64,000 nt of DNA from Cytophagales bacterium CG12_big_fil_rev_8_21_14_0_65_40_12 (lineage in GTDB: Bacteria > Bacteroidota > Bacteroidia > Cytophagales > Cyclobacteriaceae), in NCBI GenBank assembly GCA_002786855.1, contig PCUU01000082.1, positions 1-64,000 of the forward strand, in the 5' to 3' direction. The notes below the pieces were generated by a model that had not been told where the DNA came from, ran no database searches, and saw nothing but the letters and a program-made list of their open reading frames with translations. How positions within the stretch are numbered: the first letter of the stretch is position 1; each line of letters opens with the position of its first letter. The position numbers and the translations under genes were made by a program. Shown one piece after another: positions 1-64,000 of this stretch.

Positions 1-720
1 GTCGCGAATCTCTGTTTCAGATCTATCGCGATAGACTACAATTGGGCCATTGTCGGTAAGCGCTGCTGCCGTTTGACAGCAATCACAAACGCGGTCATCC
101 AATTCCCATTCGTCAATTGTATTTCCTTGTGGATTGAAGATCCCTGCACGCAGGGTCATGGCTCCGGCTTCACCATGTCCACCATGTGTATCAGTTCCGT
201 GGCCTTCGCTCTTGGTATTTCTACCATCTAACCAAGTGATAAATGTGTTCTCATTCTCCATGGGCAGCATGCTCACAAAGCCATGTTCTGCGGCTACTCC
301 GTCCTTATGAGCAGTAAACGATGTTCCCCAAGTTTGCCCTCGATCTGCCGAAAAACTTACTTTTACATCGTAATCGTAAGTGCCTTCTTTGCTCTTTTGA
401 AGCCAATGTGCCCCCATTTGCTGCTTGTTGACCACTAATGATGGAAAATCGGCCCAATTGACAAACCAATTATTTCCGCTTGAGATTACCGTTGGCACTG
501 ACCAAGCCTCTTCCCAGAGTTGAGAATAGAGCAAAGTACTTTTATCACCATTTTTTTCAACCCATGATAAATAGATATTCTCATCGGCTCCTTTTTCCAA
601 TCTTGGAAGGCTCGCATTGGTTTGCCCCATAAACTCGATCATCTCAATGGTTTGGGGCGTTTCTTTTTTACAAGCCCAAGTAAATAGCACAAGGGTAATT
701 AAGAGGATTGGCTTTTTCAT
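1..720 (-). CDS. Asp-box (sialidase/BNR-like) lipoprotein, 3' part outside window
   Basis: The reading frame opens at an ATG at 718-720 and runs off the left edge, so about 240 N-terminal residues are visible. The N-terminus is a lipoprotein signal peptide ending in TWAC (lipid Cys about residue 17), so the protein should be membrane anchored outside the cytoplasm. A clear Asp box, SADRGQTW, indicates a BNR/sialidase-type beta-propeller. Further along is a DDRVCDCCQT motif with three close cysteines, a possible metal or disulfide site. The start codon overlaps the stop of the TolC-like gene by one base (TGATG), so it is the last visible gene of the efflux operon. Fold assignment is good; substrate and enzymatic activity are unknown. 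Confidence 0.75.
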   Translation of the reverse strand, partial: MKKPILLITLVLFTWACKKETPQTIEMIEFMGQTNASLPRLEKGADENIYLSWVEKNGDKSTLLYSQLWEEAWSVPTVISSGNNWFVNWADFPSLVVNKQQMGAHWLQKSKEGTYDYDVKVSFSADRGQTWGTSFTAHKDGVAAEHGFVSMLPMENENTFITWLDGRNTKSEGHGTDTHGGHGEAGAMTLRAGIFNPQGNTIDEWELDDRVCDCCQTAAALTDNGPIVVYRDRSETEIRD

Positions 721-1964
721 CATTTTGAAGGTTGATTGGAGGTTAAAAATTCGTAACTGAATAGTGATTTTTGCAAATTGACCGAGGCATTGAGTGCCGA
801 AAGTTTAAGCTGTAAAATCAGTTGTAGTGTACTTAATAGTTGCTCGAATTGAGTGTTGCTATTGCTATAATCGGCCGTAAGCAGTTTCAGCAATAGCTCT
901 GTTTTTTCTAGCTCCTTTTTATACAATTGTAGTTCTGTATTTGCTCTTTCAAATTCAAAGTTGGCCATTGCCCATTGATTGGTGATTTGATTCTGAACGA
1001 CTTCAATTTGGCTTTTGTAGGCCTCTTGCATAAAGCCTGCTTCCTGCTTTAAGGCTTCATTTTTCTTTCTGAAAATTGGCAAACTTAGACTGATTGTCGG
1101 TGCCAAAATATCCTTTCCATTGTCTTGGATGTTGGGTACATCTCGCTTTTGAATGAAGCCGTATTCCAGCCCTAAACCTAACTTAGGTTTATTGGAAAGC
1201 TCAGCCAGCACCAATTGATGACCTGCAGCCATGATTTGTTCTTGCGAAGCCTTGATGTTTGGATTGTTTTTTAAAGCAGAATCCAATGAAAGATCCATCT
1301 CTTTGTCCGTATTCAATTCAAAATTCAAGTTGATTTGGTCAATGCTCAAAGGAATTTCATTGTTCAAAAGCGTATTGAAGTCACTTAAGAGTGGCTCTCT
1401 TTTTAATTTGAGCAATTCAAGTTGCGTTGTGGCTTCATCAATTTTGATTTGAACCCTGACCAAATCCGCAAGCGAGGCAAGGTTGGATTCGTATTTTGTT
1501 TTCGAAATCGGTTCAAAGGATTTTAGCAATTCTAAGTTGGTAGCATTGATTTTAATTTGCTTTTCAAGCTCATAGAGTGCCAAATAGGAATTTTTGATTT
1601 CCAAAAAGAGCATATTCTTAGCAGCCTGAAATTCTTCAAATTTTACTTGCGCTGACGAAGCCGCCAATTGCTTTTGCTTTGGCAGCGTACCTCGCCAAGG
1701 GAACATTTGTGAAAAACCCGCTTTAAATCTTTGAGCACCCACCCGCGTTTCTACTGGGCTGATGAAGTAACCGAAACTCACAGTAGGGTCTGGCAAACTG
1801 CCTTGCTGCTCCACTTTTTCTAGCGCAGCCAAGTACATGTTGAATTTGGCTTTCAAGCTTGGGTTTTGCAGCGCTGCCTTTTCTAAATACCCGTCTAGCG
1901 GAGTTTGGCTGAATAGGCAGAAGCTTAGTAGACCTAATAAACTTATGATCAATAGTTTTCTCAT
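720..1964 (-). CDS. TolC-family outer-membrane efflux protein
   Basis: This 414-residue protein has a cleavable signal peptide (hydrophobic run ending in FSQ near residue 20). It is followed by the long amphipathic helical repeats typical of TolC/CusC outer-membrane factors (OEP family), including paired Leu/Ala/Glu-rich coiled-coil segments. It would form the trans-outer-membrane duct of the RND pump encoded upstream. Its ATG lies 4 bases inside the 3' end of the acetolactate-decarboxylase-like gene, and its stop overlaps the start of the next lipoprotein gene, so the genes are translationally coupled. No periplasmic adaptor (CusB) is seen in the window; it may lie beyond the left edge. Confidence 0.85.
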   Translation of the reverse strand: MRKLLIISLLGLLSFCLFSQTPLDGYLEKAALQNPSLKAKFNMYLAALEKVEQQGSLPDPTVSFGYFISPVETRVGAQRFKAGFSQMFPWRGTLPKQKQLAASSAQVKFEEFQAAKNMLFLEIKNSYLALYELEKQIKINATNLELLKSFEPISKTKYESNLASLADLVRVQIKIDEATTQLELLKLKREPLLSDFNTLLNNEIPLSIDQINLNFELNTDKEMDLSLDSALKNNPNIKASQEQIMAAGHQLVLAELSNKPKLGLGLEYGFIQKRDVPNIQDNGKDILAPTISLSLPIFRKKNEALKQEAGFMQEAYKSQIEVVQNQITNQWAMANFEFERANTELQLYKKELEKTELLLKLLTADYSNSNTQFEQLLSTLQLILQLKLSALNASVNLQKSLFSYEFLTSNQPSK

Positions 1965-2677
1965 TCTATAGAGCTTTTAGGTAGTGATAAAACCATGGGT
2001 TCTTTTAAAACTAATTGATCAACATGACCCATTTTGGTGATTGAATCATTCACAAAATGAACATGCAAATAGCTGCCATGATGGGTGAAAATTCCTTCAT
2101 GATTTTCAGAATAGAAGCCTAACATTCGTCCATTTTCATTGACCGAGTGCCCTTCGATCCCCGCCTTTTTATAAGCTTCATGGTTTTGTGCTGTGGCTTC
2201 AGCGGCATTGATGATATGCCAGTTTACTTCAGAAAAATTACCTTCCAATATGAATGGGAATGGTTTAGAAGTATCTAATCCTTGAGTTTTGGCCATGGCC
2301 TTAATCGAAGTTTGAAGGCTGGCCAAATCATCAATTGGAGTGTCGAAATTAACTTGAATCCATTCATGGACCACAGCACTTATCGCCAGAATTGCGCCTT
2401 CATTATGATCTCGTTGAATTATTACCTCTCCATTAGACGCCTTACTTAAAATGGGCTGGCTGTCGATAATTATAAATTCGCCAGTCAATTGCTTTAGTGC
2501 GCCAATTGCGTAAAAGTGTTCAGTTTTTTCAAAGTCTTTCAATGAGATGTAAGTATCGAGTTTGTTTTCCATCATGATCTCTCGGAGCACGCCATAGTTT
2601 TCCACTTCGAAAGCAGGTTTTGTTTTTTCACAACTCGAAAGGGCAATGATGAAAATGAGGAAAATATATCTATTCAT
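1961..2677 (-). CDS. Acetolactate-decarboxylase-fold lipoprotein in metal-efflux operon
   Basis: This 238-residue protein begins with a lipoprotein signal (ALSSC, lipid Cys16). The remainder matches the alpha-acetolactate decarboxylase (AlsD/BudA) family by pattern: GALKQLTGEF (residues 59-68), a FILEGNFSEV segment near 143-152, GRMLGFY near 183-189, and HVHF followed by GH (H205, H207, H218). The H-x-H and +11 His spacing equals that of the three zinc ligands of known AlsD enzymes, and E67 matches the Glu before the first strand. The Arg of the usual T-R-T-V segment is absent (WHII here) and the C-terminal Glu-bearing tail is missing, so ordinary decarboxylase activity is doubtful. It overlaps cusA by 8 bases. 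A metal-binding role in efflux is inference. Confidence 0.7.
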   Translation of the reverse strand: MNRYIFLIFIIALSSCEKTKPAFEVENYGVLREIMMENKLDTYISLKDFEKTEHFYAIGALKQLTGEFIIIDSQPILSKASNGEVIIQRDHNEGAILAISAVVHEWIQVNFDTPIDDLASLQTSIKAMAKTQGLDTSKPFPFILEGNFSEVNWHIINAAEATAQNHEAYKKAGIEGHSVNENGRMLGFYSENHEGIFTHHGSYLHVHFVNDSITKMGHVDQLVLKEPMVLSLPKSSIE

Positions 2678-5600
2678 GATTTTCTATTTTGAGTGAAGAT
2701 TTGAATTGGGCTTCCTTGTAATAGGAAAAGAGAACAGGCACTACAAAAAGCGTGATCAATGCGATTAGCATTCCTCCAAATGAAGGAATGGCCATTGGGA
2801 TCATTACATCCGAGCCGCGGCCTGTTGAAGTCAAAACAGGCAGAAGTGCCAGTAGGGTAGTGGCCGTTGTCATTAAACAAGGCTTCACTCTTCTCATTCC
2901 CGCTTCAATTACCAAGCTTTGAATGGCAGTTTTAGTCAGTTTTTGTTTGTCCTTAAATGACTGATCTAAGTAAGTGGCCATTAATACCCCATCATCTGTG
3001 GCAATTCCGAAAAGGGCGATAAAGCCTACCCAAACCGCAACGCTTAAATTGATAGGGCTAATTTGAAAAAGCTCGCGCATGTTTGTTCCGAAAAGATTGA
3101 AATTCAGGAAGCCTTCTTGACCATAGAGCCAAAGCATTAAAAATCCACCGCCAAAAGCCACTGCTACTCCTGAAAAGACCATCAAGGAGACAGGCACCGA
3201 CTTGAATTGGAAATAAAGAATCAAGAAAATAACAGCCAAAACGATCGGTATCACAATCGCCAGACGAGCTTCTGCCCTGAGTTGATTTTCATAATTGCCA
3301 GCAAACTGGAAGGAAACACCCGCAGGAACTTGAAGCTCACCATTCTCTATTTTTTGGTCAATGAGGTTTTGCGCATCATTCACCACATCGGTTTCCGCTT
3401 TGCCAGGAAGCTTATCGAAAATGACATAGCCTACCAAAAAAGTGTCCTCGCTTTTGATCATTTGAGGGCCTCTTGTGTATTCAATTTCGGCTAATTGTCC
3501 CAGCGGAATTTGACCGTTCATTTTGGTTGGAATGAGAATGTTTTTCAAGGCGGCAGGATCGTCTCGGAGTTCTCGAGGATAGCGGACTCTTATTCCGTAG
3601 CGTTCTCGACCTTCCACCGTGGTAGACAATTCCATGCCGCCAATGGCCACTTGAATGTATTGCTGAACTTGCGCTATGCTCAATCCATAAAGCCCTAAAG
3701 CTTTTCTATCTAGATTGATCAATAGGTAGGGTTTGCCCACAATACGTTCTGCAAAAACCGACTGTGCTTTCACAGAAGGAACTTGCTTTAAAATGCCTTC
3801 CAACTCAATTCCAAAGGCTTCAATAGTCGCCAAATCTGGCCCTTTTACTTTGATGCCCATTGGCGCTCTCATGCCAGTTTGCAGCATGATCAATCTGGTT
3901 TCAATAGGTTGAAGCTTAGGTGCAGAGGTTACCCCTGGAAGCTTAGTAGCTTTGATTATTTCATTCCAAATGTCATCTGGCGAATTAATTTCATCTCGCC
4001 ATTGGCGGAAATAGGAGCCGTCTTCATCTGGAATCAGATTGCCTTTCTCGTCTTTCAAAAACTCTCCATCTTCTTTCGCGAAGCGAATTCTTTTCCCGTC
4101 TTCATCGGTCAGGTATTCACTCTTATAATTGATGATATTTTCATACATCGAAATAGGGGCGGGGTCTAAAGCACTTTCCGTTCTACCCAATTTTCCAACC
4201 ACAGATTCCACTTCGGGGATGGCCGCTACGGCCATATCAAGTAAAGCCAAAGTTTCTCGGTTTTGCGCTAAACCTGCATGTGGCATGGAAGTCGGCATTA
4301 AGAGAAATGCTCCTTCATCTAGCGAAGGCATAAACTCTTTTCCGATGCTCGGGAATGTATGATTAAGGCTTGAATAGAGTTTTGAAGTTCTGACCGAGTC
4401 ACCGAATGTACTTGGTATGAATCCAAATACTTTGTCGAAACCTTGCCAAATGGTAATGCCGAGCAAAACGATAAAGACGGGTACGGACAAGAACTTCAAT
4501 CTATTGTTTAAGCACCATTTGAGGATGCTCGGATAGAATTTGATGAAGAGTTTAAAGCTTCCTAAAGTGAAACCAATGATCAATACCACAAAAAGGAAAT
4601 TTACTAATTCACCTGATCGAACACCCAGCGGCATCCATTCTTTACTTAGTAAAATACTGATAGCGATAAGAGCAATAATTACATCACCATGTTTTAGATA
4701 GCCGTCATATTTTGAAGAGAAGTAGCGAATGAGGTTGATTGCTCCCAAGCCTAAAAGCACGAATGCAGCAAGGAAAAGACCGTAGAACAATGAAATGAAA
4801 CCAAGGACAATCACGGCTGAATGAATAATCAGTTTTAATGATTTGTTTTTGGGCTTAATACCGAAAAACCAATAAGCCAAAGTCGGTAGAATGGTCAAGG
4901 CTACTATGATGGCCGCGATTAGCGCAAAACTCTTGGTATAGGCCAGTGGTGAAAATAATTTTCCTTCTGCAGCTTGAAGGGTAAACACTGGTATAAAACT
5001 GACAATGGTGGTCATCACAGCAGTTACTATGGCCGATGAGACTTCTTGGCTAGCATTCAAGATGGTTTTTAGAATGGGCTGGTCTTTATTTTCGTCTAAG
5101 TGCTGAGTTATGTTTTCTGTCAGCACAATCCCAACGTCCACCATGGTGCCAATGGCGATGGCAATACCAGATAAGGCCACAATATTGGCATCTACGCCAA
5201 AATACTTCATGGCGATAAAGCACATCAATACTGCAATTGGCAATAAGCTTGAGATTAAGATTGAAGCCCTTAAATTCATAAGCATAACAAGCACTACGAC
5301 TACGGTGATGATGACTTCGAGGGTTAGCGCTTCGTCTAAAGTGCCGATGGTTTCTTTGATCAGCTTTGTTCTATCATAAAAGGAAACGATGGTAAGCTTT
5401 GATTTGGAGCCATCTGCTAATGTTTTTGAAGGTAGACCAGCACTAATTTCTTCGATTTGAACCTTTACATTATCAATGACTTCTAAAGGATTGGCACCAT
5501 ATCTTGCTACTACTACACCACCAACGGCTTCTGCACCAGATTTATCCAAGGCTCCTCTGCGGCCTTCCGGGCCAAGGCTGACCCTAGCAATGTCCTTGAT

Positions 5601-6428
5601 TCTAATTGGCGTATTGCCGTTCACTTTGACTACGGCTTCTTCTAAATCAGAAAGACTTTTGATATAACCCAAGCCCCTTACTAAGTATTCCGCTTTATTG
5701 ATTTCAAGCGTTTTGGCACCTACATCGAGGTTAGATTCTCTTACGGCTTTGGCGACTTCATCTAAAGACACCCCATAACCTTGCATGGCATTTGGGTCGA
5801 CATCAATTTGGTATTCCTTAACGAAACCACCAACCGATGCTACTTCTGCAACGCCTTCAGCCGAAGCCAAAGCATATCGCACAGTGTAGTCTTGCACAGA
5901 TCGAATTTCTTGCGGATCCCAGCCTCCACTTGGACTGCCTTGCTTATCTCTTCCTTCAATAGTATACCAATATATTTGACCTAAAGCAGTCGCGTCTGGA
6001 CCTAAAACGGGTTGGACTCCAGCGGGTAATATTCCTTGTGGTAGTGAATTGAGCTTTTCTAGAATTCTACTTCTGCTCCAATAAAACTCAATGTCTTCGT
6101 TGAAAATGATGTATATCGAAGACACACCAAAAATGGACGAGCTTCGAATCGTTTTCACTCCTGGAATCCCCAAAAGTGTTGATGTCAGCGGATAGGTAAT
6201 CTGGTCATCAATGTCTTGCGGAGAGCGACCGACCCATTCTGTGAATACGATTTGCTGATTTTCACCAATGTCAGGAATGGCATCCACAGGCACGGGATCA
6301 CTTGGCAAACCAAGACTTTGAGACCAATTGAATGGAGCTGTAACTAAGCCCCATGCGATTAGGCCAACCAGCATGATGAATGTTACCAAACGGTTTTCTA
6401 GAAAAAATTTAATAAGGGTATTGATCAT
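2670..6428 (-). CDS. cusA: CusA/CzcA-type heavy-metal efflux RND transporter
   Basis: This inner-membrane proton-driven pump of the HME-RND class has 1252 residues, against roughly 1040 for the usual family member. It shows the RND plan: TM1 at residues 12-30, a periplasmic porter domain, a TM bundle with the charged TM4 segment (IGTMVDVGIVLTEN, about 427-440), a second porter domain (EFMPSLDEGAFLLMP) and a C-terminal TM bundle. Two insertions account for the extra length: about 523-632 with four extra hydrophobic segments between the two halves, and an acidic insertion after the ALDPAPISMYENIINYK segment. Start ATG at 6426-6428. It is the second gene of the cluster, after the HYC_CC_PP gene. 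Metal specificity (Cu/Ag versus Co/Zn/Cd) cannot be fixed by eye. Confidence 0.92.
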   Translation of the reverse strand: MINTLIKFFLENRLVTFIMLVGLIAWGLVTAPFNWSQSLGLPSDPVPVDAIPDIGENQQIVFTEWVGRSPQDIDDQITYPLTSTLLGIPGVKTIRSSSIFGVSSIYIIFNEDIEFYWSRSRILEKLNSLPQGILPAGVQPVLGPDATALGQIYWYTIEGRDKQGSPSGGWDPQEIRSVQDYTVRYALASAEGVAEVASVGGFVKEYQIDVDPNAMQGYGVSLDEVAKAVRESNLDVGAKTLEINKAEYLVRGLGYIKSLSDLEEAVVKVNGNTPIRIKDIARVSLGPEGRRGALDKSGAEAVGGVVVARYGANPLEVIDNVKVQIEEISAGLPSKTLADGSKSKLTIVSFYDRTKLIKETIGTLDEALTLEVIITVVVVLVMLMNLRASILISSLLPIAVLMCFIAMKYFGVDANIVALSGIAIAIGTMVDVGIVLTENITQHLDENKDQPILKTILNASQEVSSAIVTAVMTTIVSFIPVFTLQAAEGKLFSPLAYTKSFALIAAIIVALTILPTLAYWFFGIKPKNKSLKLIIHSAVIVLGFISLFYGLFLAAFVLLGLGAINLIRYFSSKYDGYLKHGDVIIALIAISILLSKEWMPLGVRSGELVNFLFVVLIIGFTLGSFKLFIKFYPSILKWCLNNRLKFLSVPVFIVLLGITIWQGFDKVFGFIPSTFGDSVRTSKLYSSLNHTFPSIGKEFMPSLDEGAFLLMPTSMPHAGLAQNRETLALLDMAVAAIPEVESVVGKLGRTESALDPAPISMYENIINYKSEYLTDEDGKRIRFAKEDGEFLKDEKGNLIPDEDGSYFRQWRDEINSPDDIWNEIIKATKLPGVTSAPKLQPIETRLIMLQTGMRAPMGIKVKGPDLATIEAFGIELEGILKQVPSVKAQSVFAERIVGKPYLLINLDRKALGLYGLSIAQVQQYIQVAIGGMELSTTVEGRERYGIRVRYPRELRDDPAALKNILIPTKMNGQIPLGQLAEIEYTRGPQMIKSEDTFLVGYVIFDKLPGKAETDVVNDAQNLIDQKIENGELQVPAGVSFQFAGNYENQLRAEARLAIVIPIVLAVIFLILYFQFKSVPVSLMVFSGVAVAFGGGFLMLWLYGQEGFLNFNLFGTNMRELFQISPINLSVAVWVGFIALFGIATDDGVLMATYLDQSFKDKQKLTKTAIQSLVIEAGMRRVKPCLMTTATTLLALLPVLTSTGRGSDVMIPMAIPSFGGMLIALITLFVVPVLFSYYKEAQFKSSLKIENHE

Positions 6429-6499
6429 TAAAATTGCTTTTACAATCCAAAAAAAGTGGAAAGCCCATAAAATAGGCTGAGCAGTTCAGCAAAGAACTA

Positions 6500-6910
6500 C
6501 TAGGATTGCAAAGCTGAAGGAATCTTCAGGGAATGATATTTTATATAAAATTCGGGTGCTGGAATATCAGGCGGCCCAGTATTTCGAGTTTCAATTTCGT
6601 ATTCTTGATTTATGCTTAATTCTGTAACAGAACTAAGAGCAGCCTCAAAAAGCAGGAAGTAATTAGCTTGTGGTAAATCATCAGAAAAAGCCATTTGTTG
6701 GCTGTCCTCAATCTTTTCTAGCGACCATTCATCATGGCAGCAATCTTCCATATTCGTGTGCATTTCGGGCATTCCCATGCACTGCTTTTCTACCTTCTTG
6801 AAAAGCGCAGATTCCTTTACACGCCCCATACACATGTGCTGACCAACGAGAATTCCCGTTGAAGTGAACAGGTAAAGTGCTGTGAATAATATGGTTACTG
6901 TATTTTTCAA
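6500..6910 (-). CDS. HYC_CC_PP-family small Cys/His/Met-rich exported protein
   Basis: This 136-residue protein has an N-terminal signal peptide followed by a HMCMG motif, a CMGMPEMH stretch, a MEDCCHDEW motif and a Pro-containing tail (GPPDIPAP). This is the order of motifs that gives the Bacteroidota HYC_CC_PP family its name. The start is a TTG at 6908-6910, chosen because it gives the complete signal peptide. It is 71 bases upstream of cusA on the same strand. Family members commonly sit beside copper or heavy-metal efflux genes, and the Met/Cys/His pattern suggests periplasmic metal binding; that function is inference. Confidence 0.75.
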   Translation of the reverse strand: MKNTVTILFTALYLFTSTGILVGQHMCMGRVKESALFKKVEKQCMGMPEMHTNMEDCCHDEWSLEKIEDSQQMAFSDDLPQANYFLLFEAALSSVTELSINQEYEIETRNTGPPDIPAPEFYIKYHSLKIPSALQS

Positions 6911-6916
6911 TCAGGG

Positions 6917-6924
6917 CAAATATA
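6917..6924 (-). promoter_or_regulatory. Possible -7 element (TATATTTG) before the HYC_CC_PP gene
   Basis: On the minus strand TATATTTG matches the Bacteroidota -7 consensus TAnnTTTG, but no TTTG is found 19 bases upstream. It lies only 6 bases from the TTG start, so the transcript would be nearly leaderless if this is used. Confidence 0.3.
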
Positions 6925-7004
6925 CGGCTTAATTTAAAAGTTGCTCATTTATGTCTTAAAATTAGAGCGATCTACCTCAGTTGTTATGGATCGAATAGAA
7001 AATT

Positions 7005-7580
7005 TTAACGCTTATTTTTAATGAAATAGCTGAAGCCGAGAGATACAGTGCTTAAGTTGAGACTCAGCCCGTAATTGTTAGTTGTTATCTCACCAGATGG
7101 CTGATCTCTCTTGGACGTGGTGTAGAACAAAGAACCTAGACTCATTTCAAGGGCTATTTTAGGCGAAATAAAATAGGACATGCCTGGTGCTACTTGAATA
7201 GCAAAGTTATTAGTTTTCGTATCACTGCCTGTAATATTTTCGTCTGAGCTCCTTCCAATTGAGACAGATGGTTCAACAAAGAGGTATAGGTTTTCACTTA
7301 CCATCTTGTGAAAACGAGAGTTCAAACCAAAGTCAAATGAGTACGAATTCAATCCATTACTTTCTGATATCGAATATTGCAATTTTATACCAACGCTAGT
7401 TAGGTCAGAAACAAAGATGCCAGCGCTTGGTCTTAAAGAGAGATTGGCTCTATCGAAATCTGGGAATTCAGTATTAAAGAAAGCCTCACTCCCTCCCAGC
7501 TGAATATCTCCTTTGGTAATTTGTGCAAAGCCGAAAGTACTGAATAGCATGAAGGCCATGATGATTAATGATTTTTTCAT
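7005..7580 (-). CDS. Outer-membrane beta-barrel protein (tandem copy 2)
   Basis: This 191-residue protein has a signal peptide (to about GFAQ, residue 19) followed by alternating aromatic/polar strands and a terminal Phe-rich strand (LGFSYFIKNKR), typical of small Bacteroidota outer-membrane barrels (porin family, OmpA-like barrel without the peptidoglycan domain). It is a paralogue of the next gene upstream: both begin MKKSL and share the run AQITKGDIQLGGS right after the signal peptide. The two genes are 17 bases apart and probably co-transcribed. No specific function can be assigned. Confidence 0.7.
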   Translation of the reverse strand: MKKSLIIMAFMLFSTFGFAQITKGDIQLGGSEAFFNTEFPDFDRANLSLRPSAGIFVSDLTSVGIKLQYSISESNGLNSYSFDFGLNSRFHKMVSENLYLFVEPSVSIGRSSDENITGSDTKTNNFAIQVAPGMSYFISPKIALEMSLGSLFYTTSKRDQPSGEITTNNYGLSLNLSTVSLGFSYFIKNKR

Positions 7581-7597
7581 AATTGCTGTTTTGAGTC

Positions 7598-8146
7598 TTA
7601 TTTCTTTATAAAGTAACTGATATTGAACGAAGCACTATTCAAATTCATTAATAAGGTGAATTCTTCCCTATTGGTTTCCAATCCACCACTTTCATTAGTT
7701 GTACTGTTGTAATTCAATGAACCAAGATTCAGCCCTAACGCGAATTTTGGAGAAAGGAAGTAAGTCACTCCTGGAGCAATTCCAATATCTAGTATCCTAA
7801 GTTTAGAGCCGAGTGGATTTCCACTTTCTGAGGAACCAGTAAGGTAGTTTATTGAAGGCTGTACATAGAAGTAAAAATTATCTACTACCTTTTTATGAAA
7901 ACGGCTGAATACTCCAAAGCGAAAAAAATTGGAATTAGACATATTACCATTATAACTTATCGCTAGCCCTACACTAGCCAAATCCGTAACAAAAAGCCCT
8001 GCTTGTGGCGCAAGCCTGAAAGAGCTGCTTCCGTTCGCTCCACTAAAACCCACACTCCCTCCCAATTGAATATCGCCCTTGGTTATTTGTGCAAAGCCTA
8101 AAGTACTGAATAGCATCAAGGCAATAATGAGTAGTGATTTTTTCAT
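7598..8146 (-). CDS. Outer-membrane beta-barrel protein (tandem copy 1)
   Basis: This 182-residue paralogue of the 7005-7580 gene has an almost identical signal peptide and the same AQITKGDIQLGGS start of the mature protein. Beta-strand alternation, a central APGVTYFLSPKFAL segment (APGMSYFISPKIAL in the copy) and the closing SYFIKK strand support an eight-strand-like outer-membrane barrel. It is first of the pair, and the terminator of hmgA lies just upstream, so it needs its own promoter in about 8147-8200, where none could be recognised. Role unknown. Confidence 0.7.
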   Translation of the reverse strand: MKKSLLIIALMLFSTLGFAQITKGDIQLGGSVGFSGANGSSSFRLAPQAGLFVTDLASVGLAISYNGNMSNSNFFRFGVFSRFHKKVVDNFYFYVQPSINYLTGSSESGNPLGSKLRILDIGIAPGVTYFLSPKFALGLNLGSLNYNSTTNESGGLETNREEFTLLMNLNSASFNISYFIKK

Positions 8147-8201
8147 AAGTGTTGTGGTTAAAGTTTTTGATGAATAATAATCAGCAACGCATCATTGCAA
8201 C

Positions 8202-8234
8202 AAAAAAAATGCCAGATCGGGATAATCTGGCATT
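8202..8234 (-). terminator. Rho-independent terminator after hmgA
   Basis: A 10-bp stem (8208-8217 with 8225-8234, 7-base loop) is followed on the minus strand by a run of T (8202-8209). It ends the leftward transcript from ctp-hmgA and separates it from the barrel genes. Confidence 0.85.
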
Positions 8235-8319
8235 CAATTTTATCACTGAAATCATTGGCATCAAAATAAGTTTTAAAAAAACTTACTTAAATAATAATGG
8301 AATACTATTAATCAGATTC

Positions 8320-9480
8320 TTACTCCGTCCAACTCATAGGATACTTTTCATCCACAAACTCAAGGGCTTCTTCTGTCAAATAAAGTGGGCCAAAAGTATC
8401 GATCATTACAGCCAATTCTTCGGTTTCTTTGGCTCCAATGCTTTTCTCTACTGTTCCAGGATGGGGGCCATGTGGCAATCCACCCGGGTGCAAAGTAAAA
8501 GAACCGCGATCAATCCCTTTTCGGCTCATGAAATTTCCTTCTACATAATAAAGCACCTCGTCCGAATCGATATTCGAATGATTGTAAGGTGCAGGAATGG
8601 CCAATGGATGATAATCAAATAACCTTGGTACGAAAGAGCAAATCACATAACCATGTGCCTGAAATGTTTGATGTACCGGTGGTGGTTGATGAATTCGGCC
8701 TGTAATCGGCTCGAAATCGTGAATAGACAAGGCATAGGGGAATAAAAAGCCATCCCAACCCACTAAATCAAAAGGGCTATGCTCATAAAGATAATTGTGC
8801 AAAGCGCCTTCTTTCTTCATTTTCACCAAATATTCGCCCTTTTCTGTCTCGGTCTTTAGTTCGAATGGGGGGCGGATATCACGCTCACAATAGGGAGAGT
8901 GTTCAAGCAATTGGCCTAAGTCGTTGCGGTATCTTTTTACGGTTTCAACTGGAGAATTTGATTCAATGACGAGGATTCTTGCTGGGCCTTTGTTCCATTC
9001 TACCTTGTAAATTGTGGTTCTTGGGATTACGATGTAGTCACCAGTTCTCATTTCCAAAGAACCAAACTGAGAATGCAGCATTCCGCTGCCATCATGGACA
9101 TAGAGCACCTCATCGGCTTCAGCATTCTTGTAATAATAATCCATGCTCAAACTTTCAGCATGAAGAAGACCAAAAGTGACGTCCTTATTAGTGAAAAGCA
9201 TTTTTCTGCCCCTTAGAAAATCGTTCCCCGTAAAGCCGATTTTAGAGGTATTGAGGTGCGTTTGCTTTAAACTATAATCCTTGACCGCTTTGACTTTGAA
9301 TTCCTCGGAAGCCAATACTTCTTTGATCCTTGTAGGGGCATAGACATGATAAAGGTTGGAGTAAATGCCCGAAAAACCTCTTGAGCTTACTAGCTCTTCT
9401 TTATATAAACTGCCATCTGGTTGACGGAACTGCGTATGTCTTTTGGGTGGAATTTCACCTAGTTTGTAATAATAAGCCAT
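8320..9480 (-). CDS. hmgA: Homogentisate 1,2-dioxygenase
   Basis: This Fe(II) enzyme opens the homogentisate ring to maleylacetoacetate in tyrosine/phenylalanine breakdown; it is cytoplasmic. The protein has 386 residues, shorter than the roughly 430-residue proteobacterial and animal forms but similar to those of Bacteroidota. The cupin core carries the ligand region PYNHSNIDSDEVLYYV (His and Glu) and LHPGGLPHGPHPG (second His). The ATG at 9478-9480 starts the expected MAYYYKLGEIP N-terminus and lies 26 bases inside the 3' end of the S41 protease gene, so the two are in one transcript. No other tyrosine-catabolic gene is adjacent. Confidence 0.93.
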   Translation of the reverse strand: MAYYYKLGEIPPKRHTQFRQPDGSLYKEELVSSRGFSGIYSNLYHVYAPTRIKEVLASEEFKVKAVKDYSLKQTHLNTSKIGFTGNDFLRGRKMLFTNKDVTFGLLHAESLSMDYYYKNAEADEVLYVHDGSGMLHSQFGSLEMRTGDYIVIPRTTIYKVEWNKGPARILVIESNSPVETVKRYRNDLGQLLEHSPYCERDIRPPFELKTETEKGEYLVKMKKEGALHNYLYEHSPFDLVGWDGFLFPYALSIHDFEPITGRIHQPPPVHQTFQAHGYVICSFVPRLFDYHPLAIPAPYNHSNIDSDEVLYYVEGNFMSRKGIDRGSFTLHPGGLPHGPHPGTVEKSIGAKETEELAVMIDTFGPLYLTEEALEFVDEKYPMSWTE

Positions 9481-11101
9481 TGGATTTGTTTAAAAGTTGG
9501 TCGGGATTTCTAAAAAGCTCAATTGCCTGTAAGTAGATTTCGTTGGTTTGGTTATAAATCTTGAAGAATGCGTTGTCGTCATAAATGTCTCTGGCCAATT
9601 GGGCTTTGATCAGGAATGCCAAAAACGGTTTTGATTTCTTAAAATCTTTTGCCCTAAAGGGAACGCCATTGGCTTTGCCTATTTCGACAACTTTGTTGAG
9701 CATTTCTTCTGTTACATCAAACTCCGAAGTGAATTTTTCTGCACTCCATTCATTTAACCATTGATTGCCGTCTCTATAATCTAAAGTGAATTCTTTTATT
9801 GAATTACTATTAAAAAGTCTGTTCACATAAGCAGTGTTGTAAGTAGTATCAAGTGCTACAAAATAGTCGGGCATAATGCCACCACCACCGTAAACCTTGC
9901 GACCCCCTTCAGTTTCGTAGGCAAGGCTTTCGTCAAAATTGATACTGTCTTGAGAGAATAGCTCTCCAGAGGTAAAGCGTTGGTCGTAGTCCGAAGCATA
10001 AGCCTCTTGTCCTTCATCATAAGGTTTTTGGATTGATCTGCCACTAGGCGTATAATACCTGGCAATGGTCATTCTTAGCTCTGAGCCATCGCTTAAATCG
10101 AAAGGCAATTGTACCAAACCTTTTCCGAAGGATCTTCTGCCAATGATCAAAGCCCTGTCGTTATCCTGAAGCGCCCCAGCCACAATTTCAGATGCGGAGG
10201 CACTGCCTTCATTCATCAAAACGGTAACGGCTCCTTCTTCAAAAATACCTCGTTCGGTGGCCCTTGCTTCAGAATCATATTTGGTGCCCTGCCCTTTTTG
10301 GCTCACAATCAATTTACCTTCAGAGAGCAATTCATCACACATGTTGATGGCCGCACTCATATAACCACCACCATTGTTTTGCAGGTCCAGAATCAGCTTA
10401 GTCATGCCTTGACTTTTCAGTTTTTCTAAAGCCGTTTTGAACTCAGCATAGGTATTTTCCGCAAACTTATTCACTTTGATATAACCGATTTCATTGTCCA
10501 CCATGTAGCCGGCATCTACAGAAAATTGTGGAATGGCGTTTCTTTTAAGATCAAAATCAAGGAGATCTGATTTCCCTTTTCTCATTACGCTGATCTTCAC
10601 TTCCGTACCTCTTGGGCCTCTTAGCAAATCAAAAACTTCTCGGTTCGACATGCCAATCCCGGCAATGTTTTTTCCATCTACTTTCACAATTTTATCACCA
10701 GAGATTATTCCGGCTTTTTCAGATGGCCCACCCGACAACGGAGTGACCACGTACAGGGTGTCGCGCAGTAAATTGAATTCAACACCAATACCATCGAAGC
10801 TTGCACGCAATTGGCTTTCGGCTAACTCGCGGTCTTGAGGAGGAATGTAAATGGTATGAGGATCTAGTTTGTCCAGCATTTGGCCAATGGATTCTTCTAG
10901 AAGTTCTTCGGTATTCACAGAATCAACATAATCGTTTTCGATGTAGTCGATGAGTTGCCTAAACTTTTGAAGTGAACTTTGGTATTTTTTATCGGTTTTC
11001 GGCTCAGCAAATGTGGCACCGATCCAAATGCCAATGATGACTGCTATAGAAAGTAATATGGGTAACCTAATTTGATTTTTGGTATTATTTGTTTCGCTCA
11101 C
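9455..11101 (-). CDS. S41-family C-terminal processing peptidase (CtpA-like)
   Basis: This 548-residue periplasmic serine protease is anchored by an N-terminal TM segment (about 12-32). A PDZ domain (GPSEKAGIISGDKIVKVDG) precedes the catalytic domain, with Ser in GSASASEIVAGAL and Lys in SFGKGLVQ, the Ser-Lys dyad of the Tsp/CtpA group. A C-terminal helical extension follows. The start is GTG at 11099-11101, preceded by AAGGAA, one of the few purine-rich sites in the window. It is divergent from the hemerythrin gene and its 3' end overlaps hmgA. The family trims or degrades envelope proteins; the target here is unknown. Confidence 0.9.
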   Translation of the reverse strand: MSETNNTKNQIRLPILLSIAVIIGIWIGATFAEPKTDKKYQSSLQKFRQLIDYIENDYVDSVNTEELLEESIGQMLDKLDPHTIYIPPQDRELAESQLRASFDGIGVEFNLLRDTLYVVTPLSGGPSEKAGIISGDKIVKVDGKNIAGIGMSNREVFDLLRGPRGTEVKISVMRKGKSDLLDFDLKRNAIPQFSVDAGYMVDNEIGYIKVNKFAENTYAEFKTALEKLKSQGMTKLILDLQNNGGGYMSAAINMCDELLSEGKLIVSQKGQGTKYDSEARATERGIFEEGAVTVLMNEGSASASEIVAGALQDNDRALIIGRRSFGKGLVQLPFDLSDGSELRMTIARYYTPSGRSIQKPYDEGQEAYASDYDQRFTSGELFSQDSINFDESLAYETEGGRKVYGGGGIMPDYFVALDTTYNTAYVNRLFNSNSIKEFTLDYRDGNQWLNEWSAEKFTSEFDVTEEMLNKVVEIGKANGVPFRAKDFKKSKPFLAFLIKAQLARDIYDDNAFFKIYNQTNEIYLQAIELFRNPDQLLNKSNGLLLQTR

Positions 11102-11278
11102 GTTCCTTCAGATTTTTGAGTTGGGTAAAAATAGTTAAATCATTCAAACAAAATATGCGCGAATGAGATAGTATCATAGAAACGAAATGCTTTGGTTTGT
11201 GTTTTGAATAAAATTCTAACTTCAATCCGCTTAGCTTAAAGATCAAAATTGTTATTTTAGCTGAATAGTCCATAAAAA

Positions 11279-12031
11279 ATGCAAGGTTTACAAGAACGTA
11301 CGATCAATGATCTGGTAACAGAAAATTATGTCAGGGCTTCGGTACTCTATTATTTTGGTGTCAAGTTCTACGATAACCAAGAAAAAACCTTGGCCGATGT
11401 TTGTGCCAATTATGGACTGAATATCAAAGCAGTGATCAAGAGTTTAGACGCTACGATAGAAAAAGATAAAGTAAGCGATATCAGATTGATGGCCTATCCC
11501 ATTGATTTGGTTGTGGAGTACCTCAAACATTCACATGCTTTTTTTGTAAAAAAGAGATTGCCTTATATCGCTCAGCTGATTGACGGATTGGGCGAAGTAA
11601 ATTTCAGGTATCAGTCCCTGGCCCACGACCTCAAATTGGTTTTCCCCTTGTTTGTAGAAGATTTTATTCACCACATTCACGAGGAAGAAGATTCACTTTT
11701 TGTTTACATTAAACAACTCCGCGATTTTTTGTCAGGCCAAAACCATGGCACAAAGTTGTTTTATGCCATGAAAAAGCACTCCATCCAAGAGTTTGCACTC
11801 GACCATGAAGAGCATGAACATGAAATGGACGGGATAAAGAAGATCACCAATAACTATACTTTTTGTGAAGAAGCGGACTTGCACATAAAAGTGCTCTTCA
11901 ATGAATTGGCCGCATTCGAAAGAGACCTGCTCATTCATGCAAAAATTGAGGATAATATTCTGCTTCCTAAAGCCTTGCTGTTAGAAAGGCAAGTGAAATT
12001 ACGCTTCTATAAAATTATTAAACAGAACTGA
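11279..12031 (+). CDS. Hemerythrin-like di-iron protein with degenerate RIC N-terminus
   Basis: The C-terminal part of this 250-residue protein is a hemerythrin-like four-helix bundle with candidate iron ligands H84/H86, H131-H134 with E136, H176-H181 and H220 with E224. The N-terminus (ENYVRASVLYYFGVKFYDN, residues 15-33) aligns with the short ScdA/RIC domain, but the Cys-Cys pair expected after the conserved Phe is replaced by YDN. Classic RIC proteins (YtfE/ScdA) repair Fe-S clusters after nitrosative or oxidative damage. Loss of the Cys pair makes an altered role likely. Its stop overlaps the ruvX start by one base (TGATG). Start ATG is 177 bases from the divergent protease gene. Confidence 0.75.
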   Translation: MQGLQERTINDLVTENYVRASVLYYFGVKFYDNQEKTLADVCANYGLNIKAVIKSLDATIEKDKVSDIRLMAYPIDLVVEYLKHSHAFFVKKRLPYIAQLIDGLGEVNFRYQSLAHDLKLVFPLFVEDFIHHIHEEEDSLFVYIKQLRDFLSGQNHGTKLFYAMKKHSIQEFALDHEEHEHEMDGIKKITNNYTFCEEADLHIKVLFNELAAFERDLLIHAKIEDNILLPKALLLERQVKLRFYKIIKQN

Positions 12032-12441
12032 TGGGCAGAATTCTCGCCATTGATTATGGCAGAAAACGCGTTGGTTTGGCCGTAACCGATCCACTTCAAA
12101 TCATTGCTTCTCCTTTAGAAACGGTGCATAGCAAAGACTTGATCCAGTTTTTGAAAGATTATGACCTTGCCGAAGGCATTGAGTCTTTCGTATTGGGAAT
12201 GCCCATGAATTTGAACAATCAACCCACGGATGCCACGGCCGATGCGCAGCAATTTGAACGCCTTTTGAAAAAACACTTTCCAGAAAAAGCTGTTTATTTG
12301 CAGGACGAAAGATTTACCTCCAAAATGGCCATGGCAGCAATGATTGCTGGAGGTATGAAAAAGAAGGATAGAAGAGAAAAAGGAAACATTGATAAAATAA
12401 GTGCTGCCATTATTTTACAGTCCTTTTTAGAAAGCAAATAA
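12031..12441 (+). CDS. ruvX: Putative Holliday junction resolvase / pre-16S rRNA nuclease
   Basis: This 136-residue YqgF-fold protein matches the usual family length. It has the N-terminal ILAIDYGRKRVGLAV motif (first Asp), a central FVLGMPMN segment and the DERFTSKMA motif before a C-terminal Asp (NIDKISAAIIL), the acidic residues of an RNase-H-like active site. In E. coli the orthologue processes the 5' end of 16S rRNA. It is coupled to the hemerythrin gene upstream and separated from def by a single base, giving a three-gene operon. Confidence 0.92.
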   Translation: MGRILAIDYGRKRVGLAVTDPLQIIASPLETVHSKDLIQFLKDYDLAEGIESFVLGMPMNLNNQPTDATADAQQFERLLKKHFPEKAVYLQDERFTSKMAMAAMIAGGMKKKDRREKGNIDKISAAIILQSFLESK

Positions 12442-12442
12442 C

Positions 12443-12997
12443 ATGATTTACCCCATAGTTGCCTTTGGCGACAATATTTTAAGAAAAGAAGCTGCTGATT
12501 TTCATCGCGATTCTGAAGATCTCACCAAATTGGTCGAAGGCATGTTCGATACCATGTACAATGCCAATGGTGTTGGGTTGGCTGGCCCTCAGATTGGACT
12601 CTCAAAAAGAATTTTTGTGATCGACTCGACCAAGATGGAAGAGGATGAAGAAACAGGAATTAAAAGGGTATTTATCAATCCTGAAATCTTAGATGAGTAT
12701 GGCAACGAATGGGAATTTGAAGAAGGCTGTCTCAGCATTCCCGATGTGCATGGCGATGTTCTAAGACCCGAAAAGCTGACCATCCGATATTTTGATGAGC
12801 TTTGGAACGAGCACGAAGAAGAATTTGATGCTTTGACAGCAAGGGTAATCCAGCATGAATACGATCATTTGCATGGTGTACTTTTTACGGATTATATCAA
12901 AGGCTTAAAAAAGCAAATGCTTCGCGCCAAATTGCTCAGTATCTCTAAGGGAATGGTGAAGACTGACTATAGAATGAAATACCCAGATAAGAAGTAG
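12443..12997 (+). CDS. def: Peptide deformylase
   Basis: This metalloenzyme removes the formyl group from new protein N-termini. It is 184 residues long, with all three family motifs: GVGLAGPQIG (43-52), EGCLSIP (C96 as metal ligand) and QHEYDHL (H138, E139, H142). It starts with ATG two bases after the ruvX stop. It is last in the hemerythrin-ruvX-def operon, and no clear terminator follows. Confidence 0.97.
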   Translation: MIYPIVAFGDNILRKEAADFHRDSEDLTKLVEGMFDTMYNANGVGLAGPQIGLSKRIFVIDSTKMEEDEETGIKRVFINPEILDEYGNEWEFEEGCLSIPDVHGDVLRPEKLTIRYFDELWNEHEEEFDALTARVIQHEYDHLHGVLFTDYIKGLKKQMLRAKLLSISKGMVKTDYRMKYPDKK

Positions 12998-13104
12998 GCT
13001 GCAGGCTCTCATGGTCGGCTCTGACATGAAGTATTTGCGGTCAGACCGAATAGTTCAGTTCACTACTGCCTTCAAATTGTTTTTCATTTTTCTTACCTTG
13101 AAGC

Positions 13105-13494
13105 ATGAAAAAACTGTTCTTTCTTGTCGCTTTGGTGGGTTTTACGGCATGTGGTAGCACCAATCAAAAATCTGCTAAAAAAGCCCAACTCGATAAACCC
13201 TTTATCCATACTGCCTATTTCTGGTTCAAGGATAGTGTTAGCCAAGAAAAGATAGAGGCATTCTATGCGAGTGCCGAAAAGCTAAGAGAGATTGATGTAG
13301 TGCTCGCCCTCTACACTGGTAAACCAGCAAATACTACCCGTTCAATCGTGGAAAGAAGTTATGATTATGCGGTGGTCGTTCACCTGAAAGACTTGGATGC
13401 TCATGATACCTATCAAAGTCATCCAATTCATCAGCAATTACTTTCCGATTTTTCAGGTTTATGGGAAAAAATAATGGTCACGGATATTGAATAG
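13105..13494 (+). CDS. Dabb-domain lipoprotein
   Basis: This 129-residue protein has a lipoprotein signal peptide (GFTACG, lipid Cys about residue 16) and a single stress-responsive A/B-barrel (Dabb) domain: HTAYFWFKDSVSQEKIEAF at its start and DAHDTYQSHPIHQQLL near its end. Dabb domains are small dimeric ferredoxin-like folds with diverse or unknown roles; export as a lipoprotein is common in Bacteroidota. It is flanked by noncoding DNA on both sides and probably transcribed alone. Function unknown. Confidence 0.8.
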   Translation: MKKLFFLVALVGFTACGSTNQKSAKKAQLDKPFIHTAYFWFKDSVSQEKIEAFYASAEKLREIDVVLALYTGKPANTTRSIVERSYDYAVVVHLKDLDAHDTYQSHPIHQQLLSDFSGLWEKIMVTDIE

Positions 13495-13617
13495 AGCTAC
13501 AAAATTTAATTTCTATTCGCTCAAGTTATTACAGTCTAAGCGTAAGCAGCTGCAAGCAAATGGGTCATTAAAGGGTCAGTTTTATTCGTAAAACCATGCT
13601 ATTAACATAAATAGAAC

Positions 13618-13647
13618 TTTGATGGGGATGTATAATCCCTATTTTTG
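13618..13647 (+). promoter_or_regulatory. Promoter of the AGCS symporter, with a palindrome between its boxes
   Basis: TTTG (13618-13621) and TATTTTTG (13640-13647) are 18 bases apart, close to the Bacteroidota TTTG-N19-TAnnTTTG consensus. The spacer holds an inverted repeat GGGAT-GTATA-ATCCC (13625-13639), a possible operator. The symporter ATG is 32 bases downstream. Confidence 0.6.
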
Positions 13648-13678
13648 TGACCTCCTACAAAAAATATAAATCCGCGAC

Positions 13679-15361
13679 ATGCAGCAATTAAATGATTTTC
13701 TAACACTGATCGATAGTTATATTGGCAGTGCAGGATGGTTTCCTTTTGCCCTTTTGGGCACAGGGCTTTTCTTCACTATTTACTTAAAATTTCCCCAAAT
13801 CAGGTACTTCAGGTTCGCTTTCAAAATTGTCAAAGGCAAGTTTGACAAAGAAGGTGACCAAGGCGATACCTCTCATTTTCAGGCCTTAACTACCGCACTT
13901 TCTGGCACTGTCGGTACGGGCAATATTGCAGGCGTGGCTTTGGCGGTTCACTTAGGTGGGCCTGCTGCCTTGTTTTGGATGGTAGTCACCGCTGCCATTG
14001 GTATGTGTACCAAGTTTGTAGAGGTAACGCTGTCTCACAAATACAGAGAAGTAGCTGAAGATGGTACAATGGCTGGTGGGCCAATGTACTACATGAAGAA
14101 CAAGCTGAACATGAAATGGCTTGCAGTGGTTTTTGCAGTAGCCACGGTGCTTTCTTCATTCGGTACGGGAAACATGCCTCAGATCAATAGTATTTCTTCG
14201 GCATTAAAATCGACTTTTGCGATTGAGCCATGGATCACGGGAGCAGTACTTTCCGTAATTCTGGCTTTCGTAATTATTGGTGGGATCAAAAGAATTGCTT
14301 CGGTGACTGAAAAACTGGTGCCTGCGATGGCCATAGTCTATTTCGTTGGTTGTTTTTCTGTGATTTTCGCAAATCTTGAAAATTTACTTCCTTCCATTAC
14401 ATCCATTTTTTCAAGCCTTTTCACCACCACAGCAGCCACTGGCGGTTTTTTAGGGGCAACCATCATGAATGCTTTTAAAGTAGGTGTCGGTAGAGGTCTT
14501 TTCTCTAACGAGGCGGGTCAAGGTTCTGCACCAATTGCTCACGCTTCTGCTAAAGGTCACGAACCGGTTTCTGAAGGTATGGTGGCGATTTTGGAGCCGT
14601 TTATTGATACCATCATCATCTGCTCTATTACAGGACTTACTTTGCTTTCTTCGGGTGTTTGGCAAGAAAAACACTTGAATGATTTTGCAGTAACCGACAT
14701 GTCGATTTTGGCTGGTACTGATTATTCTGATAATGTTAAAGCCGATCGTGTTGCCTTGAAAGAACATTTGTCGGGTGAAAACCCATTGCCAGTATTTGAC
14801 GGTATGCTTCAAGTGGAGAACGGAAAAATCACCAGTAATGTGACTGTGATCCATGCGCGCTCGGTTGCAGAGGAAATCACAGTGAACGAATCTTTCGGAG
14901 GATCTCCTCTTACGGGTGAAGTCGAAATTTCAAATGGTAAACCAGTAGATGGAAGCATTTCTTTCTACGGAAAATCATTAATACACAGTGTTCCTTTAAC
15001 GGCCATCGCCTTTACCAAAGGTTGGTTTGGCGATTACGGACAATACATCGTATCGATTGGTATTTTGCTTTTTGCCTTTAGTACTGCCATTTCTTGGTCT
15101 TATTATGGAGATAGGGCAATGACCTTCTTATGGGGTTCGGGTTCAGTAAAATATTACCGAATTGTGTATGTGGCAGGTTTCTTCATAGCGGCCATTGCAG
15201 ATACTACCATTATTTGGACAGTTGCAGCCATTGCTATTGCCGTAATGACCTTGCCTAACTTAGTAGGCATCTTCTTGCTAAGAAAAGACATGAAGTCTAC
15301 CATTGCTGATTATTGGAAAGGCTTCAAGGAAGAATACCCAGATGAGAAGACCCCAGAATAA
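13679..15361 (+). CDS. Alanine/glycine:cation symporter (AGCS family) with extra soluble insert
   Basis: This inner-membrane Na+ (or H+) coupled amino-acid carrier shows the AGCS hallmarks: [18 protein letters not shown] (71-88), GGPMYYM (134-140) and [17 protein letters not shown] (276-292). The protein is 560 residues, about 100 more than typical bacterial members. The surplus is a polar segment at roughly 331-437 between two TM helices, rich in beta-type sequence. The ATG at 13679 follows a good promoter. A strong terminator follows, so it is monocistronic. Substrate is likely alanine or glycine by family, not proven. Confidence 0.9.
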
Positions 15362-15384
15362 TTAATTCACAATGAACTTATTAG

Positions 15385-15413
15385 AAAGTCAGGTAGAAAT
15401 GCCTGACTTTTTT
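15385..15413 (+). terminator. Rho-independent terminator after the AGCS gene
   Basis: AAAGTCAGG (15385-15393) pairs with CCTGACTTT (15402-15410) across an 8-base loop, followed by more T. It sits 24 bases after the symporter stop. Confidence 0.85.
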
Positions 15414-15424
15414 AATTTAGAGCA

Positions 15425-15832
15425 ATGAACTTCCTGTTGAAATACTCATTTGAATGTAAAGTTTGCTCAAAAACCAGTAAATGTAATTTGAGAGTTCGCT
15501 TTAGGGATAAACTTTATAAGAAAATGGGGAGGTATGTTCAATTGACCTGCTCTAAGTGTAAGGAGAGTCAAAGGGTAGATATCAATTTGTTGGAGGCCAG
15601 CTTTCCATTATTTCCGATAATCAGTATTGTGCTATTCTTCTTGTACTCTTCTTATTGGTTGGGAGATTATTTTTACCGAACCTATTGGCGGGGAAATGTA
15701 CTGATAGACAATAGATCATTGGCAGTTATTTTTTGTGGATATGCCCTTCCTATTGTGCTCTTGGTTTTTATTCTTCGGGGTATTGAAGAATTGAAAAAAG
15801 GAGCGAATAGTCTAAGGATTGATTTGGATTAA
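15425..15832 (+). CDS. Small membrane protein with CxxC-type zinc-ribbon N-terminus
   Basis: This 135-residue protein is not assignable to a known family by eye. Residues 10-45 contain CKVC and CSKC pairs with a further Cys (SKCN), the layout of a small zinc ribbon. Two hydrophobic segments follow (about 60-80 and 97-117), so the ribbon probably faces the cytoplasm next to two TM helices. It begins just after the AGCS terminator. Eight bases after its stop lies copy 1 of a two-hairpin repeat that also follows the next gene. The DNA looks richer in A/T than its neighbours, suggesting accessory origin. Confidence 0.55.
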   Translation: MNFLLKYSFECKVCSKTSKCNLRVRFRDKLYKKMGRYVQLTCSKCKESQRVDINLLEASFPLFPIISIVLFFLYSSYWLGDYFYRTYWRGNVLIDNRSLAVIFCGYALPIVLLVFILRGIEELKKGANSLRIDLD

Positions 15833-15839
15833 TGTCCCT

Positions 15840-15893
15840 AACAGTCGCTCGGTTTTGCCGAGTGACGATGAGCGTTTTGGCTTCTAGCCAACC
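15840..15893 (+). repeat. Two-hairpin dispersed repeat, copy 1
   Basis: This 54-base element consists of hairpin A, GTCGCTCGG-TTTTG-CCGAGTGAC with one G-T-type mismatch in the stem, and hairpin B, TTGGCT-TCT-AGCCAA. It aligns over its whole length with 16851-16905, with about seven differences including one indel. Each copy begins 7 bases after a plus-strand stop codon. It resembles a REP/BIME-type extragenic palindrome; a terminator role is less likely because no T-run follows hairpin A. Confidence 0.8.
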
Positions 15894-16051
15894 ATTAAAT
15901 TTTTGAGGGCCATTTTAGCCGTTGAGTTAGGAACTAACCATATCATAAACCTTAAAAAGCATTACTCTGCATTAACAATTGATTATTTGTTAATTTGTCT
16001 ATTCAAGTCTTATCATGATTTTTTAGGTAAACATTTTCAAATTTTACAGCA

Positions 16052-16843
16052 ATGACCTATATATCATCTTTGAATATAAGGACTGATAAAACTAACCCAT
16101 TCCCTTACAATGTGCCTGCAATAAGGTATTGTAAAAGCATTGACATAAATACACCTATCACCTTTTTTATAGGAGATAATGGCACTGGCAAGTCCACCTT
16201 AATCGAAACTTTAGCTTATCGACTTCAACTTCCACATATGGATGGATCATCTTACGATAAACACTGTTTTGATGCTTCCAGAGTCTTAATTCAGTTCTTG
16301 GAGCTGGAGTATAATATGCACAGAGCTGTAGGTTTTTTCTTTCGAGCTGAGGATTTTGGTGACTATCTCAATAGTGTTGACCGGCAGGATAGCATATTGA
16401 ACAAGCAATTTGGATTGGCTGATGGGGAAGTGCCAGAGCATATTCTTCAAGAAATGAAGGACAACGCTAACCACCAATTATATCATATGCGCAAGAACTA
16501 TGGGCAAGAGCTGCAATCCTTTTCCCATGGGGAAGCATACATGAAGATAATTCAAGAAAAGATTACGGCAAGAGGAATTTTTATCTTAGATGAACCAGAA
16601 GCAGCCCTTTCTCCTGCGAAGCAACTGTCTTTGATTTACTTTATACAAGACCATTTAAAAAAGTATAATTCTCAGTTCATTATTGCTACCCACTCACCAA
16701 TACTAATGTCAATGCCCAGGGCAAAGATTTATGAGATATCATCAGAAGGAATGCATAATACTCCGTTGGAGGAAACAGAACATTATTCGATTACAAAATC
16801 CTTTTTAAATAACCCAGACCTATATTTAAGACACCTAGATTAG
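16052..16843 (+). CDS. Stand-alone AAA/ABC-type ATPase (COG3910-like)
   Basis: This 263-residue protein is a complete single ABC-type nucleotide-binding domain: Walker A GDNGTGKST (41-49), a signature-like FSHGEA (157-162), Walker B FILDEPEAALSP (177-188) and an H-loop ATHSP (212-216). It lacks the long coiled coil of SMC/RecF proteins and any TM segment. It fits the predicted-ATPase group COG3910, often found in accessory DNA and of unknown function. No toxin or nuclease partner is adjacent; neighbours are the zinc-ribbon membrane protein and an SGNH hydrolase. Two-hairpin repeats lie on either side of the gene. A/T-rich codon use suggests transfer. Confidence 0.75.
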   Translation: MTYISSLNIRTDKTNPFPYNVPAIRYCKSIDINTPITFFIGDNGTGKSTLIETLAYRLQLPHMDGSSYDKHCFDASRVLIQFLELEYNMHRAVGFFFRAEDFGDYLNSVDRQDSILNKQFGLADGEVPEHILQEMKDNANHQLYHMRKNYGQELQSFSHGEAYMKIIQEKITARGIFILDEPEAALSPAKQLSLIYFIQDHLKKYNSQFIIATHSPILMSMPRAKIYEISSEGMHNTPLEETEHYSITKSFLNNPDLYLRHLD

Positions 16844-16850
16844 CACTCCG

Positions 16851-16905
16851 AACAGTCGCTCGGCTTTGCCGAGTGACAATTTAGCGCTTTGGCTTGTAGC
16901 TAACC
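16851..16905 (+). repeat. Two-hairpin dispersed repeat, copy 2
   Basis: This 55-base copy of the 15840-15893 element has hairpin A as GTCGCTCGG-CTTTG-CCGAGTGAC and hairpin B as TTGGCT-TGT-AGCTAA. It lies between the convergent stops of the ATPase (16843) and the SGNH hydrolase (16906) and fills that gap almost exactly. Confidence 0.8.
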
Positions 16906-17718
16906 TTACTTTGCTAAACCTGTGCTGATTGTTTCGTTTTCTATAATAAGCTTGGCTATGGCTTTAGCCCAAATTTGGTAGGTAAGCAATGATGGATGAA
17001 CGCCATCACTGAAATAGGCTGAAGGTTCGGCCTGAATTCCAATCTCCTCCGTCCAATTTTCGAAAGAGATGATTCTTGTATCGTAATAGACATTGCTGTG
17101 TTGCTGAATAACGTTGTTCAGTGCTTCTCCTAAAATCTCCACCAAATTTCCCATTACAAACTTAATTAGAGGAGTAAACGCTGGGAATAGTTTAATGGGA
17201 GGCATGTTGGTGAAAACAATAGGGGCTTCACCAAATTTAGATTTTAAAGCAAGAATAAGCGTGTCAATATCTGCTGCCCAACGCCAAGGACTGTTCAAGG
17301 TGAAGGCATCATTAGCACCTAATCCAATCACTATTAAATCAACCTCGGTTTCCGTTATTTTAGGAATGAGTTTTTGGTTGACCGTCTTGGCTTCATAGCC
17401 GCTTCGGGCATAGACTTTCCAGCTTATTTTGGTGTGTAATTTTTCAGAAAGTGCTTTAGCTAATGTACCTGTAAATCCTTCTTCGTGGGTGGCGACACCT
17501 ACTCCCGCGATGGTACTTTCTCCAATAGTTATCAGTTTAAGTTTTCTGCCGTTAGGTGATTCGACTAACCCTTCATTGCCTTGGGCTTCGAGCAGTTTTG
17601 GGACTTTCGCCCGAATTTTTTTGCCCTGAAAATACATAATGGGCAATAAAGGAATGCCTAGCAGCGCAAGACCAGTGTATTTAAGATTTAGAGTGAAAGA
17701 ATTACCCTTTACACTCAT
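16906..17718 (-). CDS. SGNH/GDSL-family hydrolase, membrane anchored
   Basis: This 270-residue protein has an N-terminal hydrophobic segment (about 10-30) and an SGNH esterase core. Block I reads GES (66-68) in place of the usual GDS, keeping the catalytic Ser. Block III is GLGAND and block V is DGVHPS with the Asp/His pair near residue 240. Such enzymes hydrolyse esters of lipids, polysaccharides or peptidoglycan; the substrate here is unknown. Its ATG lies 17 bases inside the 3' end of the small protein gene at 17702-17959, so three genes on this strand are coupled. Confidence 0.85.
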   Translation of the reverse strand: MSVKGNSFTLNLKYTGLALLGIPLLPIMYFQGKKIRAKVPKLLEAQGNEGLVESPNGRKLKLITIGESTIAGVGVATHEEGFTGTLAKALSEKLHTKISWKVYARSGYEAKTVNQKLIPKITETEVDLIVIGLGANDAFTLNSPWRWAADIDTLILALKSKFGEAPIVFTNMPPIKLFPAFTPLIKFVMGNLVEILGEALNNVIQQHSNVYYDTRIISFENWTEEIGIQAEPSAYFSDGVHPSLLTYQIWAKAIAKLIIENETISTGLAK

Positions 17719-17959
17719 TTATGGCTTTTTCTAAAATACCTAGAATCTTATCGTTGTTCATTCCAATCATCGAGGCCGGAAAACCAATTTCTAAATTCGA
17801 GATAGACAATGTTTGCTCAGTTTCTGAATAATCGAAATCTAGTGAAATACCATTTTTGGATAAGTAGCCAGCATTTCCTTCCAAAGCAATGCCTTGTGAT
17901 TTCAATTTCGCCCTAAGGCATTCGAAAGTAGCGCTTGTGATTTGATCAAATTTCCTCAT
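17702..17959 (-). CDS. Small conserved-looking cytoplasmic protein
   Basis: This 85-residue protein is unrecognised. The start was placed at the ATG at 17957-17959 (MRKFDQITS); an upstream in-frame Met would overlap the previous gene by about 80 bases and is less likely. It has no signal peptide or TM helix. Its sequence alternates short helical and strand-like stretches and ends CKG. It sits between DUF4494 and the SGNH hydrolase with overlaps of 14 and 17 bases, so it is translated from the same message. Confidence 0.6.
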   Translation of the reverse strand: MRKFDQITSATFECLRAKLKSQGIALEGNAGYLSKNGISLDFDYSETEQTLSISNLEIGFPASMIGMNNDKILGILEKAINECKG

Positions 17960-18452
17960 CGTCTTCTTCTTCAAATTGACTTTCAACTGCTGCCAGTGGT
18001 CTAAAATTATCTGGAATCTTGGCTTCACCGCTATGGTGGAAAACTTCTAATACTGGCGATTCCTTCACTTCAGGAACAGTAAAAGTCACCAACATATTAT
18101 GTAAGCTTTCATGAATACGATCGTAAGCCTGCTTTACGTCATTGGCCATGGTAAGCATAAAGTTGGTTACTTTTTTCTCCTTACCAGAATCGGCATCAGC
18201 CACAAAGTAAACTACTTTGGCATGGTAAAAAGTATCGGCATCAGGGTATTCGAATACATCAGTCACCTTACTTTTAGAAATACCCGTTACTTGAAATTCG
18301 CCTCTTACACGCTGCCCAATTTCCTCATAAATTTTGGTTTCTGCTTCGGTAAAAGAAAGTGCATCGGCTAAGTACGTTTCAGTTACGCTTTTTGTGCGCC
18401 CTTGTTCATCTTCCTTCATGTATTTCACCTTGCAGGTAAACCAAACTTTCAT
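17946..18452 (-). CDS. DUF4494 domain protein
   Basis: This 168-residue protein starts at the ATG at 18450-18452 (MKVWFTCKVKYMKEDEQG), the conserved N-terminus of Bacteroidota DUF4494 proteins. The DALSFTEAETKIYEE segment supports the family. An in-frame Met 20 codons upstream gives an unlike extension and was rejected. It has an acidic C-terminal tail (EEEDDEEI). It is probably cytoplasmic and first of a three-gene transcript. No biochemical role is established for the family. Confidence 0.85.
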   Translation of the reverse strand: MKVWFTCKVKYMKEDEQGRTKSVTETYLADALSFTEAETKIYEEIGQRVRGEFQVTGISKSKVTDVFEYPDADTFYHAKVVYFVADADSGKEKKVTNFMLTMANDVKQAYDRIHESLHNMLVTFTVPEVKESPVLEVFHHSGEAKIPDNFRPLAAVESQFEEEDDEEI

Positions 18453-18636
18453 AATCCTTAAATTTTTGTGGAGGCTAAAAATACGATTGATATTGGTGAA
18501 ATCACTGGCCAAATTGAAATTATCATAAATAACTTTAAGAAGTTTTTGAAGCTGAAAATCACTGTTTTTGCAGATTTACTCCATTGGTCACAGCGTATTG
18601 GTTTAAATTGATAAAAATTTCAGTACTTCACGACTT

Positions 18637-19806
18637 ATGAGCGCAGTTTTCCCTTACCCTAGTCAAATTGTTATCACATGTTTCCCTAGGCAAAGCCCTT
18701 GGTTGGCTCAAGAAGTCGAAGCTTTGGGCTTTAAAGTAGAAAGTTCAAGCATCACAGAAGTAGAAGTGAGCGGCTTTATTGACGATTGCTTAAAACTGAA
18801 CATGTTTTTGAGAACAGCCGGCAGGGTACTTTTTCAGGTGAAGCGATTCAGGGCTCAAAATGCAGATGACTTGTACCGCGAGCTTTCGAAAATTCCTTGG
18901 GAAGATTATATCCATAACGATGGTTTTTTAACTGTCACTTCCTATGTCAAAAACGATACGATTACCGATGATCGCTTTGCCAATCTCAGGGTAAAAGATG
19001 CCATTGCCGATAGGATGGTAGCTAAAACGGGTACTCGTCCAGATTCTGGGCCTACACGTGATGGGGCTGTAGTGCATATTTATTGGAAGGAAGAAAAAGT
19101 GCGTGTTTACTTCGATACTTCTGGCAATACCATTTCAAAACACGGTTATCGAAAAGTGCCTTATAAAGCACCAATGATTGAATCTTTGGCCGCCTCTGCC
19201 ATCATTGCCAGTGGATGGGATGGAGCAAGCCCTTTTATCAATCCAATGTGCGGTAGTGGTACTTTGGCGATTGAAGCAGCACTAATAGCGACCAAAACGG
19301 CCCCAGGGCTATTTCGAGATAACTTTGGCTTTATGCATTTAAAGAGCTACGATCGCGACTCTTGGGAGGGCTATATTCGATTGGCTGAGTTACAGCGTAA
19401 GAAGAAACTAGATTTTAAAATCATCGCTTCAGATATAGAAAAGAAAGCCATTACTGCGGCCAAAATAAATGCAGGGACAGCAGGCGTAATGCATTTGATC
19501 GATTTCGAAATTTGTGATTTTAGAGAAACTACCATTCCAGAAGCGCCTGGTGTGGTCATGTTTAATCCAGAATATGGGGAAAGATTAGGGGCAGAAAAGG
19601 ACTTGGAAGAAATCTATATTGCCATTGGCGATTTTTTCAAGCAGCAGTGCAAAGGCTATATGGGTTATGTTTTTACCGGAAACCTTGATTTGGCAAAAAG
19701 AATAGGACTCAAGGCAAAACGAAGGGTTGAATTTTACAATGCTAAAATCGATTCTCGCTTATTGGAATACGAGCTTTATGCAGGTTCTAAAAGAGAAAGC
19801 AATTGA
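18637..19806 (+). CDS. THUMP-domain class I SAM-dependent rRNA methyltransferase (RlmL-like)
   Basis: This 389-residue protein has an N-terminal THUMP RNA-binding region (about 45-160) and a Rossmann methyltransferase domain with motif I NPMCGSGTLAIEAAL (about 202-216) and motif IV NPEYGERLG (about 309). The usual NPPYG is NPEYG here. The family (YpsC/RlmL N-terminal half) methylates guanine N2 in 23S rRNA. It lacks the RlmK half found in E. coli RlmL. Its stop overlaps by 4 bases the TTG start of the patatin gene. It is divergent from DUF4494, with 184 bases between them. Confidence 0.88.
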   Translation: MSAVFPYPSQIVITCFPRQSPWLAQEVEALGFKVESSSITEVEVSGFIDDCLKLNMFLRTAGRVLFQVKRFRAQNADDLYRELSKIPWEDYIHNDGFLTVTSYVKNDTITDDRFANLRVKDAIADRMVAKTGTRPDSGPTRDGAVVHIYWKEEKVRVYFDTSGNTISKHGYRKVPYKAPMIESLAASAIIASGWDGASPFINPMCGSGTLAIEAALIATKTAPGLFRDNFGFMHLKSYDRDSWEGYIRLAELQRKKKLDFKIIASDIEKKAITAAKINAGTAGVMHLIDFEICDFRETTIPEAPGVVMFNPEYGERLGAEKDLEEIYIAIGDFFKQQCKGYMGYVFTGNLDLAKRIGLKAKRRVEFYNAKIDSRLLEYELYAGSKRESN

Positions 19807-21986
19807 ACATTTTCAAAAAAATATGGTCTAGTTTTCCTGTGCAGTTGCTGGTGGTGCATGTAAAGCACAACCAATTTTTACTTGTGTATTGGCTCATCCT
19901 TTTCGCAACCGTCAATGGTAATTTCGGTCGAAACTTAGGGATTCCCTACCTCTTTCTTGATCCCGTTTATTTGGATGAAGTTTCTATTTGGGGATTCATG
20001 ATTTTGGGCGTGGCCATCGCTGGGTTCGCCATGTCCTATAACATCACGAGCTATATTTTAGATGGATTTAGGTTTCCTTTTTTAGGTACGCTGCCTAGGC
20101 CCTTGTCGCATTTTTGCTTGAATAACGCAACGATTCCTTTGGTCTTTGTTGGCTTTTATATTTATAAAGTAATTGATTTTCAAAGCGAGGCAGGCCTAGA
20201 GAATTCAGAAGTCATTATTCAAATTTTGGGCTTCTTGGTGGGGTGCTTGGCGATGCTGGTGTTTCTATTCGCTTATTTTTTTAAGACCAATTTCGATATT
20301 TTCAAATTACTTTCAATTAAAAACCCACTGCTGCCCAAGAAGACGGTGGAGTTTAAAAAGGCTTTCAAAAAACTACAGATGTTAAGGCGTTCGAAGGTAA
20401 TGGTCAACTACTATTGGGGGCTGAATTTGAAATTTTACTCTACCCGAAGGTTCGAAGAATATTATGATCGACTCGCGATTTTGAAGGTGTTTATCCAAAA
20501 TCAAAGGAACGCTATTGTGATTGAATCCCTGGTTTTAGTGGTGATTTTTAGCTTAAGTCTTTTCCAAAATATTCCAGTACTTCAAATTCCAGCGGCAGCT
20601 TCTGGAGTGTTAATGCTTACTATGATTGTAATGGCCACAGGGGCGCTGAGTTTTTGGTTTAGGTCGTGGATTTTCAGCGGGATTATGATTGTTTTTGTCA
20701 TTCTCAACATGGCCTTTACCACTGATTTCTTGAGCTATCAATACCCCGCCTATGGCCTTGATTACACTCAGAAACCAACAGAGTATAACCTCGAAAGTCT
20801 TCAGGCTTTTGCTTCGGATGAATTTATTGAGGATTCAAAAATGAACATGATTTCGATTTTGAATAATTGGAAGGCGAAGTTTGAGGAAGACAAACCAAGA
20901 ATGATTTTGATTACCGTGAGCGGGGGTGGGCAACGTTCAGCACTTTGGACCATGAATGTACTTCAACACGCGGATTCTGTTTTGAAAGGGGATTTGATGA
21001 AAAATACTTTCATGATTACTGGGGCTTCTGGAGGGCTTTTTGGTGCCGCTTTTTATCGAGAGTTGGCTTGGAAAAACTTGATGCCACAAGCGAAGGAACA
21101 CCTCGATGATTTAAGTAAGGATGTGCTCAATCCCGTGATTTTTACGCTGTTGCTGAATGATGTTTTCTTGAAGCTTAGGTCATTCGAATATGGTGGATTC
21201 GAGTACAAAACGGAGCGAGGCTACGTATTTGAGCAACGCCTTACCTCCAATTTGCATGGGCTTTTGGACAATCCCATAGCCTCTTATCGAATGCCTGAAT
21301 ATACTGCCGAAATTCCGTTGATCATGGTAGCGCCCACCATCACCAATGATGGCAGAAAATTGTACATCTCGCCACAGCCTACTTCGTTTTTCAATACAGG
21401 GAATATTGCCCAAAACTCAAAAATTCAAGGGGTGGATTTTGATTTATTGCTCAAAGACCATCAGCCTGATAGTTTGCGTTTTCTTACCGCTCTGCGAATG
21501 AGCGCAACTTTTCCCTATTTTTCACCTTCAATCACCCTGCCCACCATTCCTAAAATCAGCATTGCCGATGCCGGAATTTCAGATAATTATGGCATTTCGG
21601 ATGCCATTACTTTCTTGCATGTTTTTGAAGAATGGATTGAGGAAAACACCTCGGAAGTAATTCTTTTGACCATCAGGGATTCTGGCAAGGAACCGCCAAT
21701 TGCCGCAGACAATTCAAAGAATTTGGTTCAAAAGTTCTTTTCGCCAATCCAAGGGGCGGTGGGCAGCTGGGATCAAGTACAAACCATCAAGAACGAACAA
21801 CGGTTCGATTTGATCGATGCCATGTACGAGGGCCATTTGAAGCGGGTGGAGTTCGAATATCAAAACCAAGATGCTAACCGTGCTTCTTTGAGTTGGCGAT
21901 TAACGGATCGAGAAATTCAAGATATTCTGAATGGAATTAAGGTCGACCTGAACCAGAAATCTCTAAGAAGTTTGGGTAATAATTAG
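19803..21986 (+). CDS. Patatin-like phospholipase with N-terminal membrane region
   Basis: This 727-residue protein starts at TTG (19803-19805) within the stop overlap TTGA of the preceding gene. The first roughly 310 residues contain about six hydrophobic TM segments. The C-terminal half is a patatin acyl hydrolase: oxyanion motif SGGGQRS (about 373), nucleophile elbow GASGG (about 405) and the Asp motif IADAG (about 588), which replaces the common DGG/DGA. A catalytic Ser-Asp dyad is therefore intact. It is probably an inner-membrane lipid hydrolase; which face the active site occupies and the substrate are not evident. Confidence 0.85.
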   Translation: MNIFKKIWSSFPVQLLVVHVKHNQFLLVYWLILFATVNGNFGRNLGIPYLFLDPVYLDEVSIWGFMILGVAIAGFAMSYNITSYILDGFRFPFLGTLPRPLSHFCLNNATIPLVFVGFYIYKVIDFQSEAGLENSEVIIQILGFLVGCLAMLVFLFAYFFKTNFDIFKLLSIKNPLLPKKTVEFKKAFKKLQMLRRSKVMVNYYWGLNLKFYSTRRFEEYYDRLAILKVFIQNQRNAIVIESLVLVVIFSLSLFQNIPVLQIPAAASGVLMLTMIVMATGALSFWFRSWIFSGIMIVFVILNMAFTTDFLSYQYPAYGLDYTQKPTEYNLESLQAFASDEFIEDSKMNMISILNNWKAKFEEDKPRMILITVSGGGQRSALWTMNVLQHADSVLKGDLMKNTFMITGASGGLFGAAFYRELAWKNLMPQAKEHLDDLSKDVLNPVIFTLLLNDVFLKLRSFEYGGFEYKTERGYVFEQRLTSNLHGLLDNPIASYRMPEYTAEIPLIMVAPTITNDGRKLYISPQPTSFFNTGNIAQNSKIQGVDFDLLLKDHQPDSLRFLTALRMSATFPYFSPSITLPTIPKISIADAGISDNYGISDAITFLHVFEEWIEENTSEVILLTIRDSGKEPPIAADNSKNLVQKFFSPIQGAVGSWDQVQTIKNEQRFDLIDAMYEGHLKRVEFEYQNQDANRASLSWRLTDREIQDILNGIKVDLNQKSLRSLGNN

Positions 21987-22080
21987 CCTAAGTTTGGAAG
22001 AGAACCTTACTAATGACCTCTTTCAATGCTGAAAAAAATTCCTATGGAATGACCTACCATTTAGAGTACACGAATGCTTA

Positions 22081-22833
22081 TTAAATGCCATTTCGTTGCC
22101 TAATAGCTTCGTAAAGAATTACGGAAGTAGCCACCGACACATTTAATGATTCAATTTTGCCGATGATTGGCAGCTTGCATAAGTGATCTGCAAACTTCAT
22201 GTATTCTGGTGAAATTCCATCTTCTTCGGAGCCCATCAAAAGGGCAACGGGCACGGTTAAATCTTGCGTATACACCATGTCGGTCGCTTTTTCTGTGCAA
22301 GCAATAATGGTAATGCCATTGTCTTTGATCTCTCTTAGAGTAGTCTTCAAATTGTCAGCTCGGCAAACAGGGATGTAGTTCAACGCTCCTGCTGAGGTTT
22401 TCATGGCATCGCTGCCCACTTGAGCACTTCCCCTGGATGGGATGACTATGCCATGAGCACCAACACATTCTGCTGTTCTGGCTATTGCGCCAAAATTTCG
22501 GACGTCTGTAATTCTATCCAAAACAATTAGCAATGGTACTTCAGCTTTGCGATAAGCTTCTGAAATAATATTGTCCAATGAGGCGTAAACCACGGATGAA
22601 ATAAAGGCAATTGATCCTTGGTGATTTTTGCGGGTTATCCTATTGAGTTTCTCGATCGGTACTTTTTGGATTGGGATATTGAAATCGCGGGCCGCTTCTA
22701 AAAGTTCGGTAGTTAAATCGTTGCGAACATCTTTTTGCAGCAATAATTTGTCTATTTCTTTGCCAGCATGTATGGCTTCAATAATGGCCCTGCTGCCATA
22801 GATGAAATCCTCAGAGGGGGTTGTATTTATCAT
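22081..22833 (-). CDS. rlmB: 23S rRNA (guanosine-2'-O-)-methyltransferase
   Basis: This 250-residue SpoU/TrmH-family enzyme has an N-terminal substrate-binding domain (DFIYGSRAIIEAIHAG) and a trefoil-knot SAM domain with LDRITDVRNFGAIARTAEC, LLMGSEEDGISPEYM and LPIIGKIESLNVSVATSVILYE motifs. RlmB 2'-O-methylates G2251 of 23S rRNA. It overlaps the 3' end of the GWxTD gene by 4 bases and is the second gene of that transcript. Exact target among TrmH paralogues is by family resemblance. Confidence 0.9.
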   Translation of the reverse strand: MINTTPSEDFIYGSRAIIEAIHAGKEIDKLLLQKDVRNDLTTELLEAARDFNIPIQKVPIEKLNRITRKNHQGSIAFISSVVYASLDNIISEAYRKAEVPLLIVLDRITDVRNFGAIARTAECVGAHGIVIPSRGSAQVGSDAMKTSAGALNYIPVCRADNLKTTLREIKDNGITIIACTEKATDMVYTQDLTVPVALLMGSEEDGISPEYMKFADHLCKLPIIGKIESLNVSVATSVILYEAIRQRNGI

Positions 22834-24050
22834 TCAATTATTTTTCCACTTCGCCAACTTGTTACTGCGTCCATCCAAGACTCCTTGTACTTATTGCCTC
22901 TAATTAATTGATACTCCAAGAGGTTGCCCTCTCCTGAAATGAGATCAAAAATGAAACGGGTGCGGTTTCCGTTGGGCGAAGCAAATACCCAAAGTTCGGT
23001 GTTTTCGTTGCGAAATGCCTGGAGTGGGTTGCCATATATCTGATAAACCATTCCTCTATCTGTTTTCCAGCCTTCTTTATTTGTTGTGAACAAATGTGCT
23101 GCATCCCTAATTCTTTTGTAGTAGTATTTGACAAAATCCTGACTCATTTTGCTGCTGCCAGAAAATCGATTCATCACAAATCCCTCAAAAGCATCGCGCA
23201 CATCATTTGCTTGTCTTATGGTTTTGAATTCATCCGTTGTAGTGATAAAAATTAGAGGCTGCACCATATTGTCATAGCGATCGAAATAAGGATAAAAGGC
23301 ATCTGTTACTAGAATTCCTAATTTGTTATCAGGATCTGATGCCTCATTGATTTCGTAAAATCCAGGAGTAGAAAATTTGAATGGTTCAGCCTCTATTGCG
23401 CCATATAGTGTATCAATTTCAATCTTACTGGTGGCATTGGGTTCACTATTATCGAATGGAGGAAGTGCAACGGATTTGTTGTTGAGCACGCCTTTGATCT
23501 CATACTTGCCTTCGTTTCCGAAAACATTGACCAATCGTACGGTTTGATCAAGGTTGATGAATTTTGAAAAATAAGGCACATCCCGTTTTTCTTCAAAGAT
23601 CATGAAAGGTTGATTTTTGAGGTCCTCTTTTACAGAAATGGGAATGTCAAAGATGAAATTTTTACCTCTGGCGATATTGTTGATCTCTAGTACAATAAGG
23701 TTTTGATCAGGTTTTTTTTCGAAGACAAAGGCATAAACAAACTCACGAAAACCTGTTGCTATTACTGAGGTACTATCCAGTCTTTTCGTGGCTGAAACAT
23801 GTCGTTCATCGATGTAGCTACTGCGAACGTCATAAGTGAGTTCGTAATCGCTGATTTTTACAATGCCACTATTGAGGATAAAGCGCACATAAACCTGAAC
23901 TTGCTTCTCGTTTTGGGCCAGTCGATAATCGACTAAAAATTCATGGTTTTGATTGTATAAAAAGCTGATATCGACAGAAGTCATTCTGCTTTGGCTAAAC
24001 AAACCAAAGGAGCTAAAAACTAATAAGCCTAAGATAATGAGCCTTTTCAT
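22830..24050 (-). CDS. GWxTD domain-containing exported protein
   Basis: This 406-residue protein counts from the ATG at 24048-24050, which starts a clean signal peptide (MKRLIILGLLVFSSFG, cleavage near FSQS). An earlier in-frame TTG-type start adds ten polar residues and is less likely. The GWKTDRGMVYQIYGNP motif near residue 355 is the defining GWxTD signature of a Bacteroidota/Acidobacteriota domain of unknown function. The mid-region looks beta-rich. It overlaps rlmB by 4 bases and is divergent from a methyltransferase gene. Confidence 0.85.
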   Translation of the reverse strand: MKRLIILGLLVFSSFGLFSQSRMTSVDISFLYNQNHEFLVDYRLAQNEKQVQVYVRFILNSGIVKISDYELTYDVRSSYIDERHVSATKRLDSTSVIATGFREFVYAFVFEKKPDQNLIVLEINNIARGKNFIFDIPISVKEDLKNQPFMIFEEKRDVPYFSKFINLDQTVRLVNVFGNEGKYEIKGVLNNKSVALPPFDNSEPNATSKIEIDTLYGAIEAEPFKFSTPGFYEINEASDPDNKLGILVTDAFYPYFDRYDNMVQPLIFITTTDEFKTIRQANDVRDAFEGFVMNRFSGSSKMSQDFVKYYYKRIRDAAHLFTTNKEGWKTDRGMVYQIYGNPLQAFRNENTELWVFASPNGNRTRFIFDLISGEGNLLEYQLIRGNKYKESWMDAVTSWRSGKIIE

Positions 24051-24152
24051 GCCTAACTTAATTCGTGTTAAAGGTAACAAAAATGTGGTTGAATGCTGTC
24101 TATCTTAAGCTCATTGTAAGTTAAATGGTTTATTTTTGACCAAAATTTAAGC

Positions 24153-24926
24153 ATGGCCACCTACACAACAGAAATCGCTTCAGATAAAATACCATCAGAC
24201 AATCCGATTCATCAACGACTGTTGCGGGCGTATTATTTGGCCGTTCCGTATGTCAAAGGAAATTTGCTCGAATTAGGTTGTGGCGAGGGCAGGGGTGTTG
24301 AATTGTTGGAGCCTTTGGCCGATGATTACTTGGCCTTGGACAAAATCCAATCAGTGATTGATGAACTGAAGAAGAAGTACCCTGCTTTAGATTTTCACCA
24401 AGCGGTATTTCCTCCTTTTGTGGGCTTGGCCGATAATAGCTTTGATACCATTGTTTCGTTCCAAGTAATTGAACACGTAAAACAAGACAAGGAATTTCTA
24501 AAAGAGATCTATCGTGTACTCAAACCTGGTGGAAAAGCCATTCTTACGACTCCGAACATTAAGAAAACCTTATCTCGCAATCCTTGGCATGTGAGAGAAT
24601 ACACCGCACAACAATTGACGGATTTGGCTGCTTCAATTTTTCCGAAAGTGGAAATGAAGGGCGTAGCGGGCAATGAAAAGGTGATGGCTTATTACGAAGA
24701 CAACAAAAAGTCGGTGCAGCGAATTATGCGTTACGATATTTTCAATCTTCAATACCGATTGCCTGCGCCATTGCTCAGAATTCCTTATGACATCTTGAAT
24801 CGGATCAATAGAAATAAGTTAAGCGATCAGAATGGAGGGCTAGTAAACGAAATCAGTCAAGAAGATTACCTCTTGACTGATGACGCAGATACTGCTTTGG
24901 ATCTTTTTCTTGTACTCGAAAAGTAA
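24153..24926 (+). CDS. Class I SAM-dependent methyltransferase
   Basis: This 257-residue protein has a type-11 methyltransferase core: motif I LLELGCGEGRGVELLEPL (about 38-55), an acidic strand-2 end (LALDKIQ), FDTIVSFQVIEHV (about 103-115) and YRVLKPGGKAILTTPN. The C-terminal part is less typical and ends VLEK. This group methylates small molecules, quinones, lipids or sugars; neighbours do not fix the substrate. It stands alone on the plus strand between two convergent/divergent genes. Confidence 0.85.
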   Translation: MATYTTEIASDKIPSDNPIHQRLLRAYYLAVPYVKGNLLELGCGEGRGVELLEPLADDYLALDKIQSVIDELKKKYPALDFHQAVFPPFVGLADNSFDTIVSFQVIEHVKQDKEFLKEIYRVLKPGGKAILTTPNIKKTLSRNPWHVREYTAQQLTDLAASIFPKVEMKGVAGNEKVMAYYEDNKKSVQRIMRYDIFNLQYRLPAPLLRIPYDILNRINRNKLSDQNGGLVNEISQEDYLLTDDADTALDLFLVLEK

Positions 24927-24934
24927 ACCGCTCT

Positions 24935-27904
24935 TTAGAATTTACTTCGGTCTACGGAAAGACTAATGTTTTGCTGGTTAAGCATTTCTTTGATTCGGTC
25001 AGATTCTTCCTTGTGGCCGTATTGGCTGAATACAGATTGCAGGTATTGCAGGCCATTGAGGAATTTACGGAATTCATAATCATACCGCATTTTCTTTTGA
25101 TGGTAGCTTGCCATGTCGTTGAACATTTCAGCGATTTCCATTCCCATTTTCAAAGCCTTTTCTTCTTCGCCAATCGATAAATACCCTTGAACAAAACTGA
25201 TCGAAGCGATATCGTAAGGCAAAGCTTCATTCGGCATTACTTCTATTCCTCTGTCCAACACTTCTTTAGCGCGTGTGGTATCACCCTCAATAATCAATGC
25301 TTCTGCTAGAGTAGTGAACATGGACCTATGATTTTGCGCAAAACCTCTGTAATCCCCGTTCAAATTTGCTTTTGGATTGTCCAAACCTCTGAATTGGAAT
25401 TTGTTCATCACATTATCGTACATCAGGTCGATATTTACCAGTTCTCTTAAGTTCGAAGGCTTTCTAACCGGTAGCAGCCTGTAGGCCATTCCTTCTTGAA
25501 CTAAATAAGGGTCTAAATCGAAAGGCACAGAACTCACCGAAGTGTAATTGAGGTAGATGGGTCTTTCCCAATTATTAGCAGCAATAAGGTCAAGCATCAT
25601 CAAATACCCTTTTTCCATAAAGTTTTGATCTTCGCCAAAAGTGAAGAACATACGGTCTACTTGATATTTCTTCAAGGCATCAGGCACAGCATTGGTCTTA
25701 GCAATTTGAGCCGAATCTATAGGCAGCATCAATGAACGTGCTGGCACGGTATTGATTTCTGTTCCCGACTGTAATTGTCTTTTTAGTGCCGGATTGTTCT
25801 TTTGAATCAATGAAAGAAACTGCTTTAGGTCAATGGCTTGCCCTTCGAATTGTGGTCTTTCGTCCACATACAAATAATCATTTGTGCCTTGGCGATATTG
25901 ATCGATTTCCAAAGTATAAGGGAAAGCTTCAGAATCGTTCATCTTCATTTTGGTTTGATCGATGTACCAATCAGTGTTATAATAACTGAGTACCACCACC
26001 CGAACGTCCGTCCTAAATCCTTCAACTTCTTGAACATACCACAACGGGAAAGTGTCATTATCGCCACCTGTAAATAAAATAGCATTCGGAGCACATGACG
26101 CTAAGAAATTCCTTGCCGAATCTACCGAGAAATAACGCCCGGTTCTGTCATGATCATCCCAGTTTTCGGCTAAAAGGATAACAGGAGAAATCATTCCTAC
26201 GGCAAAGCCTGCTATTATTGCTGCCTTGCCACGGTTCTTAAATGCGTTTCCAATCGCTAAAACGGAGAATCCAATCCAAATCGCAAAGGCATAATAAGAA
26301 CCTGTATAAATATAATCCCTTTCTCTAGGCTCTATTGGAGGCGAATTCAAATAAATCACCAAGGCCAAACCCGTAAGAATAAAGAACAGCAATACCGCTG
26401 AAAAACGTTTGGGGTCTTTAGAAAATTGGAAAAAGAAGCCGATCAAGCCTAAAATGAGAGGAATAAAATAGTATTGATTTCTTGACTTGTTATTCTTTAT
26501 AAAATCAGGAACATCTTTGTCCGAATCCAAAGGAGTTAGGTAGTCAGCATCCTGAACATCGCTTTCCCTTCCGGCAAAATTGAACATAAAATAGCGCATG
26601 TACATATGGCCAATTTGATGAGAAAACAGAAAGGCCATGTTGTCGATAAAGGTTGGTTTTTCACCTTCGCGCAAGCCAGTAATGGCCATGTATTTTTGTT
26701 TGTGCCCTGGCTGCGAACTGTACATCCTTGGCAAGAATGTTTCCCAAGCGTTGTCGTATTCACTCTCTATTTTGTAATCGGCAATTTTATAAGAGTCATC
26801 GGCCTTGTAATAAATGGGCGCACCTTGCTTAAGCTCTGGCGGTGGAGCGTTAAAATATTGACCATAGAGTAAAGGCCTGCTTCCGTATTGTTCCCTTTTC
26901 AGATAAGAAATAAAGGTCATTACGTTCTCTGGGTTGTTTTCGTCAATAGGAGGGTTTTGTCTTGATCTAATTACAATTACAGCGTAACAAGAGTAACCAA
27001 TGAGCACGAAAGTGATGCCCAGAATAAGCGTATTCAGGATTGGCCATTCTCTTTTTCTTGTCCATTTCAAGCCCAAAATGATCGAGGCAATCAGTACAAA
27101 AATGATAAACAAGGCACCCGAACCAAATGGGGCACCAAAAGTATTCACAAAAGTGATTTCGAATTTACCTGCAAGGGTGGGAAGGCCGGGAATAATCACG
27201 GAGTTGATCAGTCCTACCAAGAAAAGAGAAATACCTAATGCCGCAAAGCCACCTTTCCAGGTTGGGTTTTGGTATTTTTTGAAATAATAAATTAAGCCCA
27301 ATGCAGGGAGCGTTACCAAACCTAAAAGGTGAGCACCTGTGGAGAGCCCGAGCATATAGAATATAAGTACAATCCACTTGTTTCTGGAGCTTTCGTCCTC
27401 GACCAATTCCCACTTGAGCATGGCCCAAAATACAAATGCAGTAAAGAAAGACGACATACCATAAACCTCTCCTTCTTCGGCAGAAAACCAGAAAGAGTCG
27501 GTAAAGGCAAAACTCAGGGCACCAACGATGCCCGCAGCAATGAGCAACTGATTATGAAATGAAGTGACTTTTTCGGCAGTAGATTGAATCAACCTTCTAC
27601 CCAACATTACAATTGTCCAATACAAGAAAAGTATAGTGAAAGCACTCGACACCACACTTACCATGTTGATCCAGTAGGCTACGCGAGTAACATCGCCCAT
27701 GGCCAAAAGAGAGAACATTCTGCCAATGAGCATGTATAAAGGTGCGCCAGGTGGGTGCGATACTTCAAGTTTATAAGCAATTGCAATGAATTCACCCGAA
27801 TCCCAGAAACTTGCAACTCGCTCCACAGTGATTACATAAACCACTAGCGAGATCAAGAAAACTACCCAACCGGAGATTGTATTGATTTTTTTAAAATCTG
27901 TCAT
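24935..27904 (-). CDS. DUF2723 membrane protein (TMEM260/O-mannosyltransferase-like) with C-terminal helical repeats
   Basis: This 989-residue protein has about a dozen TM helices in its first 600 residues, starting with TM1 at 9-29 followed by ASFWDSGEFIAIAYKLEVSHPPGAP, the DUF2723 signature containing the D and SHPPG motif of GT-C-fold enzymes. A large extracytoplasmic region and TPR-like helices follow. DUF2723 is the domain of human TMEM260, a protein O-mannosyltransferase. Bacteroidota O-mannosylate many exported proteins, so a glycosyltransferase role is plausible but inferred. Start ATG at 27902-27904. A small hairpin (27928-27945) lies in its leader. Confidence 0.85.
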   Translation of the reverse strand: MTDFKKINTISGWVVFLISLVVYVITVERVASFWDSGEFIAIAYKLEVSHPPGAPLYMLIGRMFSLLAMGDVTRVAYWINMVSVVSSAFTILFLYWTIVMLGRRLIQSTAEKVTSFHNQLLIAAGIVGALSFAFTDSFWFSAEEGEVYGMSSFFTAFVFWAMLKWELVEDESSRNKWIVLIFYMLGLSTGAHLLGLVTLPALGLIYYFKKYQNPTWKGGFAALGISLFLVGLINSVIIPGLPTLAGKFEITFVNTFGAPFGSGALFIIFVLIASIILGLKWTRKREWPILNTLILGITFVLIGYSCYAVIVIRSRQNPPIDENNPENVMTFISYLKREQYGSRPLLYGQYFNAPPPELKQGAPIYYKADDSYKIADYKIESEYDNAWETFLPRMYSSQPGHKQKYMAITGLREGEKPTFIDNMAFLFSHQIGHMYMRYFMFNFAGRESDVQDADYLTPLDSDKDVPDFIKNNKSRNQYYFIPLILGLIGFFFQFSKDPKRFSAVLLFFILTGLALVIYLNSPPIEPRERDYIYTGSYYAFAIWIGFSVLAIGNAFKNRGKAAIIAGFAVGMISPVILLAENWDDHDRTGRYFSVDSARNFLASCAPNAILFTGGDNDTFPLWYVQEVEGFRTDVRVVVLSYYNTDWYIDQTKMKMNDSEAFPYTLEIDQYRQGTNDYLYVDERPQFEGQAIDLKQFLSLIQKNNPALKRQLQSGTEINTVPARSLMLPIDSAQIAKTNAVPDALKKYQVDRMFFTFGEDQNFMEKGYLMMLDLIAANNWERPIYLNYTSVSSVPFDLDPYLVQEGMAYRLLPVRKPSNLRELVNIDLMYDNVMNKFQFRGLDNPKANLNGDYRGFAQNHRSMFTTLAEALIIEGDTTRAKEVLDRGIEVMPNEALPYDIASISFVQGYLSIGEEEKALKMGMEIAEMFNDMASYHQKKMRYDYEFRKFLNGLQYLQSVFSQYGHKEESDRIKEMLNQQNISLSVDRSKF

Positions 27905-28098
27905 TTCAACATTTTTAGATGGTGCTCCTCAGTTAAAAAACTGAGCTATTTTGGCGCTAAGGTCAATACCAATAGTGATTTAAAACCATTTGCAGGCCGT
28001 GAAATTAGTAAAAATTCGCTTCAAGAAAGGTTAATTTTTATTAATCGGGGCGATAGGCAAATTCTACCCAAACATTTGAATACGCTAGTTTGGCTGGA

Positions 28099-28743
28099 TT
28101 ATGCCGAAACCGCGAGATAGAACATTAACCACAATAAGAACAGCGGGACATAAGAAGTGAAAACGATCGCATTGGCGATGGACTTCTTTTTTCGGGCTGC
28201 ATAATGAATTCCATAGGTAAGGAGAATCCAATAACCTATTTCAAAAATGTTGATTGCAGAGTTTACATATTGATATTTGCTGGCTACTTCGGTATGATCG
28301 AAAAAATTCATGTAAGACAACGGATAGAATGCCTGAACGTCCCAATAGGTAGGGTTGGTTTCAATAAAGAAGAACCAAAGAATGGTAATTACTTGAGGAA
28401 TAAAGAAGATCAACTCGGCAAACATTGCGATTTGCCAGCACTGCTTATAATTGACCCTGTAGCCCCATAAAAAGCAGCCCACCCAAAGTATAAACCCGAT
28501 GACCGTAAATTTCCAAGCATAAACCAGCGGAACGCTGATGTATTTCAAACCCACCATTACTTTGAAAATGAGCAAACTTGGCCCCTCTAAAAACTGGAAT
28601 GCTGGAATTTGGTCAATTACAAAGGTTTGCTTTATGAACAGCAAAAGAAAATAAATCACGCAAATGAGCACGAACACCACCACCTTATTGATGGAAGTGT
28701 ACTCCTTCATCTTCAATTCTAAACTTGTATATTCCCTAGGCAT
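28099..28743 (-). CDS. Multi-pass membrane protein of unknown function
   Basis: This 214-residue protein counts from the ATG at 28741-28743 (MPREYTSLE). A longer frame beginning at 28761 was rejected because that start would fall inside the predicted -7 promoter box. About five hydrophobic helices are visible, the first near residues 20-43. The YAWKFTVIGFILWVGCFLWGYRVNYKQCW stretch suggests a Yip1/permease-like topology, but no family is recognised. It is divergent from the TPR protein gene, with back-to-back promoters. Confidence 0.6.
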   Translation of the reverse strand: MPREYTSLELKMKEYTSINKVVVFVLICVIYFLLLFIKQTFVIDQIPAFQFLEGPSLLIFKVMVGLKYISVPLVYAWKFTVIGFILWVGCFLWGYRVNYKQCWQIAMFAELIFFIPQVITILWFFFIETNPTYWDVQAFYPLSYMNFFDHTEVASKYQYVNSAINIFEIGYWILLTYGIHYAARKKKSIANAIVFTSYVPLFLLWLMFYLAVSA

Positions 28744-28758
28744 GAATACAATTTGACA

Positions 28759-28786
28759 CAAAACTACGATTATTGGTAATACACAA
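28759..28786 (-). promoter_or_regulatory. Promoter of the 28099-28743 membrane protein
   Basis: On the minus strand, TAGTTTTG (28759-28766) matches the TAnnTTTG -7 box, with TTG (28784-28786) 17 bases upstream. It places the start of translation at 28743. Confidence 0.5.
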
Positions 28787-28807
28787 TAATAAAATTAGTT
28801 GAGCGTC

Positions 28808-28837
28808 TTGGGATTCAGTTGAGTGGCTGTACTTTTG
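28808..28837 (+). promoter_or_regulatory. Consensus promoter of the TPR protein gene
   Basis: TTG (28808-28810), 19 bases, then TACTTTTG (28830-28837): an exact fit to the Bacteroidota promoter. It lies downstream of the first possible in-frame start (28819 region), so translation should begin at 28864. Confidence 0.75.
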
Positions 28838-28863
28838 CATCATTGCGGTGGAATCAAAAATTA

Positions 28864-30072
28864 ATGCGATTTAAAAATATTGTCTTAGGCGTAGTTGCCG
28901 CACTTTTATTCAACTCGGCTGCTGTCCAAGCCCAGTCCAAAAAGGAGCGTGTAGAAAGCGATACTTCGAGGTACTTGCTGCTTAATCTCGCCTTGCAACA
29001 CGAAATTACCACAGCGGTAGACAATATGTACAACTTCGATTTTCATAAGGCCGAGGTTGAATTCAATTGGCTCAAGTATAATTATCCAGAGCATCCATTA
29101 GGCTACTTTTTATTCGGGATAAGTACTTGGTGGCAAATGATGCCGAATTTGGACAAAGAGTCTCCTTTAGGAGAGGAGTTTTTGGCTTATATGGATACGG
29201 CCATTTATAAATCTGAGGCAATTTTGGAACAAGATGAAGATAATATGGAAGCCAATTTCTTCTTGGCTGGCGCTTATGGTTTTCAAGGCAGATATCATTC
29301 TGAAAAAAGGAACTGGGGCAAAGCTACGAATACAGGTAGGTTGGCTTTAAAATATTTGGAGAAGTCTCAGGGCAATGAAAGTTTTAGCCCAGAAATCCTT
29401 TTTGGCGATGCACTCTTCAATTACTACTCTATCTGGATCAGGGAAGAATACCCGATGCTTCGCCCAATTTTGTTGTTTTTTCCGCGAGGCGATAAAGCCT
29501 TGGGATTAAAGCAACTTGAAACGGTTGCTACTAACGCCTTTTACACTCGGGTTGAGGCCATATTCTTTTTAATGCGCATCAAGGCTTTCGAAACAAACGA
29601 GACTTTTGAGGCTTTGCGCTTATCGGAGTATATTTTTGGACAGTATCCCAACAATCCATATTTCCATAGATTTTATGCGAGAATGCTCTACTCAGCAGGG
29701 CAAATGGATGCTACGGAAAAAGAATCTCTGGAAATACTCAAAAGATTTGATGCTGGAATGGAAGGCTACGAAGAAATGAGTGCGCGCTATGCGTGCTTTT
29801 ATCTCGGGGCAATTCATCGTGGCAGAAGAAATTGGGAGGTGGCAGAGCCTTATTATAAACGGGCGATTTCATATTCCGCAGACTTGGATTTGGAAGATTC
29901 TGGTTATCATATCTATTCTTTACTCCATTTGGCAGAATATTATGTGGAGCAAAAGCGCTACGATGAGGCCGCTCCGATGCTCTCAAAAGTAAGAAATGAG
30001 ACCAAAAGGAAAGAATCGACCAATCAAAAGGCAAGGGAGTTAGAGAAGGAAATAAAAAGGAACAAAAAATAG
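28864..30072 (+). CDS. Exported tetratricopeptide-repeat protein
   Basis: This 402-residue protein counts from the ATG at 28864, which gives a proper signal peptide (MRFKNIVLGVVAALLF, cleavage near VQAQS). The promoter at 28808-28837 overlaps the longer alternative frame and supports this choice. The rest is helical with several TPR-like units (for example NPYFHRFYARMLYSAGQMD, and a YYVEQKRYDEAAPMLSKVR repeat near the end). It ends in a Lys/Glu-rich tail. Presumably a periplasmic protein-protein interaction scaffold; partner unknown. Confidence 0.75.
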   Translation: MRFKNIVLGVVAALLFNSAAVQAQSKKERVESDTSRYLLLNLALQHEITTAVDNMYNFDFHKAEVEFNWLKYNYPEHPLGYFLFGISTWWQMMPNLDKESPLGEEFLAYMDTAIYKSEAILEQDEDNMEANFFLAGAYGFQGRYHSEKRNWGKATNTGRLALKYLEKSQGNESFSPEILFGDALFNYYSIWIREEYPMLRPILLFFPRGDKALGLKQLETVATNAFYTRVEAIFFLMRIKAFETNETFEALRLSEYIFGQYPNNPYFHRFYARMLYSAGQMDATEKESLEILKRFDAGMEGYEEMSARYACFYLGAIHRGRRNWEVAEPYYKRAISYSADLDLEDSGYHIYSLLHLAEYYVEQKRYDEAAPMLSKVRNETKRKESTNQKARELEKEIKRNKK

Positions 30073-30155
30073 CTTTCACCGTTTATCCGAACAAAATTCT
30101 TAAGTCAATTGATTCACCTATTTTTACAAAATAATATTTCGTCAAAGCGATTAAA

Positions 30156-30632
30156 ATGAACCAAAACATCAAGCTCGATAAGATTGATCGTAAAATTTTA
30201 GAAATTCTTCAATCTAATGCAAAAATTACCAATGCTCAGTTGTCTAAAGAAATTGGGCTTTCTCCAGCACCCACTTTAGAAAGGGTAAAAAAATTAGAAG
30301 TTACAGGCATTATCAAAAGCTATCACGCCAAGCTTGATACCGATAAAATAGGACTTGGTGTTAGTACTTTTGTTTATGTCACATTGAAAGGTCACAACAG
30401 AGGCAACATTGATGTCTTTTTGGAAGAAATCAACAAAATTGATGAAGTGATTGAGTGCCACCACGTTACCGGAACAGGTGATTTTATTCTGAAAGTAATT
30501 GCTGCCGATATAGCGTCCTATCAAAAGTTAATGCTCGAAAGGGTGAGCGATATTACAGTTGTGGATAATTTGCAGTCTATGATAATCCTCTCTACTTTTA
30601 AGGATAGCAAAGTAATGCCAATTCCTAACTAA
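30156..30632 (+). CDS. Lrp/AsnC-family transcriptional regulator
   Basis: This 158-residue protein matches the family length. The N-terminal helix-turn-helix (KIDRKILEILQSNAKITNAQLSKEIGLS) is followed by a RAM/AsnC ligand domain with VIECHHVTGTGDFILKV. These proteins sense amino acids and control their metabolism. Its gene is followed 17 bases later by a PyrR-like phosphoribosyltransferase and then mscS on the same strand. Target genes cannot be told from the sequence. Confidence 0.9.
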   Translation: MNQNIKLDKIDRKILEILQSNAKITNAQLSKEIGLSPAPTLERVKKLEVTGIIKSYHAKLDTDKIGLGVSTFVYVTLKGHNRGNIDVFLEEINKIDEVIECHHVTGTGDFILKVIAADIASYQKLMLERVSDITVVDNLQSMIILSTFKDSKVMPIPN

Positions 30633-30649
30633 GAAGAGTAGCCTCTCAA

Positions 30650-31153
30650 ATGTCCAAGCATAAAAAACAAATCCTTGATAAAGCTCAAATAGAGCAGAAA
30701 ATCCGTAGGATGGCCTACGAGATTTATGAGCAAAATTACGAGCAAAAAGAATTAATACTCGCTGGAGTAGATGAGAACGGATTAAAGCTTTCAATTTCCT
30801 TGAAAAAGGAAATTGATGCCATTTCCGATATTAAAGTTCATGTCATCAAACTTGACGTAGAAAAAGACGCACCCGTTCAGCCAAAGGTAGACCTTTCGCA
30901 TTTCCCTCAAATAGAGCAGTTTACGGTGATAGTCGTTGATGATGTGCTGAATTCAGGTCGCACAATGATTTACGCCATCGACCCATTTTTGCAGTTGGGG
31001 GCAAAAAAGATTCAAACCGCGGTTTTGGTAAATCGCAGCCACAAGCGTTTTCCAATTTCTGTCGACTACAAAGGCCTCGAATTGGCCACCACCATCCAAG
31101 AACATATTCAGGTTGATTTGTCAGAGTCAGATAGTTCTGCTTATTTGTACTAA
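30650..31153 (+). CDS. PyrR-like phosphoribosyltransferase
   Basis: This 167-residue type I phosphoribosyltransferase has the PRPP-binding motif VIVVDDVLNSGRTM (about 92-105). The general arrangement (LILAGVDENGLKLS near the N-terminus, AVLVNRSHKRFPISVDYKG after the PRPP loop) fits PyrR/uracil PRTase relatives. In Gram-positives PyrR attenuates the pyr operon by binding mRNA; in Bacteroidota the RNA-binding role is not established. It lies between lrp and mscS with short gaps. Confidence 0.85.
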   Translation: MSKHKKQILDKAQIEQKIRRMAYEIYEQNYEQKELILAGVDENGLKLSISLKKEIDAISDIKVHVIKLDVEKDAPVQPKVDLSHFPQIEQFTVIVVDDVLNSGRTMIYAIDPFLQLGAKKIQTAVLVNRSHKRFPISVDYKGLELATTIQEHIQVDLSESDSSAYLY

Positions 31154-31178
31154 TTTTTAACAAAAACTAATCATTAAC

Positions 31179-32000
31179 ATGGATTTTGACCTAGAAGAAA
31201 TTTGGGCCAATGTTGAAGATTTAATCGTTAGCTACGGAATTAAGATCATTGGAGCTGTCGTTTTACTCATCATTGGCTCATGGCTTATCAAGAGAATAGT
31301 GAGTGCCTTTGGTAAGGGCCTTAAGAAAAGAGAAGTAGACGCAACGATTATCCCTACAGTAAAAGGGGTAGTGAAAATCACCTTATATGCGGCTCTTTTT
31401 TATGCTATAATAATGCAGTTGGGGGTTGAAGCATCGGGCTTCCTTGCTGTTTTTGGGGCGGCAGGTCTTGCCGTTGGTTTGGCCTTGCAGGGCAGTTTGT
31501 CAAATTTTGCAGGGGGAATACTCATCCTCACCCTAAAACCATTTAAGGCTGGCGATTATGTAGAAATTGATGGAACGGGCGGTTCAGTGTACGGTGTTTC
31601 TATTATCAACACTGTCTTGAAAACCCCCGATAACCGAACAATTTTCCTTCCGAATGGAAAAGTGGCTAGCGCAAACATTACCAATTTCACAACCGAACCC
31701 ACCCGAAGATGGGATAAGGTTTTTGGGATTGGCTATGGAGATGACTTCGATAAAGCAAAATCAATCATTATGAAACTGATTGAGAATGACGACCGATTTT
31801 TAAAGGAGCCAGCGCCATTTGCAAGGGTTGGAAATTTAGGAGATAGCAGCGTAGACATCACCGTTCGGGCTTGGGTGAACACCCCAGATTATTGGGATGT
31901 GAACTGGGATATGATCGAAAACGTAAAAAAGGAATTCGACAAACAAGGTATTTCTATCCCTTTTCCACAAAGAGATGTACATTTGTTTAACCAAAAATAA
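31179..32000 (+). CDS. mscS: Small-conductance mechanosensitive channel
   Basis: This 273-residue protein is close to E. coli MscS in length. TM1 and TM2 fall at about 20-40 and 62-82. The pore helix contains the Gly/Ala-rich FLAVFGAAGLAVGLALQGSLSNFAGG stretch (about 88-112), and the beta-domain follows with LKPFKAGDYVEI and RTIFLPNGKV. It releases solutes upon hypo-osmotic shock at the inner membrane. A strong hairpin terminator follows 28 bases later. Confidence 0.92.
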   Translation: MDFDLEEIWANVEDLIVSYGIKIIGAVVLLIIGSWLIKRIVSAFGKGLKKREVDATIIPTVKGVVKITLYAALFYAIIMQLGVEASGFLAVFGAAGLAVGLALQGSLSNFAGGILILTLKPFKAGDYVEIDGTGGSVYGVSIINTVLKTPDNRTIFLPNGKVASANITNFTTEPTRRWDKVFGIGYGDDFDKAKSIIMKLIENDDRFLKEPAPFARVGNLGDSSVDITVRAWVNTPDYWDVNWDMIENVKKEFDKQGISIPFPQRDVHLFNQK

Positions 32001-32027
32001 CTGTCACTAAGACTTCACAGAACAAGA

Positions 32028-32060
32028 GGGGTAAATAGTTATATTTACCCCTTTAATTTT
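32028..32060 (+). terminator. Terminator after mscS
   Basis: GGGGTAAATA (32028-32037) pairs with TATTTACCCC (32042-32051) around a GTTA loop, followed by TTTAATTTT. The panB start is only 16 bases after the stem, so panB must have its transcription start within or just past this hairpin, or rely on readthrough. Confidence 0.75.
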
Positions 32061-32066
32061 ATAGGT

Positions 32067-32885
32067 ATGTCAATCCATAAATCCGATATAAAAAAGATCA
32101 CCACGCACCAGTTGCAGGCGATGAAAGATCGCGGTGAAAAAATTTCGATGCTCACGGCTTATGATTTTTCCATGGCCAGTTTAATTGATGATGCCGGTGT
32201 CGACATTATACTAGTTGGAGATTCTGCATCGAACGTCATGGCAGGTCACGAAACCACTTTACCCATTACTTTGGATCAAATGATTTACCATGCAAGTTCA
32301 GTGGTAAGGGCCGTGAAAAGAGCATTTGTGGTGGTAGACATCCCTTTTGGTTCTTACCAAGGCAATAGTTCCGAAGCACTTAGGTCTGTGATCAGAGTCA
32401 TGAAGGAATCAGGAGCGCATAGTGTGAAGATGGAAGGTGGTGCCGAAATCAAAGAATCAATTATTAGGGTATTAAGTGCTGGCGTACCTGTAATGGGGCA
32501 TTTAGGCTTGACTCCGCAGTCCATTTATAAATTCGGTACCTACTCAGTTAGAGCCAAAGAGGACGAGGAAGCTGAAAAGTTAGTTGCGGATGCCAAATTG
32601 CTTGAGGCCTGCGGTTGTTTCGGAATTGTCTTAGAGAAAATTCCAGCAGAGCTTGCTAAGAGAGTGGCAGAGGAAGTGAATATTCCAATCATAGGCATTG
32701 GCGCTGGCCCACATGTGGACGGCCAAGTTTTAGTAATGCATGACATGCTTGGGATTACCACTGAATTTAAACCAAGATTTTTAAGGCAATACGCAGATTT
32801 AGGCTCAACTATTAAATCAGCTGTTGCGAGCTATGTGAAAGACGTGAAAGACCGCGATTTTCCAAGTGACAAAGAAAGCTATTAG
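32067..32885 (+). CDS. panB: 3-methyl-2-oxobutanoate hydroxymethyltransferase
   Basis: This first enzyme of pantothenate synthesis transfers a hydroxymethyl group from methylene-THF to alpha-ketoisovalerate to give ketopantoate. The 272-residue protein has the family segments [48 protein letters not shown] and [12 protein letters not shown], and the [20 protein letters not shown] motif. Metal-binding Asp and catalytic Glu residues are present in these motifs. It follows the mscS terminator closely; no other pan gene is adjacent. Confidence 0.96.
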
Positions 32886-33027
32886 TCAATTTTATAATTA
32901 TCATTTTTTTAAATGCAAGGTTCGTATCTCAGAAGCTTGATTAACCAAATTTCTGGAACTTTTAACTTCTTAATTTTCTTACCTTAGCAATGCAATTTTA
33001 TTACGAATTACTTAACCATTTATACAA

Positions 33028-34254
33028 ATGAGCGAACAAAAAATAACCATGATCAACGGGGTTCTCAATGTGCCCAATCATCCAACCATTCCATTTATTG
33101 AAGGTGACGGAACTGGTGTCGACATTTGGCCTGCTGCTAAACTGGTTTTAGACCAAGCTGTAGCGAAAGCTTACAATGGCGAAAAAAGCCTAGTTTGGAA
33201 AGAAGTATTGGCTGGTGAAAAAGCTTTTAATGAAACTGGCGAATGGATGCCTGCCGCTACACTTGATGCCTTCAAGGATTATTTGGTAGGAATTAAAGGG
33301 CCATTAACTACGCCTGTGGGTGGTGGAATTCGTTCATTGAACGTTGCATTGCGTCAAGAACTTGACCTCTATGCTTGCGTTCGTCCTGTAAGATGGTTCG
33401 AAGGAACTCCTTCACCAGTAAAAGATCCTGGCGCCTGCGACATGGTGATTTTCAGAGAAAACACAGAAGATATTTATGCAGGTATTGAATTTCAGCAAGG
33501 CACAGAGGACGCAGCAAAATTTTCTGCTTTCTTGAAAGAAAACTTCGCGGCAAGATTTAAAAAAGTAAGATTCCCTGAAACGACTGGTTACGGCATTAAG
33601 CCTGTTTCTGAAGAGGGAACTCATAGATTAGTAAAAGCGGCTATCGATTATGCTGTTGCTCAAAAGAAGGATTCAGTTACCCTTGTTCATAAAGGGAATA
33701 TCATGAAGTTCACCGAAGGTGCTTTCAAAACTTGGGGTTACGAATTAGCCATCAATGCTTATGGCGCCAAAGATTATCAAGGCGGGCCATGGCAGGTAAT
33801 CGAAAAAGATGGTCATCAAATCATTATCAAAGATGTGATTGCAGATGCTTTCTTGCAGCAAATCCTATTAAGGCCATCTGAATATTCGGTAATCGCTACT
33901 TTAAACTTGAATGGTGACTACATTTCGGATGCGCTAGCAGCGATTGTTGGCGGAATTGGAATTGCGCCAGGTGCCAATATCAACTATATGAACGGAAGCG
34001 CGATTTTCGAAGCTACTCATGGTACAGCTCCAAAGTATGCAGGTCAAGACAAAGTGAACCCAGGATCAGTAATTCTTTCAGGTGCTATGATGCTTGAATA
34101 TATGGGCTGGCAAGAGGCTGCCGACTTGATCTATAAAGGTTTGGAAGCCTCTATCGCAAAGAAAAGGGTGACTTATGATTTCGAAAGATTAATGGAGGGC
34201 GCAACATTATTGAAGTGTTCCGAGTTTGGTGAAGAGATTGTAAAAAACATGTAA
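33028..34254 (+). CDS. icd: NADP-dependent isocitrate dehydrogenase
   Basis: This TCA-cycle enzyme makes 2-oxoglutarate, CO2 and NADPH. The 408-residue protein is of the E. coli Icd type: [48 protein letters not shown] (the regulatory Ser and substrate Arg residues), [13 protein letters not shown], and C-terminal [21 protein letters not shown] and [13 protein letters not shown]. Its own upstream region (32886-33027) contains TACCTTAG at 32980-32987, a near match to the -7 consensus but without a -33 box. A 12-bp hairpin follows the gene. Confidence 0.95.
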
Positions 34255-34264
34255 TACAGGTATC

Positions 34265-34298
34265 GAGGTTTTGTGAGTTTAAATCACAAAACCTCTTT
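34265..34298 (+). terminator. Hairpin terminator after icd
   Basis: GAGGTTTTGTGA (34265-34276) pairs perfectly with TCACAAAACCTC (34284-34295) across a 7-base loop. The T tail is short, so termination may be partial. Confidence 0.6.
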
Positions 34299-34321
34299 CC
34301 GCTTCTCAAACCTAAAATCAT

Positions 34322-34951
34322 ATGGAGGAATTTCTGCCATTTTTCCCACTTAAGCTTGTTGCTTTTCCTGCCGAAAAACTCAATCTCCATATTTTCGAAC
34401 CTCGTTACCGACAGCTAATTCTGGAATGCGTTGCCGAAGACAAAACCTTTGGTATTCCGGTTTTCAAGGATGGAATTTCAGAATTTGGTTCTGAAATGCG
34501 GGTAGAAAAAATCGTAAAGACCTACGAAACCGGTGAGATGGATATTACCACTCGCTGCGAAAGAATTTTCGAGTTGATTACTTTTAAAGAAGTGGTGGAC
34601 GGCAAAATGTATTCTGGTGGCAAAGTGAGGTTCATTGAAAATGTATTGGATGGGGAGCCATCGCAATGGCTTCAATTAAAAGAACTTGCAGCCGAGTTGG
34701 TAGAAGTCATTAAAATGGACCATAAACTCCATGTGGCCGAGATGACTCAAGAATATGAGCTAGCCCACAAATTGGGTCTATCTTTAGAACAAGAATATGA
34801 TATGCTTCAAATGGAAAGGCAATCTCAGCGATACGAGTACCTGATCAACCATATGAGAAGGGCTATTCCTGTAGTGCGCGAAATGGAAAGAGCCAAAGAG
34901 AAAATCCAAATGAATGGGCATTTTCAACATATTGATCCGCTCAAATTTTAA
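34322..34951 (+). CDS. Lon-protease substrate-binding-domain protein
   Basis: This 209-residue protein contains only the Lon N-terminal (LAN/PUA-like) domain: FFPLKLVAFPAEKLNLHIFEPRYRQLI (7-33) is the family hallmark. No ATPase or protease domain follows. The C-terminal part is a helical bundle. These stand-alone proteins may bind unfolded proteins; function is not settled. The stop is 3 bases before the nuoA start, so this gene is probably the first cistron of the first nuo transcript. Confidence 0.88.
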   Translation: MEEFLPFFPLKLVAFPAEKLNLHIFEPRYRQLILECVAEDKTFGIPVFKDGISEFGSEMRVEKIVKTYETGEMDITTRCERIFELITFKEVVDGKMYSGGKVRFIENVLDGEPSQWLQLKELAAELVEVIKMDHKLHVAEMTQEYELAHKLGLSLEQEYDMLQMERQSQRYEYLINHMRRAIPVVREMERAKEKIQMNGHFQHIDPLKF

Positions 34952-34954
34952 AAT

Positions 34955-35422
34955 ATGATCGAACCTAACCTTACAGAATTCGGTACCATCCTGATTTTTA
35001 TCATGGGTGGAATCTTGTTCGTTACCGTGGGTTTATTCGTTGCCAAATTAATCCGTCCCAATAGACCTAACTACGAAAAACTGACTACATACGAGTCGGG
35101 AGAAGAAACCATAGGCACCGCTTGGGGTCAGTTCAACATCAAATTTTACATTGTAGCACTCATATTTTTATTGTTCGAAGTAGAGATCATTTACTTATTC
35201 CCTTGGGCGATTATTTTTGGAGATAAAGCATTAATTGAAGGAACAGATTATGCTTGGGCTTGGTTTGCCATTACCGAGATGTTTATCTTCATTTTTGTGT
35301 TGGCTTTAGGGCTGGCCTACGCTTGGAGAAAAGGTTATTTGGACTGGGTGAGACCAATGAACAAGGTTTCAGATTTCAAATCGCCCATTCCGACTGGGGC
35401 TTATAATCATTTGAAAAAATAG
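34955..35422 (+). CDS. nuoA: NADH-quinone oxidoreductase subunit A
   Basis: This 155-residue membrane subunit of complex I has three TM helices, at about 8-30, 62-84 and 100-125. The conserved loop [40 protein letters not shown] contains the family residues near the quinone cavity. It has a C-terminal extension beyond the usual end. Its stop overlaps the GTG of nuoB by one base. Confidence 0.95.
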
Positions 35423-35943
35423 TGGGACTGCTAGATCAACAATTGGGAAAGGGTGGAATCATCATCACCAAGTTAGAAGACCTAATCAATTGGGCCAGAC
35501 TCTCTTCCATGTGGCCAATGGCTTTTGGTACAGCTTGTTGCGCCATTGAATTCATGGGTGCCCAATCTACTCCTTATGATCTCGACCGTTTCGGTATCGT
35601 TCCTTTTGCCAGTCCTCGCCAAGCCGATGTAATGATTGTGGCAGGAACTGTCACTTTTAAAATGGCAGACCGCGTTCGAAGACTTTATGAGCAAATGGCT
35701 GAGCCTCGCTATGTCATCTCGATGGGCTCTTGTTCCAATTGCGGAGGCCCTTATTGGGAGCATGGCTACCACGTGGTGAAAGGTGTAGATAGAATTATTC
35801 CTGTCGATGTATATGTACCTGGTTGCCCACCACGGCCAGAAGCATTGATTGGGGGTTTATTAAAGCTTCAGGAAAAAATTAGAGGAGAAAGTATCGTTGC
35901 CCCAAAGGCGATTGAAAGGTTGTTAGCCAAAAAAGCAGTTTAA
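35422..35943 (+). CDS. nuoB: NADH-quinone oxidoreductase subunit B
   Basis: This 173-residue peripheral-arm subunit carries cluster N2, the last Fe-S centre before quinone. Ligand motifs are [10 protein letters not shown] (adjacent Cys pair), SCSNCGG and PGCPPRPE. Start is GTG at 35422-35424 within TAGTG, overlapping the nuoA stop. In other genomes nuoC follows directly; here a two-gene insertion begins 30 bases after its stop. Confidence 0.97.
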
Positions 35944-35973
35944 ATTTTTTATCTTTCTTAAAACATTAGTACA

Positions 35974-37002
35974 ATGGCCAAAGAAGATCATTTAATTAAG
36001 TTCCAAGTTCAGAATTTTAAAAGGTTTAAAAATCTGAGCTTAGAAAACCTTGGGCAGTTTAATCTTATTGTTGGGGACAATAATGTTGGTAAGACTTCGG
36101 TCTTAGAAGCTTTGCTGTATGATGATCAACTCGATAAGTTTTCTATGAACTTGTATAAGGCACTTTCTTATAAAAACCTTGGAGGAGAATACAAGGAGGG
36201 TCATTTTAGTTTCTTTGTCAATAAAGCTAGTCTGTTAGAATCAAGTGAAGATGTTAGAGTGGAATATTTTTGCCAGAAAGCAAAAAATAAGAATAGTGAT
36301 TGGGGAATGGGTGATACCTTTCTTTTTAAAAGAAACGGGAATCTGGTTAGAATAAATGAGGTCTTTGAAGAAGATAGAACTCTGGAGGCACTAAGAGATA
36401 ATAAGCATGAGATATTGGAGCCCATTTCTTTAATTCCTTTTTCAGTTTCATATGGGAAAGAACTGATGGATATATATTCTAAAACCTTCATTAGAGATAG
36501 GGCTGCAAAAAAGCAGCTCATTAATATTTTATCACCATTAATTCCTTCGATTGAAGATTTGGAAATGGATACTGCTATAACTGACTATCCTGTTTTAGTA
36601 GTTGCTAAGAAGGGGATTGACTTTGTAGTTCCTTTAGTGAGTTATGGAGATGGTACAGTCAAGTTATTTCGTTTACTCATGTTTCTCATTCTTTTTCGTG
36701 GTCAACGCCTAATGATCGATGAAATTGATACTGGAATCCACTATTCTAGAATGAAGGATTTTTGGAGAACAATTCTTAAGGCTGCGGAAGAAAATGAAGT
36801 TCAACTTTTTGTAACCACCCATAATCAAGAGTGCATTCGTTATTTCAAAGAAGTTTTGGAGGAAAATGGAATGGAGCACCTCCAAAAAGAGGCCAGAACA
36901 ATTACTTTGGTTGAGAGTGCAAAGACTAAAGATATTAAAGCTATTACTTCTGGCTTCGAGGAGTTGGACTATTCTCTCACCGTTGGCAATGAAATCAGAT
37001 GA
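35974..37002 (+). CDS. AAA_21/OLD-like ATPase of a putative two-gene defence module
   Basis: This 342-residue protein has an ABC-type ATPase with no TM segments: KFQVQNFKRFKN at the N-terminus, Walker A GDNNVGKTS (34-42), a SYGDGTVKLFRLL signature-like motif (223-235), Walker B RLMIDEIDTGIHY (245-257) and an H-loop VTTHNQE (280-286). This layout is that of AAA_21/AAA_15 ATPases such as RloA, AbiLi, OLD and PARIS AriA, which work with nuclease partners. The next gene, overlapping by ATGA, encodes a TOPRIM protein. The pair interrupts nuoB-nuoC. Its DNA is visibly richer in A/T and in AGA codons than the nuo genes. A defence role is inference. Confidence 0.8.
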   Translation: MAKEDHLIKFQVQNFKRFKNLSLENLGQFNLIVGDNNVGKTSVLEALLYDDQLDKFSMNLYKALSYKNLGGEYKEGHFSFFVNKASLLESSEDVRVEYFCQKAKNKNSDWGMGDTFLFKRNGNLVRINEVFEEDRTLEALRDNKHEILEPISLIPFSVSYGKELMDIYSKTFIRDRAAKKQLINILSPLIPSIEDLEMDTAITDYPVLVVAKKGIDFVVPLVSYGDGTVKLFRLLMFLILFRGQRLMIDEIDTGIHYSRMKDFWRTILKAAEENEVQLFVTTHNQECIRYFKEVLEENGMEHLQKEARTITLVESAKTKDIKAITSGFEELDYSLTVGNEIR

Positions 37003-37574
37003 CCCAAATACGGATAATTGTTGAAGGAGAATCGGATAGAAAGTTTCTTAAAGATTACATTAAGCATTCTTTTGAAAAGGAATTGAGTAATGATGACTTT
37101 ATCATTGCATCTGGTAATTTATTGAGTAAACCAGCGAATTCAATACAAAGAAACACCATTGAGGGTGGGATTAATATTACTGTGCTTGATGCGGATACAG
37201 ATATTGAAGGAACTAGGAATAGAGTTTCTCGTGAGATTCAAGAGTTTGATTTGATGATTGATAATCAATTCTATATTCCAAATGATGACCAGCCCGGCAA
37301 TTTAGAAACACTTCTCAGAAGAATAATTAATGAAGAGAGGGGGGGTATATTGGATTGTATAGATCAGTATGGTCGGTGTATTGAAACTCACAGAATCGCT
37401 GAACTAAGAAAGTTTGATGAGAAGGCTAAAGTTTTCGTTTACGTAGATTCCTTTGCTGTAGGAGGCCAAGGAAAACCTGATCAAGTGGATTACAGAGAAC
37501 TTTTACTTTGGAATCTTGATTCCGAATATCTTAGACCCCTTTATGATTTTCTTCAACCTTATTTTAGCGAATGA
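36999..37574 (+). CDS. TOPRIM/DUF3226-like putative nuclease effector
   Basis: This 191-residue protein has TOPRIM-fold signatures: IIVEGESDRKFL (catalytic-type Glu9), VLDADTD (D64-x-D66) and PNDDQPGNLETLL (94-106, acidic cluster typical of DUF3226 and RloB relatives). The C-terminus contains KVFVYVDSF and a YF-rich helix. TOPRIM partners of AAA_21 ATPases act as DNA or tRNA nucleases in abortive anti-phage systems. The start overlaps the ATPase gene (ATGA), and its stop overlaps the nuoC start in the same way, so the effector is translated in line with complex I. Exact family and activity are inferred. Confidence 0.75.
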   Translation: MTQIRIIVEGESDRKFLKDYIKHSFEKELSNDDFIIASGNLLSKPANSIQRNTIEGGINITVLDADTDIEGTRNRVSREIQEFDLMIDNQFYIPNDDQPGNLETLLRRIINEERGGILDCIDQYGRCIETHRIAELRKFDEKAKVFVYVDSFAVGGQGKPDQVDYRELLLWNLDSEYLRPLYDFLQPYFSE

Positions 37575-38056
37575 CTTTCCAAGCAATTGTAGATCATATC
37601 AAATCCAATCTTGATGAGCAAGTCATCATTTCAATCGATGAAAATGCTTCGCCAAAGGCCATAATTATGGATAGGCAAAATTTGATTGAAGTGATGTCAT
37701 TCCTTCAGTCGGACGATCAACTTTATTTCGATTCGCTTTCTTGTATCACGGGCTTAGATAATGGCCCTGAAGAGAACAGCATGGAGGTAATTTATAATCT
37801 CTATTCCATTCCTTTCAACCATCATTTAATGGTCAAGGTAGAGCTAGAAAGAGAAAATCCGGCCATTGATTCCTTAACGGGTCTCTGGAAAACTGCCGAT
37901 TGGCATGAACGAGAAGCGTATGATCTTTTTGGGATTCATTTCAATAATCACCCAGATTTACGCAGGATTTTGCTTCCGGCAGATTGGGAAGGTTTCCCTT
38001 TGAAAAAGGACTATCAACAACAAGAATATTATCGCGGAGTAAAAGTTGAATATTAA
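37571..38056 (+). CDS. nuoC: NADH-quinone oxidoreductase subunit C
   Basis: This 161-residue complex I 30-kDa subunit homologue is not fused to NuoD. Family motifs are DSLTGLWKTADWHEREAYDLFGIHFNNHPDLRRILLPADWEGFPLKKDY near the C-terminus. The ATG overlaps the TOPRIM gene's stop (ATGA), so translation may depend on ribosomes finishing the inserted module. nuoD follows with no gap. Confidence 0.96.
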   Translation: MTFQAIVDHIKSNLDEQVIISIDENASPKAIIMDRQNLIEVMSFLQSDDQLYFDSLSCITGLDNGPEENSMEVIYNLYSIPFNHHLMVKVELERENPAIDSLTGLWKTADWHEREAYDLFGIHFNNHPDLRRILLPADWEGFPLKKDYQQQEYYRGVKVEY

Positions 38057-39274
38057 GTGGCCAAGGAAATTCAATACATATTCGACCAAGAGAACCTGAG
38101 AAAATCGGAACCTCAAAAGTTAAGGGAGCAAGCCCTGAAGCGAGAGGAAGTGATAATCAATATAGGACCGCAGCACCCTTCTACGCATGGTGTGCTTAGA
38201 CTCGAAGTATTGGCCCGTGGAGAAGAAGTCATTGAGGTAATTCCGCACATAGGCTATCTCCACCGTTGTTTTGAAAAGCACGCAGAGAACCTTCCTTACA
38301 ACCAAATTATTCCCTTCGTTGATCGAATGGATTACTTGGCGGCAATGAATACTGAACATGCCTATGCGATGGGCGTAGAGCGCATGTTGGGCATTGAAGA
38401 GGATATTCCTAAAAGAGTGGAGTACATCCGAGTGCTTGTGGCGGAGTTGAACAGACTCGCTTCTCATTTTATCGCCATTGGTTCCTATGGCATGGATATC
38501 GGAGCGGTGACGGCTTTCTTTTGGATGACAAGGGACAGGGAGCATATCGTAAGGCTCTTAGAATGGGCCTCTGGCGCTCGAATGCTCTATAATTACATTT
38601 GGGTTGGTGGCTTGTTTTACGACCTTCCTGTGGGTTTTGAAGAGCGCTGTAAAGAATTCACTACTTACTTAAAACCCAAGCTTAAAGAGCTAGAAAGGGT
38701 GCTCATTGATAATAAGATTTTTGTGGACAGAACAGCTAATGTTGGTGTTTTGCCTTTGGACTTAGCCATTAATTACGGTATTACTGGCCCAATGCTCAGA
38801 GGTTCGGGCTTGAATTATGATCTGAGAAAGATCGATGGTTATTCCATTTATCCTGAAATCGACTTTGACATTCCAGTAGGAAAAGGAGCCATGGGCACAA
38901 CAGGCGACTGTTGGGACAGGACTTGGGTGAGGATGCAAGAATGTTTCGAGTCCATTAAAATCGTTGATCAGTGTATCGATAAGCTCACGACTGATCATAA
39001 ACGCGATAGAGATTTCGATCCAAGGGCGCTTGTGCCAAAGAAAATTAGACCTAAAGCTCAGGATTTATATGTGAGGGCTGAAAATCCAAAAGGAGAAACA
39101 GGCTTTTTCTTTCGAGCAGATGGCCGATCCGATATTCCTTTTAGATGTAAGGCCAGGGGCGCAAGCTTTGTCAATCTCTCCATCATCAATGAACTCGCCA
39201 AAGGTGGACTAATCGCTGATTTAATTGCGGTGATAGGCTCGATTGATATCGTTTTAGGCGAGGTGGATCGCTAA
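38057..39274 (+). CDS. nuoD: NADH-quinone oxidoreductase subunit D
   Basis: This 405-residue complex I 49-kDa subunit homologue lines the quinone site. Motifs are NIGPQHPSTHGVLRLEVLARGEEV, IGYLHRCFEKHAENLPYNQ and GDCWDRTWVRMQECFESI, with a C-terminal FVNLSIINELAKGGLIADLIAVIGSIDIVLGEVDR ending. The start is GTG at 38057-38059, directly after the nuoC stop. No nuoE, nuoF or nuoG follows: the next gene runs in the opposite direction, and the rest of the nuo set resumes at 44740. Confidence 0.97.
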   Translation: MAKEIQYIFDQENLRKSEPQKLREQALKREEVIINIGPQHPSTHGVLRLEVLARGEEVIEVIPHIGYLHRCFEKHAENLPYNQIIPFVDRMDYLAAMNTEHAYAMGVERMLGIEEDIPKRVEYIRVLVAELNRLASHFIAIGSYGMDIGAVTAFFWMTRDREHIVRLLEWASGARMLYNYIWVGGLFYDLPVGFEERCKEFTTYLKPKLKELERVLIDNKIFVDRTANVGVLPLDLAINYGITGPMLRGSGLNYDLRKIDGYSIYPEIDFDIPVGKGAMGTTGDCWDRTWVRMQECFESIKIVDQCIDKLTTDHKRDRDFDPRALVPKKIRPKAQDLYVRAENPKGETGFFFRADGRSDIPFRCKARGASFVNLSIINELAKGGLIADLIAVIGSIDIVLGEVDR

Positions 39275-39301
39275 CGAAATAAACGAAATAAATATTCCTT
39301 T

Positions 39302-40042
39302 CTAATTCGGAAGTCTTTGAATGTTGTTTTCCCTTATGAAAGCTCGACCGGATTTCCACTTAATTTCCAGCCAGATATCTTTTTTGCCCACAATTTCAAC
39401 TTTATGGCCTTCCCCAGTAATCTCTATTAAATCACTACCTGCCGAAGGGCCAGTCATTAAATAGGTGTTGGCAGAGTTAATGATTCCTTTTGGAGCAAGT
39501 TGAGAAAAGTTGATCAGCAAGAAGGCCACAAGGGCAATGGAAAGAAGCCCAAAAGATAAGCCAATGGACCTTTCGTTTAGTTTTTTCTTTCTCTTAAAAA
39601 TCATGGAAAGGATCAAAATGCCAAGTGCCAAAGTGATTAGGATAAAGTAATTGCGGTGCTCGTCATAGAATTTCAGAAAGAGGTCAAAGTCGTTGGTAGA
39701 GTAACCTTCAAGACTATGCGTTTGGGCCAGTTCAGTCATTTTTGTCAGTACCTTTTTGTCTGAGGTGAGCATGTAATAGCTGTTCAAAGCATAAAGCGCA
39801 TTGCTCAAGTCTTCTAGACTTTCGTAAATGAAGGCCATTTTTAGAAGCATCGCTGGGGAAGCTTGCTGCTCTTCTCGGGCTATTTTTTCATATAAAGTCA
39901 GCGATTGCGTATATCTTTTCTGTTGGAAAAGGGAATCGGCTGTTTTTAATTCTTCTTTAAAACCCTGAGAATAAGCGGTTTCAAGAAATGAAATAAGACC
40001 TAGAAAAAGGAATATTAGAATTTTAAAATTTCGGTTTTGCAT
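39302..40042 (-). CDS. BatE-like TPR protein with C-terminal SH3 domain
   Basis: This 246-residue protein has a signal peptide (to about SAYSQ, residue 26), two or three TPR units (30-110), two TM helices (about 132-148 and 162-180) and a periplasmic SH3b-like domain (GPSAGSDLIEITGEGHKVEIV...WKSGRAFI). The same order occurs in BatE proteins of the aerotolerance locus. Its stop faces nuoD. Its start region overlaps the tRNA-Lys promoter on the other strand. It is not followed by other bat genes. Confidence 0.75.
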   Translation of the reverse strand: MQNRNFKILIFLFLGLISFLETAYSQGFKEELKTADSLFQQKRYTQSLTLYEKIAREEQQASPAMLLKMAFIYESLEDLSNALYALNSYYMLTSDKKVLTKMTELAQTHSLEGYSTNDFDLFLKFYDEHRNYFILITLALGILILSMIFKRKKKLNERSIGLSFGLLSIALVAFLLINFSQLAPKGIINSANTYLMTGPSAGSDLIEITGEGHKVEIVGKKDIWLEIKWKSGRAFIRENNIQRLPN

Positions 40043-40066
40043 TTAAATATTTACGTCTTACCTTTG
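40036..40066 (+). promoter_or_regulatory. Consensus promoter of tRNA-Lys
   Basis: TTTG (40036-40039), 19 bases, then TACCTTTG (40059-40066): an exact Bacteroidota promoter 47 bases before the tRNA. It overlaps the first codons of the divergent TPR/SH3 gene. Confidence 0.85.
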
Positions 40067-40113
40067 CAGTCGCAATTAAGGAAAACGCCCTTAATCGAAC
40101 AAGAAAACATGTT

Positions 40114-40186
40114 GATTTGGTAGCTCAGCCGGTAGAGCATCTCCCTTTTAAGGAGAGGGTCCTGGGTTCGAATCCCAGCCAGATCA
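40114..40186 (+). tRNA. tRNA-Lys (anticodon TTT)
   Basis: The 73-base cloverleaf has acceptor stem GATTTGG/CCAGATC, a D arm (GCTC...GAGC), anticodon stem TCTCC/GGAGA with loop CTTTTAA (anticodon TTT at 40147-40149) and a T arm CTGGG-TTCGAAT-CCCAG. The discriminator base is A; CCA is not encoded. It has its own promoter and terminator. Confidence 0.97.
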
Positions 40187-40190
40187 CTAG

Positions 40191-40220
40191 AAAAAGCCTC
40201 GGTAAAATGAGGCTTTTTTT
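40191..40220 (+). terminator. Terminator after tRNA-Lys
   Basis: AAAAAGCCTC (40191-40200) pairs with GAGGCTTTTT (40209-40218) followed by T, beginning 5 bases after the tRNA 3' end. Confidence 0.9.
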
Positions 40221-40388
40221 GTGCCCTAGGCTAAAAAAAACTGCCGTCACGAAGTTAAGCAGCGAGGTTTGAGTTTTATTACCTTTCACATTAATTAACA
40301 GTTTTCAGCCAAAATATTTTTCTGATTTTTTGGAAGCAAAAATTCTTTTGTTCCGATTTTTCCTTAGTTTTAAATTTATTCGAAACTT

Positions 40389-40931
40389 TTGAAGAGAATC
40401 CCAGCCATATTATTGTTAGTCTGCCTAGGTATTTACCAATTTGGATACTATGCGGCTGATTTTTCTGTTGGCCTTCGTATTGAAAAGAAATGGTCGGATA
40501 GGATTTTTAGTGAGGAGGGTGAATACGAAAATTCATTTGTGATGAATATCCCTATTGATGTCCCTTACATGCCTAACGATCAAGATTTTAAAGTGGTCAA
40601 CTCATCTTTTGAAAAGGACGGGCAATTTTTTAGAGTATTGGAACAGCGCTACCGAGATGGTAATCTTCAATTGGTTGTAGTGGCAGATACTTATAAGAGC
40701 AATTTGGAAGTGTTGATCAAGGATTGGATCGATGCCAATGCATCCGATATTGAAGGTAATTTAATGTCCAAATCACCATTGAAAGTATTGACCAATCAGT
40801 ACACACCAACGAATGAATTTAAATTGCTTCTTTCTTCAATCATGGAGGGTGAAAATTCGTTTGGTGATAAAGCCAGTGAAATTTATTCAAGCCGCTTGCA
40901 GGATACTCCTGCACAACCTCCAGAAGCTTAA
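40389..40931 (+). CDS. Exported protein of unknown function
   Basis: This 180-residue protein starts at TTG (40389-40391), the only start that keeps the full hydrophobic N-terminus (MKRIPAILLLVCLGIYQFGYYAADF). It reads as a signal anchor or uncleaved signal peptide. The body is acidic and soluble-looking, with no recognised domain, and the C-terminus is Pro-rich (QDTPAQPPEA). A 9-bp stem-loop without a T-run follows (40935-40958). It lies between tRNA-Lys and an outer-membrane protein gene. Function unknown. Confidence 0.55.
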   Translation: MKRIPAILLLVCLGIYQFGYYAADFSVGLRIEKKWSDRIFSEEGEYENSFVMNIPIDVPYMPNDQDFKVVNSSFEKDGQFFRVLEQRYRDGNLQLVVVADTYKSNLEVLIKDWIDANASDIEGNLMSKSPLKVLTNQYTPTNEFKLLLSSIMEGENSFGDKASEIYSSRLQDTPAQPPEA

Positions 40932-41201
40932 TAATCAATAAGTTTGAATACTTATTGACTCTTCACAATGAAGAATGATCAACTCTCTGCGTATTGCATT
41001 GAGTATTGCTGTACTTCATTGATCCCTTTCCTTCTCCTTATGGCATACAAATGTTGCATTGGATAATATTATTTTATTATTCGTCATTTTTTTGCGCACG
41101 CTACTAAGGTTCAAGGATTTTTCAAAACTAGTTTAAGTGTTGCCGTGTATCCCTGCACAATGGATATGGGTTTCGCTTACGGTCATAATTAATTTTTTAA
41201 A

Positions 41202-42134
41202 ATGCTGAAACTTAATCTAACAATCACATTCCTGCTTTTTGCAGTAGGGCTCGTGGGGCAAACGCCTAGTGACGCCATCATGATGGAATCCAAAGTGGTA
41301 TGTATTCTATTTGAATATAACTATGGTCAATTCGATCAATATTGGGAAGGGCCATCTATTAGAGAAAATCAAACCATCGCCACAGTAAAAAGGAATACTG
41401 TCCTTCCAATGATGGCCGTAGGTGTAGTCAAAAACCTCAACTTATTTGTTGGCTTGCCTTATATCAAGACTGAGTCGTCCGATCCCAACGGAGGGAAGTT
41501 TGCAGGAGCAAGCGGTCTCCAAGATTTGACAGTGGCAGTAAAGTATAAAGCTTTCGAAAAGAAGACCGCAAGAGGGGAGTTAAGAGTCCTAGGAACGGTC
41601 AGCTTTTCCACGCCTGCCTCCAATTATTTACCCGATTACATGCCTTACAGCCTCGGGGCTGGAGCACCTGAATTGGCCTATAGGGCCATTGGCCAATATA
41701 CTTTTAATAGTGGCTTCTATGTAAGAGGGGCCGGCACCTATCTATGGAAAGGCTATGCTAAGGCAGAACGAGAATACTATTATAATAATGGCAGTTTTTA
41801 TACCTCCTGGATGGATGTGCCCAATGCCATTACAGCTGAAGGTATTTTTGGGAAGAAATTTCTGGATGGCTCACTTCAAGTAGAGCTAAATTACTTAAAA
41901 ACCCAATCCTTAAGTGGTGATGATATCAGGGCTTATAATTCACCTCAGCCGACAAACAAAGTTAATATGGACAGAGTAGGGATCTCGGCTCATTACTATT
42001 TTCCGAAAATAGAGGGCTTAGGCATTGGGCTATATCATCATAGCGTCATCAATGGCAGGAATGCACCCAAAATCAGCACATCTGGCATTGGGCTTACTTA
42101 TTTTTTTAACTACCTAAAAAGAGAATCACTATGA
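41202..42134 (+). CDS. Outer-membrane beta-barrel protein paired with the haloperoxidase-like gene
   Basis: This 310-residue protein has a signal peptide (cleavage near LVGQT, residue 21). Repeated amphipathic strands with aromatic girdles and Gly turns (GVVKNLNLFVGLPYI, YFNYL at the end) indicate an outer-membrane barrel of the transporter/meta-pathway-porin type. It overlaps the following haloperoxidase-like gene by 4 bases (ATGA), so the two products are made together. It could admit substrate or retain the lipoprotein at the outer membrane; that is inference. The 270-base region before it shows no clear promoter. Confidence 0.7.
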   Translation: MLKLNLTITFLLFAVGLVGQTPSDAIMMESKVVCILFEYNYGQFDQYWEGPSIRENQTIATVKRNTVLPMMAVGVVKNLNLFVGLPYIKTESSDPNGGKFAGASGLQDLTVAVKYKAFEKKTARGELRVLGTVSFSTPASNYLPDYMPYSLGAGAPELAYRAIGQYTFNSGFYVRGAGTYLWKGYAKAEREYYYNNGSFYTSWMDVPNAITAEGIFGKKFLDGSLQVELNYLKTQSLSGDDIRAYNSPQPTNKVNMDRVGISAHYYFPKIEGLGIGLYHHSVINGRNAPKISTSGIGLTYFFNYLKRESL

Positions 42135-43672
42135 GACAGTCGATATATAAAGTATTCAGCATTTTAATTCTGTCGGGCTTTGTTGCCTGCGAAAAGGAAT
42201 TGCCGACCTTCTTAGAGTTCGAAAGTGTTCAATTCTCATCCGTTGATGCAACAGCAGGTAATTGGACTCCTATCTTGTTGGGCAGCGGAGCAGATATAGC
42301 TATACCAGCTCCATCCGAGGTCAATTCTTCGGCATATTTAGCTGAGTTATCGGCATTAGAAACAGCCATTGGACAGAAGACCAAAGCCGACCAACAGGCA
42401 ATTGATTATTGGATGGACAGTCCAGTGGTGAGGTGGAATGAAATTGCCCTAGAGCTCATTGCCAAATACAACATTATTCCAGGGCCAAATGCGGACGGAA
42501 CCTATACTCTGCCTAATCCAAATACTCCTGATGGGCCACCGGCTTTTCCTTTTTCGCACCCGCCCTATGCATCTAGAGTTTTAGCCTATCTTTCGGTAGC
42601 TCAATTTGATGGTCTTATTTCAGCTTGGCACCACAAGTTCAGTTTTAATCGGGCTGCCCCCTTTAAACAGAGCGCCAACATTCAATACAATTTTCAAGAC
42701 AATAATATTCCTTCTTATCCATCGGAAGGTGCTGTGGTTGCGGCTGTCTCTAGAAAAATTCTCTCCGCTATGTTTCCTCTCGAAGTGGACTACTTGGCAG
42801 AAAAGGAGGAAGAGCACTATAGAAGTTTGTTACTGTCAGGAGGAAATGTAAGTAGTGATATCGAGGCGGGTAAAACTATTGGCAACGCCATTAGTACGCT
42901 TGCTTTGGCAAGAGCCTCAGGAGATGGAATGAGCAAAGCGCAAGCGCCAAAAGCAGTTTCCGATTCGATTGCTAATGCAGCTTTTGAAAGATTTGGATGG
43001 AAATGGATCAATTTGGAACTTCCACAGCGTCCTGTTGGCCTTACCCCACTTTTTGGCAAGGTGCAAATGTGGAATGTGCTCAATGTTGAAGACACCCGAC
43101 CAATTGCCCCTCCTGCCGTTGGTTCTGCAGAATATTTAGCGGATGTAGCCATTCTAAACGATTATGCTGATAATGTTACCGAGGAAAGAAGGCGGATCGC
43201 CAACTTCTGGCAAGATGGATTAGGAACATACACTCCGCCTGGACATTGGAACGAATTTGCCAAAGAGTTCATAGTCAAGTACAAACAAAATCCAATTAGA
43301 GCAGCCCGCACTTTTGCCTATCTCAATATGGCAATGATGGATGGGGGTATCAGTTGTTGGGATGCTAAATATTATTACCATTATCCACGACCCATTCAGA
43401 CAATCGAGGGATTCAAAACCATTGCGGGAACCCCTAATTTTCCCTCATATACCTCTGGTCATAGTGTTTTTTCAGCAGCTGGAGCCGAAGTATTGGCTTA
43501 TATCTTCCCTCAAAAGGCCAATCAGGTCAGAGATTGGGCAGAAGAAGCTGCAATCTCAAGGGTTTATGGAGGAATTCACTGGACTTTTGACGCTTATATA
43601 GGAACGGATCAAGGTAAAGATGTGGCCCAATACACGGTGAATAGGGCGCAAGCAGATGGTGCCGACAATTAA
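42131..43672 (+). CDS. Vanadium-dependent haloperoxidase / PAP2-superfamily lipoprotein
   Basis: This 513-residue protein has a lipoprotein signal (GFVACE, lipid Cys about 20). The C-terminal PAP2-type site is complete: K413 to R420-P421 (KYYYHYPRP), PSYTSGHS (438-445) and SRVYGGIHW with R477 and H483, which correspond to the phosphate/vanadate-binding residues of vanadate haloperoxidases and acid phosphatases. The N-terminal half is helical, as in bacterial vanadium haloperoxidases. It could oxidise halides or act as a phosphatase; sequence alone does not decide. It is coupled to the barrel gene and followed by a terminator. Confidence 0.82.
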   Translation: MRQSIYKVFSILILSGFVACEKELPTFLEFESVQFSSVDATAGNWTPILLGSGADIAIPAPSEVNSSAYLAELSALETAIGQKTKADQQAIDYWMDSPVVRWNEIALELIAKYNIIPGPNADGTYTLPNPNTPDGPPAFPFSHPPYASRVLAYLSVAQFDGLISAWHHKFSFNRAAPFKQSANIQYNFQDNNIPSYPSEGAVVAAVSRKILSAMFPLEVDYLAEKEEEHYRSLLLSGGNVSSDIEAGKTIGNAISTLALARASGDGMSKAQAPKAVSDSIANAAFERFGWKWINLELPQRPVGLTPLFGKVQMWNVLNVEDTRPIAPPAVGSAEYLADVAILNDYADNVTEERRRIANFWQDGLGTYTPPGHWNEFAKEFIVKYKQNPIRAARTFAYLNMAMMDGGISCWDAKYYYHYPRPIQTIEGFKTIAGTPNFPSYTSGHSVFSAAGAEVLAYIFPQKANQVRDWAEEAAISRVYGGIHWTFDAYIGTDQGKDVAQYTVNRAQADGADN

Positions 43673-43736
43673 AAGCATACGAAAAATTTAAATCAAGAAT
43701 CAAAGATCATACATACAATCAATTTGGTTTATAAGG

Positions 43737-43775
43737 CCCACTGTCAGGTGCAATCGACAGTGGGTCTATTTTTTT
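43737..43775 (+). terminator. Terminator after the haloperoxidase-like gene
   Basis: CCCACTGTC (43737-43745) pairs with GACAGTGGG (43756-43764) and is followed by TCTATTTTTTT. It lies inside the longest murI frame, which is one reason to start murI later. Confidence 0.85.
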
Positions 43776-43819
43776 ACCAGTGCCTGTTTTCAATCTACAT
43801 TAATTCAAATACCTTAGCC

Positions 43820-44629
43820 ATGATGAATAAAGGGAACCCAATAGGTATTTTCGATAGTGGAATGGGCGGGCTGACTGTGGCCCATGCAGTTAAAAATCTG
43901 CTTCCCAACGAGCAGATCATTTATTTTGGTGACAGTGCACATTTGCCCTATGGTGATAAATCTGCAGCTACCATTCAGGCCTACTCTATCAAAATCTGTG
44001 ATGTACTTCTGCAGCACAATTGCAAGGTGATTTTAATTGCTTGTAACTCTGCTTCGGCTGCGGCCTTTGAATTGGTGAAAGCTTATGTGGGCAGTAAAGC
44101 TCAAGTAATGAATGTTATTGATCCTGTTGTTGAGTATGTTGGAGAGAAATACTCAAATGCTAAAATTGGTTTGATTGGAACGAAGCAAACAGTAGGTTCT
44201 GGCGTTTATGCTCAAAAAATAGCTGCAAGAAATGCATCAATTACTTTGGGTGCTTTGGCTACACCTTTATTGGTGCCTATGATCGAAGAAGGGTTCTATA
44301 AAAATGAGATTTCGGAACAGATCATCAATCAGTACCTCGAAAAGCCAGAATTAGAAGACATTAAAGCACTGATCCTTGGTTGTACCCATTATCCTTTGAT
44401 TAAAAAACAGGTTTCGGATTTCTACGCCAACGCAATTGAGATCATAGACTCTTCCGTAATAGTAGCAAAAGCATTGCAAGCACTTTTGGCTTATCATAAC
44501 CTGGTTTCGAAAGAAAAACTGACCAAAAATAGATTCTTGGTTTCAGATTTTACCCCCTCTTTTCAATTGGCAGCCGAGCTCTTTTTTCAAGAAGAAATCA
44601 ATCTAGAAAAACATATTCTTTGGGAATAG
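43820..44629 (+). CDS. murI: Glutamate racemase
   Basis: This enzyme converts L- to D-glutamate for peptidoglycan. Start at the ATG at 43820 (MMNKGNPIGIFDSGMGGLTV) gives 269 residues, the family length; an earlier in-frame start would read through the upstream terminator. The catalytic cysteines lie in IACNSASA (C75) and LGCTHYP, and the N-terminal FDSGMGGLT motif carries the catalytic Asp. A TACCTTAG at 43810-43817 is a weak -7-like match. It sits between the haloperoxidase-like gene and nuoH. Confidence 0.95.
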   Translation: MMNKGNPIGIFDSGMGGLTVAHAVKNLLPNEQIIYFGDSAHLPYGDKSAATIQAYSIKICDVLLQHNCKVILIACNSASAAAFELVKAYVGSKAQVMNVIDPVVEYVGEKYSNAKIGLIGTKQTVGSGVYAQKIAARNASITLGALATPLLVPMIEEGFYKNEISEQIINQYLEKPELEDIKALILGCTHYPLIKKQVSDFYANAIEIIDSSVIVAKALQALLAYHNLVSKEKLTKNRFLVSDFTPSFQLAAELFFQEEINLEKHILWE

Positions 44630-44687
44630 GTTGGGGATTTTGACATCGATGAGCTTTTAGCCTACAAATCGTGTAGACTTTACCATA

Positions 44688-44715
44688 TTTGTTTACGAAT
44701 TATATACTTTCTTTG
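44688..44715 (+). promoter_or_regulatory. Weak promoter candidate before nuoH
   Basis: TTTG (44688-44691) and TTTCTTTG (44708-44715) are 16 bases apart; both the -7 box and the spacing deviate from consensus. It is the best candidate found for the second nuo transcript. Confidence 0.3.
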
Positions 44716-44739
44716 CATTAAACTAGGGTTGAATAAAGC

Positions 44740-45837
44740 GTGTACGCATTCCTTTTCTTTCTCAACTTCATACTTATCTACACCATTTTCGCGGTGTATG
44801 CTGAAAGAAAAATCTCGGCTTTCATTCAGGACAGGTATGGCCCAATGGAAACAGGCCCCTATGGTTTGCTGCAAACCGTAGCCGATCTCCTTAAACTACT
44901 TCAGAAGGAAGACATTGTGCCTCGAGCGGCCGATCGCAAGATATTTAAATCTGCTCCGGTTATCATTTTCGTTGCTGTTTTTGCAGGTTTCGCTGTTTTG
45001 CCACTTACTTCTGGTTTCGGTGGATCAAATATCGAAACAGGTGTCTTCTATTTATTGGCTATTATTTCTCTCGATGTTGTGGGCATACTTATGGCAGGTT
45101 GGGGCTCAAATAACAAATACGCTATTTTAGGTGCGGTAAGGTCTGTAGCGCAAATTATATCATACGAAATTCCTTTGGGCTTAACTGTGGTCTGCGTAAT
45201 CATGGTTTCGCAATCGCTCAATCTTCAAGAAATCATTTACCAGCAAGGTATTTTCATCAATGAGTTTGATGCCGAAGCCCAGAATTACCTTTTCGGGATT
45301 AAAGCATTGGGCATTGAAACCACCCAAATTGGAGGGTTTTTGACGTGGAATATTTTTCGAGTGCCGATTTTCTTCATTGCCTACCTTATTTTCTTCATTG
45401 CCTCGTTGGCCGAAGCCAACCGTGCTCCCTTCGATATTCCGATCGCAGAGTCTGAATTAGTGGCTGGTTTTCATGTTGAATATTCAGGCTTTAGGTGGTC
45501 GATGATTATGCTTGCCGAATATGGAATGATGCTTTTGGTGGCATTTCTTGGTGCCATGCTTTTTTTAGGAGGATGGAATACTGCTTTGCCAAACATTGGC
45601 CCAGTCGCATTGGCAGATTGGACCAGTGGGGAACCGGGTACTTGGCCCGGTCACTTATGGGGAGCCTTTTGGTTAATTTCGAAAGCGTTGCTGACGGTTG
45701 GCGTTCAAATCTGGATCAGATGGACTTATCCAAGGTTAAGGATTGATCAACTGATGAATTTAAGTTGGAAATACTTGACGCCAGCGGCTATAATTTTGGT
45801 TTTACTAAGTGCTTTGTGGAGATTGCTGATGATATGA
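44740..45837 (+). CDS. nuoH: NADH-quinone oxidoreductase subunit H
   Basis: This 365-residue membrane subunit with about eight TM helices links the peripheral and membrane arms of complex I. Motifs are YAERKISAFIQDRYGPMETGPYGLLQTVADLLKLLQKEDIVP and EANRAPFDIPIAESELVAGFHVEYSG. Start is GTG at 44740-44742 (MYAFLFFLNFIL). It is the first gene of the second nuo block, and its stop overlaps the nuoI start (ATGA). Confidence 0.96.
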   Translation: MYAFLFFLNFILIYTIFAVYAERKISAFIQDRYGPMETGPYGLLQTVADLLKLLQKEDIVPRAADRKIFKSAPVIIFVAVFAGFAVLPLTSGFGGSNIETGVFYLLAIISLDVVGILMAGWGSNNKYAILGAVRSVAQIISYEIPLGLTVVCVIMVSQSLNLQEIIYQQGIFINEFDAEAQNYLFGIKALGIETTQIGGFLTWNIFRVPIFFIAYLIFFIASLAEANRAPFDIPIAESELVAGFHVEYSGFRWSMIMLAEYGMMLLVAFLGAMLFLGGWNTALPNIGPVALADWTSGEPGTWPGHLWGAFWLISKALLTVGVQIWIRWTYPRLRIDQLMNLSWKYLTPAAIILVLLSALWRLLMI

Positions 45838-46796
45838 GCAAGTACTGGAAAAATATTGCCATTGCTACCAAAACCCTTAAAGAGGGGCTGAAAGTAACCT
45901 TTGAACACATGAAGGATGCGACAACTCAGCGCGATCCCTTGTATGTGGATGAAGAAAATTACTTCGCGAAGCAAAACGCGATTTTCACGACTCAATATCC
46001 GAAAGAATCAATTCCAGTACCCGATAATGGTCGCTACAAGCTTCACAATGAAATTGAAGATTGTATTGTTTGCGATAAATGCGCTAAGATTTGCCCAGTA
46101 GATTGTATTGATATTGAACCCGTTCGGGCAGTTGAGGAAATTGGCAAAACATCTGATGGAACTCCTAAAAGAATCTATGCAGCCAAGTTCGATATTGATA
46201 TGTCGAAATGCTGCTTTTGTGGATTGTGTACCACGGTTTGTCCTACCGAATGTCTTACCATGACCAAGGAATATGATTTCAGTGTTTTCGACATTGAAGA
46301 ACATAACTTTGAATTCGGAGAAATGACGCCTCTGGAAATCTTAGAAAAGAAACAGGCTTTTGAAGATTACACCAAGCAAAAGGAAGAGGACCGATTGAAG
46401 CTAGCGGCAACCATTCAACCAAAAACAGAGTCTAGCGCAGCGCCAGCTCCAGCGAAACCTGACGGAGTAAAGCCAGTATTTCGTCCAAAACCCATGATGA
46501 AGCCTGTGGTTAAACCCGACTCGGATGTTTCTGATACGTCAACTGCGCAACGTCCGAAAGTGGTGATGAAGCCTAAAATCGTGGTGAAGAAAGCTGACGA
46601 ATCCTCTGATTCTGAAATAAATGAGACTCCAAAAGCTGCTTTACCAAAAATCCCAATGAAGCCTAAGATTCCAACTGCTTCAAAACCAGCGGAAGTCTCT
46701 GACAACCCGACTCCCAAACCTAAGGTGGTGATCAGGCCTAAAATTCAGGTGAGAAAAAAGGAAGATGATTCTAGTGATGACACCAAAACAAAATAA
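45834..46796 (+). CDS. nuoI: NADH-quinone oxidoreductase subunit I with long Pro/Lys-rich tail
   Basis: This protein has 320 residues from the ATG at 45834 (MSKYWKNIAIATKT), which overlaps the nuoH stop; an earlier in-frame start inside nuoH was rejected. It holds two [4Fe-4S] sites: C77, C80, C83, C87 and C126, C129, C132, C136. The normal domain ends near residue 190. Residues about 197-320 form a disordered, charged tail with repeated units such as PKVVMKPKIVVKK (241-253), PKIPMKPKIPT (271-281) and PKVVIRPKIQVRKK (296-309), ending in an acidic stretch. The usual NuoI has about 160-180 residues. Confidence 0.93.
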   Translation: MSKYWKNIAIATKTLKEGLKVTFEHMKDATTQRDPLYVDEENYFAKQNAIFTTQYPKESIPVPDNGRYKLHNEIEDCIVCDKCAKICPVDCIDIEPVRAVEEIGKTSDGTPKRIYAAKFDIDMSKCCFCGLCTTVCPTECLTMTKEYDFSVFDIEEHNFEFGEMTPLEILEKKQAFEDYTKQKEEDRLKLAATIQPKTESSAAPAPAKPDGVKPVFRPKPMMKPVVKPDSDVSDTSTAQRPKVVMKPKIVVKKADESSDSEINETPKAALPKIPMKPKIPTASKPAEVSDNPTPKPKVVIRPKIQVRKKEDDSSDDTKTK

Positions 46797-46799
46797 TTG

Positions 46800-47327
46800 A
46801 TGGAAATAGCGAACATCATATTCTACGCCTTTATTGGGATCACTTTGATTTCGGCATTGTTCATTATGCTGACCAAGAATATTTTGTATTCGGCCTTCGC
46901 TTTGATTGCCACCTTTTTAGGAATGGCGGGCATTTTTGTTTTGCTCGGGGCGGAGTTCGTGGCTATCACTCAAATTCTGGTATATGTAGGTGGTATTTTG
47001 ATCTTGATTGTTTTTGGTATTATGCTCACGAACAGAGGTAAAACCACCAAGGTTGATACCAAGATTTATCATAAGTTTTATGGAATACTTATCGCCACAG
47101 GATTTTTTTACCTTTTGGCCAGAGGCATTAGCACAGCAGATTTTGGAGGCATGGCTTGGATGACGAATTCAAATTCAAGCCCTTCAAGTATTCGTCATTT
47201 AGGAATGAAAGTAATGACCGACTATGTGTTGGTTTTTGAGGTTATTGGAATCTTACTTTTGATCGCATTGATTGGTGCCATTCGCATTGCAGGCCATACA
47301 AGAGAGGAGGTAGAGCATGTCGATTGA
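46800..47327 (+). CDS. nuoJ: NADH-quinone oxidoreductase subunit J
   Basis: This 175-residue membrane subunit has five TM helices. The family stretch NILYSAFALIATFLGMAGIFVLLGAEFVAITQILVYVGGILILIVFGIML contains the pi-bulge TM3 region. The ATG at 46800 was preferred to the TTG immediately before it. It overlaps nuoK by 11 bases. Confidence 0.95.
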   Translation: MEIANIIFYAFIGITLISALFIMLTKNILYSAFALIATFLGMAGIFVLLGAEFVAITQILVYVGGILILIVFGIMLTNRGKTTKVDTKIYHKFYGILIATGFFYLLARGISTADFGGMAWMTNSNSSPSSIRHLGMKVMTDYVLVFEVIGILLLIALIGAIRIAGHTREEVEHVD

Positions 47328-47619
47328 TATTCTTTTACTGTTAGGAGCAGCGTTATTCTGCATAGGTTTGGCCGTTGTGGTAACAAGAAAGAATGCCATT
47401 GCAGTTTTGATTGGCATAGAATTAATGCTCAATGCGGCTAACCTGAATCTGGTAGCTTTTAGCAGGTTTGATGGCGATCAGTTGCAAGGTCAAATCTTTG
47501 CGCTTTTTGTGATTACAGTGGCGGCAGCTGAAGCAGCTGTGGCTTTGGCCATTGTCGTAAAAGTGTATCAGCATTTCAATACTGCTGATTTAGATCAAAT
47601 CAATGAATTGAAGGGCTAA
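47317..47619 (+). CDS. nuoK: NADH-quinone oxidoreductase subunit K
   Basis: This 100-residue subunit has three TM helices, as in MrpC. Conserved membrane glutamates occur in IGIELMLNAANLNLV and in VAAAEAAVALAIVV. It overlaps nuoJ by 11 bases, and its stop shares one base with the nuoL start (TAATG). Confidence 0.96.
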   Translation: MSIDILLLLGAALFCIGLAVVVTRKNAIAVLIGIELMLNAANLNLVAFSRFDGDQLQGQIFALFVITVAAAEAAVALAIVVKVYQHFNTADLDQINELKG

Positions 47620-49754
47620 TGGATATCAATGACATCATAATCGTTACTGATTTCAATCCATTAATTTTTTGGATCTTGGCTCTTTTGGGTATTCCATTAT
47701 TGTCTTTTTTCACGGCTACTTTCCTAAAGAAAAACGCTCCTCTTTGGGCTTCTACGTTGCTTTTCGCCAATCTTTTGGTTGCAATTTATTTGGCCATTGA
47801 ATATTGGGGTACACAAGGCGTAACAATTAGAGGAGATTGGTTTGGTATTGGTGATACACGATTCACCTACTCATTTTTCATTGATCAACTGGCCTTGATC
47901 ATGCTTTTGGTTGTGAATTTCATTGCGTTACTGGTTCATTTCTTTTCCATTGAGTATATGCGCCATGATGCGCAAAAAGCTAGATATTTTGGTTTATTAG
48001 GCCTTTTCACTTTCTCTATGCTAGGGATTGTGCTCTTCAATGACTTGCTTTTCATTTTCATTTTTTGGGAATTGGTCGGATTGTCTTCCTATCTCTTGAT
48101 TGGTTTTTGGTTCGAAAAAAAATCAGCGTCTTTAGCTGCCAACAAGGCGTTCATCATGAACCGTATTGGGGACTTAGGATTCCTGACTGGTTTGATGATT
48201 CTCTATGCCCAGTTCCAAACTTTCGACTTGGAAGGAATTAAGTCATTGACGATTTTGAGTTCCATTGAGGATGGAAATTGGATTGCTGAGTATTTTAAGA
48301 ATGGGGAATTGGTTAGAAATTCCCTTGATGGCCGTTGGCTTAGTGCTGCTGGTATTGCGCTTTTCTGCGGAGCAGTAGGTAAGTCCGCACAATTTCCACT
48401 GCAAGTTTGGTTGCCCGATGCCATGGAAGGGCCAACGCCTGTGTCCGCATTGATTCATGCAGCTACTATGGTGGCCGCTGGGGTGTTTATGATCGCCAGG
48501 ATTTTTGTGATTTTAGATGCCCAAGCGTTAGAAGTAATCGCAGTGGTAGGTGCCATTACAGCCTTTATGGCCGCAGTAGCTGCCCTTTCTCAATTCGATA
48601 TTAAGAAGGTATTGGCTTACAGCACCATTTCACAGTTGGGCTATATGGTTTTGGCCATGGGCGTTGGCGCTTATACAGCTGGTTTATTTCATTTGGTGAC
48701 GCATGCCATGTTTAAGGCAGGTTTGTTTTTATCTGCGGGAACGATCATCCACCAACTTCATCAATTAGAAACAGAAGAAACTCGTTTCGATACGCAAGAC
48801 ATGCGGGTCATGGGTGGTTTGAGAAAATTCATGCCTTTCACTTTTTTCTGCTTTTTGATCTGCGCTTTGGCCTTGGCGGGCATTCCAGGGTTTACAGGAT
48901 TTTTGTCAAAGGATGCTATTTTATTGGATACTGCGGTATGGATTGATGAAAAGGGTGGAGGTTTTTATTTTATAGAAGTATTGGCTTTTGCCACTGTTTT
49001 GCTCACTGCTTTCTACACCTTCAGAATGATCTTTTTGGTATTTACAGGAACATTCAGGCTTCCGAACTTGGTAGATAAATCGGTCACCCTAAAACCATTG
49101 AAAGATGGAAACATCTTTTTGAAATTGCCTGCTGTTCTACTGGCCATTGGCTCTTTTAGCTTGGTTTTTGGTTTGAGCTTTAAGGCTGAGGATACTTGGT
49201 TTTATCAAGTCATTCAGAATCCTATTTTTTTGGTGCCTGAGCCTTATGCAGCCTTCAATTTGATCGATATTCCTTTAGAATATTTTGAATTTCTACATGC
49301 GAGAGTGGTTACAATTTCCATTATACTGGCCTTGGCAGGACTGGTGACCGCTTTTTTGATGTATCGCCCTGGGGCACGTTTTGCGACTTCGTTTCCAGAG
49401 AAAAGAGAGCCGATCGGTTTTTTCAGACAGATCTCATTTTATCATTGGTATCAAAATGCGCTTTACGAGAAGGTGATTTTGAAATTCATTCTAATGATGT
49501 CGCGATGGTTGGCTTGGTTCGATGAAAAGGTACTTGATGGTTTCGTAAACATGATCGCAAAATTACAAGTAGTGATTGCCCATCTCGTGGCTTGGTTCGA
49601 TAAAAACATTGTAGATGGATTCGTACATTTGACAACTTATACCACTGGAAAGGTGGGGCAGATGACAAGGTCGATTCAATCGGGCAATGTGCAAGGATAT
49701 ATTATGGCAGCTATGGCCTTTTTAATACTCATGTTAATTTGGCTTCTATTTTAG
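47619..49754 (+). CDS. nuoL: NADH-quinone oxidoreductase subunit L
   Basis: This 711-residue antiporter-like proton-pumping subunit is somewhat longer than E. coli NuoL (about 613). It shows the FWELVGLSSYLLIGFWFEKKSA motif, the broken helix and Lys region LQVWLPDAMEGPTPVSALIHAATMVAAGVFMIAR, and YSTISQLGYMVLAMGVGAYTAG. The C-terminus contains the long lateral helix region with two similar segments (SRWLAWFDEKVLDGFV and AHLVAWFDKNIVDGFV), which look like an internal duplication, and a final TM anchor. Confidence 0.96.
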   Translation: MDINDIIIVTDFNPLIFWILALLGIPLLSFFTATFLKKNAPLWASTLLFANLLVAIYLAIEYWGTQGVTIRGDWFGIGDTRFTYSFFIDQLALIMLLVVNFIALLVHFFSIEYMRHDAQKARYFGLLGLFTFSMLGIVLFNDLLFIFIFWELVGLSSYLLIGFWFEKKSASLAANKAFIMNRIGDLGFLTGLMILYAQFQTFDLEGIKSLTILSSIEDGNWIAEYFKNGELVRNSLDGRWLSAAGIALFCGAVGKSAQFPLQVWLPDAMEGPTPVSALIHAATMVAAGVFMIARIFVILDAQALEVIAVVGAITAFMAAVAALSQFDIKKVLAYSTISQLGYMVLAMGVGAYTAGLFHLVTHAMFKAGLFLSAGTIIHQLHQLETEETRFDTQDMRVMGGLRKFMPFTFFCFLICALALAGIPGFTGFLSKDAILLDTAVWIDEKGGGFYFIEVLAFATVLLTAFYTFRMIFLVFTGTFRLPNLVDKSVTLKPLKDGNIFLKLPAVLLAIGSFSLVFGLSFKAEDTWFYQVIQNPIFLVPEPYAAFNLIDIPLEYFEFLHARVVTISIILALAGLVTAFLMYRPGARFATSFPEKREPIGFFRQISFYHWYQNALYEKVILKFILMMSRWLAWFDEKVLDGFVNMIAKLQVVIAHLVAWFDKNIVDGFVHLTTYTTGKVGQMTRSIQSGNVQGYIMAAMAFLILMLIWLLF

Positions 49755-49757
49755 ACT

Positions 49758-51476
49758 ATGATTGAAAATCTATTAACCTATATCATATTTACTCCGCTGG
49801 TAGGCGCATTGGTGGTTTTGCTTTTGCCTAAAAGTCAATCGCATCTTTATAGGATTGTGGCCTTGGTGGCCATGGCAGTTACTTTGGTATTGGCGATAGT
49901 GGCTGTAACCAATTTTGATACTTCTGTTGCTGGTCTTACCAACTCCGAAAGCCAAATACAGCTCACCCAAAAAACAGAATGGTTTTCCATAGAAATGGGA
50001 GACTTAGGCAAGTTTTCAGTCGATTATTTTGTTGGAGTGGATGGACTGAACTTGTCTCTACTACTTTTAGCCGCCATTGTGCTTTTTATTGGTGCTATTT
50101 CATCTTGGACAGTTGAGCATAAAAAGAAAGGTTATTTTGGCTTATACCTGCTTTTAGCCTCTTCTATTTTAGGTTGTTTTGTCGCTTTGGATTTCTTCCT
50201 ATTCTACCTATTCTTTGAGTTTATGCTTTTACCAATGTATTTCTTGATTGGTATTTGGGGTGGGCCAAGAAGGGAATATGCAGCCATTAAATTCTTTTTG
50301 TACACGCTGGTCGGTTCAATTCTGATTCTAATTGTAATGATTGGTTTATATAACTCTGTTTACGATCCTTTCAAAACTGGAGTTGAGGCGGGTATTTTTG
50401 AAGCCTCTGTATTGCCGACAGAAGAGATGATCATCGATGTGCAGCAAGGCGTACAAAATGGAGCCATAGATGATGCTGATATCGTTAAATCATTCAATAT
50501 GATTTCCATGGCAGACGATGCCAATTATTTACCCTATTCAATTTTAGGAAGGAACAGCTTTGGAGAAATTTTTGGTCAATCGGCCCGATGGATGGCATTT
50601 TTAGCTTTGTTGATTGGCTTTGCCATTAAGCTTCCTGCCTTCCCTTTCCATACTTGGTTGCCCGATGCGCACGTGGAAGCACCAACCCCAGTATCGGTGG
50701 TTTTGGCTGGCATTCTCTTGAAAATTGGAGGTTACGGAATCATCAGAACAGCCTTTAGCTTCTTTCCAGATGCTGCTTACCATTATTCATGGCTCATAGG
50801 GTTCTTCGGCCTGTTCTCCATTTTGTATGGAGCCATGAACGCTTTGGCACAAAAAGACTTAAAGAAATTGATTGCCTATAGTTCTGTTTCTCACATGGGT
50901 TTTGTGCTTTTGGGTTTGGCTGCCATGACGGTGGAGGGTGTGACAGGGGCAATTTATCAGATGTTTTCTCATGGCTTAATTTCAAGCATGCTCTTTCTTA
51001 TCGCGGGAGTGATCTATGACCGAACCCACGACAGAGGTATAGAAAACTATGGTGGTTTGGCGAATCAGATGCCAAAATATACAGTAATGGTGACCATTGC
51101 CTTTTTTGCATCATTGGGTCTTCCTGGTTTTTCGGGCTTCATTGCGGAACTGATGGTTTTTATAGGAGCATTTAAATCATACGGGGTAATTGGCGCCATT
51201 CCGTATTGGATGCCGATTGTGGCTACTGCAGGATTGGTATTAGGGGCTGGTTACTATTTATGGACGCTTCAACGCATGTTCTTTGGTAAGTTTTGGGTCA
51301 AAGACAAAGCTTGGAAGGAACACTTAACTGATTTGAACCTTCGGGAATACCTGATGCTTGTTCCTTTGGTGGTGCTCATTTTGTGGTTTGGAATTTACCC
51401 TGCTACCCTGCTCGATTTGATTGGCAATTCTGTTGAAGGTTTTACACAACTCATAAGTGAATCTATTCAGAAATGA
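49758..51476 (+). CDS. nuoM: NADH-quinone oxidoreductase subunit M
   Basis: This 572-residue antiporter-like subunit is longer than E. coli NuoM (about 509). Motifs are FFEFMLLPMYFLIGIWGGPRREYAAIKFFLYTLVGS, FAIKLPAFPFHTWLPDAHVEAPTPVSVVLAGILLKIGGYG and YSSVSHMGFVLLGLAAMT. A hydrophilic stretch at about 206-270 is extra relative to short homologues. The start is 3 bases after nuoL; the end overlaps nuoN by 4 bases. Confidence 0.96.
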   Translation: MIENLLTYIIFTPLVGALVVLLLPKSQSHLYRIVALVAMAVTLVLAIVAVTNFDTSVAGLTNSESQIQLTQKTEWFSIEMGDLGKFSVDYFVGVDGLNLSLLLLAAIVLFIGAISSWTVEHKKKGYFGLYLLLASSILGCFVALDFFLFYLFFEFMLLPMYFLIGIWGGPRREYAAIKFFLYTLVGSILILIVMIGLYNSVYDPFKTGVEAGIFEASVLPTEEMIIDVQQGVQNGAIDDADIVKSFNMISMADDANYLPYSILGRNSFGEIFGQSARWMAFLALLIGFAIKLPAFPFHTWLPDAHVEAPTPVSVVLAGILLKIGGYGIIRTAFSFFPDAAYHYSWLIGFFGLFSILYGAMNALAQKDLKKLIAYSSVSHMGFVLLGLAAMTVEGVTGAIYQMFSHGLISSMLFLIAGVIYDRTHDRGIENYGGLANQMPKYTVMVTIAFFASLGLPGFSGFIAELMVFIGAFKSYGVIGAIPYWMPIVATAGLVLGAGYYLWTLQRMFFGKFWVKDKAWKEHLTDLNLREYLMLVPLVVLILWFGIYPATLLDLIGNSVEGFTQLISESIQK

Positions 51477-52984
51477 TTTTGGCTCAATCCAATATGCTAG
51501 AAGGGCTTAAAGATCAACTGCAGCATTTAACGGCTGATATATTTTGGTTGGCTCCTGAAGTTACTTTGGTCATTACGCTTGTGCTCCTTCTGACCTATGA
51601 TCTAATTTTTAGGCAGAATAAGTCGGTGGGGATTGTTGCCATTGCAATAGCTGGACTGGCATTTTCTACATTGTTATTGATCTCTAATTGGAGTGAGTTA
51701 TTAGTCACAAACAGTTTGATGGGAGGCCTGTTAAGGCTGGATCAAGGTGCCGTCTTCTTTAAACTTCTTTTTGTTGTGGGTGCTTTACTGGCTATTGTAA
51801 TGATGCAAAGGCATCGAAAGAAAGATTTTTTCTTTCATTCATCCGAGCCATTAGTTTTAGTTTTTGGTCTCTTGCTAGGCGTATTCCTGATGACCATGGC
51901 GGCTAACCTGCTTATGGTCTATGTTTCTGTAGAATTGGTATCCATCTGTTCGTACTTGTTAATTGGTCTTTATAAAAAGAAATCAAATTCCGAGGCGGCC
52001 ATCAAATATTTACTTTTTGGAGCAGTTGCCTCTGCAGTTATGATTTATGGTATGAGCTGGCTTTATGGCTTTACAGGCACCTTGGATTTTACCTCGGTTC
52101 AATTTGTAAATGGTCTTTATTTAGTACCCATCCTGCCTTTGTCCATAGCATTGGTGATGACCATGGCCGGGTTCGTATTTAAACTCGGGGCTTTCCCTTT
52201 TCATATTTGGTCTCCCGATGTTTACGAAGCTACTCCAACTCCTTTTGTCGCTTTACTTTCGGCATTGCCAAAACTGGCGGGATTGACCTTGATTTTCAGG
52301 TTTGTTCAAGTACTAGATCTTGATTTCGCCAATTGGCAATTGTGGTTGGGTATTATTGCCATAGCCAGTATGACGATCGGTAATTTCTCTGCTCTTTGGC
52401 AAAAAGATGCAAAGCGAATGTTGGCCTACTCCTCCATCGCTCAAGCAGGATTTCTATTAGTGGGTCTTATTGCTTTTTCAGAAAGTGGTGAAACGGCAGC
52501 ATTGTTTTACGGGGTGATTTATTTGATCATGAACTTTGCCGTTTTCTTCCTTATTCAACTTTTCGAAAATAAAGAGGGAAGAATACCTTTCGATAATTTC
52601 AGGGGAAAGGGCAATCAAGAACCTTGGATTGGCGCCTTATTGCTGATTGTGATGATATCATTGACCGGTTTGCCTCCAACGGCAGGTTTCAACGGAAAAT
52701 TATTCGTTTTCTCTGCATTATGGGAAAGCTGGAACTCTAATGGCCAAGATATTTTACTGTGGGTTTTCATCTTTGGCCTACTCAATACTGTGGTTTCTCT
52801 CTTTTATTACTTGAAGATTCCATACTTTATGTTCGTCAAAAGACCAGTTGATGAATTATCTCTGAATAATAAACCACAAATAGATCGAATTTGGGGCACT
52901 ATATTGGTTTGCCCTCTGTTAATTTGGTTCTTTAAATCAGATGGGTTGTTGAACATTCTTAATAGTATTAACTTTGTTTTTTGA
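51473..52984 (+). CDS. nuoN: NADH-quinone oxidoreductase subunit N
   Basis: This 503-residue antiporter-like subunit has motifs VYVSVELVSICSYLLIGLYKKKSNSEAAIKYLLFGAVAS, FKLGAFPFHIWSPDVYEATPTPFVALLSALPKLAG and LAYSSIAQAGFLLVG. It starts at an ATG overlapping the nuoM stop (ATGA). It is the last nuo gene; purF starts 9 bases after its stop and is probably read from the same message. Confidence 0.96.
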   Translation: MILAQSNMLEGLKDQLQHLTADIFWLAPEVTLVITLVLLLTYDLIFRQNKSVGIVAIAIAGLAFSTLLLISNWSELLVTNSLMGGLLRLDQGAVFFKLLFVVGALLAIVMMQRHRKKDFFFHSSEPLVLVFGLLLGVFLMTMAANLLMVYVSVELVSICSYLLIGLYKKKSNSEAAIKYLLFGAVASAVMIYGMSWLYGFTGTLDFTSVQFVNGLYLVPILPLSIALVMTMAGFVFKLGAFPFHIWSPDVYEATPTPFVALLSALPKLAGLTLIFRFVQVLDLDFANWQLWLGIIAIASMTIGNFSALWQKDAKRMLAYSSIAQAGFLLVGLIAFSESGETAALFYGVIYLIMNFAVFFLIQLFENKEGRIPFDNFRGKGNQEPWIGALLLIVMISLTGLPPTAGFNGKLFVFSALWESWNSNGQDILLWVFIFGLLNTVVSLFYYLKIPYFMFVKRPVDELSLNNKPQIDRIWGTILVCPLLIWFFKSDGLLNILNSINFVF

Positions 52985-52993
52985 AGCGATTAG

Positions 52994-54889
52994 ATGAGTG
53001 AGCAGATTAAACATGAATGCGGAATTGCGAAGATCCGCCTTCGAAAACCTTTACAGTACTATATTGACAAATACGGTACTCCAGCTTACGCGATAAACAA
53101 ACTCTACATCATGATGCAAAAGCAAGCCAACCGCGGTCAAGACGGGGTGGGTGTTGCCAATATCAAAATCGGAGTAGAGCCCGGTACAAGGTACATTAGC
53201 CGCTACAGAACAATCAAAGCCCAACCCATTACCGATATATTTGGGAAAATTGGCCGAAAATTCGAGAAAGCAAAGAAGAAATCGGATTACAACCCAAAAG
53301 ATGCCCAATGGCTGAAAGATAATATGGGTTTTACAGGCGAGCTTTGGATGGGACACCTTCGCTATGGTACCCACGGAAAAAATAGCATTGAAAGTTGCCA
53401 TCCATTTTTGAGGCAGAATAATTGGAGAAGTAGAAACCTTGTGTTGGCCGGAAACTTCAACATGACCAACGTAGACGAGCTTTTCGATCTGCTTTTAAGC
53501 CTTGGTCAGCATCCAAAAGAAAAAACAGATACAGTGACGGTAATGGAAAAAATCGGTCACTTTATCGATGAAGAAAACCAACGCGTTTTCGATAAATACA
53601 AAAACAAGAAGAGCAACGAAGAAATCACCCACATAATAGAAAATGAAATGAACATTCAGCGTGTGCTGAAACGCTCTTTCAAAGATTTTGATGGTGGTTA
53701 TGCAATGGTCGGTTTATTAGGCCATGGTGCTTCGTTTGTGGTGCGCGATCCGAATGGAATCCGCCCCGCTTTCAAATACATTGATGATGAGGTAATAGTG
53801 GTCGCTTCTGAAAAGCAGGCGATTAAGGCTGCCTTCAACGTAAATTATTCGGATATCACCGAGGTGGAGCCAGGCCATGCACTTATTGTAGATAAGGCTG
53901 GCGATTGGGAAGAAGTGCCAATTATGAAAAAGCGTGAGCTCAAGGCATGCTCATTCGAAAGAATATACTTCTCCAAAGGTACTGATCCAGATATTTATCA
54001 AGAAAGAAAAGAACTTGGGCGATTACTGATTCCTCAGATTCTTAAAGCGGTCAATTTTGACCTTAAGAATACGGTTTTCTCTTACATTCCAAATACAGCG
54101 GAAATCTCATTTCTGGGAATGATGCGAGGTTTGGATGAATACCTTTTAGAGAAAAGAAAAGATGTGATCATCGATGGTAAGCCAGATATTGATGGCATCG
54201 AAGAACTTTTGAGTTTTCAGCCAAGAGTAGAAAAATTAGTCATCAAAGATGCCAAACTCCGAACTTTCATTGCCGATGACGAAACCCGTGATGAACTGGT
54301 GGCGAGTGTTTATGATACCACCTATGAAGTAATCCGCAAAGGTATTGATACACTGGTGGTTATCGATGATTCTATCGTTCGTGGAACAACGTTGGAAAAG
54401 AGCATTCTAAAAATGCTGGATATGTTGGAGCCTAAGAAAATTGTTATTGTTTCTTCAGCACCTCAAATCAGATACCCTGATTGCTACGGAATTGACATGT
54501 CTAAGGTAAAGGAGTTTGTGGCCTTCCGCGCTTTGCTACTTTTATTGAAAGAAAAGTATGGCGAAGATGATCAAGACGAATTGGAGAATACTTACCATAA
54601 GATTTTGGCCAATATTAACTCGCCAGAGCAATCTAACTACGTTCAAGAGCTTTACGATCAATTTTCAGCAGATGAAATATCAGCTAAAATCACTCAGATC
54701 GTTAGGCCAGAAGGCATGAAGGCAGAACTTGAAGTCGTCTACCAAACAGTTGAAAACCTGCACAAAGCCTGTCCGGGTAATTTAGGTGATTGGTATTTTA
54801 CAGGTAATTACCCAACCCCGGGCGGTAATCGAGTGGTGAACAAAGCTTTCTTGAATTTTATGGAAGGCAAAGAAATCAGAGCATATTGA
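52994..54889 (+). CDS. purF: Amidophosphoribosyltransferase, long Bacteroidota variant
   Basis: This 631-residue enzyme has an Ntn-type glutamine amidotransferase domain, with nucleophile Cys9 after a short leader (MSEQIKHEC) that would need processing, QANRGQDGVG, and GHLRYGTHGKNSIESCHPF. Its phosphoribosyltransferase domain has the PRPP motif VVIDDSIVRGTTLEKS. The usual PurF is about 470-500 residues; inserts between the glutaminase strands (for example the Lys-rich segment at about 85-110) and a C-terminal extension explain the length. PurF makes phosphoribosylamine, the first step of purine synthesis. Some genomes have a second, shorter PurF, so this copy may have a different role. Confidence 0.85.
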   Translation: MSEQIKHECGIAKIRLRKPLQYYIDKYGTPAYAINKLYIMMQKQANRGQDGVGVANIKIGVEPGTRYISRYRTIKAQPITDIFGKIGRKFEKAKKKSDYNPKDAQWLKDNMGFTGELWMGHLRYGTHGKNSIESCHPFLRQNNWRSRNLVLAGNFNMTNVDELFDLLLSLGQHPKEKTDTVTVMEKIGHFIDEENQRVFDKYKNKKSNEEITHIIENEMNIQRVLKRSFKDFDGGYAMVGLLGHGASFVVRDPNGIRPAFKYIDDEVIVVASEKQAIKAAFNVNYSDITEVEPGHALIVDKAGDWEEVPIMKKRELKACSFERIYFSKGTDPDIYQERKELGRLLIPQILKAVNFDLKNTVFSYIPNTAEISFLGMMRGLDEYLLEKRKDVIIDGKPDIDGIEELLSFQPRVEKLVIKDAKLRTFIADDETRDELVASVYDTTYEVIRKGIDTLVVIDDSIVRGTTLEKSILKMLDMLEPKKIVIVSSAPQIRYPDCYGIDMSKVKEFVAFRALLLLLKEKYGEDDQDELENTYHKILANINSPEQSNYVQELYDQFSADEISAKITQIVRPEGMKAELEVVYQTVENLHKACPGNLGDWYFTGNYPTPGGNRVVNKAFLNFMEGKEIRAY

Positions 54890-54912
54890 TTTCTTTTCAT
54901 AATAGTATTGAC

Positions 54913-54934
54913 AAGGGCTTTTAGCCCTTTTTTT
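54913..54934 (+). terminator. Terminator after purF
   Basis: AAGGGCT (54913-54919) pairs with AGCCCTT (54923-54929) and is followed by a T-run. It closes the nuoH-N-purF transcript. Confidence 0.85.
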
Positions 54935-55010
54935 GTTTGCATACCTGTGCCCAGCCTTTTAGTAGCTACAAAACATATATCCATTATCTAATTTTTCGTT
55001 ACTTTCCAGT

Positions 55011-56228
55011 ATGCAAAATCCTTTCAAGGGGTCATTAGGGATTGATTTTTATACCAGCCAATCCACGCTCAAGTACTTTGTGTTTATTGTAGCCGTCATT
55101 ATTGGGGTGGGGTCTATCATTTACACTTCGGCCTTGGTAAACATACTGAAGGAACGGGAGCGCGATAACATAAACCTTTGGGCCAAAGCCGTTGAGTTTT
55201 CGACTGTGGCCGATGGAAACTCTTTGAATTTTATAACCGACAACATCATTCGGCCAGACAATTCGTTGCCGGTAATTATCCTTGATTCGGCATCAAACGA
55301 AATAGTTGACTCAAGGAATGTGGAATTAGATAATTCCACAGCAGCAGAACATGGGCAATACCAAAAGGAAGTGTTGAGTCAAATGAAAGGAGAAAATCAG
55401 CCTGTCAAGATTATTTACCGTGATGGGCCTAATAGAGCTATCTCAGGGATTCAATACGTTTACTATCGGAATTCACGTTTACTGCGCCAATTGAGTGCTT
55501 ATCCATATATTCAACTTTCGGTAATTGCCCTTTTTGCTTCAATTGCTTATTTGGCCTTCAGTTATTCGCGGAGAGCGGAGCAGAATCGAGTTTGGGTTGG
55601 GTTGGCCAAAGAAACTGCCCATCAATTAGGTACACCACTTTCTTCTCTTATGGCCTGGGTAGAATATCTCAAGGAAATTCCTGAAATGAGCGGTAAAGAA
55701 GACATTATCTCTGAACTCAATAAGGATGTAATTAGGCTCGAAATGATTACCTCTCGTTTTTCTAACATTGGTTCGGCCCCAGTATTGAAAGATGAGAATG
55801 TAGTGGAGGCCATTCAAAATATTACTAACTATTTAAAGCCTCGCGTTTCCTCAAAAGTGATTTTTCATGTGGATTCTGATGCTCCAGAACTGACAGCCAA
55901 AATGAATCGCCCTCTTTTTGAGTGGGTAGTAGAGAATATTGTGAAAAACGGGATCGATGCCATGAGCGGAATAGGTACCATTAACATCACCATTGGGAAA
56001 GAATCTGAGGACATGGTCTTCATCGATATTCAAGACAATGGAAAAGGAATTGCCAAAGGCAAAATTAATAAGGTGTTCAAACCAGGTTTTACAACTAAAA
56101 AACGGGGTTGGGGACTAGGTTTGACTTTGGTGAAACGAATTATAGAGAATTACCATCTAGGAAAAATATTCGTAAAGTCATCTCAAGCGGATGTAGGTAC
56201 AGTTTTTAGAATTTTGTTGAGGGATTGA
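55011..56228 (+). CDS. Membrane sensor histidine kinase
   Basis: This 405-residue protein has TM1 at about 18-43, an extracytoplasmic sensor region of about 120 residues and TM2 at about 164-187. It then has a HisKA-type phosphoacceptor (ETAHQLGTPLSSL, H204) and a HATPase domain with an N box (ENIVKNGIDAM), G1 (DNGKGI) and G2 (RGWGLGLTLVKRI). No clear HAMP domain lies between TM2 and the H box. No response regulator is adjacent, so it is an orphan in this window. It is flanked by the purF terminator and atpD. Confidence 0.88.
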   Translation: MQNPFKGSLGIDFYTSQSTLKYFVFIVAVIIGVGSIIYTSALVNILKERERDNINLWAKAVEFSTVADGNSLNFITDNIIRPDNSLPVIILDSASNEIVDSRNVELDNSTAAEHGQYQKEVLSQMKGENQPVKIIYRDGPNRAISGIQYVYYRNSRLLRQLSAYPYIQLSVIALFASIAYLAFSYSRRAEQNRVWVGLAKETAHQLGTPLSSLMAWVEYLKEIPEMSGKEDIISELNKDVIRLEMITSRFSNIGSAPVLKDENVVEAIQNITNYLKPRVSSKVIFHVDSDAPELTAKMNRPLFEWVVENIVKNGIDAMSGIGTINITIGKESEDMVFIDIQDNGKGIAKGKINKVFKPGFTTKKRGWGLGLTLVKRIIENYHLGKIFVKSSQADVGTVFRILLRD

Positions 56229-56310
56229 AGACAGGAAATGGGCAATTAAAATAAAGCCAAACCGCTCATGGTCTTCAGCAATTTTTACCCCTCTAATTTC
56301 TTATTAACCT

Positions 56311-56341
56311 TTTGGTAAAATGGATATTAGACCTACCTTTG
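56311..56341 (+). promoter_or_regulatory. Consensus promoter of atpDC
   Basis: TTTG (56311-56314), 19 bases, then TACCTTTG (56334-56341): a perfect match to the Bacteroidota promoter, 49 bases before the atpD ATG. Confidence 0.9.
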
Positions 56342-56387
56342 CAGCCAGAAGAATAAACCGCGTTTTTCCTATCTAGATAAACAATAA

Positions 56388-57899
<1,512 letters not shown>

Positions 57900-57906
57900 T
57901 AAATTT

Positions 57907-58152
57907 ATGTTACTCGAAATTGTAACACCAGATAAAAAAGTATTTGAAGGAGAAGTAAGCTCGGCCACCTTTACCGGTGCTGAAGGTGAATTTCAAGTAC
58001 TGTCTAATCACGCTCCAATGATCAGTGCATTGGGAAAAGGAAGGGTAAGCATTACTGCTTCTGGTAAAGTGGAGGAATTAATGATTGATGGTGGTGTAGT
58101 AGAAGTTTTGAATAACAATGTAATTGTGCTTGCTGAGTCTGTTTATTCATAG
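57907..58152 (+). CDS. atpC: F1Fo ATP synthase epsilon subunit, short form
   Basis: This 81-residue protein consists of only the N-terminal beta-sandwich domain of epsilon (LEIVTPDKKVFEGEVSSATFTGAEGEFQVLSNHAPMISALGKG). The C-terminal helical hairpin that inhibits ATPase in E. coli is missing, as in other Bacteroidota. It starts 7 bases after atpD and is followed by a terminator. Confidence 0.94.
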   Translation: MLLEIVTPDKKVFEGEVSSATFTGAEGEFQVLSNHAPMISALGKGRVSITASGKVEELMIDGGVVEVLNNNVIVLAESVYS

Positions 58153-58177
58153 TCAGTAAGAAGAACAAGATCATAAG

Positions 58178-58211
58178 GCCTTTCCGAATTTTCGGAAAGG
58201 CTTTTTTATTT
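58178..58211 (+). terminator. Terminator after atpDC
   Basis: GCCTTTCCG and CGGAAAGGC form a stem with an AATTTT loop (58178-58201), followed by TTTTTTATTTT. It overlaps the stop of the convergent gene. Confidence 0.9.
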
Positions 58212-58892
58212 TAGTAAGGTCAATTCTATATTCACCACTCCAAAAAGCCAATGATCTTGTGCAATCATAGCACCTGATTCTAGGGTCAGGTAATTCTCCC
58301 AAGTGAATTCAATGCCGCCAATGGGCAGGATGGATACCCACATTTTTACCGCTATAGGTCGGTGGTTTTCATCTAAAATCCACAAATACGAGTCGCCTGG
58401 GGTGGTACCACCAGAGGTATAAGTAATCATCAGTCCTTCACTTCCATCTTTGAGTTGAACGATACTGCGTTCAGTACCAGGGTCAAAAGCCTTAAAGGGT
58501 GCACAAAGCCAAAAGCTGTCATTGTTAAAATAATCCCAGGCTGTTTTGATAAGTGCTTGAACTTCTTCCGCTTGTTTGATTTCGCCCTTAACAACAATCC
58601 CAGAGACCGATTCTGGATCGAGTTGCACTTCGTTTTCATCCCACTTTACATTGACGACATTTTCGGTTTTGTTCCACGCGTAAGTGTGCATGCCCTTGAA
58701 GGTCCACGAAACTTCATCGGTTTCGTCCCAAGCCGCTTTGTTTAAAGATTCCATCATTTGCATGGCCAAGGCATCGGCTTTTTCACCGCTTTCACCTTTT
58801 GGAAGTTTTTCGTTTTTGACGAGATAGAAGGTAAAAATGGCCAACACAATAACCAACAAACCAAGGCCCAAAACGCGGAGTACTTTTTTCAT
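58206..58892 (-). CDS. Membrane-anchored or exported protein of unknown function
   Basis: This protein has 228 residues from the ATG at 58890-58892 (MKKVLRVLGLGLLVIVLAIFTFYL). A longer frame adds 22 residues before the hydrophobic segment and was rejected. The mature part starts after about residue 25 and contains DEVSWTFKGMHTYAW and SGGTTPGDSYLWILDENHRPIAVKMW, looking like a beta-sandwich (LolA-like shape possible). No family is recognised with confidence. Its 3' end faces atpC. Confidence 0.6.
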   Translation of the reverse strand: MKKVLRVLGLGLLVIVLAIFTFYLVKNEKLPKGESGEKADALAMQMMESLNKAAWDETDEVSWTFKGMHTYAWNKTENVVNVKWDENEVQLDPESVSGIVVKGEIKQAEEVQALIKTAWDYFNNDSFWLCAPFKAFDPGTERSIVQLKDGSEGLMITYTSGGTTPGDSYLWILDENHRPIAVKMWVSILPIGGIEFTWENYLTLESGAMIAQDHWLFGVVNIELTLLK

Positions 58893-59085
58893 AAGTTGAA
58901 TATAAACCCAAATTATGAATTCATCCTTGATTGCGATTTTGTCAATGGAAATATTCAAACATTATCGGCAAATTCCACCTCAGTTTTTATAACAAGATTT
59001 GCTCGTGAAGCTTTTTGAATTGCTTCCAGAAAATGGAATCTGCTATATTGTACTGAGGTAGGCGTCAAATGTTAAATTTTTAGTT

Positions 59086-59787
59086 ATGAAAAGGAACAGG
59101 AATAGCGGAATTAGGTACTATATGGCCGAAATTGTCATCCTTATTTTTGGCATTAGCATTTCGTTTTTGCTGAATGAATGGAGGTTAAATTCCCAAGCCA
59201 AAAGAGAACAGATCAAGCTTTTGGAAGATTTTCAAGCTAATTTAAAGACTGATTCATTAGCAATTTCCCAGATCGTAAAGAACCTTGAGATACAACAGAA
59301 GGCAAGTTTGACATTGCTGCAATTAAAGGCTGATAATGTATTTTCGGATTCTACCACGCTTAATTTTTTGAGAACTTTAAGTTATTCTCCCTTTACACCT
59401 ACTCAAATCACCTATGAGCAAATGAAAAGCTTGGGAGCTTCTGACCTGATCGAAAATGATAGTCTGGCAAAACAATTGGTTAGTCTTTACGAGGTGTCGT
59501 ATAAAAACGTGAGTGAATGGACAGGGATTGACGGGGCTCATGTAAAGGAAACCTTAATTCCCTATACAAGCCAGCACATGCCTTTCGCCCTTTACCTCAA
59601 TTATTCAGCCATGGACGCCAATAATAAAAAGCGTTTTATGCTGGAGTTGCAAAAGGATGAGCTTAAGTATATTCTGCAATTTTTACTGATTTATAAAGCC
59701 AGCACTAAAGCAGTATTTGACGCAACTGCTAAATCAATTGCTCAATTGCTCCACAGAATCGATCAAGAACTAATGATTTTAGATTAG
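59086..59787 (+). CDS. DUF6090-like membrane-anchored protein
   Basis: This 233-residue protein has one N-terminal TM helix (AEIVILIFGISISFLLNEWRLN, residues 14-35) followed by a long helical region. The pattern of a polar start, one TM helix ending in a NEW/NNW motif and a coiled helical domain resembles DUF6090 proteins, which are common in Bacteroidota and of unknown function. Its 3' end overlaps the convergent DoxX gene by 4 bases. Confidence 0.55.
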   Translation: MKRNRNSGIRYYMAEIVILIFGISISFLLNEWRLNSQAKREQIKLLEDFQANLKTDSLAISQIVKNLEIQQKASLTLLQLKADNVFSDSTTLNFLRTLSYSPFTPTQITYEQMKSLGASDLIENDSLAKQLVSLYEVSYKNVSEWTGIDGAHVKETLIPYTSQHMPFALYLNYSAMDANNKKRFMLELQKDELKYILQFLLIYKASTKAVFDATAKSIAQLLHRIDQELMILD

Positions 59788-60200
59788 CCAAACAGCTTTC
59801 TATCCAAAGCATATTTGCCCGGACCAGTAATTAAGATTAAAAGGAAACTTACTAGGTAGAGAGCGGCCTTTTCTTGCGTAGCAAATGGATCGTTGACATG
59901 CACCACAAAAAGCGCAACAGCCATGGTCGTTAACAGCGGAATTAAAGCCAACCTGGTGGTTAAACCCAAAATAAGTAGAATTGAACAAACAAATTCTGCC
60001 AATACAGCCAAGATCAGCGAAAATTCCGGGCCGAGACCAATGGGATCGCCAAACTGAAAATTTCCTTCAATCAACTTTTGAAACTTTGGATAACCATGCG
60101 TTAGCATCATTGCCCCCATGGCTATGCGAAATATGAGTAGACCAAGGCTTGCCGAGGTAGAGTAGTTTCCGGTACGAAGTAATTTTTTGAACATACTCAA
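59784..60200 (-). CDS. DoxX-family membrane protein
   Basis: This 138-residue protein has four TM helices, as in DoxX/DoxD-like proteins: LGLLIFRIAMGAMMLTHGYPKF (19-40), a second pair around residues 60-95 and a last helix near 108-128. The HGYPKF motif after TM1 is typical. The family is associated with quinone or thiosulfate chemistry in some species, but its role in Bacteroidota is open. Start at ATG 60198-60200; a second ATG two codons later is an equal candidate. Confidence 0.85.
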   Translation of the reverse strand: MSMFKKLLRTGNYSTSASLGLLIFRIAMGAMMLTHGYPKFQKLIEGNFQFGDPIGLGPEFSLILAVLAEFVCSILLILGLTTRLALIPLLTTMAVALFVVHVNDPFATQEKAALYLVSFLLILITGPGKYALDRKLFG

Positions 60201-60227
60201 AAATAAGTATTCGGTTAAATCTGCGCA

Positions 60228-61043
60228 CTAATTAGAGCAAAATTCTTTGACATATTCTACCGCCAATTCATCATTCATTTTTTGGGCTTTTTTGAAATCT
60301 ACACAAGCCTCGGCTTTTGAATGTTTAGACCAATTAAGTTTTGTCATACCTTTTCGGGTAATGGCTTCGGCATAATTTGGATCCAATTCTAAAGCCTTTT
60401 CAAAGTTTTCCATGGCAGCGCCCCAGTTTTCATAAGTGAAAAATACAACACCTTTGTTGAAGTAAATGACGGGTAGATTTGGGCTGATTTTTATGGCCCT
60501 ATCAAAGTCCTCAATGGCATACGCGCCTTGTCCTCCTCTGGCCAATGCAGCTCCGCGACTGATCAGTGCTTGAATATTATCCGGCTGCTTATCAATGACG
60601 AAATCCAGGTCGTCTAATGCTTTGTTGTTTTTATAGAGCTTGACATAGGCCATGCCCCTGAGCAAAAGTGCATCAACGTCATCCTCATCTCTCAAGAGCA
60701 ATTGATTCATGTCCATTACCACGCTTTTATAAATTTGCTGTTCAAAGGAGCATCTGGCCCTGCCTAAATAAGCAAGTCGAGTGTATTTTTTGTGCTTTAT
60801 CAGGTAAGTAAAATCGTCTGAGGCGTTGAGATAGTCCTTTATTTTTTCTCGTGCCAAACCGCGGTTATAAATGGCGAAAGAGTTGTCTGGTTCTAGTGCG
60901 ATGACCCTATCGTATTTTACGGCTGCGGCTTCAAACTGACCTTCGGTAAAAAGCTGATCGGCTTCATCTTGCGTGGCTTCCATACTGCAAGAACAAAGAA
61001 GAAGGGAAAACAGAATTAGGTTGAATATTGAGCTTGACTTCAT
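60228..61043 (-). CDS. TPR lipoprotein
   Basis: This 271-residue protein has a lipoprotein signal (LLLCSCSM, lipid Cys about 18-20) and six to seven TPR units, such as AIYNRGLAREKIKDYLNASDDF, ALISRGAALARGGQGAYAIEDF and AAMENFEKALELDPNYAEAITRKG. The ATG at 61041-61043 is preceded, 6 bases upstream, by a perfect 11-bp inverted repeat (61050-61075). It is probably periplasmic or at the outer membrane, serving as an interaction scaffold. Partner unknown. Confidence 0.85.
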   Translation of the reverse strand: MKSSSIFNLILFSLLLCSCSMEATQDEADQLFTEGQFEAAAVKYDRVIALEPDNSFAIYNRGLAREKIKDYLNASDDFTYLIKHKKYTRLAYLGRARCSFEQQIYKSVVMDMNQLLLRDEDDVDALLLRGMAYVKLYKNNKALDDLDFVIDKQPDNIQALISRGAALARGGQGAYAIEDFDRAIKISPNLPVIYFNKGVVFFTYENWGAAMENFEKALELDPNYAEAITRKGMTKLNWSKHSKAEACVDFKKAQKMNDELAVEYVKEFCSN

Positions 61044-61049
61044 GGCTAC

Positions 61050-61075
61050 AATTAAACTAATAATTTAGTTTAATT
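61050..61075. promoter_or_regulatory. Perfect inverted repeat before the TPR lipoprotein gene
   Basis: AATTAAACTAA (61050-61060), 4 bases, then TTAGTTTAATT (61065-61075). It lies just upstream of the start codon at 61043. It could be an operator or an mRNA hairpin hiding the start; no T-run makes it a terminator for the upstream gene. Confidence 0.45.
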
Positions 61076-61130
61076 CATAACTTTTTAACGAAAAAACAAG
61101 TGAATAATAGGACGTTCTTGAAGAGGTGCT

Positions 61131-63203
61131 TTAATAGCTGCCATTATACTTTCTAATAAACCACTCTGAACTTACCAAAATCAACAAAAGCAATAGTAAC
61201 CAAGGGTTATTGATAATGGACTGTAATTTTTCGTCCGATCTGGTAATTGGCTTTGCATCGAGGGTTTTAAAATAATCTACTGCCTTGTTCATTTCACTTG
61301 GAAGTAGGAATTTGCCTCCAGAGTTACTCGCAATGTTCTTCAGCAGTTGGTGATTGGCCGTCAGGTTGATGTCTTCCAAATCTAATTTTTCAACTGAAAA
61401 TGTGCCTTGACTGCTTTCTCTTTTTCCGTTCACCTCGGCAGAGGCCGTATAGCTATAAATTCCAGCTGTCAAGCCTGTCACTTTAAAGTCGTTCGCAGCA
61501 CTATTGACGTAATTATATTCTTGCTGATTTCCTTCGCCATCTACCACTTTGAGATCTACATTCACGTCATAGATTTTCTCGAAAAGTTCGTTGTAAATAT
61601 CTGTTTGGAAGGTCACGGCTTCGCTATCAAAATATTGATTCTGTGGGGTAGTTACTCTGAATTTGCGTTTGTCATCTTTGGTTGCGAGGTATTGGACCAG
61701 CTTTCCCATCAAGGTTTCAAAAAGCTTTTGGTCATTGTTGAAAGCATATTCTTGGAGAGGCCATTTCCAAAAGCCTGCACCAGAAAATACTGCTGATTTC
61801 ATATCGTCACCATTATAAATACTCAGTAATGGTCTATTTGTCTGTACAGAACCTACCCTTTGATAGAGTAAAATATCAGCTTGAGTTTTGAAGTTGAATT
61901 GACCGTAGGGTACCGAAATCGGAGGGTACTCAGCCATTCTTCTTAATAAGCTGGCTTCTATTTCAAATAGATTGAAGTTTGTATTGAAATTCGGACCAGC
62001 ATTATCGGATTGGCCAAAGTTGTTATAATTGATAACAGGGTTCTGCTCATTAATGGCACTTAAAATCCCACTTCCGGTAATATAGAATGAGTTGGTACTT
62101 TTTAACCAAGCACTCAACCAGCTCGGAAAACCAGTTAAATCAGGCAGCTCATGTAGAATGATCAGATCAAAAGGCCCTTCTGGAATAACTGAATTGAAAC
62201 CTTCAATATAGGTAACTGTTTCCGTACCTTCATTTTTATCGATTACATTTTTGAGTGCCTTAACGTCTGGATGAGGAGCTTTTGCTGCAATTAAAATCCT
62301 TTGTTTACTGTCTACAACTTCAAGGAACGCTTGTTTTTTATTATTCAGGAGTGAGTTTTCACCTTCTTTAGGAACGATTTGAACTTGGTAGGTTTCAATC
62401 CCTTTTAGTTCCGCATCAAGAATAAATTCAACGGAATTGATTTGTTCATCACCCTTCAGGTCAATCGACTTTTCACCAATTACTTTTCCCTTTTTTATGA
62501 CTTGAACCCGCACAGTCTCGTTCAAAAAGCCATTATTATATATTTCAGCGATAAGCGGAAAGCGATTGCCTTCATATACCACTTTATTATAATTTAAACT
62601 CTTGATGCTCAGGTCACGTGCTGGAATGGTATCACCTAATCCAATAGTAATTACTGGAAAATTGAGCTGCGTGAATTGAGGAGATAAACCATAATTATGA
62701 ATGCCATCGCTGGCCAGTACAACCCCAACTAGGTTTTGTTGCTCATAATCACTGGCAATACCTTTAAGTAGGCTTTGAAGATTTGTCGCATTCTGATCGA
62801 ATTCAATGCTTTCTACCTCACTTTGATAATCTTGAAGATTTCTGATGCGCAATTCGTAGCCTTCGGCAGTAATTTCATCTGAGATGTTTGCTAGATTTTT
62901 CTTTAATGCTAAGAAGTCTAGCGAATCATACGTGGCGGGCACCGAGGCCGAATTGTCTACCGCTAACACTACTACCGGTTTCTCATCGAAGAAAGTCACC
63001 TGATTTAATAGTGGCCCCATCAAAAGGAAACAGAGCAAAGTGACCAAGACAAAGCGGAAAGCAGCAAGCATCCGATTTGTGCTTTTTGTCCAATTCGTTT
63101 TTTTGGAATAGAGAATAAAAGCATAAAGCCCACCTACTAAAAAACAGACCAGAATGAACCAGGAAGGGAAGTCCGTTTTAAGAAGAAGGCTATTGAAAAT
63201 CAA
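61131..63203 (-). CDS. Large membrane protein with VWA-like domain (Bat-type)
   Basis: This 690-residue protein has two N-terminal TM helices (about 15-32 and 47-65) and a VWA-like segment beginning VVVLAVDNSASVPATYDSL, a MIDAS-type DxSxS motif. Beta-rich extracytoplasmic domains follow, and a C-terminal TM helix (WLLLLLLILVSSEWFIRKY) ends in a short cytoplasmic tail. This topology occurs in Bacteroidota Bat-like and glutamine-amidotransferase-like membrane proteins of unknown role. The start is TTG at 63201-63203. The TPR lipoprotein gene follows on the same strand. Confidence 0.7.
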   Translation of the reverse strand: MIFNSLLLKTDFPSWFILVCFLVGGLYAFILYSKKTNWTKSTNRMLAAFRFVLVTLLCFLLMGPLLNQVTFFDEKPVVVLAVDNSASVPATYDSLDFLALKKNLANISDEITAEGYELRIRNLQDYQSEVESIEFDQNATNLQSLLKGIASDYEQQNLVGVVLASDGIHNYGLSPQFTQLNFPVITIGLGDTIPARDLSIKSLNYNKVVYEGNRFPLIAEIYNNGFLNETVRVQVIKKGKVIGEKSIDLKGDEQINSVEFILDAELKGIETYQVQIVPKEGENSLLNNKKQAFLEVVDSKQRILIAAKAPHPDVKALKNVIDKNEGTETVTYIEGFNSVIPEGPFDLIILHELPDLTGFPSWLSAWLKSTNSFYITGSGILSAINEQNPVINYNNFGQSDNAGPNFNTNFNLFEIEASLLRRMAEYPPISVPYGQFNFKTQADILLYQRVGSVQTNRPLLSIYNGDDMKSAVFSGAGFWKWPLQEYAFNNDQKLFETLMGKLVQYLATKDDKRKFRVTTPQNQYFDSEAVTFQTDIYNELFEKIYDVNVDLKVVDGEGNQQEYNYVNSAANDFKVTGLTAGIYSYTASAEVNGKRESSQGTFSVEKLDLEDINLTANHQLLKNIASNSGGKFLLPSEMNKAVDYFKTLDAKPITRSDEKLQSIINNPWLLLLLLILVSSEWFIRKYNGSY

Positions 63204-63383
63204 TGTGCTTTGTAAATTATGATAGGGTATTGATTAATTTTTTGAACTGCTGAAACAGATTCAACAGAAGGAATTACGTTGCAAATAGCAAATAGTTAAC
63301 GACTTTATTCCAATGACCGAATAACGCTTTTATGGGCGATACTATTAAGATTTATGCAATAAAATCGTTAACCAAATTTAAGA

Positions 63384-64000
63384 TCAGGTGAGCATTCCAC
63401 CATCCACTTGGATAGTCTGCCCAGTAACATAAGCCGACATTTCTGAGGCTAAGAATACACAAACATTGGCAACATCTTCACCAGAACCGCCTCTTCTTAA
63501 AGGAATGGCATCTCTCCAGCTTTGTACTGTTTTTTCGTCCAAGGCATCGGTCATTTCAGTTTCGATAAAACCTGGAGCTACCGCATTTGAACGGATGCCT
63601 CTAGAGCCTAATTCTAATGCCACTGATTTTGTAAAACCAATAATACCCGCTTTCGAAGCAGCGTAATTGGCTTGACCCGCGTTTCCTTTCAAGCCTACTA
63701 CAGAAGTAATATTGATAATTGAACCAGATCTTTGCTTCATCATGGTGCGGGTAGCCGACTTTACGGTATTGAAGCAAGATTTTAGATTGACATTCATTAC
63801 CTCGTCCCACATCTCTTCCGTCATTCTCATCAGAAGGTTGTCCCTAGTAATGCCAGCATTATTGACAAGTACATCTAAGCTGCCAAACTCGGCCACAACA
63901 TCGTTGATCAAAGCTTCAGCCGCTGCAAATTCAGCCGCATTAGAGCGATATCCTTTGGCTTTAATGCCGAAAGCGGCCAATTCTTTCTCCAATGCCTCAC
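63384..64000 (-). CDS. fabG: 3-oxoacyl-[acyl-carrier-protein] reductase, 5' part outside window
   Basis: This is a short-chain dehydrogenase whose N-terminal Rossmann Gly motif lies beyond the right edge; about 205 C-terminal residues are visible. Present are the [16 protein letters not shown] motif, the catalytic Ser ([12 protein letters not shown]), YxxxK (YAASKAG), [13 protein letters not shown] and the C-terminal [12 protein letters not shown]. This pattern fits FabG, the NADPH-dependent keto-reduction step of fatty-acid synthesis. It has no close downstream partner on this strand. Confidence 0.92.

Follow-up and report, generated by a model that had tools for sequence, protein, structure and literature searches.

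Why do two genes with the look of an anti-phage system, one for an ABC-type ATPase and one for a TOPRIM-type protein, stand between nuoB and nuoC in the complex I operon of a Cytophagales bacterium? The question was raised by an earlier note on the 64,000-nucleotide stretch of DNA analysed here (the whole stretch is the window). The note described two open reading frames that overlap by ATGA, the second of them also sharing an ATGA with nuoC, and both frames and both overlaps are indeed present: the ATPase stop overlaps the TOPRIM start at 36999-37002, and the TOPRIM stop overlaps the nuoC start at 37571-37574. The local order is nuoA-nuoB-ATPase-TOPRIM-nuoC-nuoD:

34955..35422, + strand: nuoA
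35422..35943, + strand: nuoB, the upstream flank, 82-93% identical to nuoB of 18 congeners
35944..35973, + strand: 30-nt spacer from the nuoB stop to the ATPase start, with no promoter-like match inside
35974..37002, + strand: ATPase, ABC-type, of the AAA_15/AAA_21 kind, AbiLi-like, 342 aa (from ORF, profiles, conserved motifs and model)
36136..36453, + strand: ATPase middle segment (about residues 55-160, approximate), a candidate sensor that should match the hypervariable part of the nuoE/F alleles (from other species' alleles and low model confidence at residues 101-150)
36999..37574, + strand: TOPRIM-type putative nuclease, DUF3226, AbiLii-like, 191 aa (from ORF, profiles, conserved residues and model)
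37571..38056, + strand: nuoC, the downstream flank, its start overlapped by the TOPRIM stop (ATGA)
38057..39274, + strand: nuoD

The pair between nuoB and nuoC

Searching the window at 1e-3 with queries from Flavobacterium detected no nuoE, nuoF or nuoG. Across the cassette region, 11 promoter-like sites were counted against 8.0 (sd 2.8) in shuffled sequences, about one sd above, and 2 terminator-like sites against 2.4 (sd 1.8). On these counts a promoter or terminator belonging to the pair was set aside as a candidate; the 30-nt gap is free of promoter-like matches.

The AT-rich look and a different arginine codon use had been taken as signs of acquisition. When the 58 ORFs of the window that reach 120 aa or more are compared, the ATPase and TOPRIM genes rank first and second for lowest GC and second and first for lowest GC3, which bears out the AT-richness; the arginine codon difference proved modest only, AGR codons making up 23/30 in the pair and 423/746 in all 58 ORFs, the pair included. 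In 18/18 congeners searched, nuoC comes straight after nuoB, and the TOPRIM protein was found in 2/59 near-relative genomes (the window's own counted, the second being Marinoscillum furvescens) and in 0/18 congeners. Since the pair is absent from all congeners searched and is AT-rich, the claim of acquisition is supported, and judged from sequence the pair is a guest in the nuo operon. A mobile-element origin was considered and not retained after near-empty searches with the window ATPase, a weak argument since these collections may hold few Bacteroidota elements: 1/72,556 plasmid records matched (Acinetobacter, 28.7%, at 1e-10), as did 2/50,697 phage records, both partially (1e-5), and IMG/VR gave two N-terminal P-loop matches.

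A survey of nuoB-nuoC gaps in relatives, which the earlier note had proposed, found a patchy distribution. Of 390 genomes of the family, 16 match at 1e-25, and 6 of these matches lie at nuoB/C. The carriers belong to six genera (the window, Marinoscillum furvescens DSM 4134 (G025), G139, G292, G345 and G178), with ATPases that are uniformly 35-49% identical to one another; M. furvescens has the same order of nuoB, ATPase, TOPRIM and nuoC, and the same ATGA joint to nuoC. The remaining 10/16 matches are distant ATPases or have other locations, several of them sharing a single neighbourhood in genus g18. Sixty nuoB-downstream regions, hand-chosen among the genomes listed and including siblings of carriers, served as a control. 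The pair matched in none of the 60, and nuoC was at most 35 nt from the nuoB stop, or overlapped it (by extrapolation), in 54. Among the other control junctions, nuoC was found at 86 nt in 1 and at 338-406 nt in 3, gaps in which no same-strand ORF was seen, and was not seen in 2. The suggestion that a place within an important operon would protect the cassette from loss is doubtful, as most of the relatives examined have their nuo genes but no pair at this site. Other guests were observed in or beside nuo genes, including a RES-Xre toxin-antitoxin-like pair and 23S_rRNA_IVP genes.

The two proteins and their kinship to known systems

The ATPase matches the Pfam profiles AAA_15 (4e-19) and AAA_21 (4e-18), as anticipated, and SMC_N (1e-10); NCBIfam gave only matches far below cut-off. 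Its best PADLOC match is AbiLi PDLC02336 (1e-43, spanning residues 9-342 of 342), with further matches to PDC-M38A (8e-42), AriA (7e-23) and GajA (4e-11 at best), names that are given by similarity from a library of defence models only. Both AbiLi and PDC-M38A were matched at 1e-10 by 48/48 aligned ATPases, the window's included. In the same 48 sequences conservation is complete or no lower than 90% at the Walker A motif GDNNVGKT (residues 34-41), at Walker B D249 and E250 and at the H-loop H283, which confirms these motifs as read from the single sequence. The predicted structure has a mean pLDDT of 86.6, with residues 101-150 poorly modelled, and matched 217 PDB chains at E<=1e-3, the best being Septu/retron PtuA, followed by SMC heads, Rad50 heads and retron Eco8.

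The partner matches DUF3226 at 1.5e-10, above the cut-off and as its sole Pfam match up to E=1. The DUF4435 profile, which the earlier note had proposed alongside DUF3226, left the window partner unmatched up to E=1. Among 49 aligned partners at 0.01, DUF3226 was matched by 48, OLD-like_TOPRIM by 10 and DUF4435 by 6. PADLOC matches were AbiLii PDLC02338 (2.8e-7, residues 60-188), PDC-M38B (1e-5) and fused AriAB (0.028), and NCBIfam gave no match. No Rlo-named family appeared among the Pfam, PADLOC and NCBIfam matches up to E=1 in libraries that may contain no RloB model. In TOPRIM domains a Glu follows strand 1 and a DxD follows strand 3, and the partner has conserved residues in just these places: in its model (mean pLDDT 93.3) E9 comes after strand 1, and D64/D66 stand where strand 3 ends. 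The acidic residues E9, D64 and D66 had been singled out from the window sequence; the alignment of 49 partners, with the window's among them, shows no variation at these three positions or at D13 and E103. Comparison of the model with the PDB yielded no fold at E<=1e-3, the weak matches including the OLD nuclease 6p74 at rank 5 (probability 0.54) and PARIS 8ux9 at rank 8 (0.30), and a profile search of PDB sequences with the partner returned nothing below 0.1. Presence of the pair at the same place in all relatives, or variable TOPRIM residues, had been named as grounds for abandoning the defence reading; the pair is missing from many relatives, and these residues are conserved.

The profiles support the kinship to AbiL-, PARIS- and OLD-type defence ATPases that had been proposed. 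The closest likeness by PADLOC definition is to AbiL, an adjacent ATPase followed by a small partner: both genes are recognised (AbiLi and AbiLii), and they overlap by ATGA. This likeness is to PADLOC models and not to the original Lactococcus proteins, and, unlike AbiL, the window pair resides in a core operon. In the accessible text of PMC3985639, AbiLii of F. nucleatum is toxic in E. coli and AbiLi failed to relieve that toxicity, so a simple latch is not supported for AbiL. Split ATPase/TOPRIM pairs such as PARIS (AriA/AriB) are placed in a proposed OLD class 4, according to the available portions of PMC10568477 and PMC12796447. The window pair resembles them in having an ABC ATPase and a TOPRIM protein encoded by separate adjacent genes, but its AriA match ranks below AbiLi and PDC-M38A, and its DUF3226 partner lacks an AriB match, only the fused AriAB model being reached. 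In PARIS the TOPRIM toxin is kept in check by the ATPase; once a phage trigger sets it free, it cuts tRNA (PMC11455837), and tRNA cleavage by AriB is likewise described in the accessible part of PMC12409363. Both proteins also match PDC-M38, although this is a candidate system only, and no open-access paper naming it was found. Some relatives join the ATPase to a UvrD-like helicase, a Gabija-like combination; in the window, however, the TOPRIM protein is encoded by a separate gene and the neighbours are nuo genes, with no helicase.

Homes of the family and variation at nuoE/F

A species-genome scan (84,980 genomes) with a two-row ATPase alignment as query yielded 85 relatives, of which the best 80 were analysed; the scan requires exact short peptides, which are absent from the four other nuoB/C carriers. 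The pair lies behind nuoE in 19 of the best 80 loci, with nuoF on the far side in 18; the contig of the remaining one (L109) ends before nuoF. One nuoE/F locus (L114) has a DUF4349 gene between nuoE and the pair, and another nuoE locus (L112) has a broken ATPase frame. Further nuo loci among the best 80 are one at nuoB/C (L067) and one between nuoF and nuoG (L098, a Chitinophagales MAG), and one locus (L129) begins after nuoF and runs off its contig. Loci named Flavobacteriales are at nuoE in 17/18 cases, the exception being L063; the two other nuoE loci come from a Sphingobacteriales MAG (L114) and from a genome named Limnohabitans with Flavobacterium-like nuo genes (L110), which is probably misbinned. 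Outside nuo, the pair was found behind metH in 9 of the best 80 loci (tblastn). Relatives also stand beside groES-type, gatB, carboxylase or peptidase genes on the same strand, among the neighbours listed and read by eye. In five relatives the ATPase forms the C-terminal part of a long ORF, with a UvrD-like helicase in front in 2/2 scanned. Life inside core neighbourhoods thus seems, from these placements, to be a general habit of the family, with nuo the commonest home found.

In genome samples the pair is patchy. It matched in 2/150 genomes of a Flavobacterium sample at 1e-20 and in 2/118 of a Chryseobacterium sample at 1e-25, the query genome being counted in each, and in 6/395 genomes of a phylum sample at 1e-50, including nuoB/C (the window), nuoE/F (G879) and non-nuo places. 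A NuoE search matched 56/61 Flavobacterium genomes; among its best 30 loci, 1 is the query carrier and 29/29 pair-less loci have a nuoE-nuoF gap of 4-7 nt (28 at 4 nt by alignment, 1 at 7).

Where the pair is present at nuoE/F, it differs sharply between close species. Flavobacterium salmonis and F. cheongpyeongense are 98% identical in NuoE and 100% in NuoF, and 73% in the ATPase and 32% in the TOPRIM protein; for F. sp. UGB4466 and F. hydrocarbonoxydans the corresponding values are 98%, 98%, 40% and 31%. Two Chryseobacterium loci (L101, L113) have kept their partner (NuoE 94%, NuoF 98%, ATPase 54%, TOPRIM 88%). Overall, between close species whose flanks are 94-100% identical, identity can fall to about 20% for the ATPase middle and to 30% for the TOPRIM protein. 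Median identities over the 105 pairs of 15 loci are 76 for nuoE, 87 for nuoF, 45 for the ATPase and 34 for the TOPRIM gene, with the upstream gene verified as nuoE and with L106 excluded (TOPRIM ORF shortened to 118 aa, nuoF not found). When ten pairs were compared in blocks, the first 50 ATPase columns were 87-100% identical, the lowest middle block was 18-26% in nine and 44% in the tenth, and the end was a mosaic. At identical residues, codon agreement in the first 50 ATPase codons exceeded that in nuoE/nuoF in 21/21 pairs of seven Flavobacterium loci, with p<0.05 in 12/21, the pairs being non-independent. A GC3 drop after codon 50, seen in 28/28 loci, was rejected as proof of recombination, its amino-acid make-up being uncontrolled. 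By these identities nuoE/F is a hypervariable locus, and the pattern fits allele exchange through flank homology. Conserved flanks are proposed as an exchange route for P. aeruginosa defence hotspots in the accessible part of PMC10250203; there, too, variable defence genes stand between fixed core genes, but those hotspots are islands (cDHS1 median 26 kb), whereas the window holds one two-gene cassette inside an operon, with no visible scar.

The ATPase tree (75 rows, quick search, five long fused ORFs cut to their ATPase end) bears on how often nuo was entered. Left out were duplicates from genomes that the set already contained (L134-L136, L139, L141-L143, L152), copies with a truncated or broken frame (L107, L112, L120, L122-L124, L129) and distant ATPases (L125, L128, L130-L133, L147-L151), and the identical L113 and L153 are counted twice among the 19 nuoE/F rows. 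These 19 rows form one clade (99), as do the 7 metH rows (100), and the nuoB/C rows are split over two parts of this short-search tree. Constraining the window and M. furvescens together raised the likelihood 11.7 above the free tree, and adding G139 raised it to 12.4 above; a better tree than the quick one therefore exists. A single nuoB/C clade was not rejected (p-AU 0.17). A single origin of all nuo copies was rejected (p-AU 0.018, in a set that includes the long branches L098 and L114). These results suggest that the nuo operon was entered two or more times.

Readings of the locus and what they imply

Read from sequence, the locus is a motif-conserved ATPase and a TOPRIM-type protein in seamless, same-strand nuo placement, patchy in distribution and with near-gapless empty sites; and nuo junctions are used repeatedly, nuoB/C in six genera, nuoE/F in Flavobacteriales and a Sphingobacteriales MAG, and nuoF/G in a Chitinophagales MAG. 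From this we infer a defence function. We regard it as probable that the pair is a defence cassette of two genes, similar to AbiL and PARIS, that lodges in core operons as a guest, with a proposed latch-and-release action and a supply of alleles by recombination. The pair would be transcribed with the nuo genes and would need no promoter of its own. By analogy with PARIS, the ATPase would keep the TOPRIM nuclease inactive until its variable middle meets a phage product; the released nuclease would then cut nucleic acid (in PARIS, host tRNA), growth would stop and the infection would be aborted. New alleles would come in chiefly through homologous recombination, for which the nuo genes on either side and the conserved first ~50 ATPase codons would act as arms.

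The placement itself might instead be functional, the pair serving complex I in assembly, quality control or energy sensing, or guarding it against phage. The occupation of three nuo junctions (B/C, E/F and F/G), with monophyly of all nuo copies rejected, would agree with such a role, which we nevertheless hold to be very improbable: relatives are found behind metH (9 of the best 80) and next to genes read as groES-type, gatB and carboxylase genes, the majority of relatives examined carry nuo but not the pair, and a hypervariable middle and partner are unlike an assembly factor. The same metH, groES-type, gatB and carboxylase neighbours weaken the view that the pair is placed there to sense energy or complex I, and the idea of the earlier note that the cassette could monitor complex I expression or energy state is not supported. 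Since the same family occupies non-respiratory neighbourhoods, the placement is better accounted for by shared expression and flanks than by a respiratory signal. A housekeeping or DNA-repair ATPase of the SMC/RecF-like kind with a TOPRIM partner, unrelated to defence, also seems highly unlikely. The PDB matches of the ATPase include SMC head and Rad50 folds, SMC_N is matched at 1e-10, and an archaeal OLD ATPase plays a part in the cell cycle and apparently none in defence, as far as the available text of PMC12796447 goes; but the best profiles are defence ATPases, albeit from PADLOC, which contains defence models only, and such patchiness and variability would not be expected of a housekeeping protein.

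Two other explanations, neither of which we think likely, concern how the pair persists. In one it is a selfish addiction module of the toxin-antitoxin kind, with the TOPRIM protein as toxin and the ATPase as regulator, for which a core operon offers good expression and makes loss hard, defence being a side effect. The toxicity of F. nucleatum AbiLii in E. coli speaks for it, as do the RES-Xre toxin-antitoxin-like pair and the 23S_rRNA_IVP genes among other nuo guests. AbiLi, however, did not relieve that toxicity (both results from the accessible text of PMC3985639), most of the relatives examined lack the pair at this site, and the hypervariable ATPase middle fits an arms race better. The other explanation assumes that the family acquired the nuoB/C insertion once, in ancient times, and that it then passed down by vertical inheritance with many losses and no special exchange at the junction. 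It agrees with the unrejected single nuoB/C clade (p-AU 0.17) and with the uniform 35-49% identity of the nuoB/C ATPases, but it would require many independent and precise losses (18/18 congeners and 54/60 further junctions are empty); the nuoB/C rows stand in two parts of the short-search tree, and the nuoE/F mosaic suggests exchange.

Beyond the defence cassette that we favour, we suggest more tentatively, and with somewhat less confidence than doubt, that the Bacteroidota nuo operon may be a recurrent immune locus. At fixed near-gapless junctions (B/C, E/F and F/G), populations would swap hypervariable ATPase sensors and TOPRIM effectors, with the respiratory flanks and the first ~50 codons as arms, and the core operon would serve as promoter and recombination scaffold.

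The pair is of a known kind; what is new, within the open-access literature searched, is its seamless, repeated and hypervariable life inside complex I operons. In one open-access library, partly judged by title, we found no paper on defence genes in nuo or housekeeping operons, nor, in one open-access library, any on DUF3226 together with an ATPase. Defence genes are usually sought in islands, prophages and plasmids, and a pair without visible scar in a core operon would escape an island-based search; the junctions nuoB/C, nuoE/F and nuoF/G and the region downstream of metH are worth inspecting for other guests. The nuoE/F alleles amount to a natural experiment, with near-identical flanks and first 50 codons, a different middle and often a different nuclease partner. 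With such alleles, which part of the ATPase senses phage can be tested directly by allele swaps. For the biology of these bacteria, it seems that core complex I operons have repeatedly given a home to defence-type genes that change fast.

Longer and shorter forms of the two genes

In five relatives (L081, L084, L088, L091 and L146, two of which carry Campylobacterota titles), the ATPase makes up the C-terminal end of a longer reading frame, and the TOPRIM gene follows it. A UvrD-like helicase was found within this long frame in both of the two that were scanned. Shortened copies lie behind nuoE in two Flavobacterium loci: in F. covae (L112, about 5000-6028), the ATPase ORF is cut to 204 aa and the TOPRIM gene is intact, and in Flavobacterium sp. 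NK2020 (L106, 6116-6472), the TOPRIM ORF spans only 118 aa.

Layout of the nuo genes in the window

Approximately 5.5 kb of unrelated genes (39302-44629), among them murI-like and phosphatase-like ORFs, separates nuoABCD from two further nuo-like ORFs; all of these ORFs were named by reading.

44740: nuoH-like ORF
45765: nuoI-like ORF

Other guests among nuo genes

Other genes lie in or beside the nuo genes in the loci fetched from other genomes.

Guest genes beside nuo genes in the fetched loci
L032 (G031), 663-1382, minus: 240-aa membrane-like ORF, nuoB/nuoC junction
L195 (G247), 220-1284, minus: RlaP (RNA repair) gene, adjoining nuoB downstream
L202 (G212), 1187-2086, minus: RES toxin and Xre/MbcA/ParS antitoxin-like pair (Pfam)
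L157, 747-1175: 23S_rRNA_IVP (four-helix) gene, nuoC-nuoD interval (Pfam)
L177, 1872-2252, minus: the same gene type and interval (Pfam)
L114, 784-1380: Uma2-type putative endonuclease gene, between nuoC and nuoD
L129, 1394-1987: Uma2-type putative endonuclease gene, between nuoD and nuoE
L104 (Flavobacterium cheongpyeongense), 10281-10865: ORF6N-domain gene, immediately 3′ of nuoH

The guest at the nuoB/nuoC junction of L032 runs opposite to the nuo genes and had no Pfam match at 0.001, and nuoC was absent from the 2.9 kb read at L195. In L202, the toxin-antitoxin-like pair adjoins the 3′ end of nuoC at the place expected for nuoD, which was not found within the 2.9 kb read. The nuoC-nuoD interval holds 23S_rRNA_IVP genes in five genomes of the window's family, assigned by Pfam scan in two (L157 and L177) and by eye in the remainder, where the ORFs are similar (L159, L160 and L179).
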